Assembly: GCF_009363795.1 (NCBI RefSeq)
Contig: NZ_CP045420.1
Span: 849,001-913,000 of the forward strand
DNA: 64,000 bases
From: Palleronia sp. THAF1
GTDB lineage: Bacteria > Pseudomonadota > Alphaproteobacteria > Rhodobacterales > Rhodobacteraceae
Direction: 5' to 3'
The notes under the pieces are model-generated. The model did not search any database. It was given only the letters and a program-made list of their open reading frames with translations, and was not told the DNA's origin. A program made the translations under genes and the position numbers. Positions within the stretch are counted from its first letter, which is position 1, and each line of letters begins with the position of its first letter. Shown here in pieces: positions 1 through 64,000 of the stretch.

Positions 1-62
1 GCAAGACAAGACGCTGTAAATGCACTGCTTGCGAATGGCCGAACCAGTCTGGGGAGACACAC

Positions 63-941
63 ATGGCTTTCGACGGATTTTCAGATCAAACGCTGTCGCG
101 CCGCGCTATGCAGGCCGAATTGCTGGACGCAGAAACCGAGCTGCGACTGGCCTATGCGTGGCGGGATGAGCGTGACGAAGCCGCGTTGCACCGCCTGATC
201 ACCGCTTACATGCGTCTCGCCATTTCCATGGCCGCCAAGTTCAAGCGCTACGGCGCGCCGATGAACGACTTGATCCAAGAGGCCGGTCTTGGCCTTATGA
301 AGGCCGCTGATAAGTTCGATCCCGACCGGGGCGTGCGTTTTTCGACCTACGCGGTCTGGTGGATCAAGGCGTCGATCCAAGATTACGTCATGCGGAATTG
401 GTCCATGGTGCGGACCGGCTCGACCAGCAGTCAAAAGTCACTGTTTTTCAACATGCGCCGCGTTCAGGCCCGGTTGGAGCGTGAAGCCGCCGCTTCGGGC
501 GAGCGTCTGGACCGCCACAAGATGCGTGAGATGATTTCTAAGGAAGTCGGCGTGCCGCTGCATGACGTCGAGATGATGGAAGGCCGTCTGGCCGGGTCCG
601 ATTTCTCGCTGAACGCCACTCAATCGACCGAGGACGAAGGCCGCCAGTGGATCGACGCCTTGGAGGACGACAGTGCGCAGGCAGATGAGACCGTCACTCA
701 TGCCAAGGACACCGACACGCTACGGCTGTGGCTCGTCGAGGCGATGGGCCAGTTGAACGAGCGTGAGCGGTTCATCGTGCGAGAGCGCAAGCTGCGCGAA
801 CAACCCCGTACGCTTGAAAGCCTTGGTACCGAGCTCGGCCTGTCGAAAGAGCGGGTGCGTCAGCTGGAGGCAGCCGCCTTTGGCAAGATGCGCAAAGCGC
901 TTGAAACGCAGTCATCAGAGGTCCACAACTTCTTGGTGTGA
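63..941 (+). CDS. rpoH: RNA polymerase sigma-32 type factor RpoH
   Basis: Alternative sigma factor of the heat-shock family (292 aa). Region 2 is clear at residues 68-117 (NDLIQEAGLGLMKA, then FSTYAVWWIKASIQDYV). The RpoH-box-like stretch QKSLFFNMRR lies at about 124-133, and the region 4 helix-turn-helix (LGTELGLSKERVRQLE) at about 254-270. The start has a good ribosome-binding site (GGGGAG) 7-8 bases upstream. The box reads QKSLFFNMRR rather than the classical QRKLFFNLRR. Rhodobacteraceae usually carry two RpoH paralogues, and this one could be the RpoHII type linked to singlet-oxygen and stress responses; that assignment is inference. The next gene overlaps the stop by four bases, which suggests cotranscription. 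Confidence 0.93.
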   Translation: MAFDGFSDQTLSRRAMQAELLDAETELRLAYAWRDERDEAALHRLITAYMRLAISMAAKFKRYGAPMNDLIQEAGLGLMKAADKFDPDRGVRFSTYAVWWIKASIQDYVMRNWSMVRTGSTSSQKSLFFNMRRVQARLEREAAASGERLDRHKMREMISKEVGVPLHDVEMMEGRLAGSDFSLNATQSTEDEGRQWIDALEDDSAQADETVTHAKDTDTLRLWLVEAMGQLNERERFIVRERKLREQPRTLESLGTELGLSKERVRQLEAAAFGKMRKALETQSSEVHNFLV

Positions 942-1741
942 GACATACAACCACAATTTCCCTCGTGATCGGTGCCGCCTTCTGGGCGGCGTCGTCCGTT
1001 CTGGCCGCTTCGGTCGACGCCGTGCCTTTGGACGCGGCTGTTGTCGTGATGGGCGAAGCGCATGACAACCCAACCCACCATTTGAACCAAGCCGCATGGA
1101 TCGAGCGCATGCAGCCCGCCGCCGTTGTCTTCGAGATGCTACCGGCAGAGCTTGGTCCCGTCGCGACGAAAGGCGCTGGCGACGCAGCTGACGTGCTGGG
1201 CTCGGCCCTGCGCTGGGAAGAGCGTGGCTGGCCCGATTTCGCCATCTATGCACCTGTGTTCGACGCCGCGGCGGGCGCGATGATCGTCGGCGGCGAGGCA
1301 CCGCGCGAAACAGTTGCGGCTGCGGCGAACGGGGGCGCTTGGGCGGCGTTCGGAGCCGAAGACAGCTTCGGCCTGTCTGCCGATCTGCCCGCGCCGGAAC
1401 TGGAGGCGCGCGCCGCCTTGCAAGACGCAGCCCATTGCGGGCTGCTGCCCCAAGAAATGCTGCCCGGCATGGTCGAAGCACAACGCCTACGCGATGCATG
1501 GCTGGCGCAGGCGGTACTGGACGCGCTGAGCGAGACCGGCGGCCCGGTCGCTGTCATCACCGGCAACGGGCACGCCCGCACCGATTGGGGCGTGCCGGCC
1601 TTGCTGGCGGCCGCACGGCCCGAATTACCGGTAATCTCCGTCGGACAATTCGCTGAACCCGACGGCGCCGCGCCCTACGATCATATCGTGGTCAGCCCGG
1701 ACACCGACACGGATGGGGACCCCTGTGCGGCACTTCGGTAA
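938..1741 (+). CDS. ChaN-family (DUF399) haem-binding-type protein
   Basis: 267 aa. GTG start overlapping the rpoH stop (GTGA). The N-terminus MRHTTTISLVIGAAFWAASSVLA is a typical signal peptide, so the product is probably periplasmic. The motif MGEAHDNPTHH near residue 31 matches the ChaN/Tiki superfamily signature GE.HdnpaHH, and GNGHARTDWG near residue 208 is a second conserved His-bearing loop. ChaN of Campylobacter binds haem and is linked to iron uptake; some relatives may be metalloproteases. No cysteine lipobox is evident, so a lipid anchor is not supported. The exact role is unknown. Translational coupling to rpoH could place it under the same stress control (inference). Confidence 0.75.
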   Translation: MRHTTTISLVIGAAFWAASSVLAASVDAVPLDAAVVVMGEAHDNPTHHLNQAAWIERMQPAAVVFEMLPAELGPVATKGAGDAADVLGSALRWEERGWPDFAIYAPVFDAAAGAMIVGGEAPRETVAAAANGGAWAAFGAEDSFGLSADLPAPELEARAALQDAAHCGLLPQEMLPGMVEAQRLRDAWLAQAVLDALSETGGPVAVITGNGHARTDWGVPALLAAARPELPVISVGQFAEPDGAAPYDHIVVSPDTDTDGDPCAALR

Positions 1742-1783
1742 GCACGGTTGCCGCCCTGTGGCTGCGGCCCTAGGGTCCGGCGC

Positions 1784-2977
1784 ATGTTGAATGGCAAGCG
1801 TATCCTTCTGATCGTCGGCGGCGGCATCGCGGCCTACAAGGTGCTCGACCTGATCCGCCGCATCGGACGGGCAGGGGGGCATGTCACCCCGGTCTTGACC
1901 CGCGCGGGGTCCGAGTTCGTGACGCCGCTATCGCTGTCCGCTCTGGCCGGCGAAAAGGTCTATACCGACTTATGGGACCTGACGGACGAGGCCGAAATGG
2001 GCCACATCCAACTGTCCCGCGTCGCCGATCTGGTGGTCGTCGCCCCAGCAACCGCCGATTTGATGGCCAAGATGGCGCAGGGCCATGCCGACGATCTGGC
2101 TTCGACCCTGCTGCTGGCGACCGACACGCCGGTGATGATCGCGCCCGCGATGAACGTGCGGATGTGGGAACACGCGGCAACCCAGCGCAATCTGGTCACG
2201 CTCAAGGCCGACGGCATCGCGGTGGTCGGCCCGGACGTGGGCGACATGGCCTGCGGTGAGCATGGGCCGGGTCGGATGGCCGAACCCGAGGCGATCCTCG
2301 ATTCGATCACGGCACGCCTGTCCCATGGCCCGATGAAGGGGAAGCACATCCTGATCACCAGCGGTCCGACGCATGAGCCGATCGACCCGGTGCGCTACAT
2401 CGCCAACCGCTCTTCGGGTGCGCAGGGCACCGCTATCGCCCGCGCCGCCGTTGCGGCGGGCGCGCGCGTGACCTTCGTGACCGGCCCTGCCGATGTGGCC
2501 CCGCCAGAGGGCTGCACGGTGGTGCGCGTCGAAACGGCCACGCAAATGCGCGACGCCGCACTGGCCGCCCTGCCTGCCGATGTCGCGATCTTCGCCGCCG
2601 CCGTTGCCGACTGGCGCGTCACCTCGGCGTCAGATCGCAAGATGAAAAAGCAGGACGGCGCGCTGCCGTCGCTGGAACTGGCCGAGAACCCCGACATCTT
2701 GGCCGCCGTCGCTGGTCGCACGATGGACCGCCCGCCGCTGGTCGTGGGCTTCGCTGCCGAAACCGACGATGTGGTCGAAAACGCCCGTGCCAAACGGATC
2801 CGTAAGGGCTGCGATTGGATCGTGGCGAATGACGTGTCGCCCGTCACCGGCATCATGGGCGGGTCAGAGAATGCGGTACTGCTGATCACCGCAGAGGGCG
2901 AGGAAACGTGGGAGCGTATGGGCAAGGATGCCGTCGCCGTGCGGCTGATCGAGCGGATCGCGACGGCGCTGGCATGA
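1784..2977 (+). CDS. coaBC: Bifunctional phosphopantothenoylcysteine decarboxylase / phosphopantothenate-cysteine ligase
   Basis: 397 aa. It catalyses two consecutive steps of coenzyme A synthesis: CTP-dependent ligation of cysteine to 4'-phosphopantothenate and FMN-dependent decarboxylation. The N-terminal flavoprotein domain begins [19 protein letters not shown] and contains the [10 protein letters not shown] motif (about 126). The CoaB half begins near residue 185 with [27 protein letters not shown], a strongly conserved signature, and has AAVADWRV near 280. I chose the ATG at 1784; an upstream in-frame TTG at 1748 would add 12 residues not seen in the family. The stop overlaps the dut start (ATGA), so coaBC and dut are probably translationally coupled, as is usual in proteobacteria. 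Confidence 0.95.
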
Positions 2978-3435
2978 CCGTCCTGATCAAACGCTTGCCG
3001 GACGCGGACCCTGACGTGCCGCTACCCGCCTACGCCAGCGCGGGTGCCGCTGGAGCAGACCTGCGTGCGAACTTTCCCGCCGCGAACCGCGCAGAGGGGT
3101 TGTCCTTGCAGCCGATGGAACGCGCCGCGGTGCCCACGGGCCTGTCCGTCGCGCTGCCCGAAGGGTGGGAAATGCAGATCCGCCCTCGCTCTGGCCTTGC
3201 GCTGAAACACGGGATGACCGTCGCCAACGCGCCCGGCACCGTGGATGCCGATTACCGGGGCGAGGTCGCTGTGCTTTTGGTGAACCTTGGCGCCGAGCCG
3301 GTGCACATCGCCCACGGCGACCGTATCGCGCAGGCCGTCTTCGCGCCTGCGCCGCAGGTCTCGTTCGATCTGGTGGACACACTTCCCGACACCGCACGCG
3401 GCACCGCTGGGTTCGGGTCGACGGGACGCGGCTAA
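2974..3435 (+). CDS. dut: Deoxyuridine 5'-triphosphate nucleotidohydrolase (dUTPase)
   Basis: 153 aa, normal length for a trimeric dUTPase. Hydrolyses dUTP to dUMP and pyrophosphate, keeping uracil out of DNA and supplying the dTMP precursor. All five family motifs are visible: AGADLRA (about 26), [11 protein letters not shown] (about 70), [11 protein letters not shown] (about 88), RIAQAVFAP (about 117) and the C-terminal [10 protein letters not shown] that closes over the active site. The start overlaps the coaBC stop by ATGA and its own stop overlaps the next start (TAATG). Confidence 0.95.
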
Positions 3436-4460
3436 TGGTGCTGGCGCTGATCCTTGGCGGTCTGGCCTGGTTCGCATCCGGCCGTGTCGGCTGGCCGCTG
3501 CAGGCGCGGCTGATCGCGCTGGGCTTGCTTTATATCGTCGTCATGTTGCTGTCCGTGTTGTTGCCCGGACGCTCTCCCTTCGGCGGATCGTTGGGCGAAT
3601 GGCTGGTGGTCGGCGGCCTCGTCGCACTGATCCTCGCCTACCGGGAGGGCCTGCGCCGCCTGCGCTCCCGCGTCCGCCCCGAAAACCGACCCGTGGAAAC
3701 CGCTCCGGGCGACTTCGCCCCCGGCGAGCTGGACCGCTACGCCCGCCACGTCGTGCTGCGAGAGATTGGCGGCGGTGGTCAGCGGCAATTGAAGGAGGCG
3801 CGCGTTCTTGTTGTAGGGGCGGGGGGGCTTGGGTCTCCGGCCTTGCTCTATCTCGCCGCAGCGGGCGTCGGCACCATCGGTGTGATCGACGACGACACGG
3901 TCGATGCCACGAACCTGCAGCGACAGGTCATCCACACCGACAAGCGCATCGGCCAGCCCAAGGTATTCTCGGCAGAGGCGGCGATGAAGGCGATCAACCC
4001 CAATGTCACCGTGCGCCCCTATAACCGCCACCTGACGGCAGAGATCGCGGGTGACCTCGTGGCAGACTTCGATCTGGTGTTGGATGGCTGTGACGATCTG
4101 GACACCCGCTACGTACTGAACGCCGCCTGCCTTGCGGCCCGCGTTCCGCTGATTTCCGGCGCACTGTCGCAATGGGAGGGGCAGATCACCACCTATGCTC
4201 CATGGGAGGGCACGCCCTGCTACGCCTGTGTCTTTCCCGAAAAGCCCGCGGCCGGTCTTGCGCCAAGCTGCGCCGAGGCGGGCGTGCTTGGGCCACTGCC
4301 CGGCGTCGTCGGGTCGATGATGGCCGTCGAAGTGGTGAAGGAAATAACCGGCGCAGGGCAGGGGCATCGGGGCCGTTTGGCGATCCACGATGCGCTTTGG
4401 GGAGAGCATCGGACGATTGCGCTGAAGAAGCGCGCGGATTGCCCGGTGTGCGGTGGATAG
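3435..4460 (+). CDS. moeB: MoeB/ThiF-family adenylyltransferase with an N-terminal membrane segment
   Basis: 341 aa. E1-like enzyme that adenylates the C-terminus of a ubiquitin-fold sulfur carrier (MoaD or ThiS) for molybdopterin or thiazole synthesis. The catalytic domain starts near residue 95 (ELDRYARHVVLREIGGGGQ), has the nucleotide-binding loop VVGAGGLGSPALLYLAAAGVG and the DxxxxxNLxRQ motif (DDTVDATNLQRQ), and ends in a zinc site made of CYAC and CPVCGG. Residues 1-70 are unusual: two or three hydrophobic stretches (for example ALGLLYIVVMLLSVLLP and LVVGGLVALILAY) precede the E1 domain, so the enzyme is probably membrane anchored. TAATG overlap with dut. Whether it serves MoaD or ThiS cannot be told from sequence. 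Confidence 0.85.
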   Translation: MVLALILGGLAWFASGRVGWPLQARLIALGLLYIVVMLLSVLLPGRSPFGGSLGEWLVVGGLVALILAYREGLRRLRSRVRPENRPVETAPGDFAPGELDRYARHVVLREIGGGGQRQLKEARVLVVGAGGLGSPALLYLAAAGVGTIGVIDDDTVDATNLQRQVIHTDKRIGQPKVFSAEAAMKAINPNVTVRPYNRHLTAEIAGDLVADFDLVLDGCDDLDTRYVLNAACLAARVPLISGALSQWEGQITTYAPWEGTPCYACVFPEKPAAGLAPSCAEAGVLGPLPGVVGSMMAVEVVKEITGAGQGHRGRLAIHDALWGEHRTIALKKRADCPVCGG

Positions 4461-4508
4461 ACATGCCTTCGGCGAAGGTATTTTTGGAACGATGAAGAGG
4501 ATGACGCG

Positions 4509-6527
4509 ATGACCAACCCGCTTTTGCAGACATGGGATACGCCCTTCGGACTGCCGCCGTTCGAGACCATCGAGGATGCGCACTTCATGCCTGCGGTGGA
4601 AGCGACGCTGGACACGGCGCGCGCCAACATCGCCGCCATCGCTGACAGCGAAGAGCCTGCGACGTTTGAGAACACCATCGTCGCGCTGGAACGCGCCGAC
4701 GAGGATCTCAGCCGGGTTCTGGGCGTGTTTTACAACATGGCCGGTGCGGATTCGAACCCCGAGCGCGAGCGCCTGAGCCGGGAGTTCTCTCCGATGCTGT
4801 CGGCCTACGGGTCCGACATCGCGATGAACGAGGCCTTGTTCGCGCGGATCGAAGCCGTCTGGGCCGAACGCGAGACGCTGGATCTGACCGACGAAGAACA
4901 GCGCCTGCTGTTCCTGACCCGCCGCCAGTTCGTGCGCGCAGGCGCAGAGCTTGAGGGGATCGCCAAGGATCGCCTTCGCAGCGTGACCGAGCGCCTGTCG
5001 GGCCTGGGTGTCTCTTTCACCCAGAACCTGCTCGCTGATGAGCGTGAGTGGTACATGGAACTGGCCGAAACCGATCTGGAGGGTCTGCCCGACTTCCTGA
5101 TCGACGCCGCCCGCAGCGCTGGCGAAGATAAGGGTGCGTCCGGTCCGGTCATCACCCTGTCGCGCTCACTTATTGTGCCGTTCCTGCAATTCTCGCCCCG
5201 TCGCGACCTGCGCGAACAGGCCTATGCCGCGTGGTCCGCGCGCGGCATGAACGGCGGCGATACTGACAACCGCGCTATTGCCGCCGAAATTCTGGCGCTG
5301 CGTGAAGAACGCGCGGGCCTTCTGGGCTACGACGATTTCGCCTCGTTCAAGCTGGAAACAGAGATGGCGAAGTCTCCCGCGGCCGTCCGCGAATTGCTGA
5401 TGAAAGTTTGGGAGCCTGCGCGCACGAAGGCCGAAGAAGACGGTGCGCGCCTGGCCGCCATGATGCACAACGACGGCACGAACGGCGATTTGGAGCCGTG
5501 GGACTGGCGCTATTATTCCGAAAAGCGCCGGCAGGAAGAGCACGACCTCGATGAGACGGCGCTGAAACCTTACCTGCAACTCGACCGGATGATCGAAGCC
5601 GCCTTCGACTGTGCCAATCGGTTGTTCGGATTGGAGTTCAAGCCGCTGGACGTCAAGCTTTACCATCCAGATGTGCGTGCGTGGGAAGTCACGCGGAATG
5701 GCGAACACATGGCCGTTTTCGTCGGCGACTATTTCGCGCGTGAGTCCAAGCGGTCGGGCGCGTGGTGTTCGGCCATGCGCAGCCAGCGCGAGGGCGTTCG
5801 GCCTATCGTGGTCAACGTGTGCAATTTTGCCAAGCCGCCAAAGGGGCGCCCGGCGCTTTTATCCTATGACGACGCGCGCACGCTGTTCCATGAAATGGGC
5901 CACGGGTTGCACCAGATGCTGTCGGACGTCCGCTTCGAGTCCATGTCCGGCACCAGCGTCGCGCGCGATTTCGTCGAACTGCCCAGCCAGTTGTTCGAGC
6001 ATTGGCTGGAGGTGCCGGAGGTGTTGACGACCTACGCCACCCATGCGGAGACGGGTGAGCCGATGCCCGACGACATGCGCGACCGCCTGCTTGCGGCGTC
6101 CACCTATGACATGGGCTTCCAGACGGTTGAGTATCTGGGCTCGGCCATCGTCGATCTGGAATTCCACGCAGGCGAAGCGCCCGAAGATCCCATGGCGATG
6201 CAGGCCGAGGTGTTGGAAGAGATCGGGATGCCCAAGGCCGTGGGCATGCGCCACGCGACGCCACACTTCGCCCATATCTTTTCCGGCGACGGCTATTCGT
6301 CTGGCTATTACAGCTACATGTGGTCCGAAGTCATGGACGCAGATGCCTTCGCGGCCTTCCTTGAAGCGGGCGGCCCGTTCGATGCCGATGTCGCGAAAAG
6401 CCTGGAGCGGAACATCCTGTCGGCCGGCGGCACACAGGAAGCCGACGCCGCTTACATCGCCTTCCGCGGCCAGATGCCGACGGTGGATGCGTTGCTGAAG
6501 GGCCGTGGTCTGGACCTACTGGAGTAA
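4509..6527 (+). CDS. M3-family oligopeptidase / peptidyl-dipeptidase (OpdA/Dcp type)
   Basis: 672 aa cytoplasmic zinc metallopeptidase that trims short peptides. The thermolysin-like zinc motif HEMGH is in TLFHEMGHGLHQML (about residue 460), and a further conserved Glu downstream lies in FVELPSQLFEHWL. The N-terminus NPLLQTWDTPFGLPPFETIEDAHFMPAVEATL is the standard M3A opening. Length is normal. No signal peptide is present. It lies 48 bases after the MoeB-like gene and has the ribosome-binding site GAAGAGGATG before ATG. OpdA and Dcp cannot be separated with certainty; the overall pattern favours Dcp-like M3 enzymes common in Rhodobacterales. Confidence 0.9.
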   Translation: MTNPLLQTWDTPFGLPPFETIEDAHFMPAVEATLDTARANIAAIADSEEPATFENTIVALERADEDLSRVLGVFYNMAGADSNPERERLSREFSPMLSAYGSDIAMNEALFARIEAVWAERETLDLTDEEQRLLFLTRRQFVRAGAELEGIAKDRLRSVTERLSGLGVSFTQNLLADEREWYMELAETDLEGLPDFLIDAARSAGEDKGASGPVITLSRSLIVPFLQFSPRRDLREQAYAAWSARGMNGGDTDNRAIAAEILALREERAGLLGYDDFASFKLETEMAKSPAAVRELLMKVWEPARTKAEEDGARLAAMMHNDGTNGDLEPWDWRYYSEKRRQEEHDLDETALKPYLQLDRMIEAAFDCANRLFGLEFKPLDVKLYHPDVRAWEVTRNGEHMAVFVGDYFARESKRSGAWCSAMRSQREGVRPIVVNVCNFAKPPKGRPALLSYDDARTLFHEMGHGLHQMLSDVRFESMSGTSVARDFVELPSQLFEHWLEVPEVLTTYATHAETGEPMPDDMRDRLLAASTYDMGFQTVEYLGSAIVDLEFHAGEAPEDPMAMQAEVLEEIGMPKAVGMRHATPHFAHIFSGDGYSSGYYSYMWSEVMDADAFAAFLEAGGPFDADVAKSLERNILSAGGTQEADAAYIAFRGQMPTVDALLKGRGLDLLE

Positions 6528-6531
6528 TGAG

Positions 6532-7278
6532 ATGAAGCACATAGTCGCTGCCATAGAAACTTTAAAACAGAACAAAGCGATTACGATAACGGCCGGGATA
6601 CTAACAGTTTCGCTGACTTTCTTAAGCTTCTTCGATGCCCTTAGCAGTCCTTTTTCGTTAGCGGCGATGCTATTAAGCTATCTCCTTATCTTACTTATCG
6701 TTTGCGCAATCAATCTTCGGTTTAAGCAGGCGATTGAAGAAAAATATGCCTCGAGGGCTAACAAAATATTTACCGAGGCTCACAGCTCCATTTTGCGGAA
6801 AGTGGAGGAGAAAGACGAAGAAATAAGATACCTGCACCCGGTTGCAACCAAACAGGCGCACCTTCAAATTCTGTTGGTGAGATCAAACTGGTATGAGGCG
6901 AAGATCGAAGAGCTGCACAATTTAGAGAAAAATTGGCATCAAGCCGCAGAGCGATACAAGGATCAGACTAAATGGGTAAGCGAGGGTCACATCTGCGAAG
7001 CACGCGGTTATCTCGGATCGAACCTCGCAGGGATGGAAGAACGTATTGATCGTCTTTGCTCCGACAGACGTTTGGGGTCTGATCGCGCCCGGGAAGTTCG
7101 GGAATGCGGCTATGCGCCTTTGCCCGCAGACAGGCAGGACCCTGAGATCGCACCGGTCTATCGGGTTCATGCTTGCTTGGGCCAAATCCGGCTTCTCCGG
7201 AAGAGACTTGACGGTCGTTACATGGAACTAACGGCAAAGATTGAAGAATGCCTGTCTGAAATTTCGAAAAATTCATAG
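6532..7278 (+). CDS. Uncharacterised membrane-anchored coiled-coil protein
   Basis: 248 aa, no family recognised. Start taken at ATG 6532, with GGAG eight bases upstream inside the end of the peptidase gene. Two hydrophobic segments (about residues 17-34 and 37-59: ITAGILTVSLTFLSFFDAL and PFSLAAMLLSYLLILLIVCAI) are followed by a long charged helical region (60-150) with coiled-coil character, then a cysteine-bearing region (HICEARGYLGSNL, RLCSDRRLG, RECGYAPLP, VHACLGQIRLLRKRL). Base composition and codon use are clearly more AT-rich than its neighbours, especially over the first 450 bases, which suggests recent acquisition. Topology predicts a short N-terminal hairpin in the membrane with the bulk in the cytoplasm. 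Function unknown. Confidence 0.65.
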   Translation: MKHIVAAIETLKQNKAITITAGILTVSLTFLSFFDALSSPFSLAAMLLSYLLILLIVCAINLRFKQAIEEKYASRANKIFTEAHSSILRKVEEKDEEIRYLHPVATKQAHLQILLVRSNWYEAKIEELHNLEKNWHQAAERYKDQTKWVSEGHICEARGYLGSNLAGMEERIDRLCSDRRLGSDRAREVRECGYAPLPADRQDPEIAPVYRVHACLGQIRLLRKRLDGRYMELTAKIEECLSEISKNS

Positions 7279-7284
7279 ACGGAA

Positions 7285-7327
7285 GGGGCGGCAACTATCC
7301 CGCCCCCGTCGATTCAATCGACGTTTT
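7285..7327. terminator. Two adjacent hairpins, bidirectional terminator
   Basis: Two stem-loops sit between convergent genes. The first is GGGGCGG (7285-7291) with CCGCCCC (7300-7306). The second, immediately after, is CGTCGATT (7307-7314) with AATCGACG (7316-7323), followed by TTTT on the plus strand. On the minus strand they directly follow the stop of sat-cysC. Confidence 0.7.
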
Positions 7328-9038
7328 AGCCCGCGATTAGACCCATCGCTTCCAGCTTCAGAAGAACCTGATGGGCGCAGTGATCGACATCCACGCTGGT
7401 GGTGTCCAGACGCAGCTCGGGGTCCTTGGGCTCGTCATAGGGGTCAGAAATTCCGGTGAATTCCTTGATCTTGCCCTCACGTGCCAGCTTGTACAGGCCC
7501 TTGCGATCCCGCGCTTCGCATTCCTCGATCGGGGTGGCGACATGTATTTCGCAGAAGGCGCCGAAGGCCTCGACGTCTTCACGCACCGCACGCCGGGTGG
7601 CAGCGTAGGGTGCGATGGGCGCGCAGATCGCGATGCCGCCGTTCTTGGTGATTTCGGACGCGACATAGCCGATACGGCGGATGTTCAGGTCGCGGTGCTC
7701 TTTGCTGAAGCCCAACTCGGACGACAGGTTCTTGCGCACGATATCACCGTCGAGCAGCGTGACCGGACGCCCACCCATTTCCATCAGCTTGACCATCAGC
7801 GCATTGGCGATCGTGGATTTGCCCGAGCCGGAGAAGCCCGTGAAGAAGACGGTAAAGCCCTGCTTGGAGCGCGGCGGCGACGTCCGGCGCAGTTCCTTGA
7901 CGACCTCGGGGAAAGAGAACCACTCGGGAATTTCCAGACCTTCGCGCAGGCGGCGACGGAGTTCGGTGCCAGAGATGTTCAGGATCGTGACTTTGTCCTT
8001 GTCCTCGATCTCGTCCATCGGCTCGTATTGTGCGCGTTCTTGGACCCAAACCATGTGTTTGAAGTCCACCATCTCGATGCCCATCTCGTCCTGATGCGTG
8101 CGGAACAGGTCCTGCGCATCGTAGGCACCATAGAAATCTTCACCGGCAGAGTTCTTGCCCGGACCGGCGTGGTCACGACCGACAATGAAGTGCGTGCAAC
8201 CGTAGTTCTTGCGGATCAGACCGTGCCACACGGCTTCCCGCGGGCCAGCCATCCGCATCGCCAGCGGCAACAGTGACATGGTGGTGGTGGCGGCGGGATA
8301 CTTGTCGAGCACCGCCTCGTAGCAGCGCACGCGGGTAAAGTGATCCACGTCGCCCGGCTTGGTCATGCCGACGACCGGGTGGATCAGCAGGTTGGCCTGC
8401 GCTTCCTTCGCGGCGCGGAACGTCAGTTCCTGGTGTGCGCGGTGCAGCGGGTTGCGGGTCTGGAAGGCGACGACGCGACGCCAGCCCATCTTGCGGAAAT
8501 AGGCGCGCAGCTCGTTGGGGGTGTCGCGACGGGCGCGGAAATCGTAGTGAATAGGCTGCTGGATGCCCGTGATCGGTCCGCCCAGATATACCTTGCCCGC
8601 ATGATTGTGCAGGTAGTTCACCGCGGGGTGTGCATCATCATCGGCACCGAAGACCTTTTCGGCCTCGCGCGCCTTGTTCGGCACCCATTTGTCGGTGACG
8701 GTCATCGTGGCCAGGATCACGCCTTCCTGATCGCGCAGCGCAATGTCTTGGCCCGGCTCGACGGTCTCCGCAAAGGCCTCGGACACGTCCAGCGTGATCG
8801 GCATGGGCCACAGGCTACCGTCGGCCAGGCGCATGTTCTCGACAACACCATCGTAATCCGCCTCGCCAAGGAACCCCTTCAGCGGCGCGAAGCCGCCATT
8901 CATCAACAGTTCCAGATCGCAGATCTGGCGCGGGCTAAGGTCGTGGCTCGTCAACTCCCCAGCTTCGGTCTTCAGCTTTTGCGCACTGTCGTACGAGACG
9001 TACAGTTCCGGGACGGGGGCGAAATCTCTTTGGGTCAT
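7326..9038 (-). CDS. Bifunctional sulfate adenylyltransferase / adenylylsulfate kinase
   Basis: 570 aa fusion of ATP sulfurylase and APS kinase, converting sulfate to APS and then to PAPS for sulfate assimilation and sulfonation. The sulfurylase half shows QTRNPLHRAH (193-202) and GRDHAGPG near 286. The kinase half begins around residue 390 and has the P-loop GFSGSGKST near 400, then the DGD loop (LLDGDIVRKNLSSELGFSKEHR) and NGGIAICAPIAPY. I prefer MTQRDFAPVPELY (start 9038) over an ATG six codons upstream because it fits the family N-terminus. The gene stands alone between two strong hairpins. Such fusions are common in Rhodobacteraceae. Confidence 0.93.
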   Translation of the reverse strand: MTQRDFAPVPELYVSYDSAQKLKTEAGELTSHDLSPRQICDLELLMNGGFAPLKGFLGEADYDGVVENMRLADGSLWPMPITLDVSEAFAETVEPGQDIALRDQEGVILATMTVTDKWVPNKAREAEKVFGADDDAHPAVNYLHNHAGKVYLGGPITGIQQPIHYDFRARRDTPNELRAYFRKMGWRRVVAFQTRNPLHRAHQELTFRAAKEAQANLLIHPVVGMTKPGDVDHFTRVRCYEAVLDKYPAATTTMSLLPLAMRMAGPREAVWHGLIRKNYGCTHFIVGRDHAGPGKNSAGEDFYGAYDAQDLFRTHQDEMGIEMVDFKHMVWVQERAQYEPMDEIEDKDKVTILNISGTELRRRLREGLEIPEWFSFPEVVKELRRTSPPRSKQGFTVFFTGFSGSGKSTIANALMVKLMEMGGRPVTLLDGDIVRKNLSSELGFSKEHRDLNIRRIGYVASEITKNGGIAICAPIAPYAATRRAVREDVEAFGAFCEIHVATPIEECEARDRKGLYKLAREGKIKEFTGISDPYDEPKDPELRLDTTSVDVDHCAHQVLLKLEAMGLIAG

Positions 9039-9177
9039 GGGCCTGCCTGCATACAAATGTCCCGCGGCCCTTAACGCGAGTTGCGCCGCTGCGGCAAGAT
9101 GGCAGCGTCACAAAGGCGATTTCACCGTATCATGTGGCGAATTTTCAAAAAATCGGAGCGAAACGGGAAACTATAAT

Positions 9178-9214
9178 GGGGGACCCACCGTGTCTGTTCA
9201 ATGGTCGGTCCCCC
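9178..9214 (-). terminator. Hairpin between trxB and sat-cysC
   Basis: GGGGGACC (9178-9185) pairs with GGTCCCCC (9207-9214), with three more matched pairs inside after one mismatch. On the minus strand it follows trxB and a first hairpin at 9229-9269. It may act as a backup terminator or as a leader structure upstream of sat-cysC; no long T-run follows. Confidence 0.5.
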
Positions 9215-9228
9215 ACAAGCCGGCCGGT

Positions 9229-9269
9229 GCGTCAGGGCTTGGACAACCCCCTTGTTCGGGCCCTGACGC
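9229..9269 (-). terminator. Hairpin directly after the trxB stop
   Basis: A 10-bp perfect stem, GCGTCAGGGC (9229-9238) with GCCCTGACGC (9260-9269), starts one base after the trxB stop codon (9271-9273, minus strand). The loop is 21 bases. No T-tract is visible, so termination strength is uncertain, but position and stem support a transcript-end role. Confidence 0.55.
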
Positions 9270-9270
9270 G

Positions 9271-10380
<1,110 letters not shown>

Positions 10381-10419
10381 TCAGGCGTAAGGTCCGCACA
10401 AATTCACGAGAGAGAACCG

Positions 10420-10920
10420 ATGCCTGGACAACGACTCGATGCCATAGATCGCAAGATTCTGTCCGAGCTGCAACGCGACGGACGCATGACCAACGTAGAA
10501 TTGGCCAAACGCGTCGGAATATCTGCCCCACCCTGCCTGCGCCGGGTGCGGACGCTCGAAGAACAGGGCTTCATCCGCGGCTACCATGCACAGGTTGATG
10601 TACGCCAATTGGGCTTTGAGGTGCAGGTCTTCGCCATGGTTGGCCTGCAAAGCCAGGCCGAAGCCGATCTCGCCGCGTTCGAAGAGCGGTGCCGCAACTG
10701 GCCGCTGGTTCGCGAATGCCACATGCTGAACGGAGAGGTCGATTTCGTCCTGAAGTGCGTGGCGCCCGATCTGTCGAGCTTCCAAGGCTTCCTGACCTCG
10801 GAATTATTGACCGCGCCGAACGTCGGCAGCGTCAAGACCTCGCTTGTGATCCGCGCCGCCAAGGACACGCCGGGCGTGCCGTTCGACATCTTGGAACAAC
10901 GGCTAACGAAGCAGGCTTAA
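10420..10920 (+). CDS. Lrp/AsnC-family transcriptional regulator
   Basis: 166 aa. The N-terminal helix-turn-helix is LDAIDRKILSELQRDGRMTNVELAKRVGISAPPCLRRVRTLEEQGFI (residues 6-52). The C-terminal RAM/ligand domain follows with FEVQVFAMVGLQSQ and the C-terminal LVIRAAKD. Lrp-like proteins sense amino acids and regulate their metabolism. Start at MPGQRLDAID with GAGAGA upstream. Divergent from trxB and convergent with the Hint protein, so its target cannot be inferred beyond itself. Confidence 0.9.
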   Translation: MPGQRLDAIDRKILSELQRDGRMTNVELAKRVGISAPPCLRRVRTLEEQGFIRGYHAQVDVRQLGFEVQVFAMVGLQSQAEADLAAFEERCRNWPLVRECHMLNGEVDFVLKCVAPDLSSFQGFLTSELLTAPNVGSVKTSLVIRAAKDTPGVPFDILEQRLTKQA

Positions 10921-10923
10921 GGG

Positions 10924-11706
10924 TCAGGCGACGTGCGTGATCTTCGCAAGAATGTCGCCCTGCAACCGCTCTAGCGCCAGAACGCCGAAGTCTGACGGAT
11001 GCGTCAGGTGCGGGAACATGGACATATACAGCCGTTCCTGCCCATGCGGCAAAGCACGATCCAGCTTGCCGGGATGCACGCTTTCCACTTCGACACCGTT
11101 GGCGGTAAAGGTCGTGTGACGCGCAAAACCTATGTGAAAAACCTGCACGCTGGACATCGGATTGATCCGGATGACGGCTTCCCCGTCCGCCAGCGATGCG
11201 ACCGGCACCAACGCGGCATCGGCTCCGATCAGCGTGCGCAGTGCCGTGCGGCGCGAGACCAGTCGCGCAGCGGGACCAAGCAGCAGGTCAGGTGCGGGGC
11301 GACTGGGGCCAAGGCTGTCTGCGGCAATACGATAGAGCGCTAGATTACGGTGAGTCGGCGCGATGACACGGCTGCCCTTCCACAATAATGGTTCGACGCC
11401 GCGATCTGTGATGACGCGGTCGCCGGGCAGAAGGTCTTCGATCGCACAGGGGCCATCGGGCGTCATCACAAGTCCGCCACGGGCGATGGCGGTGAACGCT
11501 TCGGTGAAAAGCGACGTCGACGGAGCCGCAACGGTGCGATCCTCGATAATGCCGTTCGGCTCCAGCCATGTGATGTCGTAGCGCGTATCGCGGGGTATGG
11601 CTTCCGACTCCTCCAGTATCGGAACAATGGGCATCATCCCCCTTCGGACCGTCCATGGGCGGCGCGAGGGCGGGAAGGCACGATTTGGCGTGTGATCGTT
11701 GGGCAT
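10924..11706 (-). CDS. Hint-domain protein of the Rhodobacteraceae type
   Basis: 260 aa. A Hint (hedgehog/intein) fold is recognisable at residues 75-230: FTAIARGGLVMTPDGPCAIEDLLPGDRVITDRGVEPLLWKGSRVI, then PTHRNLALYRIAADSLG, DLLLGPAARLV and HTTFTANGVEVESV. This matches the roseobacter Hint family, where the usual block is FaRGT.I.T.dG...vEdL.pGD. The nucleophile position that is Cys or Ser in inteins is occupied by Gly/Leu here (ARGGLVMT), so self-splicing or autoproteolysis is not expected. There is no signal peptide and no attached RTX or adhesin domain. The start at MPNDHTP was chosen because upstream codons look non-coding. Function unknown. Confidence 0.7.
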   Translation of the reverse strand: MPNDHTPNRAFPPSRRPWTVRRGMMPIVPILEESEAIPRDTRYDITWLEPNGIIEDRTVAAPSTSLFTEAFTAIARGGLVMTPDGPCAIEDLLPGDRVITDRGVEPLLWKGSRVIAPTHRNLALYRIAADSLGPSRPAPDLLLGPAARLVSRRTALRTLIGADAALVPVASLADGEAVIRINPMSSVQVFHIGFARHTTFTANGVEVESVHPGKLDRALPHGQERLYMSMFPHLTHPSDFGVLALERLQGDILAKITHVA

Positions 11707-11928
11707 GATCAGCTTGCTTTCGCAAGCCGGACCGGACGCTCGCCACGTTGAAATGGCAGCGCGGGCTGCGGTTTGGCAGCTTGGGCGATGGCAGCAGCAA
11801 TCCAGCGGCGTGTGGTCATGGGCGGGTCCAGTGCGGGCAGTGTTTCTGTCCTGCACAAGGTGCCGCTGGAATCGGGCGACCGCGTGACGGGTCACGGGCG
11901 TTTCAGGGGCCTTGTTGCGCCCTTGTCG

Positions 11929-12684
11929 TCAATCGACCCGGATGACCGAGATCAACCGCCCGTAATCGGCCTCTCGCGCGTGGGTCGCGCGGCGGTAGGA
12001 AAAGAAGCGATTCGCGTCGTGGTAGGTGCAGTGCCGTATCCATTCCGCACCGCCGACACCCGCCTGACGCAAGGCGTGCAGCCCATAGCCCGGTAGATCG
12101 AAATGCAACCTATCGCCCTGTCCTTGCGCAAAGAAGCGCGGCGCGTCGGGTTCGTCCATAGCGAAGTCGTCCAGCATCTCGGGGCCGACCTCGTAATTGG
12201 CCTGGCTGATCGAGGGGCCGATGGCCGCGTTTATCCGGGTTCGATCCGCTCCCAGGCGCTCCATCGCGTCGATGGTGTTCGCGATGACGCCTGCCAGCGC
12301 GCCTTTCCAGCCCGCGTGGGTCGCGGCCACCACGCCGGCGTCCGGGTCGGCGAATAGGATCGGCATGCAATCGGCGGTCAGGATACCGAGCGCGATACCG
12401 GGCGCGGCGGTCACCATTGCGTCGGCTTCCACGGGCGCGCTGCCCGGTTCGATCACGGCCACCCGGTCGGAATGCACCTGCTGCACCGTGTGCAAGGCTT
12501 CGGGATCTACCCCCATCGCATCGGCGACGCGGGCGCGGTTGATGCGCACGATGTCGGCCTGATCGGAGGAGCCGTTGCCGCAGTTCAGGCCCTGAAACAC
12601 GCCAGAGGACGCACCACCCTGACGGGTGAAGAAGCCATGGCGCACAGGCTCCAGCAGGTCGGATGTCAGGGGGGTCAGCGTCAC
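11929..12684 (-). CDS. pgeF: PgeF/DUF152 purine-nucleoside phosphorylase-like (laccase-domain) protein
   Basis: 251 aa. Family signature is complete: GFFTRQGGASSGVFQGLNCG near the N-terminus, TADCMPILFADPDAGVVAATHAGWKG (about 104-130) with the Cys and His ligands, and GPSISQANYEVGPEM. Family members (YfiH/YlmD) have been described as purine nucleoside-processing enzymes and as peptidoglycan-editing factors that prevent misincorporation of L-Ser. GTG start overlapping the midA stop (GTGA). Probably cotranscribed with midA and lgt, so a cell-envelope role is plausible. Confidence 0.88.
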   Translation of the reverse strand: MTLTPLTSDLLEPVRHGFFTRQGGASSGVFQGLNCGNGSSDQADIVRINRARVADAMGVDPEALHTVQQVHSDRVAVIEPGSAPVEADAMVTAAPGIALGILTADCMPILFADPDAGVVAATHAGWKGALAGVIANTIDAMERLGADRTRINAAIGPSISQANYEVGPEMLDDFAMDEPDAPRFFAQGQGDRLHFDLPGYGLHALRQAGVGGAEWIRHCTYHDANRFFSYRRATHAREADYGRLISVIRVD

Positions 12685-13739
12685 AACCTTGGCTCCAGTC
12701 CCGGCGGCGGCCCGGCCGTATCGTGGAGGGCCATTACCTTGAATAGCTCACCCATTTCATCGGGGTGGGTCAAGCGGCGGTGGGCGGCAACGTGGTTTTC
12801 AAGCGCGGCGCCGGTCAGATTCTGGGCGAGCGCCGTCGCGCGGGCGGTGATGCCAAGCCGTTCCAGCCAGACACCTTGGGGCACGGTCGCGCTGGCGGGG
12901 CAGGAGGCGGCCGTGGCGAGCGCTTCGAAATCGACGTGGGCCGTCAGGTCAGCGGCACCGGGGTCAATCAGCGGATTTGTATTTTTGTGATCTTTGACAG
13001 CCTGGAAAGTGTCCCCAACCGGCGAATCCTGTCCATAATCGAACAACAGCGCCACGCCGCCGTGGCTGGCGATCCGCTCTCCCAGCACCTGCGCGATGGA
13101 CTGAGCCGCAGCGCATGTTTCGACCGTGTCGCCGGGCTGGGTTGCCTGACGTCGCGCCTCTAACCGTGGCACGGGCCCGATCTCTGACAGCGCGAAACGC
13201 AAGTCACCGTCAGCCGCGTCCACCAACCGCTCTCTCCACCCGTCACCATCCCGCAGGAACTGGCGAATAGGCAGGGCGTCGAAGAACTCGTTGGCCACAA
13301 GGAACAGCGGCAGATCGGGCAGATCATCCACGCCGCCGACCCATTCCGCAGTGGGAACAGCCCGCGACTGTGCCGCACGCAGGCGATCGGATGCCTCGAC
13401 CAGCACAACCCTAACGGCTGCGTGGAAGCCTGGCACACGGCGTGTCGCGCGCAGAAGGTCGATCATCAGCGTCCCGCGCCCCGGCCCAAGCTCTGCCAGA
13501 CAGAACGGCGCGGGCGACCCGCGATCCAGCCACGCCTGCGCAAGGGCAAGCCCCACAAGCTCTCCGAACATCTGGCTGATCTCGGGCGCTGTAATGAAAT
13601 CACCTTGGGCGCCCAGCGGATCGTGGGTGGTATAATAGCCATGGACGGGATGAAGCAGGCAGGCCGTCATGTAGTCGGCCACCGTCATTGGCCCGTTCAG
13701 CGCGATCTGTCGCAGCAGGATATCACGCAGCGCCGTCAC
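12681..13739 (-). CDS. MidA/DUF185-family SAM-dependent methyltransferase
   Basis: 352 aa. The domain opens with NGPMTVADYMTACLLHPVHGYYTTHDPLGAQGDFITAPEISQMFGEL, the classical DUF185 block. The SAM loop LAELGPGRGTLMIDLLR is at about 93-109. The eukaryotic homologue NDUFAF7 methylates an arginine of complex I subunit NDUFS2; the bacterial substrate is not established. GTG start at 13739 overlapping the lgt stop. The long upstream in-frame extension overlaps lgt and was discarded. Confidence 0.88.
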   Translation of the reverse strand: MTALRDILLRQIALNGPMTVADYMTACLLHPVHGYYTTHDPLGAQGDFITAPEISQMFGELVGLALAQAWLDRGSPAPFCLAELGPGRGTLMIDLLRATRRVPGFHAAVRVVLVEASDRLRAAQSRAVPTAEWVGGVDDLPDLPLFLVANEFFDALPIRQFLRDGDGWRERLVDAADGDLRFALSEIGPVPRLEARRQATQPGDTVETCAAAQSIAQVLGERIASHGGVALLFDYGQDSPVGDTFQAVKDHKNTNPLIDPGAADLTAHVDFEALATAASCPASATVPQGVWLERLGITARATALAQNLTGAALENHVAAHRRLTHPDEMGELFKVMALHDTAGPPPGLEPRL

Positions 13740-14614
13740 CGGGATCGCGCGTTCAGGATCAGGGCCGCCCCGACGGCCAGCATCGGCAGCGACAACAGTT
13801 GCCCCATCGACAATCCTGCTCCGCCGATCTGCACCACGTAGCCCATCGGATTGTCGGGCGTGATGAATTGCGGATCGGCCTGCCGCACGAGCTCGACCAG
13901 CATCCGCGAGACCGCATAGCCGATGAGGAAGATGCCGCATATCTGGCCCGGGCGCTTCAACCAGCCGCGCCGGAAGGCAAGGAAGACGATCACCGCCAGC
14001 AGTAAAACGCCTTCCAGCGCGGCTTCATAGAGTTGCGATGGGTGGCGCGCGCACATACCGACGGCAACGCCAGCGCAGTCTTGCGCAGCCTGCCCGGGGA
14101 AGATCACGCCCCACGGCGCATCCGTCGGGCGCCCCCAAAGCTCTGCGTTGATGAAGTTCGCGAGTCGTCCCGTCAGCAGGCCCGGTGGTGTGCCGATGCT
14201 CATCAAATCCAGCATCGACAGCAGGGAGATCCCTTTGCGCCACGCGAAGACCAGCCCGCCCAGCGTGACGCCCAGCATTCCGCCGTGAAACGACATACCC
14301 CCCTGCCAGACCATCGCGATTTCCAGCGGGTTCGCCAGATAATAGGCAGGCTGGTAGAACAGGCAGTAGCCCACGCGCCCGCCGATGATGATGCCAAGGA
14401 TGATCGTCGTCATCAGCTCTTCCACGTCTTTGGCCGTGAAGGGACTGCTGTCGTTCGGCCAAAGTGTGGGCCGCACCGCCGCTGCCGTGGCCAGTCGCCA
14501 GCCGATCAGGATACCGACGATATAGGCCAGCGCATACCAGCGCAGGGAAAAGGCGAAGTCCCCCAAGCGGATCGTGAAGATCTCGGGCGAGATGTCGGGA
14601 AAGGGGATGGCCAT
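13736..14614 (-). CDS. lgt: Prolipoprotein diacylglyceryl transferase
   Basis: 292 aa inner-membrane enzyme that transfers diacylglycerol from phosphatidylglycerol to the lipobox cysteine of prolipoproteins. Seven or so membrane segments are visible. Hallmarks: LRWYALAYIVGILIGW (residues 19-34), GGRVGYCLFYQPAYYLANPLEIAMVWQGGMSFHGG with the essential His/Gly loop, and GRLANFINAELWGRPTDAPWG (Lgt signature). Start taken at MAIPFPDISPEIFTI; an ATG two codons upstream (14620) is equally possible. First gene of the lgt-midA-pgeF run. Confidence 0.95.
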   Translation of the reverse strand: MAIPFPDISPEIFTIRLGDFAFSLRWYALAYIVGILIGWRLATAAAVRPTLWPNDSSPFTAKDVEELMTTIILGIIIGGRVGYCLFYQPAYYLANPLEIAMVWQGGMSFHGGMLGVTLGGLVFAWRKGISLLSMLDLMSIGTPPGLLTGRLANFINAELWGRPTDAPWGVIFPGQAAQDCAGVAVGMCARHPSQLYEAALEGVLLLAVIVFLAFRRGWLKRPGQICGIFLIGYAVSRMLVELVRQADPQFITPDNPMGYVVQIGGAGLSMGQLLSLPMLAVGAALILNARSR

Positions 14615-14711
14615 CAACATGAGCGCGAGAAAGCCCGACGCGGGGGAAACGTCAACCTTGAGATCGCGGGGGCCAGCCGCCATATCGGGTGCAACCGCAA
14701 AGGAGCCAGAC

Positions 14712-14966
14712 ATGCAAAGCCGTAACAAGGTGTTCGACGACCTGTCACAACTGATGACAAACGCGATGGGCGTAGCGCAGGGCGCGCGCACCGAAGCAGA
14801 GACCGCCATGAAGGGCATGGTCGACCGTTTCCTCGCTGACCGCGACTTCGTGACCCGCGAGGAGTTCGATGCCGTGCGGACGATGGCCCAGAAGGCCCGC
14901 GAAGAGAACGCATCGCTGAAGGCCCGAATCGAGGCGCTGGAAGCAAAGCACGCGGGCGACGTCTAG
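14712..14966 (+). CDS. ubiK: UbiK/BMFP-family accessory factor
   Basis: 84 aa small protein. N-terminal [30 protein letters not shown] and a C-terminal coiled coil ([33 protein letters not shown]) are typical of BMFP/UbiK, an accessory factor for aerobic ubiquinone synthesis that has membrane-fusogenic properties. Start has GGAGCCAG upstream. Divergent from lgt; its stop overlaps the lipB stop by three bases (convergent). Confidence 0.8.
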
Positions 14967-15640
14967 TCGCCGAACACCTCTGTGAAGGTTTCGCGCAGGG
15001 CGACGTCCACGTCGTCCAGCGTGACCGGCAGGCCCAAGTCCACAAGGCTGGTAACGCCGTGGTCCGTGATGCCGCAGGGGACGATTCCGTCGAAGTGGGA
15101 CAGGTCCGGCTCGACGTTGATGGATATGCCGTGCATCGACACCCAGCGTTTCAGGCGCACACCGATGGCGGCGATCTTGTCTTCTGATGGGGCGCCATCC
15201 GCCGCCGTGGGCTTTTCGGGCCGCACGACCCAGACGCCGACGCGGCCTGTCCGGATTTCGCCCACCACGTTGAAGCGGTCCAGTGTCGCGATCACCCAAG
15301 CCTCTAGCTGCGCCACGAAGAGGCGCACGTCTCGGCCCCGCGCGCTGACGTCCAGCATCACATAGACCACCCGCTGCCCCGGCCCGTGATATGTATATTG
15401 CCCACCGCGCCGCGTCTCATGCACCTCGAATCGGTCGGGATCGGTCAGATCCTCTGCACGTGCAGAGGTGCCGGCGGTGTACAAAGGCGGATGCTCCAAC
15501 AGCCAGATCAGTTCCGGCGCGCCATCCTCGCGTATCGCGGCGGCGCGGGCTTCCATCTCTGCCACCGCATCGGCGTAGGGAACGGGGCTGTCGGAAATGC
15601 GCCACTCGGGCGCGGGAAGGGGGCGATCACGGTCTGTCAT
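14963..15640 (-). CDS. lipB: Lipoyl(octanoyl) transferase
   Basis: 225 aa. Transfers octanoate from octanoyl-ACP to the lipoyl domains of E2 and GcvH. Motifs: [21 protein letters not shown] (78-98), the catalytic lysine in the [19 protein letters not shown] block (K155) and the catalytic cysteine in [14 protein letters not shown] (C189). I chose ATG 15640, which has GAGG six bases upstream, rather than ATG 15652. Confidence 0.94.
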
Positions 15641-15738
15641 GGCAAACCTCATGCCACGGGCGCGCCGCAGAAAAAATCGCTTTTCAACCCGCAGGGCCTT
15701 CGTTACACCGCGCGCACCCGGCCCTTGCGGGGGTCAGG

Positions 15739-15824
15739 GCGGTCGTGGCGGAATGGTAGACGCGCAGCGTTGAGGTCGCTGTGGGGTAACACCCGTGAAG
15801 GTTCAAGTCCTTTCGACCGCACCA
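15739..15824 (+). tRNA. tRNA-Leu (anticodon GAG)
   Basis: Acceptor stem GCGGTCG (15739-15745) pairs with CGACCGC (15814-15820), followed by discriminator A and an encoded CCA. The anticodon stem CAGCG/CGCTG encloses TTGAGGT, giving GAG. A long class II variable arm (TGGGGTAACACCCGT) and T-loop TTCAAGT are present. The roughly 390 bases between lipB and the ABC transporter gene otherwise show no gene. Confidence 0.95.
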
Positions 15825-16032
15825 CCGCAAGGCCGGGTCTCTCATACTTGAAGTTATCGCGAGATTCGCAGGCCATTAGACTGCCTGCGTCTGCTAAACT
15901 GCCCAAATCGCCCGCTAATCCTGCTTCTTGCGGAATTGCGCGACGGTCGACTTGCATAACGCCCGTCCCTTTGCTTTGGTTCACGCCAACGATTGCAGAA
16001 AAAAGCGATCGACCGAAAATGGGGAGACTGCG

Positions 16033-17133
16033 GTGCTGGACACCCGAAGCGGCAATGCGTTCGTTGAATTCGATCGCGTGCAAAAAAGCTACGACGGCGA
16101 AACGCTGGTCGTGAAAGATCTGAACCTTTCCATCGGCAAGGGCGAGTTCCTGACGATGCTTGGGCCATCGGGATCGGGCAAGACGACCTGCCTGATGATG
16201 CTGGCTGGGTTCGAAACGGCGACCCACGGCGAAATCCGGCTTGATGGGTCCGAGATCAACAACATCCCCCCGCATAAGCGTGGCATCGGCATGGTGTTTC
16301 AGAACTACGCCCTGTTCCCGCATATGACGGTGGCCGAAAACCTCTCATTCCCGCTGGAGGTCCGCAAGATCGGCAAGTCCGAGCGCGAAGAGAAGATCAA
16401 GCGCGCTTTGGGCATGGTGCAGATGGGCGACTTCGGCGGCCGCCGCCCCGCCCAGCTTTCGGGCGGTCAGCAGCAGCGGATCGCATTGGCCCGCGCGCTG
16501 GTGTTCGAGCCCGAGCTTGTGCTGATGGATGAACCCCTTGGCGCGCTCGACAAGCAGTTGCGCGAGACCTTGCAGTTCGAGATCACGCGCCTGGCCCACG
16601 ATCTGGGCATCACCGTGGTCTACGTGACGCACGACCAGACCGAAGCGCTGACCATGTCCGACCGCGTTGCGGTGTTTGACGACGGTCGCATCCAGCAGCT
16701 TGCCCCGCCGGATGAGCTTTACGAACGGCCGGAAAATAGCTTCGTCGCCCAGTTCATCGGTGAAAACAACACGCTGCAAGGCGTTGTGACCAAGCTGGGC
16801 AAGGACCAGTGCGTCGTTAAACTGGACGGAACGGGCGAAGAGATCGACGCCCTGCCCGTCAATGTTTCCAAGGAAGGCGACCGCACGCTGGTGTCGATCC
16901 GCCCCGAACGGGTGGAGTTCAATCCCGAATTGGGACCGGATGCGCACACGCTCGACGCCGAAGTGCTCGAATTCATCTACATGGGAGACGTCTTCCGCAC
17001 CCGCCTGAAAGTGGCCGGTCGGGACGACTTCATCGTGAAGACCCGCAACCGCGCCGATCAGGTGCGCCTGACACCAGGCGACAAGATCAAGATCGGCTGG
17101 TTGCCACAGGATTGCCGCGCGCTCGATTCCTGA
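16033..17133 (+). CDS. potA: Spermidine/putrescine-type ABC transporter, ATP-binding subunit
   Basis: 366 aa. Walker A GPSGSGKTT (about 47), Q-loop FQNYALFPHMTV, ABC signature LSGGQQQRIALARAL (about 145), Walker B LVLMDEPLGALD, H-loop VTHDQTEALTMSDR, and a C-terminal TOBE domain (residues 280-366). GTG start at 16033 with GGGGAG upstream. First gene of an ATPase, binding protein, DUF1330, permease, permease cluster. Homology to PotA is clear, but the true substrate (polyamine or another cation or amino-acid derivative) cannot be read from sequence. Confidence 0.9.
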   Translation: MLDTRSGNAFVEFDRVQKSYDGETLVVKDLNLSIGKGEFLTMLGPSGSGKTTCLMMLAGFETATHGEIRLDGSEINNIPPHKRGIGMVFQNYALFPHMTVAENLSFPLEVRKIGKSEREEKIKRALGMVQMGDFGGRRPAQLSGGQQQRIALARALVFEPELVLMDEPLGALDKQLRETLQFEITRLAHDLGITVVYVTHDQTEALTMSDRVAVFDDGRIQQLAPPDELYERPENSFVAQFIGENNTLQGVVTKLGKDQCVVKLDGTGEEIDALPVNVSKEGDRTLVSIRPERVEFNPELGPDAHTLDAEVLEFIYMGDVFRTRLKVAGRDDFIVKTRNRADQVRLTPGDKIKIGWLPQDCRALDS

Positions 17134-17213
17134 CGCGCGGTATCAACCCTTGCGTCTCTGCCCGGAGCCGAGGGGAAAACTCTTCAAGGGCTACGTTAAC
17201 AAGGAGAATCTAC

Positions 17214-18359
17214 GTGAAACTCAAGACATCCCTTCTATCCACCGCAGCGCTGTGCATCGCGACCGGCGCCTTCGCCGAAGCGCACAGCGAGATGACGGAA
17301 AGCCCCGTCGCCGGTGAGCCGATGGCCAACGAAATGACCGTCGTCTCCTGGGGTGGTGCCTACCAGGCCAGCCAGGACAACGCCTACGTCAAGCCCTACG
17401 TCGAGATGAATTCCGACGTGTCCGTGACATGGGACGAATCCTCTGCCGAGGCCGTCGCCAAGCTGCGCGCCATGAACGAGGCCGGTAACATCACCTGGGA
17501 TCTGGTCGACGTGGTGGCATCCGATGCCATTCGTCTGTGTGACGAAGGCCTGGCCATGGAAGTCGACCACGACGAAATCCTCGCTCCGGCGCCCGACGGC
17601 ACCGATGCTTCCGACGACTTCGGCGACCTGATCGTGTCCGACTGCTTCATCCCGCAGATCGTGTATTCGACCACCGTCGGCTACCGCACCGACGTCGAAG
17701 ACTTCAACGGCACCCCGGAAGACATCTGCGCCATCTGGGACACCGAGAACTTCCCCGGCCAGCGTTCGCTGGAAAAGCGCCCCATCGGCAACCTCGAGTG
17801 GGCCCTGCTGTGTGACGGTGTCGCCAAGGAAGACATCTACGACGTGCTGGAAACCGAAGAAGGTCAGGACCAGGCGTTCGCCAAGCTCGACGAGATCAAG
17901 GACAACGTCGTGTGGTGGTCCGCGGGTGCCGACACGCCCCAGCTGCTCGCCGATGGCGAAGTCGTCATGGGTTCGACCTACAACGGTCGTCTGTTCAGCC
18001 TGATCGCCGAGCAGGACCAGCCCGTTGCGATGCTTTGGGACGCGCAGGTCTTCGACCTTGACGGTTGGATCATCCCCGCCGGTCTGGACGACGAAGCGCT
18101 GAACCGCGTGAAGGACTTCCTGTGGTTCGCCACGGATACCCAGCGTCTGGCCGACCAGTCCAAGTACATCTCTTACGGTCCCGCCCGTGAGTCGTCCGCG
18201 CCGATGGTGTCGACGCACGCCGAGCTGGGCATCGAGATGGCACCGCACATGCCGACCGATCCGGCCAACGCGGAAAACACCTTCCTCTACAACTACGAAT
18301 GGTGGGCCGACTACCGTGACGATCTGGACGCCAAGTTCCAGGCGTGGCTCGCACAGTAA
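17214..18359 (+). CDS. PotD-type periplasmic solute-binding protein
   Basis: 381 aa. GTG start with AAGGAG seven bases upstream; signal peptide MKLKTSLLSTAALCIATGAFAEA. Family 1 solute-binding fold: NEMTVVSWGGAYQASQDNAYVKPYVE, ETGQ-like hinge WDLVDVVASDAIRLCDEGL, NLEWALLCDG, and GSTYNGRLFSLIAEQ. Four cysteines in the mature region could form disulfides. The protein is strongly acidic. Downstream hairpin at 18381-18405 may reduce read-through and keep the binding protein in excess over the permeases. Confidence 0.88.
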   Translation: MKLKTSLLSTAALCIATGAFAEAHSEMTESPVAGEPMANEMTVVSWGGAYQASQDNAYVKPYVEMNSDVSVTWDESSAEAVAKLRAMNEAGNITWDLVDVVASDAIRLCDEGLAMEVDHDEILAPAPDGTDASDDFGDLIVSDCFIPQIVYSTTVGYRTDVEDFNGTPEDICAIWDTENFPGQRSLEKRPIGNLEWALLCDGVAKEDIYDVLETEEGQDQAFAKLDEIKDNVVWWSAGADTPQLLADGEVVMGSTYNGRLFSLIAEQDQPVAMLWDAQVFDLDGWIIPAGLDDEALNRVKDFLWFATDTQRLADQSKYISYGPARESSAPMVSTHAELGIEMAPHMPTDPANAENTFLYNYEWWADYRDDLDAKFQAWLAQ

Positions 18360-18380
18360 TAGCGGCGCTTGAATAACGGG

Positions 18381-18405
18381 GCAGGGCGGGTCGATCCCGC
18401 CCTGC
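18381..18405 (+). terminator. Stem-loop after the binding-protein gene
   Basis: GCAGGGCGGG (18381-18390), loop TCGAT, CCCGCCCTGC (18396-18405), then TTCTT. A perfect 10-bp GC stem. Within an ABC operon it more likely acts as a partial terminator or mRNA stabiliser than a full stop, because the permease genes follow. Confidence 0.65.
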
Positions 18406-18459
18406 TTCTTAAAACGAAGGCCCGACAGAAGGCCGACACTTATTCGACGGGGATCCGAC

Positions 18460-18750
18460 ATGCCAAAAGGCTACATCATCGGTCATATCAAGGTGACGGA
18501 CCCCGAGGGGTATCCAGAATACGTCCGCCGCGACACGCCAATCCTTGAAAGCCACGGCGCGCGTTTCATCGTTCGCGGAGGCCAATCCGAGACGCCCGAA
18601 GGCGTCGAGATGGGCCGCCACGTCGTGATTGAATTCGACAGCTATGAGGCCGCGAAAGCCGCCTACAACGATCCGGATTATCAAGAGGTTGCGGACATTC
18701 GCCGCAGATGCGCCGAGTCGACGATCATCCTGGTGGAGGGCGCGGAATGA
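18460..18750 (+). CDS. DUF1330-family small protein
   Basis: 96 aa, dimeric alpha-beta barrel type. MPKGYIIGHIKVTDPEGYPEYVRRDTPILESHGARFIVRGG is the standard DUF1330 opening. Biochemical role of the family is unknown. It sits between the binding protein and the first permease and its stop overlaps the permease start (ATGA), so it is part of the transporter operon. This suggests a role in handling the imported compound (inference). Confidence 0.85.
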   Translation: MPKGYIIGHIKVTDPEGYPEYVRRDTPILESHGARFIVRGGQSETPEGVEMGRHVVIEFDSYEAAKAAYNDPDYQEVADIRRRCAESTIILVEGAE

Positions 18751-20495
18751 GCAGCGCAACAGACGCCGACGCCTTTACAGGCGCCACCCCCGACAACGCG
18801 ATCCGCGACGCCGACCGCGCCGAAGGTGGCCCGGTCCTGGCCGCCGATGGACGCCCGCTGAAAGCATCCCTGTCCCGCTCGCTGCGTCGTTCGAAGCTGC
18901 GCGCCCTGATGCTGATCGCACCGCTTCTGATCTTTATCCTCGTCACCTTCATTGCCCCCATCGCGGACATGCTGTTCCGCTCGGTCGAGAACGACATCGT
19001 CAGCCAGACCCTGCCGCGCACCGTCGTGTCGCTGGAAGAGTGGGACGGTACCGGCGAGCCGTCCGAGGAAACCTACCGCGCCTTGGCCGCCGATCTGATG
19101 GTGGCGACAGAGCTGAAAAACCATACCCGCCTTGGTAGCCGCTTGAATTACGAGACGACGGGCATGTCGTCGCTGTTCCGCAAGACCGGGCGCAACGCGG
19201 ATGAGTTCGGCGAAGTCCCGATGGAGCAATTCTTCGACCTGAACGAGGCTTGGGAAGACCCTGCCGTCTGGGTTTCGATGATGGCCGATCCGGCGTGGGT
19301 CGAACGGCAGGCCGACTGGGCCGAGCGCAAGGCCGAAGTCGAAGCCGCGCAAGACGCCGCCGAGACCCGCGAAGAACAGCGCGCGCTGGAGTTCACGGAA
19401 GTCGAACCGCCGTTCCGAATTGCGTCCGCCGCGCAAGAAGCGCTACCGCGCACGGCCCGCGCCTACCTGCAATTCGGTCAGACGATCCAAAGCGTGGATG
19501 AAGACAGCCCGACCGAAGAAGAACCCTGGGCCATCGTTTACCAAGCCCTCTATGAAGATCTTGAGAACGGCGCGACCGGAGCGGGTCTGGGGCAGGATGA
19601 ATTGCTGTCCGAAGCCGCAGCTGCCGTCGGAGATTTCGAGGTCCTGCCCGCCCGTGAATTCTTCGTGGAAGAGGTGGACGACGACTGGGCCGATAATCAG
19701 GTCTGGGGCACGATCAAGGCGTTTTCATCGCCCTATACGGCTGGCTATTTCCTGTCGTCCGTCGACTATCGCCTGACCCCGCAGGGTGTAGAACAAGCAC
19801 CCGACGATCAAAAAATCTATGGACTGTTGTTCCAGCGCACGATGTTCATGTCACTGACGATCATGTTCAGCTGCATCCTGCTGGGCTACCCCATCGCGTT
19901 CCTGCTTTCGAACCTGCCGCTGCGCACGTCGAACCTGCTGCTGATCCTTGTGTTGCTGCCGTTCTGGACCTCGCTTCTTGTCCGGACGTCCGCATGGAAG
20001 GTGTTGCTGCAACAGCAGGGTGTCATCAACGACATCCTCGTCTGGATCGGTCTGGTGGGTGATGGTGATCGGCTTCAGCTGATCAACAATCAGGCCGGCA
20101 CGATCATCGCGATGACGCATATCCTGCTGCCGTTCATGATCTTGCCGCTTTACTCGGTGATGAAGACGATCCCGCCCTATTACGTGCGTGCCGCCAAGTC
20201 GTTGGGCGCCACGAACTGGACGGCCTTCTGGCGGGTCTACTTCCCGCAGTCCGTGCCGGGCATCGGCGCGGGCTGTATCCTCGTGTTCATTCTGTCGATC
20301 GGCTACTATATCACGCCCGAAATCGTCGGAGGCACGACCGGCACGTTCATCTCGAACCGGATCGCCTATCACATCTCCAGCTCTTTGAATTGGGGTTTGG
20401 CGGCGGCGCTGGGGACCATCCTGCTCGCCGTGGTTCTGCTGCTTTACTACGTCTACGACCGCATCGTCGGCATCGACAACGTCAGCCTGGGTTAA
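18747..20495 (+). CDS. PotB-type ABC permease with a very long first extracytoplasmic region
   Basis: 582 aa, about twice the usual PotB length. An N-terminal cytoplasmic tail (1-50) precedes TM1 (about 52-77, LMLIAPLLIFILVTFIAPIADMLF). Then about 285 residues, acidic and largely helical (for example EAAQDAAETREEQRALEFTEVEPP), separate TM1 from TM2 (about 365-390). The remaining part is an ordinary permease with the EAA-type loop (YYVRAAKSLGATNWTAFWRVYFPQSVPGI) that contacts the ATPase. The start overlaps the DUF1330 stop. The long insert should lie in the periplasm and may interact with the binding protein or substrate. Confidence 0.85.
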   Translation: MSSATDADAFTGATPDNAIRDADRAEGGPVLAADGRPLKASLSRSLRRSKLRALMLIAPLLIFILVTFIAPIADMLFRSVENDIVSQTLPRTVVSLEEWDGTGEPSEETYRALAADLMVATELKNHTRLGSRLNYETTGMSSLFRKTGRNADEFGEVPMEQFFDLNEAWEDPAVWVSMMADPAWVERQADWAERKAEVEAAQDAAETREEQRALEFTEVEPPFRIASAAQEALPRTARAYLQFGQTIQSVDEDSPTEEEPWAIVYQALYEDLENGATGAGLGQDELLSEAAAAVGDFEVLPAREFFVEEVDDDWADNQVWGTIKAFSSPYTAGYFLSSVDYRLTPQGVEQAPDDQKIYGLLFQRTMFMSLTIMFSCILLGYPIAFLLSNLPLRTSNLLLILVLLPFWTSLLVRTSAWKVLLQQQGVINDILVWIGLVGDGDRLQLINNQAGTIIAMTHILLPFMILPLYSVMKTIPPYYVRAAKSLGATNWTAFWRVYFPQSVPGIGAGCILVFILSIGYYITPEIVGGTTGTFISNRIAYHISSSLNWGLAAALGTILLAVVLLLYYVYDRIVGIDNVSLG

Positions 20496-20507
20496 GGGAG
20501 AAACACC

Positions 20508-21359
20508 ATGGAACTGCCCCCCTATGCCACGCTGGGCCAGAAGATCTGGCACTACACGTTCCTGACGATCTGCGGGCTGATCTTCTTCTTCCTGATCGCG
20601 CCGATCCTGACGATCATCCCGCTGTCGTTCAACGCAGAGAACTTCTTTACTTTCACGCCGGGCATGCTGGCGCTGGATCCGGACGCTTACAGCCTGAAGC
20701 ACTACCAGGACTTCTTCACCAACAGCCAATGGCAGGCGGCAATGTGGAACTCGATCCAGATCGCGCCAGTGGCGACGCTGCTGTCGGTGTCGCTGGGGAC
20801 GTTGGCCGCCGTTGGCCTGTCACAGTCACATGTGCCATTCCGGCGGGCGATCATGGCGATCCTGATCTCTCCGATGATCGTGCCGCTGATCATTTCGGCA
20901 GCGGGCATGTACTTCTTCTACAGCCGCATCGGCCTGCAGGGCACCTACATCGGCGTCGTTCTGGCGCACGCCGCACTTGGCATTCCCTTCGTCATCATCA
21001 CCGTGACGGCGACTCTGGTGGGCTTCGACAACTCGCTCACGCGCGCATCGGCCAACCTTGGGGCAGGCCCCGTGCGAACGTTCTTCAAGGTGCAGATGCC
21101 TTTGATCCTGCCGGGCGTGATTTCGGGCGGTCTATTCGCCTTCATTACGTCTTTCGACGAGGTGGTCGTGGTGCTGTTCGTGGGCTCTGCCGGTCAGAAG
21201 ACCCTGCCGTGGCAGATGTTCATCGGCCTACGAGAGCAGATCAGCCCGACGATCCTTGCGGTCGCCACCATCCTTGTCGTGTTGTCGATCATGCTGCTGA
21301 CAGGTGTGGAACTGCTGCGCCGCCGGTCCGAGCGTCTGCGGGGTATGTCACCCGGCTGA
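20508..21359 (+). CDS. PotC-type ABC permease
   Basis: 283 aa, six membrane segments. TM1 is FLTICGLIFFFLIAPILTIIPLSFN. The EAA loop is LTRASANLGAGPVRTFFKVQMPLILPGVISGG (about 184-215). Normal length, in contrast to its partner. Twelve bases after the first permease, with AAGGGAG before ATG. Last gene of the operon; a strong terminator follows. Confidence 0.9.
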   Translation: MELPPYATLGQKIWHYTFLTICGLIFFFLIAPILTIIPLSFNAENFFTFTPGMLALDPDAYSLKHYQDFFTNSQWQAAMWNSIQIAPVATLLSVSLGTLAAVGLSQSHVPFRRAIMAILISPMIVPLIISAAGMYFFYSRIGLQGTYIGVVLAHAALGIPFVIITVTATLVGFDNSLTRASANLGAGPVRTFFKVQMPLILPGVISGGLFAFITSFDEVVVVLFVGSAGQKTLPWQMFIGLREQISPTILAVATILVVLSIMLLTGVELLRRRSERLRGMSPG

Positions 21360-21383
21360 CCAGTGGCATCGTTGTTTGGAAAA

Positions 21384-21418
21384 GCCCGATCTCTGAAACA
21401 GAGGTCGGGCCTTTTTTT
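21384..21418 (+). terminator. Rho-independent terminator of the ABC transporter operon
   Basis: GCCCGAtCTCTG, loop AAA, CAGAGgTCGGGC (21384-21410), then a T-run at 21412-21418. Classical intrinsic terminator. Confidence 0.9.
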
Positions 21419-21420
21419 AT

Positions 21421-21729
21421 TCAAGCATCCGCCGCATCGCCGCCGCCGATGCGCTCCAAAATTGTGATGTCCTGATGCTCGATCAGTGCCCCGGCTTTGG
21501 CAAGACCGTTCGTAATATGATCGGCGGCAAGATGCGCTTCCAGATCCTCGCGGCTTTCCCACTCTTCCATGAAGACGAAACGACGCGGATCGTCCTGTGC
21601 GCGATTAAGCGCGTAGCTGACGCAACCCTTGTCCTTCATCGTCGGTGCGATGACGGACTTGAACAGCTCTTCCAGCTCGGCTTCATGGCCCTTTTTCGCT
21701 GTGAAAACGGCGGTGACGAATGTGCGCAT
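21421..21729 (-). CDS. Antibiotic-biosynthesis-monooxygenase (ABM, YgiN-type) domain protein
   Basis: 102 aa. Small ferredoxin-like beta-barrel protein: FVTAVFTAKKGHEAELEELFKSVIAPTMKDKGCVSYALNRAQDDPRRFVFMEEWESREDLEAHLAADHI fits the ABM/quinol monooxygenase family, including the conserved MEEW and HL(A)xxH segment. Likely a cytosolic oxygenase acting on quinol-like compounds or an uncharacterised relative. It stands between a terminator and the AEC carrier. Confidence 0.85.
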   Translation of the reverse strand: MRTFVTAVFTAKKGHEAELEELFKSVIAPTMKDKGCVSYALNRAQDDPRRFVFMEEWESREDLEAHLAADHITNGLAKAGALIEHQDITILERIGGGDAADA

Positions 21730-21763
21730 GTCTCATCCTCCCTGATGACCCCTTACAAGGTAG

Positions 21764-22690
21764 TCAGGGCAGCACAATTAACCACAACCAGATCGACAGA
21801 AGCGATACGGCTGTTCCGATCAGCACGCCCGACGCGGCAGAGCGTTGGGCGGTACCGTAGATGCTGGCGAAGATGTAGGTGTTGACCCCCGGCGCCATGG
21901 CCGCTGTCAGCACGACGGCGCGAAGCTGATCCACCGATAGGCCGAACAGGAGCGATACGCCGTAGCCAATGGCCGGGTGCAGCACCAAGGAGGCCGCGCA
22001 GATCATGCCGATGATGCGGACATCGCCCTCGGGTTTGTAACGATACAGGATGCCGCCCAAGCCGAACAGGGCGGCGGGCAGGGCGGCGCGGATGATCAGG
22101 TCCAGCGCGTCGCCGATGACGCGCGGGATCGGCATGCCGGTCAGATTCACGATAAAGCCAAGTGCGATGCCGATGACCAGCGCGTTGTGAAACATCGCGC
22201 TCACGACCTTGCGGGGCAGTCCGGCCATGGGCTCTCCACGGGCGCGGACCATCTCCATGACAGTGACGCCGAGAAGGTAGCAGAACGGCGCGTGGACGGC
22301 GATGATCGCGTAGTTGAAGCGCAGCGCATCGGTGCCGAAGGCGCGTTCGGCAATGGGCAGGCCCAGCAGGACAGAGTTGCTGAACAGACCGCAAAAGCCG
22401 ATGGCGACCGAGTCCTCCCAAGTCCGCCCCAGCGCGCGCGCGCCGAATAGGCCGAAGATGAAGCCGGACGTTGCGCCCAGATAGAAGGCCAGCAGCATCG
22501 GGACAGAAAATTCAGCGCCAAGGTCGATTTCCGCGATGGCGCGAAACAGCAGGCAGGGGATTGCAAAGCCTTGGGTGAATCGCATCAGCCCGTCGACCGC
22601 GCTATCCGCAAAGAGGCCCCGCCACACGGCCAAGTATCCTGCCCCGATCACAATGAAGACGGGCAGGATGACGTCGAGAAGCGCGGTCAT
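21764..22690 (-). CDS. AEC-family (auxin efflux carrier-like) transporter
   Basis: 308 aa, about ten membrane segments. Two five-helix repeats: the first starts LLDVILPVFIVIGAGYLAVWRG, the second VVSAMFHNALVIGIALGFIVN. Conserved NSVLLGLPIA lies in the middle of the first half, as in other AEC proteins that move malonate, malate or related organic acids. Its start overlaps the stop of the next upstream gene (MBL hydrolase) by four bases. Confidence 0.88.
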   Translation of the reverse strand: MTALLDVILPVFIVIGAGYLAVWRGLFADSAVDGLMRFTQGFAIPCLLFRAIAEIDLGAEFSVPMLLAFYLGATSGFIFGLFGARALGRTWEDSVAIGFCGLFSNSVLLGLPIAERAFGTDALRFNYAIIAVHAPFCYLLGVTVMEMVRARGEPMAGLPRKVVSAMFHNALVIGIALGFIVNLTGMPIPRVIGDALDLIIRAALPAALFGLGGILYRYKPEGDVRIIGMICAASLVLHPAIGYGVSLLFGLSVDQLRAVVLTAAMAPGVNTYIFASIYGTAQRSAASGVLIGTAVSLLSIWLWLIVLP

Positions 22691-23484
22691 GCGTCGTCCA
22701 GCGTCAGGACCATCATGTCATAGGCGGGTTCGATATGATCGGGCGTCTCGGCACGCACGGTCTCATAGTCCAGATCGTTGTGCATGTTGGTCAGCACGGC
22801 GCGCTTGGGCTGCGCGCGGGCGATCCACTCCAGCGTGTTGTCCAGATGCGAATGGCTTGGGTGAGGGCTACGGCGCAAAGCGTCAACGACCCAGATATCC
22901 AGGTTTTCCAGCGCCTTCCACGTTGTGTCGGGCAGCGCGCCCGCGTCCGGCAAATAGGCCAACCCGCCGATGCGAAAGCCGAGAGCATCGATATTTCCGT
23001 GGTGTGCGATGAAGGGCGTCAGGGTGATGTCGCCCCCCTTGCCAGTGATCGTCACCGGCCCGTTGATCGCGTTCATCTGCAGGATCGGCGGGTAGTCCGA
23101 ACCCTTTGGCGTCTCGAACACGTAGCTGAACCGCTGCAACAGGTCCGCGCGCGTCGTGTCGTCAGCCCAAACCTTCACGCGCTCGCGGGTGTTGATGACG
23201 ATCATGCGCAGGTCGTCGATGCCGTGGCAGTGGTCCGCGTGGGAATGGGTGAAGACCACGCCATCGACGGCGCCGATGCCAGCGTCCAGAAGTTGTTCGC
23301 GCAGGTCCGGCGAGGCGTCGATCAGAACGCGGGTGGTGCCTTCGGGCTCGATCCGTTCCACCAGCATAGAGCAGCGGCGGCGGCGGTTCTTCGGGTTCGC
23401 GGGATCGCACGCACCCCAATGCCCACCGATTCGCGGCACACCACCGGACGAGCCGCAGCCAAGAATAGTGAATCGCAGGCTCAT
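22687..23484 (-). CDS. MBL-fold metal-dependent hydrolase (PhnP-like)
   Basis: 265 aa. N-terminal FTILGCGSSGGVPRIGGHWGACDPANPKNRRRRCSMLV and HSHADHCHGIDDLR (metal site) are typical of the PhnP/cyclic phosphodiesterase branch of the beta-lactamase fold. Further ligands: H in FIAHHGN, D in LPDAG, and H in HSHLDN. Overlaps tatD at its start and the AEC gene at its end. In many Rhodobacteraceae this gene lies next to tatD and holB. The substrate is unknown; there is no phn cluster here. Confidence 0.85.
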   Translation of the reverse strand: MSLRFTILGCGSSGGVPRIGGHWGACDPANPKNRRRRCSMLVERIEPEGTTRVLIDASPDLREQLLDAGIGAVDGVVFTHSHADHCHGIDDLRMIVINTRERVKVWADDTTRADLLQRFSYVFETPKGSDYPPILQMNAINGPVTITGKGGDITLTPFIAHHGNIDALGFRIGGLAYLPDAGALPDTTWKALENLDIWVVDALRRSPHPSHSHLDNTLEWIARAQPKRAVLTNMHNDLDYETVRAETPDHIEPAYDMMVLTLDDA

Positions 23485-24260
23485 GCGGCTTTCCGGAACA
23501 GGCGCGCGAAATTCTCTTCGGTCTGCTTGGCGAAGTCCTCATAGGACAGGCCGAAGGTCTCGGCCGCGGCGCGGGCCGTGTGGGCGACGAAAGCCGGTTC
23601 GTTGCGCTTGCCGCGATGGGGCGGGGGGGCAAGGTAGGGGCTGTCGGTCTCGACAAGGATGCGATCCAGCGGTGCGGCGGCGAAGATATCGCGCAATTCG
23701 CTGGATTTCTTGAAGGCGGTGATGCCGGACATGGACAGGTAGAACCCGAGGCCAAGCGCCGTTTGCGCCAGTGCCGCGCTAGACGAAAAGCAATGCATCA
23801 CGCAATCGAATGCGCCGTTGGCGTGCTCTTCGGTCAGGATCCGCGCCATGTCTTCGTCGGCATCGCGCGAATGGATGATCAAGGGTAGGCCGGATTGGCG
23901 GCAGGCCTCCATATGGATGCGCAGGCTGTCCTGCTGCGCGTCCATTGAATTGCGCGAATAGTGATAATCCAGACCCGTTTCACCGATTCCGACCATCTTG
24001 GGATGCGCGGTAAGTGCAAGAATCTCGTCCACGCTGACCATTGGCTCGTCGCCCGCGCTCATCGGATGTGTCCCGGCTGCCCAATAGACAGGGGCGTGCG
24101 CTTCGGCGATGGCGCGCACTTGGTCGGCTTGCCGCAGCTTGGTGCAAATCGTCACCATGCGGTGCACGCCGGCCTCTGCCGCGCGCGCGACGAATTCGGC
24201 TTGCGCGCCGTCGAAGTCCGGGAAGTCCAGGTGGCAATGGCTGTCGGTGATCGGAGTCAT
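23481..24260 (-). CDS. TatD-family metal-dependent DNase/hydrolase
   Basis: 259 aa TIM-barrel hydrolase. Metal and catalytic motifs: DSHCHLDF (residues 6-13), GIGETGLDYHYS, PLIIHSRDADED, CVMHCFSSS and VETDSPYLAPPPHRGKRNEP. Length is normal. Family members act as 3'-5' exonucleases or D-aminoacyl-tRNA deacylase-like enzymes. Downstream of holB in the tmk-holB-tatD arrangement found widely in bacteria. Confidence 0.93.
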   Translation of the reverse strand: MTPITDSHCHLDFPDFDGAQAEFVARAAEAGVHRMVTICTKLRQADQVRAIAEAHAPVYWAAGTHPMSAGDEPMVSVDEILALTAHPKMVGIGETGLDYHYSRNSMDAQQDSLRIHMEACRQSGLPLIIHSRDADEDMARILTEEHANGAFDCVMHCFSSSAALAQTALGLGFYLSMSGITAFKKSSELRDIFAAAPLDRILVETDSPYLAPPPHRGKRNEPAFVAHTARAAAETFGLSYEDFAKQTEENFARLFRKAA

Positions 24261-24263
24261 GGT

Positions 24264-25376
24264 TCAGCCGCGCACTGTGGCGCGGCCCGTGTTGTTGATC
24301 ATCAGGCCGCTATCTAGGACCAGGGATGACGGGTCAAGGTTGACTGCCCGCCCATGCGCGATCCGGGCCGAGACCTCGGCGGCCAGTTCCGCCCACGCGC
24401 GTCCTGCGTTTGCATCGGGGGCAAGGCGGGCGAGCACATCGGCCTCTCCCCGCGCGGCTTCCGCATCGGGGGGAAGGCCCGCGCCCTGGCGGGCCAGGCG
24501 CGACAGCAGCAGGTCGAGCAGGCGCGCCAAGGCGTCCATCTTCCCGCGTCCTGCCGCGCCGTTCAGGCCGGTCGTCAGCTTTAGCAGGCGTTGGCGGTCG
24601 ATTTCCGGAACGCCGCCCGCAAGCGCAACGAGATCGGCGTAAAGCTTCGGGCCATCCTCTTGCAGCAGCCGTGCTGCCTCTCCGACCGAACCAGAGGCGA
24701 GTTGCGACAGGCTGGCCGCGTCCACGGACGGCTCCAGTCCCGCTTGTTCGATGGCAGCGCCCAGGTCGGTAGCGTTCAGCGGTTGCAGGGCAAGGGTGCG
24801 GCAGCGCGAACGGATCGTGGGAAGCAGACGGGCAGGGGCGTGGGCGATCAGCAGGAAGGTTGTGCGGGCAGGGGGTTCTTCGACCAGCTTCAGGATCGCG
24901 TTGGCAGCCTGCGGGTTCAGTTGATCGGCAGCGTCCACAATGACCACGCGCTGCCCGCCATCCGTTGCCGACATATGCAGGAAATCGCGCAGGCCGCGTG
25001 CCACATCGACGGTGATGTCACGCCGTTCGGTGCCGGTGGGCGACAGGGTCGGCCGCATCAGGAACAGCGACGGCTCGGACAGCGCACGGGTGCGGGCGGT
25101 GACCGGGTGATCGGGTGGTAGATCGAGCGTGTCTGACCCGCCGAACATGCCACCGCGTTCTGGTCCCGCGATCAGAAAGCGCGCGATACGCCACGCGAGC
25201 GTCGCCTTGCCGATACCGCGCGGGCCGGTCAGCAGCCACGCGTGGTGCATCCGGTCGTCGTTCCATGCCTCTAAAACCGTGCGCTCGGGCGCGGCGTGGC
25301 CGAACAGCTGCTCGGTGTGGCGCGGGTGGGGCACGCCTTCGACGCGGTCCGGCTCGTATGGGGTGTCGTCGCTCAT
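24264..25376 (-). CDS. holB: DNA polymerase III, delta' subunit
   Basis: 370 aa clamp-loader component. The AAA+ Walker A variant is GPRGIGKATLAWRIA (about residue 49), followed by VVIVDAADQLNPQAANAILKLVEEPPARTTFLLIAHAPARLLPTIRSRC with sensor 1 and the SRC motif. Start at MSDDTPYEPD. It lies 10 bases after tmk and three bases before tatD. The zinc-binding cysteines seen in many delta' proteins are not obvious, which is common in alphaproteobacteria. Confidence 0.92.
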   Translation of the reverse strand: MSDDTPYEPDRVEGVPHPRHTEQLFGHAAPERTVLEAWNDDRMHHAWLLTGPRGIGKATLAWRIARFLIAGPERGGMFGGSDTLDLPPDHPVTARTRALSEPSLFLMRPTLSPTGTERRDITVDVARGLRDFLHMSATDGGQRVVIVDAADQLNPQAANAILKLVEEPPARTTFLLIAHAPARLLPTIRSRCRTLALQPLNATDLGAAIEQAGLEPSVDAASLSQLASGSVGEAARLLQEDGPKLYADLVALAGGVPEIDRQRLLKLTTGLNGAAGRGKMDALARLLDLLLSRLARQGAGLPPDAEAARGEADVLARLAPDANAGRAWAELAAEVSARIAHGRAVNLDPSSLVLDSGLMINNTGRATVRG

Positions 25377-25386
25377 TCCGGCAGCC

Positions 25387-26007
25387 CTAGCACGCAGCGG
25401 GCAGCGCGGCGACCACATCGGCGGCCACGACATCCGGTGCGCGATCGCCGTCGATGACCGCGATGCGGTCTGTGGCGGCGGCAAGGTCCAGAAAGCCCTG
25501 CCGCATCCGGGCCTGCATATCGACGCCGAAGGATTCGAACCGTTCTTCCTTCCCCTGCCGACTCAGTGCGCGGCGCAGGCCGGTTTCGGGGTCCATGTCG
25601 ATCAGGAAGGTCCGGTCTGGCTCAATCCCGATGACAGCGTCGTGCAGCGTATCGACAAGGCCGCGCAGATCGCCGCGGGTTAGGCCTTGGTAAACACGAG
25701 TGGAGTCGGCAAAGCGGTCGCAGATCACTACGGCACCGCGCGCGACAGCGGGACGGATCAGCCGTTCAAGATGGTCACGACGGGCGGCGGTGAAGAGCAG
25801 TAGTTCGGTGGTGGCGGACCAGCGGTCGGGATCGCCCTCCAGCACCAGCCTCCGGATTTCCTCGGCCCCGTTGGAACCGCCCGGCTCACGCGTCAGCACG
25901 ACCTCGCGGCCTTGGGCGGACAGGTGCTCGGCCAGCATCCGGGCCTGCGTGGATTTGCCCGACCCGTCGATCCCCTCAAAGCTCAGGAACAGGCTTGGCG
26001 CGCTCAC
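25387..26007 (-). CDS. tmk: Thymidylate kinase
   Basis: 206 aa; phosphorylates dTMP to dTDP. P-loop FEGIDGSGKSTQA (about 10-22), TREPGG (about 40), DRFADSTRVYQG, and a LID region RQGKEERFES. GTG start overlaps the stop of the carboxypeptidase gene by four bases. Confidence 0.96.
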   Translation of the reverse strand: MSAPSLFLSFEGIDGSGKSTQARMLAEHLSAQGREVVLTREPGGSNGAEEIRRLVLEGDPDRWSATTELLLFTAARRDHLERLIRPAVARGAVVICDRFADSTRVYQGLTRGDLRGLVDTLHDAVIGIEPDRTFLIDMDPETGLRRALSRQGKEERFESFGVDMQARMRQGFLDLAAATDRIAVIDGDRAPDVVAADVVAALPAAC

Positions 26008-27182
26008 TCTGCGGCGGGCTCTGCGGTTTCGGGGTCGGCCTCGTCACTTTCCATCGCGCGGGCCAGCAGTACGTTCGCGGCCGTCTTCATGCGCGGCATG
26101 AAGCCGCCTTTCGCGACGGCAGAGGCTGCGACCAGCGGCACCTCGGTGTCCGGCAGACCAGCGATCTTGATGAGCAGCGTACCCACTTCGGCACCCTCGG
26201 CGATCGGCGCGCGCAGCGGACTGTCGAAACGTGCTTCTGCAATGACGTTGTCTTGCTCCAGCGCCGGAATCAGCATGGTGCGGCCGTCACCGGCGACCAG
26301 ATCGACGGTGCTCTGCTGCCCAAGCCATACGTCCGCGGTGGCGATGGAACGACCTTCTTGAACGATCTCACGCTCTACGAATTGGCGGAAGGCCCAGTTG
26401 ACGATCCGCTCGGATTCCTCACGCCGCGCGCGCTCGCTATCAAGGCCGGTGATGACGAAAACGATGCGCCGGTCTCCCTGCGCGGCAGAGCCGACAAGGC
26501 CGTAACCAGCCTCGGAGGTGTGGCCGGTCTTCAGCCCGTCCGCACCGATGCCAAGGCCCAACAGCGGGTTGCGGTTCGTGGTGTTGGCCGGCGCGCGGTT
26601 GTCAAAAGCGAACTCTTTCTGCGCGAAATAGCCGTAGTAGTCGGGGAATTCGTTGATCAGCCGCTCGGCCAGAATACCCAAGTCCTGCATCGACATGCGC
26701 TGGTCCGGATGCGGCCAGCCCGATGCGTTGGCGAAGGTCGAATTCATCATCCCAAGATCGCGGGCGCGGTCGGTCATCTGGCGGGCAAAGGCCTCTTCCG
26801 TACCGGCCAGCCCTTCGGCGACCACGACGCAGGCGTCGTTGCCGGACATGACGATGATGCCTTGGATCAGTTCTTCCACCGTGGGACGGTCACGTTCGTT
26901 CAGGAACATGGTCGAACCGCCCATGGCCTTGGCCTTCGACGATACGCCGAAGCGTGTGTCCATCTGCACGCGACCGTCTTTCAGCGCCTCGAACAGCATG
27001 TTCAGGGTCATCAATTTGGACATGGACGCAGGCGGCAGCGGCACATCGGCGTTCTTGGACAGAAGAACTGTGCCGGTCGAGATGTCCTTGACGTAGGCGC
27101 CGGTGGCGTTGGTATCGAAACCCTGCGCGTGCAGGCCGATGGTGGTGGCCAGCAGGATCAGGGCGGATCGTAAAAATGTCAT
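26004..27182 (-). CDS. dacC: D-alanyl-D-alanine carboxypeptidase (penicillin-binding protein 5/6 type)
   Basis: 392 aa. Signal peptide MTFLRSALILLATTIGLHAQG. Peptidase S11 motifs: SxxK in PPASMSKLMT (Ser about 54), SxN as SGN in IIVMSGNDACVVVAEGL, and KTG in DGLKTGHTSEAGYGLVGSA. The C-terminal domain (275-392) ends in an acidic tail rather than a clear amphipathic anchor. Removes the terminal D-Ala of peptidoglycan pentapeptides in the periplasm. The symbol is one of several used for this family (dacA/dacC/dacF). Confidence 0.92.
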   Translation of the reverse strand: MTFLRSALILLATTIGLHAQGFDTNATGAYVKDISTGTVLLSKNADVPLPPASMSKLMTLNMLFEALKDGRVQMDTRFGVSSKAKAMGGSTMFLNERDRPTVEELIQGIIVMSGNDACVVVAEGLAGTEEAFARQMTDRARDLGMMNSTFANASGWPHPDQRMSMQDLGILAERLINEFPDYYGYFAQKEFAFDNRAPANTTNRNPLLGLGIGADGLKTGHTSEAGYGLVGSAAQGDRRIVFVITGLDSERARREESERIVNWAFRQFVEREIVQEGRSIATADVWLGQQSTVDLVAGDGRTMLIPALEQDNVIAEARFDSPLRAPIAEGAEVGTLLIKIAGLPDTEVPLVAASAVAKGGFMPRMKTAANVLLARAMESDEADPETAEPAAE

Positions 27183-27216
27183 GGCTGGTGCTCCCATGGT
27201 GTTCAGCGGCAGCCTA

Positions 27217-28017
27217 TCAGCCCGAAACGAAATACGCATCCGAGAAGCCAAGCCCCTTCACGGTTTCGAGATCGGCCGCCCGCGCGCCCGAGTTCGCCGC
27301 CGGGCCAACGGTGACGCGGAAGAAGGTTTTCCCGGCGGTGCGCTGTTCGTTGATCGTTGGCGTCAGACCCGCGCTGCGCAGGGCGGTCGCGGTGTTTTCG
27401 GCGTTTCGCTCTACGCTGAAGATACCGATCTGAATGAACGGTTTGGACAGGCTACTGCTCTGCGTGCTGACCGAGGCCGGGGCGCTGACCGGGGCCGGCG
27501 CCACGGGCGGTTCGGAAGAGGCCAGCGGCGTGTCGTTATCGAGAGATGCGGTTTCCACCGGCGGGGGGGTCCCCAGTCCTGTCGAAGCAGCCGGTGTTGC
27601 GCCGTTCGATTGCTCTTCACGGCGCAGCGCCGTGACGTTCAGTTGCGACGGCGTACCGGCCTGCATCTGAAGCGCTTCTGCCGCATCCGAGCTGACCTGG
27701 AGCGCAGGGCCCGGCAGATCGCCGTCCCGCCGGAACAGCGCGCCGATGACGAACTGTCCGTTGGCCTCGTTGCGGATGATGACGCGCTCTGGCTCGTCCG
27801 TGTCTGGATGCGCGACCCAGACACCACCCAAGGATGGCCGCCCGTCCCAAACGCCCGCGTCGGCAACCTGAAACACCTCTGGCGCCTCGACGTCGCGCTC
27901 AACAAGTCGCTGGGTCGTGGCCCCGCGCACGGTGTCGCTGCCATCCTCATTCCCACCGCCGACGCAGCCCGTCATAAGCGCTGCGACGGCGCAAATCGTG
28001 ATAAGGCGTGTGCCCAT
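27217..28017 (-). CDS. SPOR-domain lipoprotein
   Basis: 266 aa. Lipoprotein signal LITICAVAALMTGC with the lipobox cysteine at about 18. The central region holds a domain of unknown type plus a Pro/Ala/Ser-rich linker. The C-terminal SPOR domain (about 190-266: KPFIQIGIFSVERNAENTATALRSAGLTPTINEQ...FRVTVGPA) binds denuded glycan at division septa. Upstream of dac, so a peptidoglycan operon is likely. It could be RlpA-like in role but lacks the double-psi barrel catalytic core that I would expect for RlpA. Confidence 0.85.
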   Translation of the reverse strand: MGTRLITICAVAALMTGCVGGGNEDGSDTVRGATTQRLVERDVEAPEVFQVADAGVWDGRPSLGGVWVAHPDTDEPERVIIRNEANGQFVIGALFRRDGDLPGPALQVSSDAAEALQMQAGTPSQLNVTALRREEQSNGATPAASTGLGTPPPVETASLDNDTPLASSEPPVAPAPVSAPASVSTQSSSLSKPFIQIGIFSVERNAENTATALRSAGLTPTINEQRTAGKTFFRVTVGPAANSGARAADLETVKGLGFSDAYFVSG

Positions 28018-28172
28018 GTTCGTGCCTCTAACCGCTCTGATCCGCGCCTGTGCCGACGCTGTTGTCCCGAGCTTACTCCAGCGCGGAGCATCTGAAAAGC
28101 GCGCGCATTCCGCCTCGGCGTTCTTCCACCGTCTTTTCAACCACGCGCGATGGCGTTATCGGTGCCCGCACC

Positions 28173-28262
28173 GGAGGTTTGGCAGAGTGGTCGAATGCGG
28201 CGGTCTTGAAAACCGTTGGGCGTGAGAGCGTCCCGTGGGTTCGAATCCCACAGCCTCCGCCA
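28173..28262 (+). tRNA. tRNA-Ser (anticodon UGA); integration site of a genomic island
   Basis: Acceptor GGAGGTT pairs with AGCCTCC, followed by G and encoded CCA (28260-28262). The anticodon loop has TGA (GGTCTTGAAAACC), with a long class II variable arm and T-loop TTCGAAT. The 3' end from 28245 onward is part of the direct repeat that recurs at 36444-36463, so the tRNA remained intact after island insertion. Confidence 0.96.
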
Positions 28263-28264
28263 CT
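28245..28264 (+). repeat. attL, 20-bp direct repeat in the tRNA-Ser 3' end
   Basis: The 20 bases from 28245 to 28264 (T-arm, acceptor 3' strand and CCA plus two bases) are identical to 36444-36463. This is the expected footprint of tyrosine-integrase insertion at a tRNA 3' end. Confidence 0.9.
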
Positions 28265-28321
28265 CAAAGAATACAATCGTAAGTTACTGAATTGATTGAG
28301 TAATTCTATCTCGCAGCAGGC

Positions 28322-28347
28322 TTTACCACCCACGCTTACCACCCACG
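28322..28347 (+). repeat. Left arm-type integrase sites (2 x 13 bp)
   Basis: TTTACCACCCACG (28322-28334) is followed directly by CTTACCACCCACG (28335-28347). The same doublet recurs at the right end (36358-36383) in the same orientation. Lambda-type integrases bind such arm repeats, so these are read as integrase arm sites; the assignment is inference from placement. Confidence 0.6.
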
Positions 28348-28453
28348 ACAAGAGGTTTTCTGAGAGCAGTTCAAGCTTGGTAGCAGATAGTTCTCCGAGC
28401 ATCGCATGTCGGCTTTGACTAAATGTGGTGCTACCTGCTAGCGATTGATCAGT

Positions 28454-29413
28454 ATGGATGTGGGTTCACAAGATATGACAGTACTGTCTCAGCCGGAAAC
28501 ATATATGCCCACCTACTTAGTTGGTGACGCTTCGGACCATCTGCGGAATATCTCCGATGAAACTGTTGATTTGATTGTCTCCTCTCCACCTTACAATATC
28601 GGTAAAAGCTACGAGAAGCAGAGCCGACTTACGCTTGAAGAATACCTGCTATGGCAAACTGATGTTTTGAAGGAGCTTGCCCGCACCCTCAAACCAACAG
28701 GTAGCCTATGCTGGCAAGCCGGTACCTACGTAAATGCAGGAAATTTGCTTCCCTTAGACATTCCCTTCTATAGCATAATAAATTCGCTGGGCTTGCAGCT
28801 TCGCAATAGGATCGTTTGGCGCTTCAATTTTGGTCTCAATAGCGATAGGCGCTTTTCCGGAAGATATGAGACAGTTCTGTGGTTCACTAAATCCGACAGG
28901 TACAAATTCAATTTAGATCCTGTGCGTATTCCGCAGTTATATCCGGGCAAGCGACATTCCGCCTCTCATCGGGAAAAATCGGGCAAGCTAAGCGGAAACC
29001 CGAAAGGTAAAAATCCCTCTGACGTTTGGGAGTTCGATGCTAAGAAGGATTTCTTAGAGAATCCAATTTGGGACTTTCCAAATGTCAAAAATAACCATCC
29101 TGAAAAAGAAGATCATCCGTGTCAGTTCCCAATCGAGCTGGCCGAAAGATGCGTTCTAGCGTTTACAGACGAAAATGATCTTGTTCTTGATCCATTTGTT
29201 GGAACAGGATCGACTGCTTTAGCCGCGCAGAAGCAGAAGCGAAGGTCAATTGGGATCGACAAAGAGAAGAGCTTCGTGGATATATCTAAGAGTAGGTCTG
29301 AAAAGATTTGTGACGGCACTCTTCGTATTCGTCCAATCGGAAAGCCGATTGCTAGGCCTTCTCAGAGCGCCAAGGTCGCTCGGATCCCCGCAGAGTGGAA
29401 GGAAATAGAATAA
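28454..29413 (+). CDS. Site-specific DNA methyltransferase, beta-class (N4-cytosine or N6-adenine)
   Basis: 319 aa. The catalytic motif IV SPPYNIGKSYE is at residues 44-54 and the SAM-binding motif I LDPFVGTGSTALAA lies near the C-terminus (about 244-258), so motif order is IV then I (beta class). A target-recognition insert lies between them. SPPY is seen in both N4-cytosine and some N6-adenine enzymes. Start at ATG 28454; a TTG three codons upstream is also in frame. The stop overlaps the next gene (TAATG), so the two are translationally coupled. AT-rich composition marks it as island cargo. No conventional type II endonuclease gene is adjacent; the coupled partner is the candidate. Confidence 0.9.
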   Translation: MDVGSQDMTVLSQPETYMPTYLVGDASDHLRNISDETVDLIVSSPPYNIGKSYEKQSRLTLEEYLLWQTDVLKELARTLKPTGSLCWQAGTYVNAGNLLPLDIPFYSIINSLGLQLRNRIVWRFNFGLNSDRRFSGRYETVLWFTKSDRYKFNLDPVRIPQLYPGKRHSASHREKSGKLSGNPKGKNPSDVWEFDAKKDFLENPIWDFPNVKNNHPEKEDHPCQFPIELAERCVLAFTDENDLVLDPFVGTGSTALAAQKQKRRSIGIDKEKSFVDISKSRSEKICDGTLRIRPIGKPIARPSQSAKVARIPAEWKEIE

Positions 29414-31170
29414 TGGCTTCGACGGCGAGGAAAATTACGACACGAAAGCCAAAGAAGCGAAAGAAGCTATCTGAAGAAGAGCGGAGGCGGAATAGAATTG
29501 AAAGTTCGCATAAGAGAACGGTTCGTACCACCTTTGCAAATGCTGGATTTGTTCGAATTGCATGTGTTTGTGATAAAGAGTTTACATTCAATCATGTTAC
29601 GTCGGATTTCGATGACTGCTTCGTTCACGAAAACATCGTAATTCTGACGGAGTACACGACCTCCGCAGAGAGCAAGGTTGGCGATCATATCAAAGGGAAA
29701 CAGGGTGTCTATAACGAGGTCCTCAAAGATCCTGCAGCCTTTGTAAAATTCTTAAAGCTTACGTTTCCTGAGATTTCCAAGAATCTGCATGGTAGATTCA
29801 AAGATCACCACATGAAAGTGAAGATATTGTACTGCTCTTTGAATTCGGTGAAGCAGCAGCATAAAAGTCTTGTTCCGGATGTGACCTTTTTCGATTACCA
29901 CATAGCAAAGTACTTCGAAACTGTTTCCAAAGCGACGCGATCCTCGTCACGATTTGAGGTTTTGGCCTTTCTCGGCCTTCAGAACTCCGATGTTGGAAAC
30001 GCCGCATTGAGCTTTTCGGGGAACAAGCAATCCCAGAGCTTTCATTGCTCTATACTTCCAGAAACTCATTCTAATTTCGGCCAAGGCTTTAAGGTTGTCT
30101 CTTTTTACGCTAGTCCGTCCGCAATTTTGGAACGGGCCCATGTTTTGAGGCGATATGGTTGGAGAAAGGGTGAAAGCGCCTATCAACGATTAATTAGTGT
30201 CAAGAAAATTCAAGATATTCGAAGGTACTTGCTTGGCGAAAAACGTGTTTTTGTGAATAATATTATCGCAACTTTGCCAGCGGAGACAAAGCTTCTCGAT
30301 GGGGAAGGCGATACCGTTAAGCCTGAGCTCATTCAGGAAACCAAGCCAGGAACCATACAGTTACCGCAAGAATTCAACACTGTAGGATTGATCGACGGTC
30401 AGCATCGGGTCTATTCGTATCATGAGGGTGGACTGAAAGAAGAAATGATTCGGGAGATGCGTGAGCAGCAGAACCTTCTAGTCACAGGAATAATCTTCCC
30501 CAAGGGGATGAGTGAAACCGATAAGCTGAAGTTTGAAGCGAAGTTATTTCTTGAGATAAACTCTAATCAGATGTCTGCCAAGTCAGAGATCAAGCAGGAA
30601 ATCACCAGTATTCTTGATCCATTCTCCCCTGACTCCGTATCCCGAATAGTCATCGGAAAGCTGAATGACTCATCTGGCCCGCTCCAAGATGCTTTTCAGC
30701 AGTTCGATTTTCAGAAAGACAGGATGAAAACGTCGAGCGTTGTCAGCTTTGCATTGAAGCCGCTGGTAGCACCTTCGGGACCGCTCTTTCCGCGGGCGAG
30801 TGGAGAAATTCAGGAAAAGTTCAAGGCCAAGAGCGACGATGGCTTGCGCGACTATACTGACTTCTGCTGTAGCGAGATAAACAAGATATTCTCTGCGGTG
30901 AAAAAGAACTTGGCAGATGAGAAGTGGACTTCTGATCGAAAGGTCGAAGACCGGTTCTTGACCACGAGAAATGTGAACTCAATCATCGCAGCGTTGCGGA
31001 ACTTGGTAAGAGACACAGAGCCGCTCTCATTCGATCAGTATGACAATGCGCTGTCTACGTTCGGAAGTTTCGATAGCAGCAGTTTCGGATCGTCGCGTTA
31101 CAATGCAATGGGTGAGAGTATTTACTTAAAGTTTCTACGTCCAGTGGCCAACTTGGCTCCCCGACGATGA
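29413..31170 (+). CDS. DGQHR-domain protein with a possible N-terminal PD-(D/E)XK-like nuclease region
   Basis: 585 aa. The C-terminal two thirds fits the DGQHR/DndB superfamily: SAYQRLISVKKIQDIRRYLL...FVNNIIATLP (256-289), the signature LIDGQHRVYSYHEG (326-339), and the family-like LFLEINSNQ (378-386). DGQHR domains belong to the ParB/Srx-like fold group and occur in DNA phosphorothioation and deazaguanine modification clusters. The N-terminal 40 residues are very basic. Residues 65-96 (DFDDCFVHENIVILTEYTTS, then K88, K94, K96) have the D...E-x-(T) beta-hairpin spacing of PD-(D/E)XK nucleases, followed by a DHIKGK helix. This nuclease reading is inference. Coupled to the methyltransferase by TAATG. 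Confidence 0.8.
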   Translation: MASTARKITTRKPKKRKKLSEEERRRNRIESSHKRTVRTTFANAGFVRIACVCDKEFTFNHVTSDFDDCFVHENIVILTEYTTSAESKVGDHIKGKQGVYNEVLKDPAAFVKFLKLTFPEISKNLHGRFKDHHMKVKILYCSLNSVKQQHKSLVPDVTFFDYHIAKYFETVSKATRSSSRFEVLAFLGLQNSDVGNAALSFSGNKQSQSFHCSILPETHSNFGQGFKVVSFYASPSAILERAHVLRRYGWRKGESAYQRLISVKKIQDIRRYLLGEKRVFVNNIIATLPAETKLLDGEGDTVKPELIQETKPGTIQLPQEFNTVGLIDGQHRVYSYHEGGLKEEMIREMREQQNLLVTGIIFPKGMSETDKLKFEAKLFLEINSNQMSAKSEIKQEITSILDPFSPDSVSRIVIGKLNDSSGPLQDAFQQFDFQKDRMKTSSVVSFALKPLVAPSGPLFPRASGEIQEKFKAKSDDGLRDYTDFCCSEINKIFSAVKKNLADEKWTSDRKVEDRFLTTRNVNSIIAALRNLVRDTEPLSFDQYDNALSTFGSFDSSSFGSSRYNAMGESIYLKFLRPVANLAPRR

Positions 31171-31241
31171 ACTTTGCGTGTTGTCTTGGTGGGCGATAGC
31201 ACACAATGGATCCGGAGAGCACAGTAGACCACCCTCATCGC

Positions 31242-31790
31242 TTATCTAGTGCTGGTGATCAGTCGATACACTGACGTTCTCGCGATACCTAAGCGCTGGG
31301 CGATCTGTGTGGCTCCAAGCCCTTCAGCCTTGAGTCTCTGCACCTCAGCCGCATCAATCTTCGGTTTCCTGCCCTTGTAGACGCCAGCCTTCTTTGCCTT
31401 GGTTATCCCTTCCATTTGACGCTCTTTCCTGAGGTTCGTCTCGAACTCGGAGAAGACCCCAAGCATCTGGAAGAACGCCTTGCCAGCGGCTGTGCTGGTG
31501 TCCACGGGCTGTTCGGTAGCTTTGAGGGCAACTTGGCGCTCCTGAAGGCTCTCAGCGAGTGTCTGAAGGTCTGAGACCGAACGGGCCAGCCTGTCGATCC
31601 GTGTGACGATAAGCTCATCGCCGGGGCGGAGGAAGTCTAGGAGCGTATTGAGCTCGTGGCGTCCCTTTCGGCTAGTGCCACTGACCTTCTCTTCTCTGAT
31701 GATCTCGCATCCAGCCGCCTTCAGGGCTTCTCTCTGAAGCTCCAAGCTCTGTCCGGTGGAAGAGACCCGTGCATATCCATACGTTGCCAT
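31242..31790 (-). CDS. Serine recombinase (resolvase/invertase family)
   Basis: 182 aa. Catalytic Ser10 in YARVSSTGQSLELQ, the conserved arginine block VTRIDRLARSVSDL (about 60-73), helix E region EFETNLRKERQMEGI, and a C-terminal Hin-like HTH (EVQRLKAEGLGATQIAQRLGIARTSVYRLI). Full length and apparently intact. Start at MATYGYARVS. Members resolve cointegrates or invert DNA. No clear invertible segment with matching long inverted repeats was found; a possible site lies in the 640 bases upstream (GTTCCGAA at 31831-31838 and TTCGGAAC at 31906-31913). Confidence 0.92.
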   Translation of the reverse strand: MATYGYARVSSTGQSLELQREALKAAGCEIIREEKVSGTSRKGRHELNTLLDFLRPGDELIVTRIDRLARSVSDLQTLAESLQERQVALKATEQPVDTSTAAGKAFFQMLGVFSEFETNLRKERQMEGITKAKKAGVYKGRKPKIDAAEVQRLKAEGLGATQIAQRLGIARTSVYRLITSTR

Positions 31791-32434
31791 GTCGTTTGTC
31801 CTTTTTGGTTCTAGACCCTGATACAAAGCTGTTCCGAAAACCAAAAACCGACCCTAATGAAACGCGCTGGGCGTCTCACTGGATCGGTTCGTTTGGGTAT
31901 ACTCATTCGGAACACCGTAGAGCGCCTATCGCGCCACTCGGATTTGATGAGGGGGCTTTGGGTCGTTTCAGCGCCGTTTGGAAGGGGGTGGGGGTTTGAG
32001 AAGACCAGTTCAAAAAAGAGGGAGGCTTTACTCTTTTTATTATCCCTTTCGAGCGACCTCCTCAAAAGCTGTAAACGGGCAAAACGCTTGCTTAAACGGT
32101 GTTTAGCATCCGTGAGCGGCTTGGATGGCCCTGAGAGGCTCTTAGCGACTCACTCAGGGCCTTTGTGTGGTGCTTCTTGGGGAGGGTAAGTGATGGGATG
32201 CAAGTGCGCTCATACGGCGCTCTGAGAGCCCCTATGGAGGTGACCCATCTAGGACTTGGTAAGTCAGTGGATACCCTTACGGGGCGCAGTAAGCCTTTTG
32301 GGTGGTCTTGGGGTTTTTCTGTCGTCACCCAGAGAGCCAGAGATACTCATATTTGATATTAGATATATGAGACAAAGGGTATCCTGTGTGGTTCCTTAAG
32401 TTCCCAAGGCACCCAAACCCACCCACAGTCAGCT
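31791..32434. other. Intergenic region between recombinase and palm-motif gene
   Basis: About 640 bases without a convincing gene. Short open frames exist on both strands (for example 31857-32189 plus and 32092-32328 minus) but show no family resemblance or clear ribosome-binding sites. It contains 8-bp inverted copies GTTCCGAA/TTCGGAAC (31831 and 31906) and a nested inverted-repeat structure at 32269-32384. It probably holds the recombinase promoter and res-type site, and possibly a replication origin. Confidence 0.5.
32269..32384. repeat. Nested inverted repeats around an AT-rich palindrome
   Basis: Outer arms GGATACCCTT (32269-32278) and AAGGGTATCC (32375-32384) are perfect 10-bp inverted copies. 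Just inside the right arm, CTCATAT (32346-32352) and ATATGAG (32365-32371) form a second, AT-rich palindrome. The layout resembles an origin or operator region and lies downstream of the palm-motif gene. Confidence 0.4.
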
Positions 32435-33853
32435 TTATACGACTTTCGGAGAAACCCCGATTATGTTCTCGAACGCATTGATGATAGCATCTTTAGCTAC
32501 GGCGAAGGCGGATCTCGGAACAATCAAACTATCATGTACCGGCAAACTAGGAATGCCTTGTTCCCACAGGTTCTGCATAGCCTTCAAGAGCGCCTCAGCT
32601 TCAAGATACTGAACGATACCCCATCCTGTGGTGCTCTCCTCCAACCGTTCGAGAAATGGCAAAGCCTCCACAATGGCTACCCAGACCTCCGTCACCGGAG
32701 GAACCTGAGTCCTATGACCATCGTAACATTCGGCTAGCTCACTCTTCGTCTCTGGCTTCCATCTTTTAGGAGGGCCACACTTACCAAGGGCGACAAGCAT
32801 AGCCGCCTTGATGACCTTCCTCCGATATCCTTCGATTGCGTAAGGATCGCTTGGAAGCGGTTCATTTACTCCGAGAAGGTGGTGGATAATCGTTGGGTGG
32901 CTTGCCTTAACGTCAACCTCAACAGTGGCTTCACCGTCGATTATGATCTTTGCTCTCTCAGAGCTACTCAATTTTTGGTAGCTGTCTGCTCCGAGAGCGA
33001 AGAACCTACCTCCAGTCTTGTAATCGCATTTGCCATCGCCGTTGGCCCGAAAAACTCTTCTAAGTTGGGGGCGGCGGGCAAAGCTGAACGTATGTTGGGA
33101 GAGGTCAAAGTTGAGCCGGTCAACGATCTCTTTATGACGCCTATGTTCAGCCGATGTGCGATGAATTAATATGCCATCGCTGGTCTTGACCACAAGGGAA
33201 TCAAAGTCGCTAGGTTCAACGTCGTAGTGGTCCCAAAGAGTCTGAGGTGTGATATCTGACTCTCGACACAATCGCACCAGCTGTGGAGTCGCTCGGAATC
33301 TCGTAGCTCTTTTTATTATTTGGTCCGTCGGTCCCTCAAAGTCCTCTGTATACTGGAAGCCGGGGCGCTCTTCTATCAAACCCATCACTTGCCAAGTACG
33401 TCGTATCCTTTCGAACAACTTTTTTGTAGTTCTGGTGGGCTCAAAGTTTCGCCCAACGGGTCTAAAGATGAAACCTGCAGACGCGATGTGGCCTTGTCCT
33501 AGTATTAAATCGCATGTGAAAGATTCTATTGTGCGATACAGGCCTTCCCGATCTTTTGGCTTCGGCTTTCGAGATTTTAGTTTATTTTCGAGTTCAAACT
33601 CGATTGTTCTATCAAGCATCATGCTGATAAGTTCTCTGGCGGTATCGCTTACAGCAGTGGCGTTCAGTTCGGCACGGGATGCCTCTTCCAAGACTGAGCC
33701 GATATCCTGCGCATCTATGGTTGTGAAAGGTTGCAGTTGGTCCGCAGTGATAGAGAAAGCCGAACTTGCCTTCGTGTGGCTCCGCGACCAATCGCTGAAG
33801 ATAGTTGCTGTGTCGGGTTTCACATGGCTGAAGTTGGTAATCGTCGGTTGCAT
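32435..33853 (-). CDS. Island-encoded protein with Pol A-like palm motifs, possible replication protein
   Basis: 472 aa, no named family recognised. Three blocks near the C-terminus line up with family A polymerase palm motifs: VEVDVKASHPTIIHHLLG (311-328; motif A-like, Asp314), GYRRKVIKAAMLVALGKCG (342-360; helix with Arg/Lys, motif B-like), and YLEAEALLKAMQNLWEQGIPSLPVHDSLIVP (417-447; the last part like the Pol I VHDEL motif C, with Asp441). The N-terminal 280 residues show no recognised exonuclease domain; GGRFFALGADSYQKLSSSERAKIIIDGE precedes motif A. A role in replicating the excised island is plausible. Inference from motif spacing only. The gene is AT-rich and full length. Confidence 0.6.
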   Translation of the reverse strand: MQPTITNFSHVKPDTATIFSDWSRSHTKASSAFSITADQLQPFTTIDAQDIGSVLEEASRAELNATAVSDTARELISMMLDRTIEFELENKLKSRKPKPKDREGLYRTIESFTCDLILGQGHIASAGFIFRPVGRNFEPTRTTKKLFERIRRTWQVMGLIEERPGFQYTEDFEGPTDQIIKRATRFRATPQLVRLCRESDITPQTLWDHYDVEPSDFDSLVVKTSDGILIHRTSAEHRRHKEIVDRLNFDLSQHTFSFARRPQLRRVFRANGDGKCDYKTGGRFFALGADSYQKLSSSERAKIIIDGEATVEVDVKASHPTIIHHLLGVNEPLPSDPYAIEGYRRKVIKAAMLVALGKCGPPKRWKPETKSELAECYDGHRTQVPPVTEVWVAIVEALPFLERLEESTTGWGIVQYLEAEALLKAMQNLWEQGIPSLPVHDSLIVPRSAFAVAKDAIINAFENIIGVSPKVV

Positions 33854-34436
33854 ATTTGATCCTTCGAACGAAAGAAGCCGCCCGAACGTCTGTCCGAGCG
33901 GCTGGTTGGAATTTGTGACGAAGGGAGCTGCCTAAAGTGCGCTAACTTGGCAAAGAGGGTTCCCTTTCGTCATACGCGTCCACTTAAAGGTACGCCGAAG
34001 AATAGGTGAAAAAGGTGATTAGCGACGCCCCTGCGCAATCTTCTATGAGTAGCTGATCAGGTTAATCGCCTCTAACCTGCTGTTGAGGTTCGTGCCTCCG
34101 GAGTAAAGGCCGTAGGTCATCGTGTTCTTCTGGTGACCTAAAATATCAGCGCTAATGTTTTCGGGCACTCCAGCTTGCTCAAGTAAGGTCGCAACAGTTT
34201 TTCTAATACTGTGAAAAACCTTAGATGGGCCGTGTCCTTGATCTATCTTCAGCCTACCAAACCTCTTTCCGATAGCGTCTGAGCGAGTCCCGTGCTTTGT
34301 CGCCACAAGCCCAGACAGAAGGAAGTCATCGTTTTGAGATTCGAGAAGCCTTGAAATCGTGCTTTTCAGTTCGTTGTGTATTGGAATTATACGGTTCCCA
34401 GCGGGAGTTTTGCTTTCTCGGTAAGTTATACTGTCG

Positions 34437-34445
34437 CCTGATATG
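34437..34445 (+). repeat. 9-bp target-site duplication, left copy
   Basis: CCTGATATG at 34437-34445 is identical to 35496-35504 on the other side of the IS. Nine bases is the length typical of the IS903 group. Confidence 0.95.
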
Positions 34446-35495
34446 GGCTCTGTTGCACAAATCCACTGCTGAGCGGCCTTCCCCTTTCCCCGGACGGGCT
34501 CATTCTACGGCTTCAGTGACAGGAATGCCGAGCGCGGTGAAGCCGTTCAGGACGGCCACACGGACTTGGAACTCCGCAACCTGCCGGTCGAAGTCGCGCG
34601 CCATGAGGCGCTGACCCAGCAGTTTGACACAGTGCATCTTTGTCTCGACGCGGCTTCGGCGGTGGTAGCCGCTCCATCGTCGCCAGATGGTTCGGCCGAA
34701 GCGTTTCGATGCGCGTAGGGCTTCGTTGCGGGCGGCCGCCCCGGGGCTGTCGGGCTTCCAGGGCTTGCCATTCCTCCGAGGCGGAATGATCGCAGCAGCG
34801 CCACGAGCAGCGATGGCATCGTGGCACTTGCGGGTGTCGAAGGCTCCGTCAGCGGTGACGCTGGCGATCTCCTGATCAGGCGGTATCTGGTCGAGTAGCT
34901 CGGGCAGCATGGGCGCATCGCCCACAACGCTTGTGGTGAACTCGGCGGCGCGGATTTCCAGTGTTTGCTCGTCAATACCGATGTGGATCTTGCGCCAGAC
35001 CCGACGCTTCGTGCCACCGTGCTTGCGTGCATTCCACTCCCCTTCGCCCTCGACCTTGATCCCGGTGCTGTCGATCAAGAGGTGCAGCGGCCCTTGTGAG
35101 CCACGATAGGGTATGTTGACCTTCAGGGACCTCTGGCGCCGCGACAGCGTGCTGAAGTTGGGCACCGCCCAGTTAAGGTCGATCAGCCGCAGGAGGCTTT
35201 CGACGAACCCTGTCGTTTGCCGCAGCGCCATGCCGAACAGCACCTTCATGGTCAGGCAGGTCTGGATCGCGGCATCGCTATAGTCAGGCTGTCGACCGCG
35301 TTTGCCGGTCGGCGCAGCCTCCCAGATCATGGCTGGATCGAACCAGATCGTCAGCGAGCCGCGGCGCTTGAGCGCTGCGTTATAGGAAGGCCAGTTCTTG
35401 GTCTTGTAGGCGGGGGGTGTGGGTCTGCTCATGCCCTCGGGCTACCACGCTGGATTCACAAGATGAATCCCTCACCGGATTTGTGCAACAGAGCC
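34446..35495 (-). mobile_element. Insertion sequence, IS5 family, IS903 group (1050 bp)
   Basis: Perfect 19-bp terminal inverted repeats GGCTCTGTTGCACAAATCC (34446-34464) and its reverse complement (35477-35495), flanked by an exact 9-bp duplication (CCTGATATG). It carries one complete transposase gene on the minus strand. High GC, unlike the island around it. The exact ends and duplications indicate a recent insertion. Confidence 0.95.
34500..35432 (-). CDS. IS5-family (IS903 group) transposase
   Basis: 310 aa, intact. N-terminal part RPTPPAYKTKNWPSYNAALKRRGSLTIWFD is the group hallmark. DDE residues are expected in HLLIDSTGIKVEGEGEW (D about 119), SVTADGAFDTRKCHDAI (D about 193) and RRSRVETKMHCVKLLGQRL (E about 260), all visible. 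The gene fills the IS and disrupts the island integrase. Confidence 0.95.
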   Translation of the reverse strand: MSRPTPPAYKTKNWPSYNAALKRRGSLTIWFDPAMIWEAAPTGKRGRQPDYSDAAIQTCLTMKVLFGMALRQTTGFVESLLRLIDLNWAVPNFSTLSRRQRSLKVNIPYRGSQGPLHLLIDSTGIKVEGEGEWNARKHGGTKRRVWRKIHIGIDEQTLEIRAAEFTTSVVGDAPMLPELLDQIPPDQEIASVTADGAFDTRKCHDAIAARGAAAIIPPRRNGKPWKPDSPGAAARNEALRASKRFGRTIWRRWSGYHRRSRVETKMHCVKLLGQRLMARDFDRQVAEFQVRVAVLNGFTALGIPVTEAVE

Positions 35496-35504
35496 CCTGA
35501 TATG
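35496..35504 (+). repeat. 9-bp target-site duplication, right copy
   Basis: CCTGATATG, same as 34437-34445; marks the right boundary of the IS inside the integrase gene. Confidence 0.95.
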
Positions 35505-36357
35505 TCACTATGTCTTACTGAGCAGATTTCCTCGATTCGCATCCCTGTCCACATTCCAATAGTGATCAGGTCTGCCAACTTTGTATCCCCTTTCTGGGCC
35601 GCCTTGTCCCTGAGTTGTACGACCTCTGCCGGACTAAAGGGTTGTCGTTTCTCTTTCTTATCTGCCTTTGAGCTATTCGCTTTTGTTGGCGCGGCCTCAG
35701 AGAATGGGTCGGTTTCGCTGGACACAAAGTCTTTGCGGGCAAGGAACTTCCAGTACATTCTGCAAGCTGAAAGAATTCTCCGGATGGTACTCGGACTGAG
35801 CCCCTCAGTTTCCTGAAGTTCGTCAACCCAAGCATTTACAGACTTTTTCGTAACGTCTGCCGTCATGGGGAAGCGCTGTGCTAGTCGATTTATGTCTGCT
35901 TTTTGCATCGCCTTCGTTTTCGACGTGTTTGTTGATGTCGATATCCAGTCGGGTAGGGCGATCATCAGGGGGGTGTTCTGTCCTAGTACGATGTCTTGGA
36001 TCAGTCTAACGGAGCTCCCCGTCGCTTCGGTGGCGGCAACGTGAGGAAGTACATCAATCAGGGTCTCCCGCTCTTGGGGCCCAGCACGACGCAAGTCTTC
36101 ACGCCACTCCAGCGCTAGCGATTTGATGCGCTCTAGTTCGTCATCTGAGCCGTAGCGGGCCGCTTCAATAATTTGCTTCCATTTAGCGATGACGGGTCGG
36201 ACCCTGACCTCTGCAGTCGAGAGGCTTTCAGTACGTAAGCTTTCTTTGAATCGGGCCTTACCTATCCGCGTGCGAACATCTTTCGGGACATCAAGCGCTG
36301 CGTACCAACGGCGACGCAGCATTATCAGATATCGTGGGTTTGAGGTTCGAGCCATGT

Positions 36358-36383
36358 TTTACCACCTACGTTTACCACCCACA
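36358..36383 (+). repeat. Right arm-type integrase sites (2 x 13 bp)
   Basis: TTTACCACCTACG (36358-36370) followed by TTTACCACCCACA (36371-36383). It matches the left-end doublet at 28322-28347 with three or four differences and the same orientation and spacing. It lies immediately upstream of the integrase start, so integrase may also repress itself here. Confidence 0.6.
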
Positions 36384-36443
36384 CTTCGTTCACATCCCTC
36401 CTATTTTCAAGCCTATAAAGGGGATTTTACTCGCTGTCGGAGT

Positions 36444-36463
36444 ATCCCACAGCCTCCGCCACT
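36444..36463 (+). repeat. attR, 20-bp direct repeat
   Basis: Identical to 28245-28264, the 3' end of tRNA-Ser plus two bases. Marks the right end of the genomic island. The 146 bases between it and the next IS remnant hold nothing recognisable. Confidence 0.9.
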
Positions 36464-36982
36464 TAGTCTCAATCCACACTTCTATTCCTTTCATAACTTC
36501 AGTCACTTACGAGTATCTCGTCGAGAGGAGGTCCTGGTTTCTCTTGATCTGCAACCCATTCTGCTACCCATAAGTCTGATTGTGCCATGTTGAACGTCAT
36601 CCTTAGCGGGACTCTGTTGCGCAAATCGGGTGACGGCCAAGGTTCCCCTTTCCCCAGATACACTTATCCCACGGCCTCTGTGACGGGTATGCCAAGCGCG
36701 GTGAATCCGGTCATGACGGCAACACGGAGCTGAAGCTCGGCAACCTGACGGTCAGGGTCTTGTGCCATCAGCTTTTGCCCCAGCAGTTTCATGCAGTGCA
36801 TCTTGGTTTCGGCACGACTTCGGCGGTGGTATCCACTCCATTTCCGCCAAAGCGCCCGGCCGAGGTATTTCGACGCCCGCAGCGCTTCGTTGCGCGCAAT
36901 CGCGCCTGCGGTGTCGGGTTTTAAGGGCTTGGCGTTCTTGCGGAGCGAGACGACGGCATTGGCACCTCGGTCGGCCCCTCTC

Positions 36983-37012
36983 GTGCATGTAAACATGCAC
37001 TGCCGGGCAGTG
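36983..37012. repeat. Double palindrome inserted in the decayed transposase
   Basis: GTGCATGTAAACATGCAC (36983-37000) overlaps CACTGCCGGGCAGTG (36998-37012); each is a palindrome. The intact IS copy has no counterpart here. The second palindrome is the reverse complement of the unit found at 37281-37341. Confidence 0.75.
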
Positions 37013-37281
37013 GATGGCATCATGGTACTTGCGCGTATCGTAGGCGCCGGCGGCGTTCGCAGGCTCACCGCTGCCGATCTCCTGCTCGGGCGGGATCTGA
37101 TTCAGCAGTTCTGGCAGAATGGGCGCATCACCAATGTCGCTGCTGGTGAACTCGACTGCCCGGATTTCCAGTGTCTTTTCGTAGATACCGAGGTGAACCT
37201 TGCCACACGCGGCGTTTCGAGCCACCGTGCTTGCGCGCATTCCACTCGCCTTCGCCCTCTACCTTTATCCCAGTGCTGTCC

Positions 37282-37341
37282 ACTGCCCGGCAGTGCATCA
37301 CGCAGTGATGTACTGCCCGGCAGTGCATCACGCAGTGATGT
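37282..37341 (+). repeat. 30-bp tandem repeat, two perfect copies, each made of two palindromes
   Basis: Unit 1 is 37282-37311 and unit 2 is 37312-37341, identical. Each unit contains ACTGCCCGGCAGT and CATCACGCAGTGATG, both able to fold as hairpins. The block interrupts the decayed transposase between sequence matching GCTGTC and GATCA of the intact copy. Confidence 0.85.
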
Positions 37342-37823
37342 CACGGGAGGGGATCAGCAGGTGTAGCGGCCCCTCAGAACCACGATACGGAATGTTCACG
37401 GCGAGAGACTTCTGGCGGCGTGAAAGCGTGCTGAAATCCGGCACCGACCAGCCCAATCCACTCAATCGCAGGAGACTTTCCACGAAGCCGGTCGTCTGCC
37501 TGAGCGCCATGCCGAACAGCACCTTCATCGTCAGGCAGGGTTTGATCGCGGCGTCACTATAGATGGGCTGTCGGCCCCGCTTGCCGGTCGGCTTGGCCTC
37601 CCACGTCATCTCGGGATCGAACCAGATCGTCAGCGAAGTCGCGAAGCGACGCGCTTCAGCGCTTCGTTATAGGCCCGCCAATTCTTGATCTTGTAAGTCG
37701 GGGGTGTTGGTCTGCTCATGCCATCCAGTAATCATGCTGGATTCACCAAATGAAGCCCTTACCCGATTTGCGCAACAGAGCCCTTGATCAAGCTCGATCT
37801 TTAACGATTCAGGCCACTTCGAC

Positions 37824-39629
37824 CTACTCACCCAAAGCGATCCCTTCCCGTCGGGGATCGGCTCCACCGGACAGCGTGTCGGAAATCGCGATTGCGTGGA
37901 GGCCCGAGTTCAGGTCGCGGGTGTTGACCTCGAATCCCATGTCTGACAGCGCCGTCTCCAGATCTGTGGCGCTCGTTTCTTCCTCCAGCCCGAAAGTGCC
38001 GAAGCGGTTGACCAGATGCGGCATTTCCACCGCCTGTTGAACATCCATACCCCAGTCGAGGTGAGCGATGATCGCCTGGGTCACGTAGCCGATGATGCGG
38101 CTGCCGCCCGGAGAGCCGATCACCAGCCGCGGGCTGTCGTCCTGCATCACGATGGTCGGCGCCATCGAGGACCGCGGGCGTTTGCCGGGCTCGACCCGAT
38201 TTGCGATGGGAGAGCCGTCGTCGTGAGTGCTGAACGAGAAATCCGTCAGTTCGTTGTTCAGAAGAAACCCCCGCACCACCAAGCGTGAGCCGAAGCCGTT
38301 TTCGATGGTCGTCGTCATCGACAGCGCATTTCCGTAGGGGTCGACGATGGAAATGTGCGAGGTTGAGGGCAATTCGATCGAATTGTCGTCGCCCCAGAGC
38401 ATCGCATGGTCCCAGCCGGGCGTTCCGGGGGCAACCTCTGGCAGGGCGTCGTCACCACCGAGGAGAGTCGCGCGCTTGTCCAGGTAGCGCGCGTCGGTCA
38501 GCCCCTTGGTCGGCATCGGGACGTAGTCGCTGTCGGCCATGTAGCGGCCGCGATCTGCGAAGGCGAGGCGCGAAGCGTCGCCGATCAGCCGCCATGCCTC
38601 TGCGCTGTCGGGACCAAGAGCGGCCAGATCATAGTGATCCAGCATCCCCAATATCTGCCCGACGGTCAGTGCGCCGGAGGAGGGCGGCCCCATCCCGCAA
38701 ACCTCTGTGGCGCGGTAAGGAACGCATACGGGCGCGCGTTCGATGACACGGTAGATCGAAAGGTCAGTGGTGCTGAGGACACCCGGATTGCCTGATGCCG
38801 TTGTAACGGTCTCTACTATGTCGGTCGCGATGGGTCCGTTGTAGAACACTTCGGTGCCCTCTGCCGCGATCTGGCGCAGGGTGTCGGCGTAGGCGGCGTT
38901 CATGAGCGTGTCGCCTGCTTGCAGCGCCTTACCGCCGGGGAAGAAGTAGTCGGCGGTTGCGGGGAAAGTCTGCAGTCGATCCGCGTCTTCCGCGACAGAG
39001 CTGGCCATCCGATCCGACACGGTGAACCCGTTTTCTGCCAAGGCTATGGCATCGTCGAACAAACCAGACCACTCGGACTGCCCCCAGCGGGTGTGCGCCT
39101 CTTCCAGCAACTTCGGTGTGCCGGGCGTGCCGACAGACCGGCCGCCGACGACGGCATCGTAAAAGCCCAACGGCTCCCCGTCTTCGGTCTGGAACAGCGT
39201 CGGCGTTGCGGCCAGGGGTGCGGTCTCACGGCCATCCAGCGTCGTCAGCTCGCCCGATGCCGCGTCATACCAGACAAGAAACGCTCCGCCGCCCAGCCCC
39301 GACGATTGCGGCTCGACCAAGCCCAGAACTGTCTGGACGGCCACCATGGCATCGGCCGCCGTGCCGCCTGCGCGCAAAACCTTCGCCCCGGCCTCGACCG
39401 CCAGCGGATTGGCGGCAGCGACCATCCAGTCTTCGGCTTGGGTCGGTGTGCCGGCGGCCTTGGCATCCAGAGCCGCACGAGCGGCTTCCGACACGGTGCC
39501 GAAAGCAGAGGCGTCGCGGGTTGTTCGGGTTTCGACTTCTGGCGCGACGGCATCGGCGGCCTGCTGTGCGTTTGCCGACGCCAGAAGACCCGAGGAGATC
39601 ACCGTCGACCATAGGAATGCGCGTATCAC
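37824..39629 (-). CDS. ggt: Gamma-glutamyltransferase
   Basis: 601 aa. N-terminal nucleophile hydrolase that cleaves glutathione and transfers gamma-glutamyl groups in the periplasm. A GTG start at 39629 with AAGGGGA upstream gives the signal peptide VIRAFLWSTVISSGLLASANAQQA. An ATG at 39653 would add eight charged residues and is less likely. MVAAANPLAVEAGAKVLRAGGTAADAMVAVQ and PQSSGLGGGAFLV are large-subunit hallmarks. The autoproteolytic Thr is in PSTSHISIVDPYGNALSMTTTIENGFGS, and GKRPRSSMAPTIV and GSPGGSRIIGYV mark the small subunit. Full length. Confidence 0.94.
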   Translation of the reverse strand: MIRAFLWSTVISSGLLASANAQQAADAVAPEVETRTTRDASAFGTVSEAARAALDAKAAGTPTQAEDWMVAAANPLAVEAGAKVLRAGGTAADAMVAVQTVLGLVEPQSSGLGGGAFLVWYDAASGELTTLDGRETAPLAATPTLFQTEDGEPLGFYDAVVGGRSVGTPGTPKLLEEAHTRWGQSEWSGLFDDAIALAENGFTVSDRMASSVAEDADRLQTFPATADYFFPGGKALQAGDTLMNAAYADTLRQIAAEGTEVFYNGPIATDIVETVTTASGNPGVLSTTDLSIYRVIERAPVCVPYRATEVCGMGPPSSGALTVGQILGMLDHYDLAALGPDSAEAWRLIGDASRLAFADRGRYMADSDYVPMPTKGLTDARYLDKRATLLGGDDALPEVAPGTPGWDHAMLWGDDNSIELPSTSHISIVDPYGNALSMTTTIENGFGSRLVVRGFLLNNELTDFSFSTHDDGSPIANRVEPGKRPRSSMAPTIVMQDDSPRLVIGSPGGSRIIGYVTQAIIAHLDWGMDVQQAVEMPHLVNRFGTFGLEEETSATDLETALSDMGFEVNTRDLNSGLHAIAISDTLSGGADPRREGIALGE

Positions 39630-39804
39630 GTGGGAATCCCCTTTGCCTGCCATGCTCTGATGCTGACGGAAGAGCCGAAGAAAGCAATGCTTTTGCGCCT
39701 GATGCTGTCCGGTCGGCTTCGAAGCGACTGTTGTGAAACGATCATTTGGGAGGGTGCCGCAGGCGCGTTAGGCTTGCCGGGAAGACCATTCATGGAGTGA
39801 CACG

Positions 39805-41040
39805 ATGCGATATCCGATCATGCTGGCCTTGGCCGTAGGCGCCCCGCTGGCAGGACACGCCCAAGAGGCCGCCCCGACCGGTCCCGCCATAAGCTACGGC
39901 CAGCGGCCCGCCTACCTTGTGGACAAGCTTCCCGATGGAGAGCTGAAGACCACGCTAGAGGCTTGCCTTGACCAGACGCCCCGGCGCACCGACTTCTCCA
40001 TCGGCCACCGCGGTGCGCCGCTGATGTTCCCCGAGCATACGGTGGAGGCCAATCGCGCCGCAGCTCAGCAAGGGGCGGGCATCTTGGAATGTGACGTGAC
40101 CTTCACATCCGACAAGGAACTGGTCTGCCGCCACGCGCAGAACGATCTGCACACCACGACGAACATCGTGACGACGGATCTGGCCTCGACCTGTGTTACG
40201 CCGTTTACGCCCGCCGGAGATGGTGGCGATGCCACGGCAGAGTGCCGCACGTCCGAGATCACGCTGAAAGAGTTCCGGACGCTTGAGCCGAAGATGGACG
40301 CTGCCGACGCGTCCGCCACGACGGCGGAAGAATACCTTGGCGGCGTCGCGCCCTTCCGGACCACGCTCTATTCCGATGGCGCACAGCTGATGACCCACGC
40401 CGAATCCATCGCACTGTTCCAAGACCTTGGTGCCAAGTTCACGCCAGAGCTAAAGGCTGCATCGGTCGAGATGCCGTTCGATGGCTTCAGCCAGGAAGAC
40501 TATGCTCAGAAGCTGGTGGACGAATACATCGCCGCAGGCGTGCCGCCAGAGGACGTTTGGCTGCAAAGCTTCAATCTGAGCGACGTTCAGTATTGGATCG
40601 ACAGCACTGACTTCGGCGCGCAGGCGGTCTACCTTGATGACCGCTACGAAGCCGAGGACGACGACGAAGGCCTGATCGACCCGATGGATCCGGCGACCTT
40701 CAAGCCCACCATGGCCGAGCTGAAGGAGATGGGCGTAAATTACATCGCGCCGCCGATCTGGATGCTGCTGACAGTGAATGACGCGGGCGAGATGGTGCCC
40801 TCTCCATACGCGGAAGCCGCGACAGAAGCCGATCTGGAAATCATCGCATGGTCGCTGGAGCGCTCCGGTCCGCTGGCAGGTGGCGGCGGCTGGTACTTCC
40901 AATCGGTCAGCGATGTCGTCGACGGAGACGAGGGCTACCTGACCGTGCTCGATGCGTTGGCGCAGGATGTGGGCGTGACCGGTGTGTTCTCTGACTGGCC
41001 CGCGACCGTGACATTCTACGCCAATTGCATGGATTTGTGA
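39805..41040 (+). CDS. Glycerophosphodiester phosphodiesterase family protein, secreted
   Basis: 411 aa. Signal peptide MRYPIMLALAVGAPLAGHAQE. The GDPD catalytic block is DFSIGHRGAPLMFPEHTVEANRAAAQQGAGILECDVTFTSDKELVCRHAQNDLHTTTNIV (about 55-115): HR, ExT, ExD and H. The rest is a TIM barrel with DVWLQSFNLSDVQYWI. It probably releases glycerol 3-phosphate from phospholipid head groups in the periplasm. It is longer than cytoplasmic GDPDs, in line with GlpQ-type enzymes. A strong hairpin follows at once. Confidence 0.9.
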   Translation: MRYPIMLALAVGAPLAGHAQEAAPTGPAISYGQRPAYLVDKLPDGELKTTLEACLDQTPRRTDFSIGHRGAPLMFPEHTVEANRAAAQQGAGILECDVTFTSDKELVCRHAQNDLHTTTNIVTTDLASTCVTPFTPAGDGGDATAECRTSEITLKEFRTLEPKMDAADASATTAEEYLGGVAPFRTTLYSDGAQLMTHAESIALFQDLGAKFTPELKAASVEMPFDGFSQEDYAQKLVDEYIAAGVPPEDVWLQSFNLSDVQYWIDSTDFGAQAVYLDDRYEAEDDDEGLIDPMDPATFKPTMAELKEMGVNYIAPPIWMLLTVNDAGEMVPSPYAEAATEADLEIIAWSLERSGPLAGGGGWYFQSVSDVVDGDEGYLTVLDALAQDVGVTGVFSDWPATVTFYANCMDL

Positions 41041-41046
41041 TGCTGC

Positions 41047-41076
41047 GGCCCGTGGCGGATGCGTTCGCCGCGGGCC
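41047..41076 (+). terminator. Hairpin after the GDPD gene
   Basis: GGCCCG-T-GGCG (41047-41057) pairs with CGCC-G-CGGGCC (41066-41076), with one G-U pair, followed by TTAT. It also sits right after the stop of the minus-strand HAD remnant, so it may serve both directions. Confidence 0.65.
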
Positions 41077-41451
41077 TTATAACCGATCGACGATGAAGTC
41101 GGGCACGATTCCAGCCTGCTTGATGGCATCATCCACGTTCAGCCCCACCAGCGATCCGAACCCGGTAACCAGCGCCGTCGCGAAGCCCATGTGCCGCCCG
41201 CGGCGGATATCGGTGTGCAACGTGTCGCCCACCATCAGAACGTGAATGGATTTGGGATGTGGGGCAGACGGTCCAACGCCAGTCGATAGATATTTGCAAA
41301 GGGCGTGCCAGGAAACACAGGCGCGATCCCGGTGAGGTCGGCCAGTTGATGGGCGTAGTGGCCGGGTTCGCACGACAGTCCGTCCTCGAGCGGGTCGACA
41401 ATACCTGGGTTGCCGACGATCACGGAGCGTATTTCGGTAGGCTCGGGACCC
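41077..41451 (-). pseudogene. HAD-superfamily class IIA hydrolase, truncated and frameshifted
   Basis: The upstream part in one frame reads RSVIVGNPGIVDPLEDGLSCEPGHYAHQLADLTGIAPVFPGTPFANIYRLALDRLP, and the downstream part in another reads VLMVGDTLHTDIRRGRHMGFATALVTGFGSLVGLNVDDAIKQAGIVPDFIVDRL. Together they are the C-terminal half of a TIGR01459-type HAD IIA phosphatase. The frame changes near 41240, where a TGA follows PFTF. The N-terminal half with the DxDGT nucleophile is missing, and an IS remnant lies just beyond the break. Non-functional. Confidence 0.85.
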
Positions 41452-41502
41452 ATTGAATGCCGACGTTGGTCATGGTTCAGGCTCCGCGAGGTGACCGCAA
41501 GC

Positions 41503-41605
41503 ATGAGCAACCTGTTCTGGCTTACAGAGGCGCAAATGGCGCGTCTTCGTCCGTATTTCCCGAAGAGCCATGGCCGTCCCCGTGTCGATGAGCGCAAGTT
41601 CAGAT
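41503..41605 (+). pseudogene. IS5-family transposase remnant (5' end only)
   Basis: MSNLFWLTEAQMARLRPYFPKSHGRPRVDERKF is the standard N-terminus of a common alphaproteobacterial IS5-type transposase (OrfA-like). The homology ends abruptly near 41605. It is different from the IS903-group elements at 34-37 kb. Its arrival may have truncated the HAD gene. Confidence 0.8.
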
Positions 41606-41920
41606 CGACGCGCTCAGATCGTCAGCCAGACTTGCGGTCACGCCTTCCGAGACAGTAGTTTACCAATCCGCTATGATGCTTCGCCACACGTCACCAAAAA
41701 GCGATACGATAACAGAGGCATAAAGGACGGTCCGAATTATTCGGGATCACACCGGATTGGTAACATCGCAAAGGTACGTATCCGTGACCTGATCCTGCCT
41801 ATGCTTTTGATATTAAGCCACTTTACCGGCTTCGGAGGCTTTGGGTCGATAATACTTCAGCTCAGGAAAAATTTCCCCGGCTACAAAAATTCTGCTGAAA
41901 ATCAGATGGCTGCGCGATTT
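41606..41920. other. Intergenic stretch without recognisable gene
   Basis: About 315 bases between the IS remnant and the palindrome at 41921. A plus-strand open frame runs through it from 41570 to 41926, but its protein resembles nothing and has no ribosome-binding site. The composition is AT-richer than the flanks, consistent with degraded mobile DNA. Confidence 0.5.
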
Positions 41921-41939
41921 ATGTGAAAGTCTTTCACAT
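41921..41939. promoter_or_regulatory. 19-bp perfect palindrome, candidate operator
   Basis: ATGTGAAAG-T-CTTTCACAT is an exact 9-1-9 inverted repeat about 75 bases before the DUF2852 start. A further half-site ATGTGAAA occurs at 41980-41987. No regulator gene adjoins, so the binding protein is unknown. Confidence 0.55.
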
Positions 41940-42013
41940 TGGATCTTGCGCGGTCCGCATCCGGCTCCCATCTTGATCATGTGAAACACATTAACATCAC
42001 GAAGGAGATACCG

Positions 42014-42418
42014 ATGACCAGCTATGCCGACGCCCCGATCGTCCAACGCAATCCGCTGCAGAAAGCCGAAGGCTGGCTGGATCAGCGCGGGCGCTTCGCC
42101 TGGATCGCCGCCATGGTGGCGGGCTTCATCTTCGTCTGGCCGGTCGGTCTGGCACTGCTGGGCTATATGGTCTGGCAGAACAAGTTCTCGCTGGGCCGCT
42201 CTGGCAGCTGCGGGATGCGGAAAAGCGCCATGCGCCAGACGCCGACCGGGAATGCCGCGTTCGATGCCTACCGCGCCGATACCCTCCGCCGGTTGGAAGA
42301 GGAGCAGGCCGCGTTCGAGGACTTCCTGAAGCGTCTGCGCGAGGCGCGCGACAAGGCCGAGTTCGACCAGTTCATGGAAGACCGCGACCGCAAGGACAAC
42401 ACGCCCGACGCTGCATAA
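42014..42418 (+). CDS. DUF2852 membrane protein
   Basis: 134 aa. One clear membrane segment (FAWIAAMVAGFIFVWPVGLALLGYMVW, about 27-53) followed by NKFSLGR and a charged C-terminal coiled coil (AFDAYRADTLRRLEEEQAAFEDFLKRLREARDKAEFDQFMEDR). This is the standard DUF2852 layout, a family of unknown function common in Rhodobacterales and Rhizobiales. GAAGGAG lies six bases before ATG. A perfect palindrome upstream suggests specific regulation. Confidence 0.85.
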   Translation: MTSYADAPIVQRNPLQKAEGWLDQRGRFAWIAAMVAGFIFVWPVGLALLGYMVWQNKFSLGRSGSCGMRKSAMRQTPTGNAAFDAYRADTLRRLEEEQAAFEDFLKRLREARDKAEFDQFMEDRDRKDNTPDAA

Positions 42419-42497
42419 GCGTCACATCGTCCGCAACATGACCACTACGGGGTCCGTCGCCTTCAAAACGGCGGGCCCATCGCTTATCTTCGAGGAC

Positions 42498-42953
42498 ATG
42501 ATGACCCAGACCGCCCAAACCGCATTGCCAGACCCCTTTGCCCAAGCGGCATTCTACGAGGACACGACCACTAAGCGCGCTGTCGCATGGGTGATCGACG
42601 TCGTCATCATCACGGTGCTGTCGGTTCTCTTGACGCCGCTGACGCTGTTCACCTCGATCTTCTACTTCCCCGTGTTCTACATGGTCGTCGGGATCGCCTA
42701 CCGGACTGCATCCATTGCGCGCCTGTCCGGCACGCCGGGAATGCGCGCCATGTCGGTCGAGCTGCGCGACGCGCAAGGTCAGCGGTTCGATTTCGGCCAA
42801 GCCTTGTTGCACACGCTGGGCTACACGACGCAGATCGTGATCTTCCCGCTGCAACTGATGTCCGGTGCGCTGATGATCGGCACCGCGCGGGGGCAGGGGC
42901 TGACGGACATGGTGCTGGGGTCTGCGGCAATCAATCGCGCGGCGCTCGACTAG
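42498..42953 (+). CDS. RDD-family membrane protein
   Basis: 151 aa, three membrane helices. TTKRAVAWVIDVVIITVLS holds the Arg and Asp after which the family is named; RLSGTPGMRAMSVELRDAQGQRFDFGQALL is the second conserved block. RDD proteins are small integral membrane proteins, some linked to cation transport. The next gene downstream is bpt, an arrangement often seen in roseobacters. Confidence 0.88.
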   Translation: MMTQTAQTALPDPFAQAAFYEDTTTKRAVAWVIDVVIITVLSVLLTPLTLFTSIFYFPVFYMVVGIAYRTASIARLSGTPGMRAMSVELRDAQGQRFDFGQALLHTLGYTTQIVIFPLQLMSGALMIGTARGQGLTDMVLGSAAINRAALD

Positions 42954-43022
42954 CCTTATCCGGGGGGTTGCGCGCAGGAAAAGGCGCGTTACCGTCCATT
43001 AGCTGCTGCCCGCCGGAGACCC

Positions 43023-43856
43023 ATGCGACATACACTGCCCATCGCGCCTCAATTTTATGTAACGGCCCCACAGCCGTGCCCTTATTTGGCCGATCGGGTC
43101 GAGCGGAAGCTGTTTACCGCTCTTCAGGGTGACGAGGCGGGCATGTTGAACGACAGCCTGTCGAAGCAGGGCTTCCGCCGCAGCCAGAACGTGCTCTATC
43201 GCCCGTCCTGCACGGAATGCGCGGCCTGCATCTCGGCGCGCATCCGCGTGGCCGACTTCACGCCATCGCGCACGCAGCGTCGTATCTTGAAGCGCAGTGC
43301 GCAGGTCACGCGCAGCGCCAACGCCCCGTGGGCGACCGAGGCGCAATACGCCCTGTTCCGCGATTACCTGGATTCGCGCCACGCCGATGGCGGCATGGCC
43401 GACATGGATATCTTCGAGTTCGCGGCGATGATCGAAGAGACCCCGGTGCGCAGTCGGGTCATCGAATACAACCGCCCCGACCCCGACACGGGGGAAGCCG
43501 ACCTGGTCGCGGTTTGCCTGACCGACGTGCTCGAAGATGGACTGTCGATGGTCTATTCGTTCTACGATCCGGGCGTGCCGCAACTGTCCCTGGGCACCTA
43601 CGCGATCCTCGACCACGTCGAAATCGCCCGCGCCGCCGGGCTGCCGTACGTCTACCTCGGCTACTGGGTGCCTGGGTCAGAGAAGATGGGCTACAAAGCC
43701 AAGTTCGACTCGGTCGAGATCTTCAAGGGCGGCCAGTGGCAAGACATCGGCGACCCGAAGGACCACGAGTCTGAAATGCACCCGCTGTCCACCGACCCCA
43801 TCGCCGAGCAGGTCGCAAAGCTGGACCTGCCCGACGTGATGTCCCGCCACGACTAG
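43023..43856 (+). CDS. bpt: Aspartate/glutamate leucyltransferase (Bpt, N-end rule)
   Basis: 277 aa. Transfers leucine from Leu-tRNA to N-terminal Asp or Glu, marking proteins for ClpAP. Conserved blocks: [45 protein letters not shown] (cysteines of the ATE fold), and [39 protein letters not shown]. Length matches bacterial ATE proteins of the Bpt type. Confidence 0.92.
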
Positions 43857-44642
43857 CTATTCGGCGTTCGGCACGAAAAGCTGCTCGCCTTCTACCGTGA
43901 ATGCCCCGATGGCCTGCTGCCCGGCGTCGGAAACCAGCCAGTCCGCGAAAACCTGAGCCTCTTCCACGTTGACCGATGGGCAGGCCTCTACGCTGACCGG
44001 GATCACCCCGTATTGGTTGAACAGTGCCGGATCTCCCTGCACCAGAACCCCGATGTCGCCCTTGTTGCCGAAGGTCACCCAAGTCGCCCGGTCGGTCAGC
44101 GCGTAGGCGCCCATGCCGACGCCGACATTCAGCGTCGCCCCCATGCCCGACCCGGTTTCGCGATACCACGCGCCCTCGGGTTCCATTCCGGCGGCGTCCC
44201 ACAGCGACAGCTCGGCAGTATGCGTGCCGCTGTTATCTCCGCGTGAAACGAAGGGCGCTTCGGCCTCGGCGATGGCGGTCAGCGCAGCCGAAGCATCTTC
44301 TTCACCATTAATCCCGGCAGGATCGGCTTCGGGGCCGACGATAACGAAATCGTTGTACATCACGTCGCGCCGCTCGGTGCCGTAGCCCTCGGCCACGAAG
44401 GCCTCCTCCCGCGCTTTGGCGTGGACCAGCAGCACGTCACCGTCGCAATTCATCGCGTTCTTGATCGCCTGCCCAGTACCCACGGCCACGACATTCACGT
44501 CGATCCCGGTTTCGTCGGTGAAAATCGGGAGAAGGTGGTCGTATAGACCGGAATTGGCGGTCGACGTCGTGGACTGAACCAGCACATCGGCGTGGACAGG
44601 GGCGGCCAGCAGGGCCAGCGCGGACAGGGTGCGTAACATCAT
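43857..44642 (-). CDS. tupA: Tungstate-type ABC transporter, substrate-binding protein
   Basis: 261 aa. Signal peptide MMLRTLSALALLAAPVHA. The mature N-terminus VLVQSTTSTANSGLYDHLLPIFTDETGIDV carries the TTTSxxxxG motif of TupA. Further conserved parts are VGTGQAIKNAMNCDGDVLLVHAKAREEAFVAEGYG, FVSRGDNSGTHTAELSLW and YALTDRATW. TupA binds tungstate very tightly for W- or Mo-cofactor enzymes. Overlaps tupC by four bases. Specificity for tungstate rather than molybdate rests on family similarity. Confidence 0.88.
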   Translation of the reverse strand: MMLRTLSALALLAAPVHADVLVQSTTSTANSGLYDHLLPIFTDETGIDVNVVAVGTGQAIKNAMNCDGDVLLVHAKAREEAFVAEGYGTERRDVMYNDFVIVGPEADPAGINGEEDASAALTAIAEAEAPFVSRGDNSGTHTAELSLWDAAGMEPEGAWYRETGSGMGATLNVGVGMGAYALTDRATWVTFGNKGDIGVLVQGDPALFNQYGVIPVSVEACPSVNVEEAQVFADWLVSDAGQQAIGAFTVEGEQLFVPNAE

Positions 44643-45322
44643 AAGGGTAGGTCTCCGGCAAGGAATGCAGCGGCGGGTGAACTTTCGGGCTGCGTGAAGA
44701 AATCTGCGGCGTGGCTGTGTTCGGTCAAGCGGCCCTGGTGCAAAAACAGGACATCATCCGCCAACCGCCTTGCCTGTCCGGTGTCGTGGGTGACGAAAAT
44801 CACCTTGGTGCCAGCGCGCGCGGCCCCTTGCACCAACGTCTCGATCCCGGCGGTCGAAGACGGGTCCAAGCTGGCGGTCGGCTCATCCAAGAACAAGACC
44901 TGCGGATCGGTAGCCAGCGCGCGGGCAAAGGCCAGTCGTTGTTGTTCACCTCCCGACAGCGCGCGGGCGGGTTGGCGTGCCCTGTCCGACAAGCCGACAC
45001 GGTCGAGAAGGGTGTCTCGCTTGCCGCGATCTCGCGTCACGAAATCAAGGTTCGCGGCCACCGAGCGGCGCAGCAGCACCGGATGCTGGAACACCATCGC
45101 CTGACGCGGTGGCGGGCCGGGCCATGTCACCGTCCCGGAGCTGGGCACCTGCAATCCGTGCAGGCACTTCAGAAACAACGACTTGCCCGCCCCATTCGGC
45201 CCCATGACGACCGTGATGCCGGGTGCGTCAATCGTCGCGTCGATCCCGTTCAGCAGCGACGTGCCGTCCCGCTCTAACCGCAAATCGCGCACGATCAGGG
45301 GCAGCACACTATCCACGGGCAC
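44639..45322 (-). CDS. tupC: Tungstate-type ABC transporter, ATP-binding protein
   Basis: 227 aa. Walker A MGPNGAGKSLFLKCLHGL (about 39), signature ALSGGEQQRLAFARALATD, Walker B VLFLDEPTASLD, H-loop VTHDTGQARRLADD. Compact, with no TOBE domain. Lies between permease and binding protein and overlaps both. Confidence 0.9.
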   Translation of the reverse strand: MPVDSVLPLIVRDLRLERDGTSLLNGIDATIDAPGITVVMGPNGAGKSLFLKCLHGLQVPSSGTVTWPGPPPRQAMVFQHPVLLRRSVAANLDFVTRDRGKRDTLLDRVGLSDRARQPARALSGGEQQRLAFARALATDPQVLFLDEPTASLDPSSTAGIETLVQGAARAGTKVIFVTHDTGQARRLADDVLFLHQGRLTEHSHAADFFTQPESSPAAAFLAGDLPL

Positions 45323-46013
45323 GTGCCTCTCCCAACCGCAGCCCTTGCGCGGCGATGTTCACTGCCAGCGCCAGGACCAGAAGGATTAGGCCCAGCGCCA
45401 AGGCCAAGGCCAACTCCCCTCGCGATGTCTCCAAAGCGATGGCGGTCGTCATCACCCGCGTCAGGTGGTCGATATTGCCGCCGACGATCATCACCGCGCC
45501 GACCTCTGCCACCGCGCGCCCGAACCCGGCTAGAGCGACTGTCACCAAGGCAAATCGAGCGTCCCACAGGCAGGCGCGCAGCACGGCGCTGGGCGGAATG
45601 GCGAGGGAGCGGAACGTTTCGGCATATTCGGCGTGAAGGTCCGCGATGACCTGCCGCGCCAATGCCGCGACGATGGGCGTGATCAGGATCGTCTGCGCCA
45701 CGATCATGGCCGTGGGCGAATAAAGCAGCCCGAGGAATCCCAATGGCCCGGCGCGCGACAGGCCCATGTAGACGATCAGCCCGACGACCACGGGCGGCAG
45801 GCCCATCAGCGCATTGACGACACCGGTCGCGGTGCCACGCCCCGGGAATCGCAGAATGGCCAATGCAGCGCCGGAAGGTAGGCCAAGAAGCAAGGCAGCC
45901 AGCGTGGCCGTCAGGCTGACGTAGATCGACAGGCCGACGATCTCCAGCAGATCCGCATCGCCGCTGAGGATCAGCGAAAGCGCGAGCGAAAAGGCCGTGC
46001 CGAAATCCTGCAT
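45309..46013 (-). CDS. tupB: Tungstate-type ABC transporter, permease
   Basis: 234 aa, about five or six membrane segments. LGLPSGAALAILRFPGRGTATGVVNALMGLPPVVVGLIVYMGLSRAGPLG is the TupB/ModB-like core; the EAA-type loop is EYAETFRSLAIPPSAVLRACLWDARFALVTVALAGFGRAVAEVGAVMIVGGNI. First gene of the tupB-tupC-tupA order. Divergent from the FAD oxidoreductase gene. Confidence 0.9.
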   Translation of the reverse strand: MQDFGTAFSLALSLILSGDADLLEIVGLSIYVSLTATLAALLLGLPSGAALAILRFPGRGTATGVVNALMGLPPVVVGLIVYMGLSRAGPLGFLGLLYSPTAMIVAQTILITPIVAALARQVIADLHAEYAETFRSLAIPPSAVLRACLWDARFALVTVALAGFGRAVAEVGAVMIVGGNIDHLTRVMTTAIALETSRGELALALALGLILLVLALAVNIAAQGLRLGEARARG

Positions 46014-46118
46014 TTTTGGGCCCGCCCGGCGTTGAAATCAAAGGTGCAACATGCACTTGAGGCCAGCGGGTGCAAGGGTGCGATTGCCAACCCAGCCACC
46101 GCAGGGCTAGCTGCGAGA

Positions 46119-47318
46119 ATGACCGAAAGCTTCGACACCGTAATCATAGGCGGCGCTGCCGTAGGGGCCGCGACGGCCTATTTCCTGACCCGCGACACCG
46201 ACGCCCGTGTCGCTGTGATCGAACGTGATCCCAGCTACGCGCGGGCCGCGACGACCCTTTCGGCGGGCTCACTGCGGTTGCAGTTCTCTACGGCGCTGAA
46301 CGTGCGTCTTAGCGCCTTTGGACGGACGTTCCTGGAGGACTTCCCGCGTGCGATGGGCGTGGATGGGCTTGGCCCGGACGTCGGCTTCCGCGCGGGCGGC
46401 TACCTGTTCCTCGCCGCGACCGATGCACAGGCGCAGGTCTTGCACGCCAATCACGCCGTTCAGATCGGCGCGGGGGCCGAAACGGCGTTGTGGTCGCCCG
46501 ATCAGGTCGCGACCGCGTTTCCTCATCTACGTACCGATGACCTGACGCTCGCATCCTACGGTGGCGCGGCAGAGGGGTGGTTCGACGGCGCGACCTTGCT
46601 GTCCGGCCTGCGCGTCAAGGCCCGCGCACAGGGCGCGACGTTCCTGCGGGACGAGGTTGTGGCGCTGGATCGGCAGGACGCGCGCGTCACGGGTGTTGCG
46701 CTCGCCTCTGGCCGCCGATTGTCCTGCGGCTCGGTCGTGAACGCCGCCGGATGCCGCGCGGCACAGATCGCGGCGATGGCGGGGATCACCCTTCCGGTAG
46801 AGCCGCGCAAGCGCACGGTCTTCGCGTTCGATTGCCGGATGTCGCCCGAAGGCAGCGCGACGGTCAATGAAGGGCGCCTGCCGCTGATGATCGACCCCTC
46901 CGGCGTCTACTGCCGCCCGGAAGGCACCGGTTTCATTGCGGGTGCGACGCCAACCCCCGATCCGGCGGCGGACCCCGACGATCTGGACCCGCGGCATGAC
47001 GAGTTCGAGGATATCATCTGGCCGACGCTCGCCGGGCGATCCGAAGCCTTCCAGGCGATCCGCCTGCGATCCATGTGGGCGGGGCAATACGATTGGAACG
47101 TGCTGGACCGCAACGCGATCATCGGCGCGCATCCTGACGTGGACAATCTTTTTTTCGCCAACGGTTTTTCGGGCCACGGCTTGCAACATAGCCCGGCAGT
47201 CGGGCGGGGATTGTCCGAGTTGATCGGTACCGGTGGCTACCGCACTCTGGACCTATCAGAACTGGGATGGGGCAGGGTGTCGGAACAGCGCACGGTCGTC
47301 GAACAGGCGGTGATCTAG
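46119..47318 (+). CDS. FAD-dependent amine/amino-acid oxidoreductase (DAO family)
   Basis: 399 aa. N-terminal Rossmann fingerprint TVIIGGAAVGAATAYFLTRDTDARVAVIERD, then ATTLSAGSLRLQFSTALN as in FOXRED1/sarcosine oxidase-like proteins. C-terminal FAD contact LFFANGFSGHGLQHSPAVGRGLSELI. The substrate is unknown; relatives oxidise N-methyl or D-amino acids. I set the start at MTESFDTVIIGG; the upstream extension has no support. It converges on bciA with a four-base overlap of their ends. Confidence 0.86.
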   Translation: MTESFDTVIIGGAAVGAATAYFLTRDTDARVAVIERDPSYARAATTLSAGSLRLQFSTALNVRLSAFGRTFLEDFPRAMGVDGLGPDVGFRAGGYLFLAATDAQAQVLHANHAVQIGAGAETALWSPDQVATAFPHLRTDDLTLASYGGAAEGWFDGATLLSGLRVKARAQGATFLRDEVVALDRQDARVTGVALASGRRLSCGSVVNAAGCRAAQIAAMAGITLPVEPRKRTVFAFDCRMSPEGSATVNEGRLPLMIDPSGVYCRPEGTGFIAGATPTPDPAADPDDLDPRHDEFEDIIWPTLAGRSEAFQAIRLRSMWAGQYDWNVLDRNAIIGAHPDVDNLFFANGFSGHGLQHSPAVGRGLSELIGTGGYRTLDLSELGWGRVSEQRTVVEQAVI

Positions 47319-48244
47319 AACACCGCGTGATCGCCCCGGTCGTCCGCCGCTTCGCCTGACAGCCGCGCTGCGTAATGGTCGGCCAGTGTGTCGGTGCCGG
47401 TTTCCGGCGTAGCATCGGCGTCGTAGCGGCCCGTTTCCGGGTCTCTCACCAGCATGGAGCGCGTGGCGTAAAAGCGACCGATCCGCGCGAGTTCGGCCTT
47501 GGCGCGTAGGCGTGGCGACATGGTGCCCGCCATCGATAGCGCGCCGATGATGCCGCCCATCAGGCGCAAAGGCACATGCCGGACCGGCACTTCGCGTCCC
47601 AGCAAGCGCGACAGCATCGCCACTTGATCCAACGGCGTGATCGCGGGGCCGGGGCCGCCGATGGGCAAAATGCGGTTGGCACGGGCCGGATCGGTCAGGC
47701 AATCGGCAAGGTAGGCGGCCAGATCGCGGTCAGAGATCGGCTTGCAGGCCGTGAGTTGTCCGTCACCGAACACAAGGAACGGCTTGCCTGCCTGCACGCG
47801 GCCAATCTGGCCGGACAGGGATTTGAAAAAGGCGGTCGGGCGCACGATGGAATACCGGGCTCCGCTGGCGATCAGGTGCTTCTCGGTCGCCAACTTAGCG
47901 TGCTGGAAGGCCAGTGCGGGTTCCTGAACGCAAAGCGCGGAGAGGAGAACCACGTGATCCGCTTGCGCCGCGTCGATGGCTGCGACCGTCGCTGCGTGAT
48001 CTATGGCCCACGCGTCGGCGGGCGCGCCGGTACGAGAGGCAAGGCAAGAGACCAGCGCCTGCGGGCGAATGGCGGCGATCGCTGCGGGCCACTCAGCCAG
48101 TGCCGCGTGGATGCACTCGCATCCTATCGGCGCGGTCGATCCCGGTCGGATCAGCGCCGTGACGCGATGCCCGCGCTCCAAAAGCGCCGCAGCGGTGGCG
48201 CGACCGATGGTGCCGGTCGCGCCGAGCAGCAGGACGTGACTCAC
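47315..48244 (-). CDS. bciA: Divinyl chlorophyllide a 8-vinyl-reductase, BciA type
   Basis: 309 aa NAD(P)H-dependent SDR-like protein. GATGTIGRATAAALLERGH is the nucleotide-binding loop. The run YSIVRPTAFFKSLSGQIGRVQAGKPFLVFGDGQLTACKPISDRDLAAYLADCL, then NRILPIGGPGPAITPLDQ, and the C-terminus GTDTLADHYA...DDRGDHAVF fit BciA, which reduces the C8 vinyl group of (proto)chlorophyllide in bacteriochlorophyll synthesis. GTG start overlapping the rpe stop. It lies outside any photosynthesis cluster in this window; in several purple bacteria bciA is also unlinked. A remote NAD-dependent epimerase is the alternative. Confidence 0.8.
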   Translation of the reverse strand: MSHVLLLGATGTIGRATAAALLERGHRVTALIRPGSTAPIGCECIHAALAEWPAAIAAIRPQALVSCLASRTGAPADAWAIDHAATVAAIDAAQADHVVLLSALCVQEPALAFQHAKLATEKHLIASGARYSIVRPTAFFKSLSGQIGRVQAGKPFLVFGDGQLTACKPISDRDLAAYLADCLTDPARANRILPIGGPGPAITPLDQVAMLSRLLGREVPVRHVPLRLMGGIIGALSMAGTMSPRLRAKAELARIGRFYATRSMLVRDPETGRYDADATPETGTDTLADHYAARLSGEAADDRGDHAVF

Positions 48245-48927
48245 GCCAGTGTCGCCGTGGCCCCGTCGGCGGCTTTGCGGATCGCGGCGATATTGCGCCC
48301 GTAGATATCCGGCGCGTCCACCGATCCGTCCTTGAACACCGCCGACCCGGCGACCAGCACATCGGCACCCGCCTTGGCGACCAGCGGCGCGGTGTCGGTC
48401 GTCACGCCGCCGTCGATCTCGATCAATATATCGCGGCCTGCGCACATGGCACGCAGTCGGGCGATCTTGGCGGTCATGTCGATGAAGCTTTGCCCGCCGA
48501 AACCAGGGTTCACCGTCATCACGCAGATCAGGTCCGTCAGGTCCAGCACATGCTCCACAGCTTCGGCTGGGGTGCCGGGGTTCAGAGCGACACCGGCTTT
48601 CATGCCCGCCGCGCGGATCGCCTGAAGCGTGCGGTGGATGTGGGGGCCGGCCTCGACATGGGCGGTCAGGATATCTGCGCCCGCGTCGGCGTAGGCGCCG
48701 ATATAGGCGTCCACCGGAGAGATCATCAGGTGAACGTCCATCACCGTTTTCACGTGCGGGCGAAACGCCTTCACCGCCGGAGCGCCGAAGGTCAGGTTCG
48801 GAACGAAGTGTCCGTCCATCACGTCGATGTGGACCCAATCCGCCCCCTGATCCTCTATCGCGCGGATCTCAGCCCCGAAATTTGCGAAATCGGCAGACAG
48901 GATTGAGGGGGCGATCTTGATGGGCAT
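48241..48927 (-). CDS. rpe: Ribulose-phosphate 3-epimerase
   Basis: 228 aa TIM-barrel enzyme of the pentose phosphate pathway (and the Calvin cycle where present). Motifs: IKIAPSILSADFANF, WVHIDVMDGHFVPNLTFG (metal ligands H and D), VHLMI, MTVNPGFGGQSFI and EIDGGV. Start at MPIKIAPS. Overlaps bciA by four bases. Confidence 0.96.
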   Translation of the reverse strand: MPIKIAPSILSADFANFGAEIRAIEDQGADWVHIDVMDGHFVPNLTFGAPAVKAFRPHVKTVMDVHLMISPVDAYIGAYADAGADILTAHVEAGPHIHRTLQAIRAAGMKAGVALNPGTPAEAVEHVLDLTDLICVMTVNPGFGGQSFIDMTAKIARLRAMCAGRDILIEIDGGVTTDTAPLVAKAGADVLVAGSAVFKDGSVDAPDIYGRNIAAIRKAADGATATLA

Positions 48928-48943
48928 GGGGTGGTCCGGTTGT

Positions 48944-49936
48944 TCAGGCGGCAAGCGCGGTCAGGGATTGCACGGCGTCAGCGGCGAGTTCGAAAGAGCG
49001 CAGGCGCGCGGTGTGGTCGTGGATGCCACCGGTCAGGATGATCTCATCCGGGTTGTGTGCCTCGATCAGCGCCGCGATCTGGTCGCGCACCTGATCGCGG
49101 GTGCCGCAGGCGGTGACGCGCAAGGCTTGGTCGATGGCGCGGGTCATCTGGGTGCCGAGCACGGCCTCGATGTCGTCCACCGGAGCAGGCAGCTTGCCGG
49201 GGTTGCCGGATCGCAGGTTGGCAAAAGCTTGCTGCATGGAGCTGCGCAGACGGCGTGCCTCTTGTTCGGTGTCGGCTGCAAAGACGTTGATCGCCAGCAT
49301 CGCGTGGGGCGTTGCCTGCTGCTTCGACGGTTGGAAGCGGTCGCGGTAGACGGCGAAGGCATCTTCCAGCGCGTCGGGCGCGAAGTGGGAGGCGAAGGCG
49401 TAGGGCAGGCCCTGCTGCGCGGCGAATTGCGCACCGTAAAGGGAAGAGCCGAGGATCCACAGCGGCACCTCTGTCGCCTCGCCCGGTATCGCACGCAATG
49501 GCGCACCGGGGCGAGTGGGGCCAAGCAAGGCCTGAAGTTGTGCCACATCCGTGGGGAAGTCATCGCGACCGGGGCGATACATCGCACGCATGACGTTCAT
49601 GTCGCCACCCGGCGCGCGGCCAAGGCCAAGATCAATGCGGTTCGGATACATCGTCGCCAGCGTGCCGAACTGTTCGGCGACGGCCAAAGGCATGTGGTTG
49701 CCCAACATGATTCCGCCAGCGCCAACGCGGATCGAGCGCGTCGCGCCCGCGATATGGCCGATCAGGATCGCCGTCGCGGCAGAGGCGATGCCTTCCATAT
49801 TGTGATGCTCGGCCAGCCAATAGCGGTGATAGCCCCATTGCTCTGCATGGCGGGCCAGATCGACGCTGTTCGCGATGGCATCGGCGGCGGTGCGGCCCTC
49901 GGGGACGTTCGACAGATCGAGGATGGAATAACGCAT
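48944..49936 (-). CDS. LLM-class flavin-dependent oxidoreductase (luciferase-like)
   Basis: 330 aa. [63 protein letters not shown] is a standard opening of the bacterial-luciferase-like family, with [42 protein letters not shown]. It is expected to bind FMN or F420; the substrate is unknown (often annotated as alkanal monooxygenase-like). A single-component monooxygenase role is most likely. Sixteen bases upstream of rpe on the same strand. Confidence 0.88.
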
Positions 49937-49996
49937 GGCAAAGACTCCTTTCACCACCATATGGGAGCGTTCGGGGGCCATGTCATCCGGCAGGGA

Positions 49997-51475
49997 TCAG
50001 TTCGCGTCGGTCGGTTCTTCGACGTTGGCGTCGGCATCAGCGCCGTTTGCCTCAGGCTCGGCCGTCTCCGTGATCTCTGGCTCGGTCAACGCACCAGAGG
50101 TCCAGACGCCGGCTTGCTCTTCACCGTCCGCATAGACGATGCGGCCCTGACCCTCGCGCTGTCCGTCCACGAAATTGCCCGTGTAGACATCGCCCGTCGC
50201 ATAGGTCGCGACACCTTCGCCTTCGATCCGGCCATCGACCCACTCGCCCTCGTAGGTCGACCCATCCGCGTAGGTGATCGTGCCCTGACCGTTGCGCTGG
50301 TCGGCGGTGAATCCGCCCTCGTAGACCGCGCCATCGGGAAAGGTCGCCGTGCCCTGACCTTCGCGCGCACCATCAACGAAGTCGCCCTCGTAGGTGGTGC
50401 CGTCTGGCAGGGTCAGCGTGCCGGTGCCCTCACGTTCGCCATCGACGAACTGGCCTTCGTAGACGGCGCCGCCGGGATAGGTCGCCTGGCCACTGCCGTC
50501 GATCAGCCCTTCGGACCATTCGCCTTCGTAGATCGTGCCGTCGGGGTAGGTGATCGTTCCCTGACCTTCCGGCAAATCAGCGCGGAAGCTGCCTTCATAG
50601 ACCGCACCGTCGGTGTAGGTGGCCGTGCCTTGACCTTCGATCCGCCCGGCGACCCATTCACCGGTGTAGGTGTAGCCGGAGGGGCGCGTGAAGGTGCCCG
50701 TGCCTTCGCGCAGATCGGCGGCGAACTGGCCTTCGTAGACATCGCCGTTCGCGTATTCGACGCGACCCGCACCTTGGCGTTGTCCGGATTCAAACGCGCC
50801 GGTGTAGACGTCGCCGTCGGGCAGGGTCAGCGTACCGCTGCCGGTAATCTCATCCCCGCTCCACTGGCCTTCGTAGACTAGGCCGTCGGGCGTTTCCAGC
50901 GTGCCGGTGCCGCTGCGCTGATCGTCGGCCATCTCGCCGGTGTAGACCGCGCCGTCGGGGTAGGTGATCGTGCCGGTGCCGTCCTTTTCGCCGCTGGACC
51001 ACTCGCCGTCATAGACGTAGCCCGCGTCGGTCGTCAGCGTGCCGCGCCCGTGGCGGCGAGCGTTGCGGAAGCTGCCTTCATAGCGCGATCCGTTTTCATA
51101 GGTGGCGACGCCTTCGCCTTCGATCACACCCGCCAGCCAGTCGCCTTCATAGGTCGAACCGTCGGGGTAGGTGACGCCCCCGGTGCCGTGGGGTTTGCCG
51201 GACAGGAACTCACCCTCGTAGACCGAACCATCGGGGAAACGGGCGGTGCCGGTGCCGCGAATCTCGCCCATGACCCAGTCGCCGGTGTACTCGAAGCCGT
51301 TCGGCAGGCGGTAGGTGCCGGTGCCGTCCTGCTTGCCGTCGGTGAAGGTGCCCTCGTAGACGCCGCCGTCCTCATATTGATACGTCCGCACCTCACCGTC
51401 CTGCGCATGGGCGGCGGTGGCAAGCGTTACAGTCAGGGCGAGGCCGATGATCGGATGGCGCAAGGGACTCTCCAC
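49997..51475 (-). CDS. Secreted MORN-repeat protein
   Basis: 492 aa. GTG start at 51475 (a TTG at 51463 is possible) leads into a signal peptide HPIIGLALTVTLATAAHAQ. From about residue 28, some 19 MORN units of 23 residues follow in register (consensus VYEGxFxDGxRxGxGTxTYPDGx), ending near residue 465. The tail (VWTSGALTEPEITETAEPEANGADADANVEEP) is acidic and disordered. MORN repeats form elongated beta-hairpin sheets used for protein or lipid contact. The period gives a visible 69-bp DNA repeat pattern. No enzymatic domain is attached. Secreted or periplasmic; role unknown. Confidence 0.9.
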   Translation of the reverse strand: MESPLRHPIIGLALTVTLATAAHAQDGEVRTYQYEDGGVYEGTFTDGKQDGTGTYRLPNGFEYTGDWVMGEIRGTGTARFPDGSVYEGEFLSGKPHGTGGVTYPDGSTYEGDWLAGVIEGEGVATYENGSRYEGSFRNARRHGRGTLTTDAGYVYDGEWSSGEKDGTGTITYPDGAVYTGEMADDQRSGTGTLETPDGLVYEGQWSGDEITGSGTLTLPDGDVYTGAFESGQRQGAGRVEYANGDVYEGQFAADLREGTGTFTRPSGYTYTGEWVAGRIEGQGTATYTDGAVYEGSFRADLPEGQGTITYPDGTIYEGEWSEGLIDGSGQATYPGGAVYEGQFVDGEREGTGTLTLPDGTTYEGDFVDGAREGQGTATFPDGAVYEGGFTADQRNGQGTITYADGSTYEGEWVDGRIEGEGVATYATGDVYTGNFVDGQREGQGRIVYADGEEQAGVWTSGALTEPEITETAEPEANGADADANVEEPTDAN

Positions 51476-51624
51476 GTCGTTTTGGGTTGGTTTACGGCAA
51501 GTTCCGGGAAAGTAACGAGCGTCCGGGTCACCCGCAACGCTTTTCACCCGCCCCGTGCATCGACGCATGCCCTTCCCATCGCGGCCCGGTCTGATACGTC
51601 GCTACCTTATACGAAGGAGCCGCC

Positions 51625-53283
51625 ATGACCGACCGTTTCCGCCTGACGCTTGCACAATTGAATCCCGTTGTCGGCGATATTGCCGGAAACGCCGCGCTGG
51701 CCCGCGATGCCTGGGAACAAGGGCGGGAGGCGGGCGCCGATCTTGTGGCGCTGCCAGAGATGTTCATCACCGGCTATCAGATCCAGGACCTTGTGATGAA
51801 GCCCGTTTTCGGGACGGCGGCGATGGACGCGGTCGAGGCGCTGGCCCGCGACTGCGCGGACGGCCCCGCCTTGGCGATCGGGGGGCCCTACGCCTACGGC
51901 GACATGCTGTATAACGCCTATTTCATCTGTCAGGGTGGGAAGATCACGGCGCGGGTTCTGAAGCATCACCTGCCGAACAAGGCGGTTTTCGACGAAAAGC
52001 GCATCTACGACCACGGCCCGATCACCGGCCCCTTCAGCGTGAACGGCGTGCGCATCGGGTCGCCCATCTGCGAGGACGCGTGGCACGAAGACGTGGCCGA
52101 GGCGCTGGCCGAAAGCGGGGCAGAGATCCTGCTGGTGCCGAACGGGTCACCCTACCACCGGCATAAGCACGATCTGCGCTTGGGCCATATGGTTGGGCGC
52201 GTGGTCGAGACGGGACTGCCGATGGCCTACCTGAACATGGTGGGCGGACAGGACGATCAGGTGTTCGACGGCGCGTCCTTTGTGCTGAACCCCGGCGGCG
52301 CTTTGGCGGTACAAATGCCGTTCTGCGACAGTGCGGTGACCCATGTGGACTTCGAGCGTGGCGACGATGGCTGGCGTGCCGTTCCTGGCGATAAGGCCGC
52401 CCTGCCGGATGAGTGGGAAAGCGACTACCGCGTCATGGTCGAATCCTTGCGCGACTATTGCGGCAAGGCGGGTTTCTCCAAGGTGTTGCTGGGGCTTTCG
52501 GGGGGGATCGACAGCGCCATCGTCGCGGTGATCGCCGCCGACGCACTGGGCCCCGACAACGTGCGCTGCGTGATGCTGCCGTCAGAGTTTACCTCGCAGG
52601 CGTCACTCGACGACGCGGCGGCGGTCGCGAAAGCGCTGGGCTGCCGGTTGAACGAAATCAGCATCGAAGGCCCCCGTCAGGCCATGCGCGACGCCTTGGC
52701 GCCGCTGTTCGATGGGCTGACAGAGGATGTGACCGAAGAGAACATCCAATCCCGTCTGCGCGGCGTGACGCTCATGGCGCTTTCCAACAAGTTCGGGGAA
52801 ATGCTCCTGACCACCGGCAACAAGTCAGAGGTCGCGGTGGGCTACGCCACGATCTACGGCGACATGTCAGGCGGCTACAATCCGATCAAGGACATGTATA
52901 AAACCCGCGTGTTCGAAACCTGCCGCTGGCGCAACGCCAACCACCGCGACTGGATGATGGGGCCAACGGGCGAGGTGATCGCGCCCGGCATCATCGACAA
53001 GCCCCCCACCGCAGAGCTGCGCGCCGATCAGAAGGACGAGGATTCACTGCCGCCGTATTCCGTACTCGACGATATTCTGGAGCGGCTGATCGACCGCGAA
53101 GAAAGCGTGGCGGAAGTGGTCGACGCGGGCCATGATCGCGACGAGGTGAAGAAGATCGAGAAACTGATCTACATCAGCGAATACAAGCGGTTCCAGTCGG
53201 CCCCCGGTGCGCGCCTGACCCCGCGCGCGTTCTGGCTGGACCGGCGCTATCCCATCGTGAACCGCTGGCGCGACCCGACCTGA
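51625..53283 (+). CDS. nadE: Glutamine-dependent NAD+ synthetase
   Basis: 552 aa. N-terminal nitrilase-type amidase domain (1-250) with the Glu-Lys-Cys triad in PEMFITGYQIQD (E45), KHHLPNKAVFDEKR and SPICEDAWHED, which frees ammonia from glutamine. C-terminal NAD synthetase domain from about 275 with the PP-loop LGLSGGIDSAIVAV (about 290) and TTGNKSEVAVGYATIYGDMSGGYNPIKDMYK. GAAGGAG precedes ATG. Length is normal for the bacterial two-domain enzyme. Confidence 0.96.
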   Translation: MTDRFRLTLAQLNPVVGDIAGNAALARDAWEQGREAGADLVALPEMFITGYQIQDLVMKPVFGTAAMDAVEALARDCADGPALAIGGPYAYGDMLYNAYFICQGGKITARVLKHHLPNKAVFDEKRIYDHGPITGPFSVNGVRIGSPICEDAWHEDVAEALAESGAEILLVPNGSPYHRHKHDLRLGHMVGRVVETGLPMAYLNMVGGQDDQVFDGASFVLNPGGALAVQMPFCDSAVTHVDFERGDDGWRAVPGDKAALPDEWESDYRVMVESLRDYCGKAGFSKVLLGLSGGIDSAIVAVIAADALGPDNVRCVMLPSEFTSQASLDDAAAVAKALGCRLNEISIEGPRQAMRDALAPLFDGLTEDVTEENIQSRLRGVTLMALSNKFGEMLLTTGNKSEVAVGYATIYGDMSGGYNPIKDMYKTRVFETCRWRNANHRDWMMGPTGEVIAPGIIDKPPTAELRADQKDEDSLPPYSVLDDILERLIDREESVAEVVDAGHDRDEVKKIEKLIYISEYKRFQSAPGARLTPRAFWLDRRYPIVNRWRDPT

Positions 53284-53338
53284 CGGGCCGCGGTAAAAAC
53301 AGCTATACACCTTGCCTCGTTCATTGGTGCGGCACGCG

Positions 53339-54427
53339 TCACGCGGTCTTGCTCATCCGCGTATCTGAAATAATCATTCCCGGCAGATGAATCCGCACAG
53401 TCGCGCCCGTCCCGAAGCGCGGTGCGATGGGGCAGAGCGAACCACCGCAACCGCGCAATAATCGGGCGACAGCCTGCATGCCATAACCACGCTTCCCGGT
53501 GATCGGCGTCACGCCGTCGATGCTGTGGGTAGGGTCGATACCATCTGGAAACCCCGGGCCGTCATCCGCCACAACGATGTTCAGATGATTGTCGTTCTCC
53601 GCTTCGATCGAAATCGCGATGCGACTGCGCGCATAGCGTGCCGCATTGTCCAAGAGGTTGCGCAAGGTGACTTGCAGGATCACGACATCGGTCATCACCG
53701 CCGTGTCCGGGTAGGTTATATCTAATCGCTTCATGGGATCGACGATTGCGGCGATCTCTCTGCATGTGCGAGACAGGTCCACCCGATCCAACCTGCGAAC
53801 TGATGGTGCGGCGCTGCCGACGCGCGACATCAATGCTTCTACCGAGTCGAGCGCTTTGACCGCCACGATCTTGCAACTGCGCAGAATATCCGCGCGGCCG
53901 TCGCCCAGATCTTGAAAGCCCTCCAGTACGATTTCGATCAGGGAGACCACATTGGCCAACGGCGCGCGGGTGTCATGCGCCGTCAGGGCGGCGACGGTGC
54001 CGAGTTCGTCCAGACGTTCATGGCTGTCGGCCAGCCTACGGGTCAGCGATTCTCCGCGTGCTTCCAGATCCGTGATATTCACGGCAGAGCCGATCACCCG
54101 GTCATGGTCCGCCGGATCGCGGGTCAATGTGGTGCGCCACCACCCTTGCTTTCCAGCGATGGCCAAGAGTTCATCAACGACGATCGGCGCGGGGGAATTC
54201 AGCGCATCAGTGCAGTTGCGCCGCAAGCTGTCTGCAAGTCGGGCAGGGAATACCTCTGCTACGGGGCCCAGCATGGCGTTTGCCTGCTCGCCGACGATGT
54301 CGCGGTAGGATGCGTTCAGGTGGATCATATGGTCCGCCCCATTTACATCGCGCCGGATCACAAAGACCGGGTTTCCGACTGCGTCGAGGGCGCGGAAATC
54401 GCAGGCTGTCGCCAATTTCACTGTCAT
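53339..54427 (-). CDS. Soluble PAS-type histidine kinase
   Basis: 362 aa without a membrane segment. A PAS-like sensor region (residues 10-125: LDAVGNPVFVIRRDVNGADHMIHLNASYRDIVGEQ...WWRTTLTRDPADHDRVIGSAVNITDLEAR) precedes the dimerisation helix with the H-box ALTAHDTRAPLANVVSLIEI (His about 150). The ATPase domain shows N-box LRNLLDNAARYARS, G1 VADDGPGFPDG, and G2 GKRGYGMQAVARLLRG. No response regulator gene is adjacent. No cofactor-binding cysteine of the LOV type is seen. Orphan cytoplasmic sensor; the signal is unknown. Confidence 0.85.
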   Translation of the reverse strand: MTVKLATACDFRALDAVGNPVFVIRRDVNGADHMIHLNASYRDIVGEQANAMLGPVAEVFPARLADSLRRNCTDALNSPAPIVVDELLAIAGKQGWWRTTLTRDPADHDRVIGSAVNITDLEARGESLTRRLADSHERLDELGTVAALTAHDTRAPLANVVSLIEIVLEGFQDLGDGRADILRSCKIVAVKALDSVEALMSRVGSAAPSVRRLDRVDLSRTCREIAAIVDPMKRLDITYPDTAVMTDVVILQVTLRNLLDNAARYARSRIAISIEAENDNHLNIVVADDGPGFPDGIDPTHSIDGVTPITGKRGYGMQAVARLLRGCGGSLCPIAPRFGTGATVRIHLPGMIISDTRMSKTA

Positions 54428-54510
54428 CGCTGCACTCCCGATGTCGTTGGGTGCAGTATGGCGAAGAATGCTTACCGTAGCGTTAGCGCCTGCACGTTGA
54501 ATACGAAAAA

Positions 54511-54532
54511 CCCGCCGGATTTCGCCGGCGGG
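54511..54532 (-). terminator. Intrinsic terminator of the Bax-inhibitor gene
   Basis: CCCGCCGG (54511-54518), loop ATTTCG, CCGGCGGG (54525-54532). On the minus strand it is followed by TTTTT (54506-54510 complement). It lies 31 bases after the stop of the gene at 54564. Confidence 0.85.
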
Positions 54533-54563
54533 TTGCATCGCATTCAACGTAGTTTCGGTCGGA

Positions 54564-55307
54564 TTATTCGCGTTGACCCATGAAGGACAGCAGGAACATG
54601 AACAGGTTGATGAAGTCGAGATAGAGGTTCAGCGCCCCCATGATCGCCGACTTCGCCAGCCATTCCTGATCCATCGACTGCGCGTGCTGAATGTAGTCCG
54701 TCTTGATCTTCTGGGTGTCATAGGCTGTCAGACCCGCGAAGATCAGCACACCCAGAACCGATACCGCGAAGGCAATCGCTGGCGAGCCCAAGAAGATGTT
54801 GACGATGGACGCCACGATCAGACCGATCACACCCATGATCAGGAAGGTGCCCCAGCCCGAAATGTCCTTCTTCGTGGTGTATCCCCAAAGAGACAGGCCC
54901 GCGAAGGCGACAGCCGTCACCAAGAAGGTCTGCGCGATGGAGTAGCCGGTGAACACCAGGAAAATGGATGAGATCGACAGGCCCATCAGCACTGCGAAGA
55001 CGTAGAAGAAGGTCTGTGCGCCGGCGGCAGAGATACGGTTGATGGCGGCGCCGAAGGCGAACACCATGATCAGCGGCGCGAACATCACCAACCATTTCAG
55101 CGGCGAGGCGTAGAGCGCCGTGCCGAGCTGGGTCAGATTACCCGAGTCGTCGACCGCAAGACCAGAGATCGCCCAAGCTGCGGCAAAGGTCATCAGCATG
55201 CCTACGGACATGATGCCGTAGACCTTGTTCATATGGGCGCGAAGCCCCTCATCGATCTGCGCGGTGCGCGTGCCCGCGCCCGCACGGATCGTCTGTTGTT
55301 CAGCCAT
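54564..55307 (-). CDS. Bax inhibitor-1 / YccA-family membrane protein
   Basis: 247 aa with seven membrane segments. AHMNKVYGIMSVGMLMTFAAAWAISGL is the first; DTQKIKTDYIQHAQ and the C-terminal LNLYLDFINLFMFLLSFMGQR are family signatures. Family members form pH-sensitive calcium-leak pores (BsYetJ) or interact with FtsH (YccA). Start at MAEQQTIRAG with GGAGGC upstream. Monocistronic, with a strong terminator downstream. Confidence 0.92.
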   Translation of the reverse strand: MAEQQTIRAGAGTRTAQIDEGLRAHMNKVYGIMSVGMLMTFAAAWAISGLAVDDSGNLTQLGTALYASPLKWLVMFAPLIMVFAFGAAINRISAAGAQTFFYVFAVLMGLSISSIFLVFTGYSIAQTFLVTAVAFAGLSLWGYTTKKDISGWGTFLIMGVIGLIVASIVNIFLGSPAIAFAVSVLGVLIFAGLTAYDTQKIKTDYIQHAQSMDQEWLAKSAIMGALNLYLDFINLFMFLLSFMGQRE

Positions 55308-55419
55308 TGAAGCCTCCAGATGTTGATCCGCGGGCTTCCGTCCCTGGAAACCCTCGGATGGTATATTGGCAGCTAATGGCCTCTGTTCAAGATGGCGAAA
55401 CGCCTGAATTGGCGGCTTT

Positions 55420-55623
55420 TCACCGGCTCCAGTGATCGGGCGCATCCCAGACCGGGCGGGTGGCTTCGGTACGGGCCGCGGTGGCGTCGATACCTATGTC
55501 GCGCAGGGCAGTGGCGTCCAGCCCGGCAAGCTGCGCACGCTCCCGATATAGCTGCCAGTAGCGCAGCAGGCCGACGCGGTCGCGGCGGCGAGATTGGATA
55601 TGGCTTTGGGCTAGGGTCGTCAT
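55420..55623 (-). CDS. DUF1127 small basic protein
   Basis: 67 aa. Core LLRYWQLYRERAQLAGLDATALRDIGIDATAARTEATRPVWD matches DUF1127 (YjiS-like), a short arginine-rich domain that in other alphaproteobacteria affects RNA turnover and phosphate or stress responses. Divergent from a LysR regulator, a pairing frequent in roseobacters, and probably controlled by it. Confidence 0.85.
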   Translation of the reverse strand: MTTLAQSHIQSRRRDRVGLLRYWQLYRERAQLAGLDATALRDIGIDATAARTEATRPVWDAPDHWSR

Positions 55624-55748
55624 CTGATTTCTCCGTCGTTCTGTGATGCAAACTTCGGATCGCATCAATTTCGATGATGGGTATTGCAAAGCGAATAGCA
55701 TTTGTGAAACGAATGTTTCTGACGGTGATCATCACGGATTCTGATGCA

Positions 55749-56624
55749 ATGAGAAATCTGGACCTGACGGCTCTGCGCTCTTTCGTGACCGTTGCCGAAG
55801 TCGGCGGCGTGACGCGCGCGGCGGGGCATCTGAACCTGACGCAATCGGCCGTTTCCATGCAGCTCAAGCGGCTGGAGGAGTCGCTGGGCGTGGCGCTTCT
55901 GGATCGCTCTGCGCGCACCGTTGCGCTGACCCCCACAGGCGATCAGCTGCTCAGTTACGCGCGCCGGATGCTGGTGCTGAACGACGAGGCCGTCGCCCGC
56001 ATGACTGATGATGCGTTCGAGGGAGAGATCGTGTTGGGCGTGCCGCACGACATCCTGTATCCGGCGATTCCGCCGTTTCTTGCGGCCTTCGCACAGCGCT
56101 ATCCGCGCCTGCGCGTGCGGCTTCTCTCCCTGCCCACGCGCACGCTGAAGGATATGTTCCGGCGCGGTGAATGTGATGCGATCCTGACCACCGAAGAGAC
56201 GCTGGATGACGGGGCCGAGACCTTGCTGACGCTGCCGCTGGTCTGGGCGGGCGCGCAGAACGGCACGGCGCACCGCACCCGACCGCTTAGCTTCGCCTTC
56301 TGTCGCAACTGTATTTTCAGCCCTATCGCCAAATCGCGGCTGGATGGGGCAGGGATCGACTGGCATTCGGTCGTCGATTCGGCGTCCGACCGCGCGGCAG
56401 AGGTTGCGGTGATGGCCGACCTGGCTGTCTACGTGATTCTCGACCAGACGCTGCCGCGCGGGATCGCCAAGGTGCCGGACACCTGTGATCTGCCGGCCTT
56501 GCCGGACCAGAACATCAACCTTTACCGCTCATCTCGGCTGCAAAGTCAGGTGTCGGATGCGCTGGCCACGCTGCTGCGGGACAACTACGCGCGGTTGGCG
56601 CGCGTGCCGATGGCGGCAGAGTAG
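55749..56624 (+). CDS. LysR-family transcriptional regulator
   Basis: 291 aa. HTH at residues 18-45 (GGVTRAAGHLNLTQSAVSMQLKRLEESLG) followed by LLDRSARTVALTPTGDQLLSYARRML. The effector domain begins GEIVLGVPHDILYPAIPPFLAAFAQRYPRLRV. Start set at MRNLDLTALRSF, 126 bases from the divergent DUF1127 gene, which is the likely target. The effector is unknown. Confidence 0.92.
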   Translation: MRNLDLTALRSFVTVAEVGGVTRAAGHLNLTQSAVSMQLKRLEESLGVALLDRSARTVALTPTGDQLLSYARRMLVLNDEAVARMTDDAFEGEIVLGVPHDILYPAIPPFLAAFAQRYPRLRVRLLSLPTRTLKDMFRRGECDAILTTEETLDDGAETLLTLPLVWAGAQNGTAHRTRPLSFAFCRNCIFSPIAKSRLDGAGIDWHSVVDSASDRAAEVAVMADLAVYVILDQTLPRGIAKVPDTCDLPALPDQNINLYRSSRLQSQVSDALATLLRDNYARLARVPMAAE

Positions 56625-56627
56625 GGA

Positions 56628-57497
56628 TCAGGCGAAGCGGCGGGAGAGTTCGGCGATGTGGTCCGGGCCAATTTCGCAGCAACCACCGATGATCGTGGCA
56701 CCGGTGTCACGCCACGCCTGCGCGTGCTCGGCGTAGGCGACCGGGTCCAGATCGCGGCGGGCTTCTAGCAGATCGACGGTCGCGCCGACCCGATCGAATC
56801 CTTCGGCGATTCGTGTGAAGCCGTTGGCATAGGCGCCGCAGGGCACGCCCAAGGGGGCGAGCACTTTCAGACCGTCGCCAATCGCTTCGGGCCAGGAGCA
56901 GTTCAGCAAAACGGCTTGGGGCTTAAACTCTTGCAGCAAGGGAGCGATGTCCGCCAACGGCTCGCCAGAGCGGAGCCGGGTGCCGTCATCATCCATCAAT
57001 GTCAGCGCGACCCAAACCGGCTTTCCCGTCACGCCCATGCCCATCAGCGCGCCGCGTGCTTCGTCGACCGAACCCATCGTCTCGGCCAAGTGCAGGTCCA
57101 CATAGGGTGCGTGAAGGCGCGCAAGACGGGCGTAGGTCTCTGCGGCCTCATCAGGGGGCGGCGCCAGATCGGGGCGATACGAGAACCCGAGCGGGCCCAG
57201 ACCACCGGCCACCAAGCCGGAACCGTGGGCATCGCGCGACGCGACCGCGACCTCGCAGGCGACACGCGCAAGGTCTTCCAGACGATCCTCCAGCCCCTGC
57301 GGTTCCAACCGCGACGGCAGGACGGAATAGGTGTCGGTCGTGGCGATGTCGGCACCGGCGGCGAAAAAATCATCGTGCACGGCGCGCACGATTTCCGGCG
57401 CATCCAGAAGCGCCTGCGTCGACCACAAGGGCGTCGCGCGGCCTGCGCGGCGCACCAGTTCCTGGCCCATGCCACCATCTAGGATCGTTATGCTCAT
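56628..57497 (-). CDS. mmuM: Homocysteine S-methyltransferase family protein
   Basis: 289 aa. Zn-binding cysteines are in AVLLNCSWPEA (C about 206) and TIIGGCCEIGPDHI (CC about 273). N-terminus ITILDGGMGQELVRR and TTDTYSVLP agree with MmuM-type barrel enzymes that methylate homocysteine from S-methylmethionine. It lacks the B12-binding domain of MetH. Substrate could also be a related methyl donor such as a betaine. Overlaps the quinone oxidoreductase gene (ATGA). Confidence 0.86.
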   Translation of the reverse strand: MSITILDGGMGQELVRRAGRATPLWSTQALLDAPEIVRAVHDDFFAAGADIATTDTYSVLPSRLEPQGLEDRLEDLARVACEVAVASRDAHGSGLVAGGLGPLGFSYRPDLAPPPDEAAETYARLARLHAPYVDLHLAETMGSVDEARGALMGMGVTGKPVWVALTLMDDDGTRLRSGEPLADIAPLLQEFKPQAVLLNCSWPEAIGDGLKVLAPLGVPCGAYANGFTRIAEGFDRVGATVDLLEARRDLDPVAYAEHAQAWRDTGATIIGGCCEIGPDHIAELSRRFA

Positions 57498-58456
57498 TCC
57501 ATCGTCACCACGACTTTGCCGGTCGATTTGCGGGATTTCAGAAAATCCATCGCATCGCCCGCCTGTTCCAGGGGGAAGGTTTTGCTGACATGCGGGGTCA
57601 GCCGTCCTTCAGAATACCATTGCAACAGCTCTGACAAGCTGTCCGACAGCACCTGCGGCGCAAAGGCGCGGTAGGCCCCCCAGTAGTAGCCGATCACGTC
57701 AATATTCTTCACCAGCAGGTGGTTCGCAGCGATCTTGGGCAGGTCGCCACTGGCGAAGCCGATGATCAGAACGCGCGCCTCCGGGTTGCAGGCGCGGATG
57801 GCGGCCACAGTCAAGTCGCCGCCGACCGGATCGTAGACAACATCCGCGCCGCCCAGCTCCTTTAAAGCTTCCCGCAGATCGGTGGTCTCGCTGTCGATCA
57901 GATGGTGCGCCCCGGCGTCTTTCGCGACCGCCAGCTTGTCGGCGCCGCGCGCGACGGCGACGACTTCCGCCCCTAGCGCAGCACCTATTTCCACCGCCGT
58001 CAGCCCGACACCGCCTGCGGCCCCCAGCACAACCAGTCGCTCGCCTTTCTGCAACCGTGCGCGCCGGGTCAGGCCCAGATGCGATGTGCCGTAGGCGACC
58101 ATGAAGGCAGCGGCGTCGGTGAAGGGCATGGCATCGGGCAGCGGAACGGTTGTGTCCACTACGAAGGCCCCAAATTCTGCCAGCCCGCCATGACCTGCGT
58201 TGACGGCCACGCGGTCGCCCACTGCGCGAGTGGTCACGCCCTCGCCCAACGACACGACCTCGCCCGCCAACTCCATTCCAAGTGTTGCGGGCAGGGGGGG
58301 GATGTCTTGGTACGTCCCCTTTGCCACAAGTATATCTGCAAAGTTCAATCCGCACGCGTGGACGCGGACCAGTACCTCACCCGGGTTGGGATGGGGGTCT
58401 GGAACATCTTGCAAAGACGGGGCGATAGCGTGGTCTGTGACTTGAAAGGCGCGCAA
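57494..58456 (-). CDS. NADPH:quinone oxidoreductase-type MDR enzyme
   Basis: 320 aa medium-chain reductase without zinc ligands. VRVHACGLNFADILVAKGTYQDIPPLPATLGMELAGEVVSLGEGV is the quinone-oxidoreductase signature. The NADPH fold is LVVLGAAGGVGLTAVEIGAALGAEVVAVARGADKL. The likely start is TTG 58456, seven bases after GAAGGAGA; an ATG at 58525 has no such site and would add 23 residues. Downstream mmuM overlaps by four bases, so the two form an operon. Confidence 0.85.
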   Translation of the reverse strand: MRAFQVTDHAIAPSLQDVPDPHPNPGEVLVRVHACGLNFADILVAKGTYQDIPPLPATLGMELAGEVVSLGEGVTTRAVGDRVAVNAGHGGLAEFGAFVVDTTVPLPDAMPFTDAAAFMVAYGTSHLGLTRRARLQKGERLVVLGAAGGVGLTAVEIGAALGAEVVAVARGADKLAVAKDAGAHHLIDSETTDLREALKELGGADVVYDPVGGDLTVAAIRACNPEARVLIIGFASGDLPKIAANHLLVKNIDVIGYYWGAYRAFAPQVLSDSLSELLQWYSEGRLTPHVSKTFPLEQAGDAMDFLKSRKSTGKVVVTME

Positions 58457-58639
58457 TTTCAGGTCTCCTTCAACGGTGTCCGACTCACAGGCTATGGCAA
58501 CGACGCAAGAACCGAAACGCCCCATCGACTTCGGGATGGTCTGTCACGTTCTCTGGCTTACCTGTCCCGATAGGCAGGTTGTCGCATAACGTGTTTTGAC
58601 AGACCAAAGCACAACTGAAGAGGTTGCGGGAGAACGAGA

Positions 58640-59011
58640 GTGAAACATCCGGTCGATGTGCATGTGGGCACGCGTATCCGTCAGCGCCGTTGGATGACTG
58701 GGATGACCCAGCAGCAACTGGCCGAGAAAGTTGGTATCAAGTTCCAGCAGATTCAGAAATACGAGACCGGGATGAACCGCGTCAGCGCCTCCCGTCTTTG
58801 GGACATCGGTGAAGCGTTGGATGTGGCGGTTGAGTTCTTTTTCGACGGCCTGCAGGCGGAGACAGAGTCCGAGGGTACCGTAAACGGTGTACCCGCTGAC
58901 CTGATGGCCGATCGCGAAGCGATGGAGCTTGTGCGGTCTTACTACGCGATCCCCGAGTTGCAGCGGCGCCGCCTGTTCGAGCTGGCGCGCGTGCTGTCGT
59001 CCGCCGCGTAA
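58640..59011 (+). CDS. XRE-family transcriptional regulator (alphaproteobacterial conserved type)
   Basis: 123 aa. HTH_3 domain: VGTRIRQRRWMTGMTQQQLAEKVGIKFQQIQKYETGMNRVSASRLWDIGEALDV (residues 9-62). C-terminal ELQRRRLFELARVL helix. Proteins of this exact layout are near-universal in Rhodobacterales and Rhizobiales. A site ACCTG(N10)CAGGT at 58560-58579 could be an operator. The GGGAG before ATG is reasonable. Confidence 0.88.
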   Translation: MKHPVDVHVGTRIRQRRWMTGMTQQQLAEKVGIKFQQIQKYETGMNRVSASRLWDIGEALDVAVEFFFDGLQAETESEGTVNGVPADLMADREAMELVRSYYAIPELQRRRLFELARVLSSAA

Positions 59012-59056
59012 GCACAGCCGCTTGACCGGGCCGGGCCGAGTGCCTAGCCCGGTTTC

Positions 59057-59854
59057 ATGACGTTCCGCCAAGATACCGATTTGATCGCCAGCATTGCGGC
59101 CTGCGCGCACGCTTTGGCCGACGCCGCGCGCCCTGCGACGCTGGCGCATTTCCGCGCCGATGTCGATGTTGCCTCTAAGGAAGACGGGGGCTTCGATCCC
59201 GTCACCGAAGGCGACCGCGCCGCCGAACGGGCGATGCGCGCCGTGCTGGCCAAGCTTCGCCCGGATGATGGCATTCTGGGCGAGGAATTTGGCACGCTGG
59301 ACGGCTCTACCGGTCTGACCTGGGTGCTCGATCCGATAGACGGCACGCGCGCCTACATTTCGGGCGCGCCCACATGGGGCGTTCTGGTGGCGGTGTCCGA
59401 CGCCGACGGCCCGATTCTTGGCCTGATCGACCAACCCCACATAGGTGAGCGCTTTTTCGGTGGTCCGAACGGTGCACACGTGTCCGGACCGGGGGGTGAG
59501 CGGTCCATGCGCACCCGCGCCGCGCGGCCACTCTCCGATGCGACCCTGATGACCACTTTCCCCGAGGTCGGCACCGCAGAGGAAGGCGCGGCTTTCGCGC
59601 GCGTCGCCGCGCAGGCGAAGCTGACGCGCTACGGGCTGGATTGCTACGCATATGCCCTGCTGGCGCTGGGCCAGATCGACTTGGTGATAGAAGCGCAACT
59701 GCAACCCTACGATATCGGGGGGCCCATGGCGGTCGTGCAGGCGGCAGGCGGGATCGTCACCGACTGGACGGGCGGCCCCGCGCAGCACGGCGGGCGCGTG
59801 ATCGCCGCGGCCAATGCGGACATCCACGCCGAGGCGCTGGCGTTGCTGGCATGA
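59057..59854 (+). CDS. hisN: Histidinol-phosphatase, inositol-monophosphatase family
   Basis: 265 aa. Metal-site motifs: GILGEEFG (E about 76), WVLDPIDGTRAYISG (DPIDGT about 94), and YDIGGPMAVVQAAGG near 218. It fits the HisN subgroup that dephosphorylates L-histidinol phosphate in alphaproteobacteria and actinobacteria. The alternative is a generic inositol-phosphatase or CysQ role. Overlaps the next gene (ATGA). Confidence 0.85.
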   Translation: MTFRQDTDLIASIAACAHALADAARPATLAHFRADVDVASKEDGGFDPVTEGDRAAERAMRAVLAKLRPDDGILGEEFGTLDGSTGLTWVLDPIDGTRAYISGAPTWGVLVAVSDADGPILGLIDQPHIGERFFGGPNGAHVSGPGGERSMRTRAARPLSDATLMTTFPEVGTAEEGAAFARVAAQAKLTRYGLDCYAYALLALGQIDLVIEAQLQPYDIGGPMAVVQAAGGIVTDWTGGPAQHGGRVIAAANADIHAEALALLA

Positions 59855-61188
59855 GTGACATCCTGATCCGGGGCGCCGATCTGGTGCTGACGATGGATGA
59901 CGCCGAGACCGAACTGAAGAGGCACGACATTCGCCTGTCGGGCGGCGTGATCGCAGAGATCGGGACCGCGCTGGGCGCCGCGGGGGCAGAGGTGGTTCTG
60001 GCCGATGGCTGCTTGGTGACGCCCGGCCTCGTGAACACGCACCACCACCTTTACCAATCCATGACCCGCGCAGTCCCCGGCGCGCAGGACGCGCTACTGT
60101 TCGGGTGGCTACAGATGCTCTACCCGATCTGGGCGCGCATGGGGCCGGAACATATGCGGGTGTCGGCGCTGACCGGGCTGGCGGAACTGGCGCTGTCGGG
60201 CTGCACGCTGTCGTCCGATCACCTGTACCTGTTCCCAAACGGCGCGCGGCTAGAGGATACGATCCACGCGGCGGCAGAGGTCGGTTTGCGCTTCCACCCC
60301 ACGCGCGGTGCCATGTCCATAGGGGAAAGCGACGGCGGGCTGCCGCCCGATGCGCTGGTGGAAGCCGAGGACGCGATCCTGAATGACTGCATCCGCGTCG
60401 TGGATGCGTTTCACGACGCGGCCCCCGGATCCATGTGCCGCGTCGGCATTGCACCCTGTTCTCCCTTCTCCGTCAGCCGTGAGCTGATGCGTGACGCGGC
60501 CCTTTTGGCCCGCGACAAGGGTGTCATGCTGCACACCCATCTGGCCGAGAACGACGAAGATGTGGCCTATTCGCTAGAGCGGTTCGGCTGCCGTCCGGGG
60601 CAATACGCACAGGATCTGGGTTGGACCGGCGAAGACGTCTGGCACGCGCATTGCGTCAAGCTGGACGGGTCAGAGATCGACCTGTTCGCGCGCACCCGCA
60701 CCGGCGTGGCGCATTGTCCGTGCTCGAACTGTCGCCTTGGCTCGGGGATCGCACCAGTGCGGGCAATGCTGGACGCAGGCGTGCGCGTCGGGCTGGGCGT
60801 GGACGGTAGTGCGTCGAACGACAGCGGTGATCTGGTGTCCGAAGCACGGCAGGCGATGTTGTTGCAGCGTGTGGCCGGCGGGGCCGATGCCATGTCGGCC
60901 CGCGCGGCGCTGCGGTTGGCCACGCGTGGCGGGGCGGAAGTTCTGGGCCGCGACGACTGCGGGCAGGTGGCCGTTGGCAAGCGCGCCGATCTGGCGATCT
61001 GGGACATGCGCGGTGTCGAGGCGGCAGGATCCTGGGACGCGGGCGCACTGCTGCTGGCGGGCCCGCGAAAGGTGCGCGACCTCTTCGTCGAAGGCCGTCG
61101 GGTGGTGCGCGACGGGCAGATGGCGACGATTGATCTTGGCGCGGTGCTGGAACGCCAGCGCACCTTGGCGCTTGAGTTGGCGGGCTAA
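59851..61188 (+). CDS. 8-oxoguanine deaminase-type amidohydrolase
   Basis: 445 aa. Metal ligands: GLVNTHHHLYQSM (HxH), HTHLAENDED, WHAHCVKLD and GLGVDGSASNDSGDL. N-terminal ILIRGADLVLTMDD and the SNCRLGSGIAPVRAMLDAGV block agree with the 8-oxoguanine or isoxanthopterin deaminase group of the amidohydrolase superfamily. The adjacent guanine deaminase gene supports a purine salvage or degradation role. Exact substrate not certain. Confidence 0.82.
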   Translation: MSDILIRGADLVLTMDDAETELKRHDIRLSGGVIAEIGTALGAAGAEVVLADGCLVTPGLVNTHHHLYQSMTRAVPGAQDALLFGWLQMLYPIWARMGPEHMRVSALTGLAELALSGCTLSSDHLYLFPNGARLEDTIHAAAEVGLRFHPTRGAMSIGESDGGLPPDALVEAEDAILNDCIRVVDAFHDAAPGSMCRVGIAPCSPFSVSRELMRDAALLARDKGVMLHTHLAENDEDVAYSLERFGCRPGQYAQDLGWTGEDVWHAHCVKLDGSEIDLFARTRTGVAHCPCSNCRLGSGIAPVRAMLDAGVRVGLGVDGSASNDSGDLVSEARQAMLLQRVAGGADAMSARAALRLATRGGAEVLGRDDCGQVAVGKRADLAIWDMRGVEAAGSWDAGALLLAGPRKVRDLFVEGRRVVRDGQMATIDLGAVLERQRTLALELAG

Positions 61189-62483
61189 TTGCCCTCAGGC
61201 GTGCGCGCAACCCGTTCGCCCGCGACCCAAACATCCGCGATGGCACGGTCATCGCCCATCATGATCGTTGGGAAAATCGCTTCCCATATGTTCTCCGCCC
61301 GCCCACTGCGCTGGGCGATGGCGGGGGTAGAGGACAGGTCGAGCGCGATGATGTCCGCGTCCGAACCGGGTGCGAGCGTGCCGGTCCTGTCCTGCATCCT
61401 CAGCGCGCGGGCAGAACCTTCGGTGGCGAGCCACAGCAGTTGCGCGGGGTGCAGGGCGGTGCCGGACAACTGGCCGATCTCGTAGGCGGCGGCCATGGTG
61501 CGCAGCATGGAAAAGGACGATCCACCGCCGGTGTCGGTTGCCAGCCCGGTGGTGATCCCGTCGGTAATCGTGCGCGCGGCGTCGAACAGGCCTGACCCAA
61601 TGAAGGTGTTGGAGGTCGGGCAATGGACTACCGCCGATCCTGTTTCCCGCAGAAGGTCCCGCTCTCGCGGCTCCAGGTGGATCGCGTGGCCGAACAGGGC
61701 TCCGGGGCCGATCAGACCGTGCTGCTCGTAGGTCTGCAGGTAGTCACTGGCTTCGGGATGCAGGTCGCGGACCCATGCGATCTCATCTCTCTGTTCGGAC
61801 AGATGCGTCTGCATCGCGCAGCTGGGATTGGCGGCCCAGAGCGCGCCAAGCGCTTCAAGCTGGTCCGGCGTCGAGGTCGGTGTGAATCGCGGCGTGATGG
61901 CGTAGCGCGCGCGGCCCGTGCCGTGCCACTTGGCCAGCAGGGCCGCGCTGTCGTCGTAGGCGGATTGTGGCGTATCGCGCAGACCATCGGGCGCGTTGCG
62001 GTCCATGCACGTCTTGCCCGCGACGGTGGCCATGTTGCGCGCGGCCGCGGCTTCGAACCATGCGTCGACGCTGGCGGGATGGATCGTGCAAAAGCTGGTC
62101 AGCGTGGTGGTGCCGTGCGCCAGCGCCAGGTCGAGCGTCAAATCGGCCTGCTTGCGCGCATAAGTCGGATCGCCGAAGCGCATCTCTTCAGGGAAGGTGT
62201 AGGTGTTCAGCCAGTCGATCAGGCGCTTGCCCCACGCCGCGATGATCCCGGTCTGGGGATAATGCATGTGAGCGTCGACGAAGCCGGGGATCAGAAGGCG
62301 ATCGCCAAGGTCAATGTGCTCGGCATCGGTGCGGTCGACCGTGTCGACGGGGCCAGCCGCAGCGATGCGACCGTCCTCGATGCGTATCGCGCCATGCGTG
62401 TCGTGAACCACCGCCGCCTTGATGGGCGCGGTGAACGGGTCGGCGACGAAGCGCAGGAGGTGTCCGGTAAGAAGCTGGGCCAT
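61185..62483 (-). CDS. guaD: Guanine deaminase
   Basis: 432 aa. Deaminates guanine to xanthine. Zinc ligands: PGFVDAHMHYPQTGIIAAWGKRLIDWLNTYTFPEE (HxH about 70), QTHLSEQRDEIAWV, FGHAIHL and ATDTGGGSSFSML. The PxxGFVDxHxHxxQ signature and PTSNTFIGSGLF are specific for GuaD. Converges on the preceding deaminase gene, their stops overlapping. Confidence 0.93.
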   Translation of the reverse strand: MAQLLTGHLLRFVADPFTAPIKAAVVHDTHGAIRIEDGRIAAAGPVDTVDRTDAEHIDLGDRLLIPGFVDAHMHYPQTGIIAAWGKRLIDWLNTYTFPEEMRFGDPTYARKQADLTLDLALAHGTTTLTSFCTIHPASVDAWFEAAAARNMATVAGKTCMDRNAPDGLRDTPQSAYDDSAALLAKWHGTGRARYAITPRFTPTSTPDQLEALGALWAANPSCAMQTHLSEQRDEIAWVRDLHPEASDYLQTYEQHGLIGPGALFGHAIHLEPRERDLLRETGSAVVHCPTSNTFIGSGLFDAARTITDGITTGLATDTGGGSSFSMLRTMAAAYEIGQLSGTALHPAQLLWLATEGSARALRMQDRTGTLAPGSDADIIALDLSSTPAIAQRSGRAENIWEAIFPTIMMGDDRAIADVWVAGERVARTPEGN

Positions 62484-62652
62484 GACCGGGAGCTAACGCG
62501 AAAGCAGGACCTTTTGCGAGGGGCAGATTGCGAAGTCATACCAGTGCGGATCGCGATAGAAGCTTTACCTTGCGCGCTTGTCTTCGCTTTCCCCAAGCGC
62601 GCGCCCGGCCTACATCACGTGCCAAAGACGGACCCGACAGAAGGACAACGCA

Positions 62653-64000
62653 ATGGCGGAGATTGAAGAAGCGGTCGAGCAGGAAGACGACGCCTACGCG
62701 CTGGATCGTGAGACGATCCGAGAGGTGCGGGATGCCGTCGACGCCGAGGACCGCGACCGCTTGATGGCCGCGATGGAGCCGATGCACCCGGCCGACATCG
62801 CCGACCTTCTGGAACAGTTGGACGAAAGCCCGCGCCACCGTTTGATCCACATGCTGGGTCACGATTTCGACGGGGCGGTGCTGTCCGAACTGGATGAGGG
62901 CCTGCGGGAAGACATCATCCGGACGCTATCGCCAGAGGTGTTGACGGGCGCGGTGCGCGGGCTTGAGTCGGACGATGTGGTCGACCTGCTGGAGGACCTT
63001 GAAGAACCGCAGCAGGAAGCCATCCTGGAGGCTCTCGAACGACCCGACCGGATCGCCATCGAGCGCGCCCTGTCGTTCCCGGACGGGTCCGCTGGCCGCT
63101 TGATGCAGCGAGAGGTGGTGACCGCGCCCGAGCATTGGACAGTGGGCGATGCCATCGACTTCATGCGCGCCTCGCTCGATCTGCCGGAGCAGTTCTATCA
63201 CATTGTGCTGGTCGATCCGCGCTTTCGGCCTGTCGGGCAGGTGACGCTGGGCAAGGTCATGTCATCGGATCGCGTCACGCCGCTGAAAGAATTGCTAGAG
63301 CCGAGCTATCGTACCATTCCGGCCACGCAGGACGAGGAGGACGTCGCCTACGCGTTCAACCAGTATCACCTGATCTCTGCTCCTGTCGTCGATGAAGACG
63401 AGCGGTTGGTCGGCGTCATCACCATCGACGACGCGATGACGGTGCTGTCCGAAGAGAACGAGGAAGACTTGCTGCTCCTGGCCGGTGTCGGTGACGAAAG
63501 CATCGCGGACCGCACTCTGCAGATCGCCAAGGTGCGGTTTCCATGGCTTTTGGTGAACTTGGGAACCGCGATCCTGGCGTCACTGGTCATCGCGCAGTTC
63601 GAAGATGTGTTGGCCGCCGTCGTCGCTTTGGCGGTTCTGATGCCCATCGTGGCGTCCATGGGCGGCAACGCGGGCACACAGTCGATGACCGTGGCCGTGC
63701 GCGCCATCGCCACGCGCGATCTGACCGGATCGAACGGCTGGCGGGTCGTACGACGTGAGGTGATGGCGGGTTTTCTGAACGGGCTGGCCTTCGCGGTCAT
63801 CATCGGGATCGTCAGTGTGATCTGGTTTGGCAGCCCGATGCTGGGCGTGGTGATCGCCGCGGCGATGGTCATCAACTTGATCGTGGCCGGGCTCGCCGGA
63901 GTTCTGGTGCCGATCTGCATGGACAAGGCAGGCGTGGACCCGGCGTTGGCGTCTGGGACGTTCGTGACAACGGTGACCGATGTGGTCGGGTTCTTCGCAT
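62653..64000 (+). CDS. mgtE: Magnesium transporter MgtE, 3' end beyond window
   Basis: The first 449 residues are present. N-terminal MgtE_N superhelical domain (MHPADIADLLEQLDESPRHRLIHML; AGRLMQREVVTAPEHWTVGDAIDFM), then two CBS domains (VVTAPEHWTV... and EPSYRTIPATQDEEDVAYAFNQYHLISAPVVDEDERLVGVITIDDAMTVL). The membrane part starts near 300 with RFPWLLVNLGTAILASLVIAQF and MPIVASMGGNAGTQSMTVAVRAIAT, the signature of the Mg channel. The gene continues past 64000. Confidence 0.93.
   Translation, partial: MAEIEEAVEQEDDAYALDRETIREVRDAVDAEDRDRLMAAMEPMHPADIADLLEQLDESPRHRLIHMLGHDFDGAVLSELDEGLREDIIRTLSPEVLTGAVRGLESDDVVDLLEDLEEPQQEAILEALERPDRIAIERALSFPDGSAGRLMQREVVTAPEHWTVGDAIDFMRASLDLPEQFYHIVLVDPRFRPVGQVTLGKVMSSDRVTPLKELLEPSYRTIPATQDEEDVAYAFNQYHLISAPVVDEDERLVGVITIDDAMTVLSEENEEDLLLLAGVGDESIADRTLQIAKVRFPWLLVNLGTAILASLVIAQFEDVLAAVVALAVLMPIVASMGGNAGTQSMTVAVRAIATRDLTGSNGWRVVRREVMAGFLNGLAFAVIIGIVSVIWFGSPMLGVVIAAAMVINLIVAGLAGVLVPICMDKAGVDPALASGTFVTTVTDVVGFFA

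Follow-up and report, generated by a model that had tools for sequence, protein, structure and literature searches.

A methyltransferase gene and a DGQHR gene that overlap in Palleronia sp. THAF1 probably form a compact two-gene, type II-like restriction-modification (R-M) system with a novel restriction subunit, although cleavage, NTP use and the target are only inferred. The pair is found on contig NZ_CP045420.1, in a window of 64,000 nucleotides, which is the whole stretch of DNA that we analysed. The first gene encodes the predicted modification subunit (M), a beta-class DNA methyltransferase (MTase), and the second one the predicted restriction subunit (R).

The gene pair and its island

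Both reading frames lack internal stops (Table 1), and they meet in a TAATG junction, where the TAA at 29411-29413 ends the MTase and the ATG at 29413-29415 starts the DGQHR protein. The MTase matched Pfam N6_N4_Mtase (PF01555) with 195.3 bits and its motif IV (SPPY) precedes motif I (DPFVGTG), which is the beta order. An SPPY motif IV is typical of N4-cytosine MTases. The second protein scored 69.1 bits against NCBIfam TIGR03187 (cut-off 58.85) and 21.1 bits against Pfam DndB, under the cut-off of 29.1, and it was the single DGQHR match in the whole genome. The preliminary description, made from the sequence alone, had claimed a beta-class MTase overlapping a 585-residue DGQHR protein by TAATG; the frames, the junction and the domain scores all bear this out.

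The pair sits on an 8.2-kb tRNA-Ser island with a 20-bp exact repeat at both edges. Contiguous similarity to related genomes stops at the 3'-end of the tRNA, at 28262-28265 (4 genomes compared of the 39 matching). The G+C content per 1 kb was 0.44-0.56 at 28-37 kb versus 0.64-0.68 in the left flank; in the right flank it was 0.60-0.65 for 37-41 kb and 0.56 again at 41-42 kb. The pair had also been described as the only clear cargo of the island, which held in part: the statement is fair but incomplete, because there are also a resolvase, a 472-aa ORF (32435-33853) with no match in Pfam or PADLOC, a truncated tyrosine-integrase-like ORF (its catalytic-domain model matched at just 44 of 172 positions) and transposase copies. 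Near the latter there was one extra 39-bp match to the related genomes.

Table 1. Positions of the pair, its motifs and the island features in the window
Feature	Position	Strand	Evidence
tRNA-Ser(TGA), island integration site	28173..28262	+	tRNA call; similarity to related genomes stops there
attL-like copy of the 20-bp repeat (tRNA 3'-end)	28245..28264	+	exact repeat
Beta-class DNA amino-methyltransferase, 319 aa, predicted modification subunit (M)	28454..29413	+	open frame, PF01555, family/TRD alignment
MTase catalytic motif IV, S44-P-P-Y47	28583..28594	+	sequence and family alignment
DGQHR protein, 585 aa, predicted restriction subunit (R)	29413..31170	+	TIGR03187 above cut-off, AlphaFold
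N-terminal PD-(D/E)XK-like nuclease domain (predicted), residues 22-203	29476..30021	+	model of the domain alone, pLDDT 96.5; weak Foldseek matches
Predicted nuclease active site, D67..N74..E80-x-T82..H92..K96	29611..29700	+	family alignment
Y257-Q258-R259, QR pair of the DGQHR/DUF262 fold	30181..30189	+	kept in 77/77 alignment rows
DGQHR motif, residues 328-332	30394..30408	+	kept in 77/77 rows
FxxxN motif, F379..N383	30547..30561	+	kept in 76/76 rows
Resolvase-type serine recombinase	31242..31844	-	PF00239, 136.2 bits
Tyrosine-integrase-like ORF, adjoins attR and abuts a transposase copy	35456..36355	-	partial catalytic-domain match
attR-like copy of the 20-bp repeat	36444..36463	+	exact repeat

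The DGQHR protein and its N-terminal domain

The full-length protein was modelled by AlphaFold with a pLDDT of 91.7 and a pTM of 0.87. TIGR03187 matched all 66 family members at E <= 0.01, and the DGQHR part is the best conserved one, with a mean pairwise identity of 47% (N-terminal part 32%, C-terminal part 35%). DGQHR is a relative of the DUF262 domain of GmrSD, and the QR pair and FxxxN motifs of this fold have been named before (PMC4619093). Across the 66 members, four annotation libraries had no model for the N-terminal domain and none naming the protein as a restriction enzyme; beyond the DGQHR/ParB models they gave stray hits only, in one to two members each. The protein is a member of a coherent family that is apparently undescribed.

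Regarding the N-terminal domain, its fold class is shown at the model level only. A Foldseek search of the PDB returned weak matches throughout (best E 1.0e-3, TM <= 0.44, 50 rows listed), the best of which we take to be PD-(D/E)XK nucleases (R2 RLE, BspD6I, Can2/Cdn1/Card1, cap-snatching endonucleases and EcoT38I). Can2/Cdn1/Card1, R.BspD6I and R2 RLE are the closest solved folds for residues 22-203; however, the domain has no detectable sequence similarity to them, its lysine lies on the next helix and a threonine takes the K position of the motif. Sequence profile searches of the N-terminus did not recognise PD-(D/E)XK either, giving one chance-level PDB hit (E 0.42).

The PD-(D/E)XK core is alpha-beta-beta-beta-alpha-beta, with acidic residues on adjacent strands. 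The predicted model meets this order (helix 21-43, strands 57-82, helix 86-105, strand 135-142), D67 lying immediately ahead of one strand and E80 near the end of the next. What is not met is a lysine two residues past the second acid, where T82 stands in 75 of 75 rows. We read K96, on the next helix, as the migrated lysine, which is a prediction from the model, as the active-site geometry was not checked on coordinates. In the conservation alignment (78 rows, including the copies L079, L080 and L082, the last identical to L006), D67, N74, E80 and T82 were invariant in the 75 rows with a residue at those positions, H92 was kept in 76/76 and K96 in 74/76. Our claim is therefore a likeness to the PD-(D/E)XK superfamily, not strict membership by motif, and nuclease activity is only predicted. 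The preliminary description had pointed to D65..S84 followed by K88, K94 and K96 as a nuclease-like stretch; these residues are exactly as described, and the nuclease reading is supported by the structure comparison, weak as its matches are, and by the conserved D67/E80/K96-type residues. Sequence profiles added nothing; the reading was not refuted.

Among named proteins, DndB (Dnd) and DpdB (Dpd) come closest to the DGQHR half and belong to the same domain family. PADLOC DpdB matched 66/66 members at E <= 0.01 (best 6.6e-16); on the window's protein, the DndB/DpdB models cover residues 223-387 only and fall far under the equivalog cut-offs (26.5 bits for DpdB, cut-off 300, and 23.1 bits against a cut-off of 450). 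Membership of the Dnd phosphorothioation system was rejected on the Pfam DndB score and the absence of a DndC match genome-wide, DndD being a fragment only (21.3 bits, cut-off 245.85), and membership of the Dpd deazaguanine system on the DpdB score and the absence of a DpdA match genome-wide. The absence of dnd and dpd genes stated earlier thus held for DndC, DpdA and DndD, the genome-wide search being limited to these and DGQHR.

This relationship, together with the description of DndB as an ATP-dependent negative regulator (PMC10853773), speaks for a DndB-like regulator or accessory of the MTase, whose N-terminal fold would be a DNA-binding relic without nuclease activity. We regard this as very unlikely, since a relic would hardly keep D67, N74, E80, T82 and H92 in all 75-76 rows and since the same slot is exchanged with restriction enzymes (see below).

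GmrSD, SspE and DndI likewise join a ParB/Srx-like DGQ(H/Q)R domain and a nuclease in one chain, and share the QR, DGQxR and FxxxN motifs with our protein. However, the latter has DGQHR instead of DGQQR, its predicted nuclease domain lies at the N-terminus and resembles PD-(D/E)XK, where the others have a C-terminal HNH, and its partner is a base methyltransferase, with neither phosphorothioation nor glc-HMC sensing. Membership of this DUF262-HNH group was rejected, as no DUF262 or DUF1524/HNH Pfam match was found in the window's protein or in the tally of 66 members; it might nonetheless work in the same manner.

Recurrence of the pair and exchange of its predicted restriction partner

No relatives came up when genome and viral contigs were scanned with a single sequence; tblastn on plasmids and phages, followed by a 4-sequence profile, found them. 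The 66 genome loci, collected by the DGQHR protein alone, comprised 995,469 bases and 67 MTase hits, with the caveat that these very loci had served for the iterative training of the MTase profile. A beta-class MTase lay within 3 kb of the DGQHR protein in 64 of the 66 loci, which shows that the recurrence of the pair exceeds chance, and within 60 bp in 60; the frames overlapped in 26 (longest-frame starts). Both loci without an MTase start at a contig edge. In four loci (L028, L043, L058 and L060) 735-2,576 bp separate the MTase and the scored frame. In L043 this is due to a broken DGQHR frame; the MTases of L058 and L060 are of the DPPF type and possibly not cognate. The gene order is variable (upstream, downstream, convergent or divergent) and the linkage is retained. 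Nine phyla, one of them archaeal, were represented among the 65 loci placed taxonomically, and the pair is carried by viral contigs, a phage, plasmids and a tRNA island. The link between MTase and DGQHR protein seen in the preliminary description held, and the outcome that would have refuted it, a pair that does not recur, was not observed. Eight of 73 loci were left out of alignment A3: L026, L062, L072 and L074 (truncated), L043 (split frame), L057 (long alternative start) and L079 and L080 (copies of L024 and L020).

We found no third conserved neighbour: in 116 flanking proteins, one per side (118 picked, the two longest, upstream in L011 and L034, omitted), there were 130 Pfam families, none in more than 4 proteins. 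PADLOC gave scattered families on the same set, each in 2 proteins at most, and therefore the data do not establish defence islands as the usual setting.

The restriction slot beside the same MTase class is exchanged with BglII/BstYI-family restriction endonucleases (REases). In 48 viral loci with a window-class MTase, the gene within 1 kb encoded a DGQHR protein in 5 cases, an REase of the BglII/BstYI family in 23 and neither in 19, with 1 unscored; for the 45 distinct MTases the figures were 5, 22, 17 and 1. Nine of the ten partner ORFs put to Pfam matched PF09195 (8 viral, 1 plasmid), and the tenth, from a locus scored as neither, had no Pfam match. On plasmids, 3 of the 8 fetched MTase hits had a BglII-type partner (L144-L146), 4 had no recognised partner and 1, more distant, had a ScaI-family REase. 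A Spirosoma locus (L007) carries the MTase, a BglII-type REase (PF09195, 66.8 bits) and a DGQHR N-terminus one after the other. MTases of the two partner types resemble each other in the TRD region: the window's MTase and the nearest BglII-partnered one are 58.5% identical there (55.4% over the whole length), and the DGQHR-partnered L083 and L007 90.2%. On the MTase tree the partner changes at least 3 times, and the DGQHR label is forced to change only 2 times when starred branches are considered. This tree omits L019 (two pieces), L151 and the copies L079, L080, L082, L096-L098, L111, L112, L123, L124 and L141, confirmed as identical sequences. The survey of the slot in the MTase class of about 420 aa yielded 7 viral loci only, 2 of them already known DGQHR loci, and does not argue in either direction.

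This exchange favours restriction-modification over a modification-dependent sensor, which was the second option of the preliminary description and is not excluded. In that SspE-like reading, which we consider unlikely, the DGQHR module would read the methyl mark of the host and license or activate the nuclease against invaders, remaining idle without the mark. In its favour, the nickase activity of SspE requires phosphorothioate marks and DndI uses marks to release self DNA, both having DUF262 domains, the motif of DndI being DGQQR (PMC11662687); the relationship of DGQHR to the DUF262 of GmrSD (PMC4619093) and the frequent changes of MTase class (see below), easier if R reads a mark and not a fixed sequence, also fit. 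Against it, ordinary BglII-family REases occupy the same slot, the mark made by the MTase of R.Nph3I, a characterised BglII/BstYI-family member, blocks this enzyme and does not activate it (PMC10734518), and the Spirosoma locus has both R types behind a single MTase.

The DGQHR tree implies at least 12 changes in the class of the MTase partner (the class of L019, whose MTase frame is split, was assigned by hand), which is odd if the target of R is fixed, unless several MTase classes share targets. The distances of R and M showed a modest correlation (Mantel rho 0.27-0.33), reached by 0 of 500 permutations. These class changes, with R otherwise conserved, would suit a type I/III-like complex, in which R recognises no target by itself, the TRD of the MTase positions R and specificity travels with the MTase. 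The frame overlaps, which suggest a tight stoichiometry, and the higher conservation of the DGQHR part also speak for it. On the other side, Spirosoma retains an independent BglII-type REase beside R, and no recurring helicase or specificity gene was found among the flanking proteins scanned; we find this reading improbable.

Proposed mechanism and significance

The preferred reading remains the R-M system with a nuclease fused to a DGQHR/ParB-like module, the first option of the preliminary description, which is supported with nuclease activity still a prediction. M would mark target sites of the host, most likely a hexamer with a GATC core like the sites of BglII/BstYI (RGATCY or AGATCT), since enzymes of this family typically recognise AGATCT or RGATCY (PMC10287943, PMC10734518); the mark, inferred only, would probably be N4-methylcytosine. 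R would be a fusion of nuclease and sensor. Its residues 22-203 would form the PD-(D/E)XK-like nuclease, with D67, E80 and K96 from the following helix as the putative catalytic set and T82 at the usual lysine position, and residues ~205-585 a DGQHR module of the ParB/Srx type whose C-terminus is helical. By analogy with SspE, DndI and GmrSD, this module is expected to gate the nuclease and to bind both DNA and nucleotide. Unmarked DNA would be cut and marked host DNA spared. That R and M share a target and that methylation blocks cleavage has only indirect support, from the exchange of the slot. Type II cleavage is independent of NTP. The DGQHR module makes NTP use plausible, and this inferred property would separate the system from classical type II. 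In favour of the R-M reading are the near-obligate pairing, which provides the linked modification MTase gene expected of a type II system (64 of 66 genome loci), the slot exchange beside MTases with similar TRDs, the invariant nuclease-type residues, the confident models with their PDB matches, the carriage by mobile elements and the absence of a recurring third gene from the flanks scanned. The counterweights are the weak Foldseek matches, the silence of sequence profiles on the N-terminus, the threonine in place of lysine, the MTase-class changes, the modest R/M correlation, the only 2 forced changes of the DGQHR label, the 19 of 48 viral loci with neither partner, the plasmid hits without a BglII-type partner, the 4 genome loci with a distant MTase and the lack of activity data.

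The known type II systems with BglII/BstYI-family REases (R.Nph3I/M.Nph3I of phage NrS-3 and the RMC of A. baumannii A118) are likewise small M and R cassettes, and window-class MTases pair with such REases in viral contigs and plasmids. However, R in the window, 585 aa long, fuses a PD-(D/E)XK-like domain to a DGQHR module and did not match PF09195 in Pfam. Both published examples make m6A (PMC10287943, PMC10734518), whereas our MTase has SPPY, without a sequence comparison with theirs. M.Nph3I was absent from the 40 listed of 153 phage hits of the MTase, and therefore its m6A is not simply transferable.

A bolder reading, no more than a possibility, is an NTP-gated restriction class whose DGQHR module reads the methylation state (m4C or m6A) at the sites of the partner MTase, so that one nuclease could swap MTases, taking its specificity from the MTase or sharing it, with no dedicated recognition domain. 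The 12 or more switches of MTase class implied by the R tree speak for it.

DGQHR domains have been known so far as helpers or regulators of the Dnd and Dpd modifications and for their kinship with type IV and phosphorothioate nucleases. If the R-M reading is true, a gap in the annotation libraries would be filled, namely the unmodelled N-terminal domain and a protein not named as a restriction enzyme, and the predicted target, RGATCY or AGATCT, would be directly testable. The pair would offer a two-gene, easily cloned model for the gating of nucleases by ParB/Srx NTPase-like modules in response to a modification signal, and DGQHR domains would also serve as the restriction subunit of a small, widespread, methylation-based R-M system, seen here in nine phyla.

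The gene pair and its tRNA-Ser island

The methyltransferase (MTase, M) and DGQHR protein (R) frames with a TAATG overlap, claimed in the preliminary description, held exactly. Assigned to PF01555 with 195.3 bits, the MTase has SPPY ahead of DPFVGTG, that is, the beta order, and its best PDB matches were two chains labelled just 'Methyltransferase', followed by M.RsrI and then by 'DNA cytosine-N4 methyltransferase' chains. The DGQHR model TIGR03187 matched residues 252-531 of the partner with 69.1 bits (cut-off 58.85). This was the single match of the model in the whole Palleronia genome, where DndC and DpdA had no match and DndD only a 21-bit fragment (cut-off 245.85).

Regarding the island, it spans around 8.2 kb and has a lower G+C content. 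The last 18 bases of the tRNA-Ser, together with 2 more, recur exactly at its right end, and contiguous similarity with four related genomes (those fetched of the 39 with a match) ends at 28262-28265. Resolvase matches were found beyond the tRNA in the relatives L094 (46% identity) and L092 (28% identity) and therefore the site is probably an integration hotspot. An integrase-like ORF next to the right repeat, directly adjoining a transposase copy, matched only 44 of the 172 positions of a catalytic-domain model. The two transposase copies flanking the right end are diverged, with blocks 75-87% identical. The 472-aa island ORF had no match in Pfam or PADLOC; its distant partial relatives (28-29%) are on plasmids of Sphingomonas and Thioclava.

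Features of the island (window positions) and of related loci (locus-prefixed positions)
Feature	Position	Strand	Remarks
tRNA-Ser	28173-28262		left island edge
MTase	28454-29413	+	319 aa
DGQHR protein	29413-31170	+	585 aa
Island ORF	32435-33853	-	472 aa
Transposase copy	34479-35501
Truncated integrase	35456-36355		abuts transposase copy 34479-35501
Right repeat	36444-36463
Transposase copy	36643-37788
DGQHR gene	L005:7881-9707		Phyllobacterium plasmid
MTase, BglII-type enzyme, DGQHR N-terminus, consecutively	L007:4371-6468		Spirosoma sp. KUDC1026 plasmid record
Two DGQHR, radical-SAM and ATP-binding proteins	L008:5422-11920		Novosphingobium plasmid
Two DGQHR, radical-SAM and ATP-binding proteins	L009:1639-12027		Agrobacterium plasmid
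Larger set around the pair	L028:4423-10455		Bacteroidota; MTase in first place
Larger set around the pair	L032:4067-10495		Bacteroidota
Larger set around the pair	L054:4002-10487		Bacteroidota
Archaeal family member	L070:7956-9716		MAG contig, Nanoarchaeota
Archaeal family member	L074:1-1494		MAG contig, unplaced

Spread of the family and pairing with the MTase

Within the class, 385 genomes were searched and only 3 matched the DGQHR protein, namely its own genome and two partial hits to the DGQHR part, so the system is patchy in the class. With tblastn, relatives aligning over 93% of the protein came to light on plasmids of Rhizobium and Phyllobacterium as well as in the Akkermansia phage Chantilly, and each of them adjoins an MTase. 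(The Phyllobacterium gene carries a PLSDB resistance prediction, 'lmrP MFS efflux pump', evidently a false annotation.) A search with profile A1, built from four sequences, gave 66 genome and 7 viral loci, which are lower bounds because two degenerate patterns were used per scan. With the record of an unplaced archaeon left uncounted, the genome loci represent nine phyla, and the family extends to archaeal MAG contigs. The DGQHR tree needs 14 phylum changes where 8 would be the fewest possible (60 rows with phylum), which is compatible with horizontal spread without proving it.

The pairing itself is shown. A beta-MTase profile, made iteratively from these same loci, matched 67 frames across the 995,469 bases of the 66 genome loci. 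An MTase lay within 3 kb of the DGQHR gene in 64 loci, within 60 bp in 60, and overlapped it in 26, the last count resting on longest-frame starts; the two loci without one, L072 and L074, start at a contig edge. The MTase was upstream on the same strand in 59 cases, downstream on the same strand in 2, downstream opposite in 2 and upstream opposite in 1. For L058 and L060, an MTase of another type was nearest, at 775 and 1,128 bp. Of the listed adjacent MTases, all show the (S/D)PP(Y/F) catalytic motif apart from that of L026 and that of L019, whose frame is split. R and M distances correlate modestly (rho 0.27-0.33, reached by 0 of 500 permutations). Since no Pfam family occurred in more than 4 of the 116 flanking proteins (one per side), the pair seems to be a self-contained cassette.

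Other contexts were also observed. In three Bacteroidota loci a larger set comprises a protein of about 549 aa, one of about 290-300 aa, the MTase, the DGQHR protein and one of about 250 aa. The first has a GHKL-type HATPase_c_3 domain in L028 and REase_II PADLOC matches in L032; the two smaller proteins had no Pfam match (L028) and no PADLOC match (L032). In L025 similar-sized proteins flank the pair on both sides. Finally, two DGQHR proteins (L008, L009) lack the N-terminus seen here and lie beside ATP-binding and radical-SAM genes, in L009 also a PIN-like one, and their annotated neighbours include no methyltransferase; this might be another modification system.

The predicted nuclease domain

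Residues 1-200 of the DGQHR protein had no family match in Pfam, NCBIfam or PADLOC, and 66 family members put to four libraries gave, besides DGQHR, DndB, DpdB and ParB models, nothing but sporadic hits confined to one or two members. Conservation is shown by an alignment of 78 rows, three copies among them: D67, N74, E80 and T82 are identical in all 75 rows with any residue at those positions, H92 in 76 of 76, and K96 is kept in 74 of 76. T stands in its place only in the two archaeal rows, L070 and L074; in L070 lysines flank the position. The QR, DGQHR and FxxxN motifs, common to DGQHR and GmrS/DUF262 domains (PMC4619093), are invariant.

The fold is a model prediction. AlphaFold (66 sequences) gave pLDDT 91.7 and pTM 0.87 for the whole protein, and 96.5 and 0.91 for residues 22-203 alone, where helix, strands, helix and strand follow the PD-(D/E)XK core order. 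Foldseek against PDB matched this domain to R2 retrotransposon proteins, which carry the RLE nuclease, BspD6I, Cdn1/Can2/Card1, XisH, cap-snatching endonucleases and EcoT38I; we take all 50 listed rows to be of the PD-(D/E)XK superfamily, perhaps excepting a single XPB-Bax1 row. All matches were weak (best E 1.0e-3, TM no higher than 0.44) and therefore the assignment, though coherent, falls short of proof, nuclease activity being inferred. Lying on the helix that follows the E-x-T strand, K96 could be a migrated lysine, with no check of the geometry on coordinates. The whole-protein search again retrieved these nucleases and, besides some chance hits, ParB-N domains; matches in the viral library were uncharacterised phage proteins, one GmrSD N-terminal domain and ParB-like proteins, as would be expected of the DGQHR half.

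Exchange of the predicted restriction subunit

Profile A5, made from 11 MTases of the window's class (i), gave 48 viral loci, three of them copies of others. The gene within 1 kb of the MTase was a DGQHR protein in 5, a BglII/BstYI-family restriction enzyme in 23, neither in 19 and unscored in 1, the BglII profile being seeded from the Spirosoma enzyme. Ten partner ORFs were run against Pfam, and 9 of them matched PF09195; the remaining one, from the locus L107 scored as 'neither', had no Pfam match. The eight plasmid hits fetched had a BglII-type partner in three cases (Acinetobacter and Sphingobium by their own annotation, Paracoccus by profile), no recognised partner in four and a ScaI-family enzyme in one, whose MTase is 37% identical. 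The Spirosoma record L007 has both partners; its DGQHR frame is truncated by the record end, without continuation at the opposite end, and it may be an intermediate in the exchange.

The exchange is shown: switching between DGQHR and BglII partners takes no fewer than 3 steps on the MTase tree, and the starred branches by themselves require the DGQHR label to change twice. The window MTase lies in a starred 20-row clade, all DGQHR-partnered, and the DGQHR-partnered L064 and L083 group with L007 in a BglII-rich part (branches 84-89, unstarred). The target-recognition region is similar across both kinds of partnership, 58.5% between the window and the nearest BglII-partnered MTase (55.4% overall) and 90.2% between L083 and L007. 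We regard this exchange as the strongest new evidence for the restriction-modification reading.

Enzymes of the BglII/BstYI family usually have AGATCT or RGATCY as their recognition site (PMC10287943, PMC10734518), which makes a GATC core the natural prediction for the target and, inferred by analogy with these partners, a likely one. Regarding the product, SPPY points to N4-cytosine methylation, whereas two published BglII-family systems make m6A (PMC10287943, PMC10734518); N4-cytosine remains only possible, with no sequence comparison with those MTases.

However, the MTase class (by motif: i 26, ii 29, iii 5, DPP 6) changes at least 12 times on the DGQHR tree. Therefore, unless several MTase classes have targets in common, R lacks full specificity, and two rivals, both possible and both favoured by these changes, stay alive: a mark-reading sensor, in which R would read the methyl mark, and an MTase-guided nuclease, whose specificity would not be fully carried by R.

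Under the restriction-modification reading, which is the likeliest, M would mark host sites and R would cut unmarked ones, cleavage being inferred. By analogy, the DGQHR module would be the natural gate of the nuclease, with NTP use and gating inferred. DndI has DGQQR in a DUF262 domain, its ATPase is raised by the mark and lost in the R87A variant of the motif, and it is released from self DNA through ATP hydrolysis; SspE activity requires the mark (PMC11662687). We found no description of an MTase-DGQHR restriction pair in the open-access literature searched (titles, abstract openings), although prior notice is possible in subscription papers, bioRxiv or REBASE. With its restriction activity inferred, the pair is likely to be a restriction-modification system whose restriction subunit is of a new type.
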